Origin: Bacteroidales bacterium
GTDB taxonomy: Bacteria > Bacteroidota > Bacteroidia > Bacteroidales > UBA932
NCBI GenBank assembly: GCA_016281435.1
Contig: JAEEIQ010000104.1
Location: 1-6,116 of the forward strand
Direction: 5' to 3'
Length of the DNA: 6,116 nucleotides
Part shown: one piece after another, positions 1-6,116 of the stretch
Layout: each line of letters opens with the position of its first letter
Position numbering within the stretch: position 1 is the first letter of the stretch
Position numbers and translations under genes: made by a program
The notes under the pieces: generated by a model
Seen by the model: the letters and a program-made list of their open reading frames with translations, nothing else
The model's database searches: none
What the model was told of the DNA's origin: nothing

Positions 1-860
1 AGAAGACCTACGGCAAGGCCGAGGCCGCCTGGCGCATCGTCGCCATCACCGACGCGAAGAAGGGCGCGCTCAAGACCCTCGCCACCCAGGAGGGCTACAA
101 GACCTTCGTCGTGCCCGACAACGTGGGCGGCCGCTTCAGCGTCCTCACCCCGGTGGGCATCCTCCCGATCATCCTCGCCGGCTTCGACATGCGCGCCATG
201 CTGCGCGGCGCCGCCGCGGAGCGCGAGGCCCTGCTTGTCAAGTCCGAGGACAACCCGGCCGTGATGTATGCTGCCATGCGCAACCTCCTCTATGCCGAGC
301 TGGGCAAGAAGGTGGAGATCCTCGTGACCTTCAACCCCAAGCTCCAGTACCTGGGCGAATGGGGGAAGCAGCTCTACGGCGAGTCCGAGGGCAAGGACGG
401 CAAGGGCATCTTCCCGGCCTCCGTGGTGTGCACCACCGACCTCCATTCGATGGGACAGTTCATCCAGGAGGGCGAGCGCGTGATGTTCGAGACCACCGTG
501 ACCGTGATGAACGCGCACCGCGAGGTGATCGTGGGCACCGACGAGCAGAATCTCGACCAGCTCAACTACCTGGCCGGCCGCCATGTCGAGCACTGCAACA
601 AGATGGCGCAACTGGGTACCAAACTGGCCCACATCGACGGCGGCGTGCCGCAGATGGACATCTCCGTGGAGCGGCTGGACGAGGCTTCCCTCGGCGCGCT
701 GTTCTATTTCTTCGAGTTCGCCTGCGGCATCAGCGCCTATGTCCTGGGTATCAACCCGTTCAACCAGCCGGGCGTGGAGGCATACAAAAAGAATATGTTC
801 GCCCTGCTGCGCAAGCCGGGCTACGAGGCGCAGACCGAGGAGATCCTCAAGCGCATCTAG
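1..860 (+). CDS. pgi: Glucose-6-phosphate isomerase, C-terminal part (5' end outside window)
   Basis: Cytoplasmic glycolytic and gluconeogenic enzyme that interconverts glucose 6-phosphate and fructose 6-phosphate. The reading frame is open from base 3 to the TAG at 858-860, giving 285 residues. The family's short bacterial form is about 450 residues, so roughly the N-terminal third lies before the window. Visible family blocks in order: [15 protein letters not shown] (bases about 126-170), the sugar-phosphate site segment [12 protein letters not shown], the segment [19 protein letters not shown], and near the end [16 protein letters not shown]. The last fits the second PROSITE-type PGI signature, whose terminal lysine is catalytic. 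Codon use is strongly GC-rich, as expected for a chromosomal housekeeping gene in a high-GC host. It converges on the lipoprotein gene with 2 bp between stops. The family call is near certain; only the missing N-terminus limits it. Confidence 0.97.
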
Positions 861-862
861 GG

Positions 863-1936
863 TCAGTCCAGCCGATATTCCGTGGGGGCCTTGAGTCCGG
901 GTATTCCATAATACGCGGACACGAGGTCCCCTCGTATGTGGACGCGCCTGCCCAGCAGGCCGGGGTGGTCCTGGAGGTTGAGGGCTTCGCGGATGTCCCC
1001 GGCCTTGAGCTCGACGGACAGGCAGTAACCTGCCTCCGAGGTGCTCGCGCGCGTGCCCAGGACGAGGTTGGTGTTCTTGGTGAAGGGGGGCGCGAAGGAG
1101 ACCCTGCCGGTGCCCGTGGCCACGCCGACGATGTAGCCCCAGACCCAGACGCCCTTTTCGCCGTCGGGGGCGTGGAGGCGCGCCGTGGCCACGTCATAGG
1201 CGTTGCCGGGGTCACCCCCGCCCGGACCGCCCAGCACGAACTCTTCGGACAGCCAGGTCCGGGCGGTGTCCACCTGGATGGTGATGCCGCCGGACTTGGT
1301 ATCCACGTTGGCACCGAGCCGTACCGTGAGGATCTGCCGGGCTTCGAGGGTGCGCGTGAAGAGGGTCTGGACGAGGCCGCCGTCGTCCAGCAGCAGGGCC
1401 ACGGCGCCCGGGCGGAAGAACGCCGTGCGCGTCTCTGCGTAGCCGTAGGCGAGACTGCCTTCGGCGGCCTTGAGCTGCAGGGTTCCGGCCGGGAAGGCCT
1501 GGCGGAAGGATTCTCCGACTTCCAGACGCAGGCCGCTGTTGAGCTGGCTGCAGGCGAGCGTGACGTCTACGCTGGCACCGGATGCCACGCTGACGACCTG
1601 CGTGTCGCCCCATTGGGGCGCATCGAAGGCCGGCGCACTAAAGGGGCCGGAGACGGCTTTGACGGTGTAGGAGCCGGCCGGGACGGAGAGCTCGTCCGGG
1701 GCGTGGTCGTAGGTGCCCTCATAAAGGATTTTCCCGGAGGCGTCGGAGACGGTGAGCTGGAAACTCCCCAAGTCGGGGAGGGCTGCGGCGGAGCGCGTTG
1801 CGGTGGGGTAGGGGGCGTCGAGCGAGATGCGAAGGACGCCGGGGAGGTCCCGGTCGGGGCGGAAAAGGTCCCGGCAGGATGTGGGGACCAGCAGCAGGGC
1901 GGCCAGTGCCGCCAGGAGTCTGACGTAGGTTCTCAT
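863..1936 (-). CDS. Predicted lipoprotein with DUF4493-like and DUF6359-like domains
   Basis: A 357-residue envelope protein of unknown function. The N-terminus MRTYVRLLAALAALLLVPTSC is a signal peptide with a loose Bacteroidota-type lipobox ending at Cys21. The following CRDLFRPDRD has scattered acidic residues but is not a clean surface-export signal, so the final membrane face is open. Residues about 33-210 match my knowledge of DUF4493: a strand-rich module with FQLTVSDASGKIL, then PAGSYTVKAVSG, then a FDAPQWG segment and a conserved-type cysteine (LACSQLN). Residues about 247-357 look like DUF6359: WVWGYIVG at 264-271, NLVLGT, ALNLQDHPGLLGR, then YYGIPGLK close to the C-terminus. The ATG at 1936 follows an A-rich leader (AAAAAACAAACGCT), typical of Bacteroidota initiation. 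Proteins of this architecture are common in gut Bacteroidales and are often near surface or adhesin loci; no partner is visible here. Domain names are from memory, not a search. Confidence 0.88.
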   Translation of the reverse strand: MRTYVRLLAALAALLLVPTSCRDLFRPDRDLPGVLRISLDAPYPTATRSAAALPDLGSFQLTVSDASGKILYEGTYDHAPDELSVPAGSYTVKAVSGPFSAPAFDAPQWGDTQVVSVASGASVDVTLACSQLNSGLRLEVGESFRQAFPAGTLQLKAAEGSLAYGYAETRTAFFRPGAVALLLDDGGLVQTLFTRTLEARQILTVRLGANVDTKSGGITIQVDTARTWLSEEFVLGGPGGGDPGNAYDVATARLHAPDGEKGVWVWGYIVGVATGTGRVSFAPPFTKNTNLVLGTRASTSEAGYCLSVELKAGDIREALNLQDHPGLLGRRVHIRGDLVSAYYGIPGLKAPTEYRLD

Positions 1937-1990
1937 AGCGTTTGTTTTTTACCGCCCCAAGATGCGCAGAATTCCGGCACGCCTTGATAA

Positions 1991-2024
1991 GAAACGTATC
2001 ATTCTGCTGCCGGAAACGTAAAAA
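1991..2024 (-). promoter_or_regulatory. Possible Bacteroidota-type promoter for the lipoprotein gene
   Basis: On the minus strand TACGTTTC occurs at 1998-1991, one base off the Bacteroidota -7 consensus TAnnTTTG, with a T-rich stretch (TTTT at 2024-2021) about 21 bases further upstream in place of the -33 TTTG. The start codon is about 55 bases downstream. A second TACGTTTC lies at 2020-2013, 22 bases away, so either copy might serve. Both match the consensus imperfectly and the spacing is slightly long, so this is only a candidate. Confidence 0.25.
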
Positions 2025-2104
2025 GTACCTTTCTTTCGATCCTGTATCTCCTGGTTACTTCCTCCGGCCTGCTGCTCGTGGGAGCCGCCTTCCTTTTTTC
2101 ACCG

Positions 2105-2125
2105 GAATGCTGCTCGCAGGCAGGG
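2105..2125 (+). repeat. Diverged inverted copy of the 25-bp repeat
   Basis: This stretch starts GAATGCT and ends GCAGGCAGGG, with a shorter middle. The reverse complement of the two exact repeats at 2217 and 2346 also starts GAATGCT and ends ACAGGCAGGG. Similarity continues past the end: GATCCTTTTC here against GTCCTTTGAG next to the 2217 copy. The best reading is an older copy in opposite orientation with about 4 bases lost. Chance similarity of part of it cannot be excluded. Confidence 0.45.
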
Positions 2126-2216
2126 ATCCTTTTCATCGCACGCGCCACCACGCATCGCGGACTGCGTCACGCGCTGCTGACAGCGGCCCTGCCCGGGCAA
2201 AATGCTCCTCAAAGGA

Positions 2217-2241
2217 CCCTGCCTGTCTCGCTGTAGCATTC
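2217..2241. repeat. 25-bp direct repeat, copy 1
   Basis: Begins CCCTGCCTGTCTCG and ends CTGTAGCATTC, identical over 25 bases to the copy at 2346-2370, with starts 129 bp apart. The bases just before it also resemble those before copy 2: GGGCA, then ATG, then TCCTC, beginning at 2195. The repeated unit is therefore probably nearer 47-49 bp with a diverged left half. The repeat has no coding role that I can see. Confidence 0.85.
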
Positions 2242-2282
2242 TGGTCGGACGAAGGCACTTTCGGAGCGAAGCGACCGGGGGA

Positions 2283-2306
2283 GTCTGAGGGGAACGCCCC
2301 TCAGAC
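2283..2306. repeat. Perfect hairpin, 10-bp stem and 4-nt loop
   Basis: Arms GTCTGAGGGG (2283-2292) and CCCCTCAGAC (2297-2306) are exact reverse complements around the loop AACG. It lies between the two 25-bp repeat copies. No T tract follows on either strand, so it is not a classical intrinsic terminator, although it would fold strongly in RNA. Confidence 0.8.
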
Positions 2307-2319
2307 ATAGTGAAACGAC

Positions 2320-2348
2320 GGGGGCAGATGTCCTCGACATCTGCCCCC
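2320..2348. repeat. Perfect hairpin, 13-bp stem and 3-nt loop
   Basis: Arms GGGGGCAGATGTC (2320-2332) and GACATCTGCCCCC (2336-2348) are exact reverse complements around the loop CTC. The right arm overlaps the first 3 bases of repeat copy 2. In copy 1 the equivalent left sequence (2195-2216) keeps GGGCA...TCCTC but not the full palindrome. That suggests the hairpin is part of the repeat unit and has decayed in one copy. No T tract is adjacent. Confidence 0.82.
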
Positions 2349-2370
2349 TGCCTGTCTCGCTGTAGCATTC
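2346..2370. repeat. 25-bp direct repeat, copy 2
   Basis: Identical to 2217-2241 over 25 bases. Similarity stops at once on the right (CGGAT here, TGGTC after copy 1), so this edge is a sharp boundary of the repeat unit. On the left the unit runs into the 13-bp hairpin. Confidence 0.85.
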
Positions 2371-2400
2371 CGGATCAACAGCCTTTCCCCTTGCTTTCAG

Positions 2401-2431
2401 TCGGGGTGCGTCAGGGCCACTTTCTCACCCC
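2401..2431. repeat. 31-nt hairpin repeat A
   Basis: Starts TCGGGGTGCG and ends TCTCACCCC. GGGGTG (2403-2408) pairs with CACCCC (2426-2431), extended to 7 bp by C2402-G2432, with a 17-nt loop. Copy B at 2452 has the same length, ends and stem but a different centre. The two starts are 51 bp apart. Function unknown. Confidence 0.7.
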
Positions 2432-2451
2432 GTCCGTCGTTTTTCCAGCAA

Positions 2452-2482
2452 TCGGGGTGCGCAGGATCGCGATTCTCACCCC
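2452..2482. repeat. 31-nt hairpin repeat B
   Basis: Same ends as copy A (TCGGGGTGCG and TCTCACCCC) and the same 17-nt loop length, but the centre contains the 8-bp palindrome ATCGCGAT (2466-2473). The stem is GGGGTG 2454-2459 with CACCCC 2477-2482. It lies 75 bp downstream of the restriction gene's stop on the transcribed strand, so it could act in 3' end formation. No U run follows it, so that is only a possibility. Confidence 0.7.
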
Positions 2483-2557
2483 ACTTCGATAAATTTGGGC
2501 AGCGACCTGCTTTTCAAGTCCAGGCCGCCGGCCGGTGTCTTTTCTTTACATCCGCAG

Positions 2558-4051
2558 TCAGGTGTCCTTGAACAGGGCGTTGAGATTTTCGAGCTCGGTG
2601 AGGATAGCCTTTTCTTCGGACTCGGAAGAGAGGCCCTTTTCCGCATACCACCATTCACCCGTGCCGGTCCAGTAGGAGGAATCCACCGTCGGAAGGTCGG
2701 AATGGTCTTTCAGGGTGTCGGTGCCGGGAAGCTTTCGGATTCCGATCTCAAGGTGATCCTGATCGTTGCACCCCCATGTGAAGGAGACGAAGTATTTCCC
2801 CTTTCGCCGGACACCGACGCTTACCCACTCCCGCGTCCAGTCCGCATCCCTTTCGACGGGATAGTCCCGCCAGAGAGAGCCGCATCTCGCAACGTAGACG
2901 AACTCGGATCCGTCCAGTTTCGATGCCAGTTTCTCCATCATCCGCTTGCGTCGCATCTGACGGTCGGTCAGGCACAACTCCCGGAGCAGGGGAGAAAGGA
3001 GTTCATAGCTCTTCCCATAGATGTCGAGGGTGCGTTTCAGGGACAGTTGAGCGAACTCGATGCTTCCCTCCGGACTGTCCGGCAGGGAAGCCCCCAGGCG
3101 GGTTACGTTATGGAATTCCGGATAAAAGAGAAGTCCTTCTACATTCTTTTCATATACATCGTACGCGTCTTTGTCGCCCTTGGAGCGGTTGTCCTCGAAG
3201 GGGATGGCTGCGATATTCCCGATGCGGCCGATCCAATGGTTGCAGAAATCCCTGTAGATAGCACGGGGGCGTCCGCGTTCCGAAACCCAGTTCCTGGGAA
3301 TGATATGGTCGTAATCCCAAGGACGGTTGTGCTCCTCCCACATGTCTTCCCTTGCGGGATCGTACAGCGGGAAGTTTGTGTTGATATAAGAACGCTGCGC
3401 ATAAAGGAGCATCTCCTGTGCCGTGTAATTCCTTTCCCAGGAAGACATCCTGTCATAGAAGTCCCCCCAGGGGGCGTAGCCGTCGAGGCTCCAAGGGGTC
3501 CACTTCGGGTCATTCTTTTCGATCTTGATGAACCCTTCCATCTCTTCGGGAGAGTAGAGGGGGAGAGCGAGATTCCGTCCCAGGCACTCGGCAAGACCCT
3601 GGCGCAGAGACTGCGCATCACAGCCTTTGCTGATATGGGAGAAAACCGTTTCCGCAGCCTGCCTCTTGTCCAGACCGAACCAATGCAGGATCAAGGCGGC
3701 CGCACGGATCTCTTCCGGTGTTATCGCCATCTCCCCGTCCATATCCATGGCGGCCAGATACATTAGCAGGAGGAACACGTCGGGGGATCTGCGTGCGATG
3801 GACGTGCGGATAAAGGCCGGCATCCCGTCGCGCTCTCTGTCGTCCTTGTCAAAGACCGCAAGCCACGTATCAATCGTGCGCATGATCTCTTCGAGATGTT
3901 CGTAGATGCGGTCTATCTCGACTTTTGCCTCCTGCTTGCCTGCCAGGTCGCGGATTTGCCGGACGGAAAGGGAATTCCTGAGCCCTTTCCCGGGATCCAT
4001 TCTGGTCAGGGCAAGCCGGAAGGCCAGCATAACGAGTTTGGACGGCGACAT
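2558..4051 (-). CDS. GmrD half: DUF1524 HNH nuclease with C-terminal extension (frame continues upstream to 4168)
   Basis: Nuclease half of a GmrSD/BrxU-like type IV restriction protein, which cuts DNA carrying modified bases. The first ATG gives 497 residues, but the frame is open back to 4168 and the upstream codons read as real family sequence (FNRLNTGGTRISPDALNYSA). The ATG at 4051 is therefore probably not a natural start. The HNH (His-Me finger) core lies at residues about 247-291: YDHIIPRNW with the DH pair at 248-249, IGNIAAI, then DNRSKGD with Asn288 and Lys291. The segment before it (60-240) is helical and typical of the linker region of the family. The last 120 residues (WRDYPVERDADW to LFKDT) are rich in Trp and beta-prone, and I cannot assign them. 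The stop TGA is at 2560-2558. If translated alone, this half lacks the DUF262 NTPase part and should be inactive. Confidence 0.85.
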   Translation of the reverse strand: MSPSKLVMLAFRLALTRMDPGKGLRNSLSVRQIRDLAGKQEAKVEIDRIYEHLEEIMRTIDTWLAVFDKDDRERDGMPAFIRTSIARRSPDVFLLLMYLAAMDMDGEMAITPEEIRAAALILHWFGLDKRQAAETVFSHISKGCDAQSLRQGLAECLGRNLALPLYSPEEMEGFIKIEKNDPKWTPWSLDGYAPWGDFYDRMSSWERNYTAQEMLLYAQRSYINTNFPLYDPAREDMWEEHNRPWDYDHIIPRNWVSERGRPRAIYRDFCNHWIGRIGNIAAIPFEDNRSKGDKDAYDVYEKNVEGLLFYPEFHNVTRLGASLPDSPEGSIEFAQLSLKRTLDIYGKSYELLSPLLRELCLTDRQMRRKRMMEKLASKLDGSEFVYVARCGSLWRDYPVERDADWTREWVSVGVRRKGKYFVSFTWGCNDQDHLEIGIRKLPGTDTLKDHSDLPTVDSSYWTGTGEWWYAEKGLSSESEEKAILTELENLNALFKDT

Positions 4052-4155
4052 GTACCGGCTGGCGATCGAGTCATTCCTTTCCCGTATCCCGCCACAGTAG
4101 GCCTGGATGGCGGAGTAGTTGAGGGCATCCGGGGAGATCCTGGTCCCGCCCGTGT

Positions 4156-4977
4156 TCAGCCGGTTGAAAGGACCTCCATGGACGTGGCTTCGTTTGTCTT
4201 CTCCTTCCCCTCGGACTCCCGCTCCACGACGGTACGCGGAAGGATGTCGCAGTGGACCTTGTAACTGTCCAGCCTCTTGAAAACCGGATAAAACTTTTCC
4301 CTTATCAGTGAGAGGTCGGCTTCGTCAAGTTCCTTGAAGGGGAGTCCGCCATACCCGGCACAACTGTTCCGGACGTAATCGGAGAAAGAAGACGGGCTGT
4401 CCAGGGGCGCCTGCAGGAAGAAGTGAAGGGGGACCGGCCGGACCGCTTCTACGGGCCATGTCTGGCTGAGCGGAAGGGGATCCCTGTAAATGTTCGCCTT
4501 CGGTTTCCCGAATCTTTCCAGGGCGTCCCGCCGTTCCTGCGAAGACAGCGGGAAGCAGTCGTCGTTGTTCTTGAAGCCCCAGGGATGTGCTTTCGTGGTG
4601 GACTTGACCCAGAAGACGCGGGTGCTGTTACCGACGGTTTCGGGGCGGATGTCAAGCCAGAGCATGACCCCGGTGTCCCCGGAGCCGGAGAATCCTCTGG
4701 CGATGGCGTTGTACCGCTGCTGGCCGTCCATCAGGAAGAAGGTGCCGTCGGTGGCGGCGGAAAGAATGAACGAACCGAGCGGGCAACCTCTTAACATGGA
4801 ATCCCATAGAAGCTCCATTTGGCGGGGCTTCCATACCAGCCCGCGCTGCAGGTCGGGGATCTTTACCTCCGATCCCTGCCCGTTAGTCCATTTCGCAATC
4901 TCCCTAAGCGCATAGATGCGTGCGCGATTGTCGTTTTTTGTCTCTTCCATATCCGTTATGATTTCAGGTATGATCAT
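4156..4977 (-). CDS. GmrS half: DUF262 domain, prematurely terminated
   Basis: The N-terminal 273 residues of a GmrSD-type protein. DUF262 is a ParB-fold NTPase-like module that, in characterised GmrSD and BrxU proteins, supplies nucleotide-dependent control of the nuclease half. Visible motifs: IPDLQRGLVWK at 40-50 (the QRxxVW motif), LLWDSMLRGCPLGSFIL at 56-72, and MDGQQRYNAI at 83-92 with the diagnostic DGQQR at 84-88. The frame ends a few residues after TSMEV, exactly where the family's FNRLNTGG signature should follow; that signature is present one frame over. The ATG at 4977 is 4 bp after the exonuclease stop, fitting translational coupling; Met10 is an alternative start. The break falls inside the domain rather than at a domain border, so this is not a natural two-subunit GmrS/GmrD split. 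Confidence 0.87.
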   Translation of the reverse strand: MIIPEIITDMEETKNDNRARIYALREIAKWTNGQGSEVKIPDLQRGLVWKPRQMELLWDSMLRGCPLGSFILSAATDGTFFLMDGQQRYNAIARGFSGSGDTGVMLWLDIRPETVGNSTRVFWVKSTTKAHPWGFKNNDDCFPLSSQERRDALERFGKPKANIYRDPLPLSQTWPVEAVRPVPLHFFLQAPLDSPSSFSDYVRNSCAGYGGLPFKELDEADLSLIREKFYPVFKRLDSYKVHCDILPRTVVERESEGKEKTNEATSMEVLSTG

Positions 4978-4981
4978 GTTG

Positions 4982-5476
4982 TCAGAGTAATTTCATTGCA
5001 ATGCAGGCGCATGCCTCCGCATCTGCAAGGGCATGGTGGTGGTTCGTGAGGTCGTAGCCGCAGGCGGCGGCGACGGTCTGGAGCTGGTGATTGGGGAGCC
5101 TCCTTCCATAGAACCGTCTCGATGCCCACAGTGTGTCGTGGAATTCATAGTCCGGATAGTCCATCTGATAGACGCGGAACACCTGCCTGAGACAGCTCTC
5201 ATCAAAGGGGCTGTTGTGGGCGACCAGCGGCAACCCCTCGATAAGAGGCACTATCTTCTTCCAGACATAGGGAAAGACCGGTGCGTCCTCCGTGTCTTCC
5301 GGACCCAGGCCGTGGACCTGCCGGCAGAACCATTGGTAGTACTCCGGCTCTGGATGGATCAGACTGTAGAAGCGGTCCACAATCTCCCCGCCGCGTACGA
5401 CCACGACCCCCACGCTGCACACGCTGCTTGGACACTCGTTGGCCGTCTCGAAATCTATCGCCGCGAAATGTCTCAT
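4982..5476 (-). CDS. DEDDh-family 3'-5' exonuclease (DnaQ/epsilon-like)
   Basis: A single-domain exonuclease of 164 residues, expected to remove nucleotides from 3' ends using two metal ions. All five DEDDh residues are visible: Asp8 and Glu10 in IDFETAN (Exo I), Asp92 in AHNSPFDESCL (Exo II), and His147 with Asp152 in HHALADAEA (Exo III). FYSLIHPEP and VHGLGPEDTEDAP are the usual epsilon-like connecting segments. I chose the ATG at 5476 because it overlaps the WYL stop as ATGA and starts two residues before the first core strand; a GTG at 5494 would add six residues. It sits between a WYL regulator and a GmrSD gene, 4 bp before the latter. It may be a nuclease of the defence module or a repair-type exonuclease carried along. 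It is too small to be a polymerase subunit with extra domains. Substrate unknown. Confidence 0.92.
   Translation of the reverse strand: MRHFAAIDFETANECPSSVCSVGVVVVRGGEIVDRFYSLIHPEPEYYQWFCRQVHGLGPEDTEDAPVFPYVWKKIVPLIEGLPLVAHNSPFDESCLRQVFRVYQMDYPDYEFHDTLWASRRFYGRRLPNHQLQTVAAACGYDLTNHHHALADAEACACIAMKLL
5473..5476 (-). promoter_or_regulatory. ATGA start-stop overlap coupling WYL and exonuclease genes
   Basis: On the minus strand the exonuclease ATG (5476-5474) shares bases with the WYL gene's TGA (5475-5473). Such 4-base overlaps usually mean translational coupling within one transcript. No strong Shine-Dalgarno sequence precedes it, as is usual in Bacteroidota, so coupling by a terminating ribosome is the likely route. 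Confidence 0.75.
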
Positions 5477-6116
5477 AGACCGTAGTTCTTGCACATCCGG
5501 GTGATGTCGGCCTTGATCTCGTCGCGAAGCTCTTCCGGTTCAAGGACAACAACGTCCGGGCCATGGCTCAGGAGTTCCTGACGGAAATCGTATGTGGGCA
5601 CGAGATGATACTCGAAGATGCCATATTCGGGCGTTTCCTCAATGAGTCTCTGTGTGTCGTGCAGCGGCAGGGAATCGATATACCGGACCTGATATGGGTC
5701 GACTTTGATCCGGACGGTGGAAGGCTTCCTGCCATCGAGGATGACTCCGAAGTACTTGCCGAAGAATTCCCCGGCATTAAACTTCGCGGGCATCTTCAGG
5801 GCCTTCTTCTGGGGAACGACATCCTTCATCCGTTCATCCAGGGCATAGACCCTGGGGACATCATACCCGTCGCTCCTTCCCAGCACATACCAGCGCTGCT
5901 TGAAAAGCTTCAGGCAGTAGGGGTGCAGGATGAAGGTGTTCGGCTCGTTCCGCGAGAAACTCTGGTAGGTCACTTCGACGGTTTTCTTGTCACGCATGGC
6001 ATTCACGATGACCGGAAGCCATTTCTGGCTGGAGGGGATCTTCTCGAAGAGGATCCGGTCACGCATGTCGGAACTCTCGTTCAGCAGGTTGTTCATCGAC
6101 AGGGACTCCAGCAGCC
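5473..6116 (-). CDS. WYL-domain transcriptional regulator, C-terminal part (N-terminus outside window)
   Basis: Ligand-sensing part of a WYL regulator. The frame is open through the right edge of the window, upstream of the internal ATG at 6096, with codons reading LLESLS before it. About 214 residues are present, and Bacteroidales relatives are about 300, so the N-terminal winged helix-turn-helix is missing from view. Counting from Met at 6096: ILFEKIPSSQKWLPVI, then VEVTYQSFSRNEPNTFILHPYCLKLF (given as a span at about 40-66), then RWYVLGRS with the namesake W-Y pair at about 68-69, and near the end YDFRQELLSHGPDVVVLEP, the WCX-type C-terminal region. WYL proteins such as BrxR and CapW repress phage-defence operons until triggered, so this is likely the regulator of the exonuclease and GmrSD genes downstream. 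The ligand and DNA site are unknown. Its promoter lies beyond 6116. Confidence 0.93.
   Translation of the reverse strand, partial: LLESLSMNNLLNESSDMRDRILFEKIPSSQKWLPVIVNAMRDKKTVEVTYQSFSRNEPNTFILHPYCLKLFKQRWYVLGRSDGYDVPRVYALDERMKDVVPQKKALKMPAKFNAGEFFGKYFGVILDGRKPSTVRIKVDPYQVRYIDSLPLHDTQRLIEETPEYGIFEYHLVPTYDFRQELLSHGPDVVVLEPEELRDEIKADITRMCKNYGL

Follow-up and report, generated by a model that had tools for sequence, protein, structure and literature searches.

A frame break inside the DUF262 motif of a GmrSD-type restriction gene, last in an apparent WYL regulator–exonuclease operon of a Bacteroidales contig

In the founding GmrSD system, GmrS and GmrD are separate proteins, according to excerpts of the two sources (PMC4619093, PMC10952713). 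DUF262 carries a DGQQR motif implicated in NTP hydrolysis (excerpts of PMC4619093, PMC8565348 and PMC13251355), and the nuclease motif with which we compared our sequence reads (I/L/V)(E/D)H(I/L/V)xPQ ... N ... N (PMC4619093, in part). The gene described here resembles these systems in its motifs but is interrupted: its frame changes by a net one base midway through an invariant motif of DUF262.

The window, by which we mean the whole 6,116-base stretch of DNA analysed, carries on its minus strand a WYL-domain regulator, a DEDDh exonuclease and, last, the GmrSD gene (Table 1). The regulator scores 56.1 bits against Pfam PF13280 and 51.9 bits against PF25583, exceeding both cut-offs; where WYL homologues occur close to related DUF262 genes, their open frames span 301–370 amino acids. 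The exonuclease starts either at GTG 5494 or at ATG 5476, the latter with a 4-base overlap onto the WYL stop, and it matches the first 163 residues of the PADLOC candidate PDC-S48 (94 bits). A gap of 4 bases separates its stop from the GmrSD start. Since the spacing on both sides is so close, the three genes look co-transcribed. Promoter and terminator scans gave hits at chance level only, and a search of Rfam gave nothing at gathering thresholds.

Table 1 Features of the interrupted gene and its operon (window positions)
Feature	Position	Strand	Basis or remark
WYL-domain regulator (WYL + WCX)	5473..6114	-	First visible operon gene; truncated by contig end
DEDDh (DnaQ-like) 3'-5' exonuclease	4982..5494	-	PF00929, 60.9 bits; gene ends from sequence
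GmrSD-type gene, part 1: DUF262 (GmrSD_N) N-terminal region, 273 codons	4156..4977	-	TGA stop 4158-4156; PF03235; identity to P0004
DGQQR, putative NTP hydrolysis motif of DUF262	4714..4728	-	Read in sequence
Frame switch: Leu270 (first frame) / Phe of FNRLNTGG (second frame)	4166..4170	-	
GmrSD-type gene, part 2: remaining DUF262, helical region, HNH (DUF1524-like) nuclease, extra C-terminal alpha/beta domain	2558..4168	-	Domain layout predicted from structure model of P0004
Second frame's first ATG (MSPSK)	4037..4051	-	No earlier ATG/GTG/TTG past the stop in this frame
YDHIIP, putative HNH nuclease motif	3296..3313	-	Followed by IGN (3223-3215) and EDNRSK (3196-3179)

Three lines of evidence point to a GmrSD-type (type IV) restriction gene: the PF03235 match, the HNH motif and the BrxU-like fold predicted for an intact relative. 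The first half scores 64.3 bits against PF03235 (cut-off 33.2), covering profile positions 6–78 of 199 only, while four intact relatives score 73.4–79.9 bits and cover most of the profile (positions 11–193 in P0004, an intact protein of 797 amino acids). The second half reaches 17.6 bits against PF07510, below the cut-off of 23, and the same four relatives also stay under it. The window copy has the DHIIP ... N ... N motif, and some relatives carry PF07510 as a precomputed annotation.

Relatives of this gene are rare and accessory in the group. A first genome scan with the C-terminal half as query gave no match; a second, run with aligned intact relatives as query, recovered 41 loci. No relative was found in a viral scan or among phage records, and plasmid records yielded one weak partial match. 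In the family of genome G001, which holds locus L001, four of 299 genomes have a match, and in the genus of genome G237 five of 400 match at E <= 1e-20, one of them with an internal TAG. Broken copies do occur: at three of the 41 loci the gene shows visible damage at other sites, an in-frame stop near P0004 position 504 in L005 and frame changes in L031 and L037 (six partial matches, L034–L036, L038, L039 and L041, were left out of the broken/intact call). L014 was considered as a further broken copy, with a stop at P0004 position 657, but the match in L015 also ends at about that point and we take it as a natural end.

The sequence-only reading had described a first frame that stops after MEVLSTG and a second that takes up the conserved motif, and this description is borne out. 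The first frame (4977-4156) ends with ATSMEVLSTG at its TGA after 273 codons. The second reads FNRLNTGGTRISPD from 4168 and stays open through to a stop at 2560-2558; no ATG, GTG or TTG appears in its first 39 codons, the earliest being the ATG at 4051. Although open upstream as far as 4324, so that both frames are open over about 4324-4156 (some 170 bases), the second frame resembles the family only from 4168 on. The alignment to a homologue that the same reading had proposed places the break precisely: residues 1–261 of P0004 align to the first half at 72% identity and residues 262–796 to the second at 71%, with no residue missing at the junction, which comparison with relatives sets between the Leu270 codon (4170-4168) and the Phe codon (4168-4166). 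Because both halves match one protein at such identity, and because the motif residues are invariant, the split match is not a product of chance. A GmrSD-family gene is thus divided inside its conserved LFxRLNxGG motif by a net change of one base, both halves being otherwise free of stops.

An alignment of 46 full-length relatives shows no variation at L261, F262, R264, N266, G269 or T270, and by pattern the LFxRLNxGG motif is present in 146 of 147 fetched proteins of at least 700 amino acids, the exception being P0115. Among the 41 genome loci, 37 give matches that cross the junction (38 in all), and none of these stops there. The break maps within helix 257–265 of the P0004 structure model, where the prediction has low confidence (pLDDT about 50). 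On these sequence comparisons, and set beside the relatives examined, the break has the look of a lesion rather than of a family trait.

The sequence-only reading had also raised tolerance of the break through recoding or phase variation. In such a case programmed or tolerated frameshifting, or slipped-strand variation, would yield full-length protein part of the time from one mRNA. The long frame overlap would permit this, and the local RNA folds slightly better than shuffled sequences (z -1.88, with 10 of 200 shuffles as good), a margin over the shuffles that is slight. Against this, programmed -1 frameshifting uses a zero-frame slippery heptamer (X-XXY-YYZ) and none occurs in the overlap (4327-4158), the sole one of the first half lying far outside it at codon 4938. 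Slipped-strand variation calls for a break that falls in a long homopolymer or in short tandem repeats; there is no homopolymer of five or more bases within 4100-4260 (the longest in 4140-4200 has three) and no tandem repeat in 3900-4400. No relative among the junction-crossing matches shares the break. With neither slippery heptamer, repeat tract nor conserved break, the proposal lacks support, and we consider recoding or phase variation very improbable.

Nor do we find much to recommend the idea that the halves work as two separate proteins, in the manner of GmrS and GmrD. Translation could restart at ATG 4051, but that codon lies about 105 bases beyond the stop, and a restart there would drop 39 residues, the invariant motif among them. 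Moreover, the cut falls inside DUF262 and not between domains, as the profile coverage of the first half and of P0004 makes plain. Some public N-terminal fragments do have their ends close to the junction, at most about 30 residues away: P0123 (273 amino acids; four contigs, the longest of 16,835 bases) ends at P0004 position 278 and P0131 (contig of 9,490 bases) at 288, and together with P0130, P0135 and P0136 they end at positions 274–288, 12–26 residues past the first post-junction residue, in counts for which the search itself confines fragment length to around that of the query. P0123 and P0131, however, retain the motif, which is missing from the first half in the window, and between P0004 positions 250 and 275 only one of 197 compared proteins ends and two begin (contigs of 1,599, 4,656 and 2,632 bases). 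A search for homologues naturally divided at this exact point, which the sequence-only reading had named as grounds for abandoning a lesion, yielded no clear exact case. That the halves act as two proteins appears highly unlikely.

A more serious competitor is an error of sequencing or assembly, in which the true gene is intact and one base is absent from the contig. The lesion is the only one in 806 codons, the source record is a single 6,116-base contig, and a radical change (W121G) at an otherwise invariant column is found next door, in the glucose-6-phosphate isomerase gene. Yet the 2,088 bases that align to genome G237 (94.5% identity) contain no indels, the exonuclease, lipoprotein, partial WYL and partial isomerase frames are all unbroken, and homopolymers around the break do not exceed three bases. 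A close intact allele for comparison was not found: with both halves and the N-terminal part of P0004 as queries, and the best 120 matches listed for two of them, no fetched protein exceeded 72% full-length identity. The window's second half is itself listed as P0003, with six member sequences; its first half is absent among the matches listed in the public-protein search. We regard such an error as possible, if on balance unlikely.

Two further observations belong here. The isomerase change, at window positions 363-365 (residue 121 of the fragment), may reflect a miscalled base or be genuine. Closest of all proteins is P0153 (266 amino acids, from a 1,220-base contig), 82% identical over 77 and 88% over 193 residues at its ends. 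It lacks the middle of the gene, in frame, and is therefore unusable as a control; it may be a deletion allele or an assembly product.

The flank of the operon bears on the same question. When the isomerase gene is compared across 101 genomes from the G001 genus, the closest to the window are G349, G311, G237 and G381 (90–91%). Window positions 1-2088, with the isomerase and lipoprotein genes, align to positions 4195-6282 of locus L059 in G237. There the synteny ends: a short 56-base match is followed in G237 by a 973-codon open reading frame, which from its sequence alone we take to be peptidase-like, instead of the defence operon. In the contig the join between the conserved genes and the operon runs through sequence with many copies in G237, which leaves some doubt about the assembly. 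The operon adjoins a dispersed repeat: either it inserted at that site or the assembler made the connection.

The repeat itself, intergenic and dispersed, occupies window positions 2064-2501, and has 41 matches in G237, most to this interval; some of the matches are fragments of a single copy, and 40 of the 88 candidate places were scored. Its core, at about 2260-2310, is also found in G311, G349 and G381. Within it lie a 28-base direct repeat (2217-2244 and 2346-2373) and, at 2305-2332 / 2336-2363, an imperfect inverted repeat; it has no Rfam match at gathering thresholds and looks like a REP/MITE-like family of the genus. Divergence from G237 shifts sharply near base 860: 99 of the 114 differences lie in the isomerase part, 42 being C/G transversions, while the next 1,228 bases (861-2088, a region outside the GmrSD gene) hold 15 differences, with no evident error-like substitution bias, and the lipoprotein is 99% identical. 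So sharp a change suggests that recombination took place close to where the isomerase gene ends.

The explanation that we find rather likely is that this accessory defence gene has simply lost its function, the window holding an ordinary null allele. An intact gene would encode one chain of about 800 residues in which, by analogy with GmrSD, BrxU and SspE, a ParB/Srx-like DUF262 part would bind and hydrolyse NTP and sense modified DNA, and the HNH part would cleave it. With a net deletion of one base in mid-motif, translation would end after 273 codons, giving a product that keeps DGQQR but would lose LFxRLNxGG and the entire nuclease; for that reason the enzyme from this allele is almost certainly inactive. 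Both upstream genes would remain readable, the GmrSD gene being placed at the operon end. Between a real inactivation and a sequence error, we weigh inactivation about twice as heavily.

The sequence-only reading had argued from the stop-free halves that the lesion is recent or artefactual. This is reasonable, and with no second lesion in 806 codons any decay must be young, but radical substitutions at invariant sites hint at some relaxed selection. The window copy carries four (F56C, D276A, K283Q and W286C in P0004 numbering), three of them at most 24 residues downstream of the break. We assessed this by leave-one-out counts of radical changes at columns invariant in the remaining sequences. 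With 111 sequences the window copy ties for first place with the intact P0022, also when one deviant is allowed, and ranks second when up to three are; in a version with 47 sequences P0007 has five deviations, conservative ones, to the window copy's four. The tie, the second rank and the P0007 count make the signal a modest one. Against four relatives the first half shows four radical changes, the same number as the intact L072. Control counts for the neighbours (relatives: isomerase 11, lipoprotein 4, exonuclease 7, WYL 4, first half 4, second half 1) include several relatives with radical deviations equal to or above the window's; at invariant columns the window's neighbours show, besides the isomerase change, the milder A104Q in the exonuclease and A63L in the WYL regulator. 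The radical changes in neighbours could be base-calling noise or nothing. Taken together, the counts give modest support for relaxed selection on the window copy.

A single disabled copy of an accessory restriction gene carries little weight alone, although it does offer a caution: a frame change that splits a motif, without a slippery site or a conserved break, should not be read as recoding. The recurring neighbourhood of WYL, exonuclease and DUF262 genes is a better lead than the frame break. In fetched flanks of up to 6 kb, a WYL and/or exonuclease homologue lies near DUF262 in 10 of the 41 loci (L001, L003, L005, L006, L009, L010, L012, L013, L023 and L040), the WYL match of L009 being only 25% identical. 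The order WYL–exonuclease–DUF262 is shared by the window, L012 and L023, in distant genomes; in G123 (L063) an exonuclease–WYL pair adjoins a more distant DUF262 gene in a different order. The exonuclease is also present in G311 and G381, with no GmrSD relative seen in G311 by protein search or in G381 by DNA search only, and the association is therefore loose. One could picture a recurring defence cassette of WYL regulator, exonuclease and long GmrSD enzyme, in which a regulated exonuclease would work alongside a modification-dependent endonuclease, resection of its cuts being one possibility, and frameshift loss would be a common way for hosts to switch it off; we put this forward as a speculative and rather improbable proposal. 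For defence-gene annotation, a WYL and exonuclease pair before a long GmrSD-type enzyme is a modest lead, because the Pfam model for the C-terminal part of GmrSD falls below cut-off in the window copy and in the four intact relatives tried.

How, then, does the locus compare with systems already described? PADLOC entries HEC-05 / HEC-06, NsnA, PD-T4-2_A and PDC-M55C give weak to moderate matches to the start of DUF262, but their best stretches are all under 100 residues and the full architecture differs. SspE has the phosphorothioation genes SspABCD as partners, none of which is seen among the genes of this short contig. BrxU (PDB 7p9k, 7p9m) is alike in the fold predicted for an intact relative, though identity is low (13–15%); unlike the gene here, BrxU lies inside a BREX locus, on an island that, in an excerpt of the source, also holds a WYL regulator, BrxR (PMC8565348). 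Single-chain GmrSD enzymes such as Eco94GmrSD, which was compared by a partial description only, likewise have DUF262 with DGQQR and HNH in the C-terminal half, on what is one chain in the relatives of our gene. The gene here differs in its length of about 800 residues, in an extra C-terminal domain (P0004 residues 661–797), in a DUF1524 profile score below the Pfam cut-off and in the frameshift of the window copy. By analogy, the intact enzyme probably cuts foreign, chemically modified DNA. Since the break falls inside DUF262, homology places the window copy as a broken member of the known GmrSD family and not as a working enzyme.
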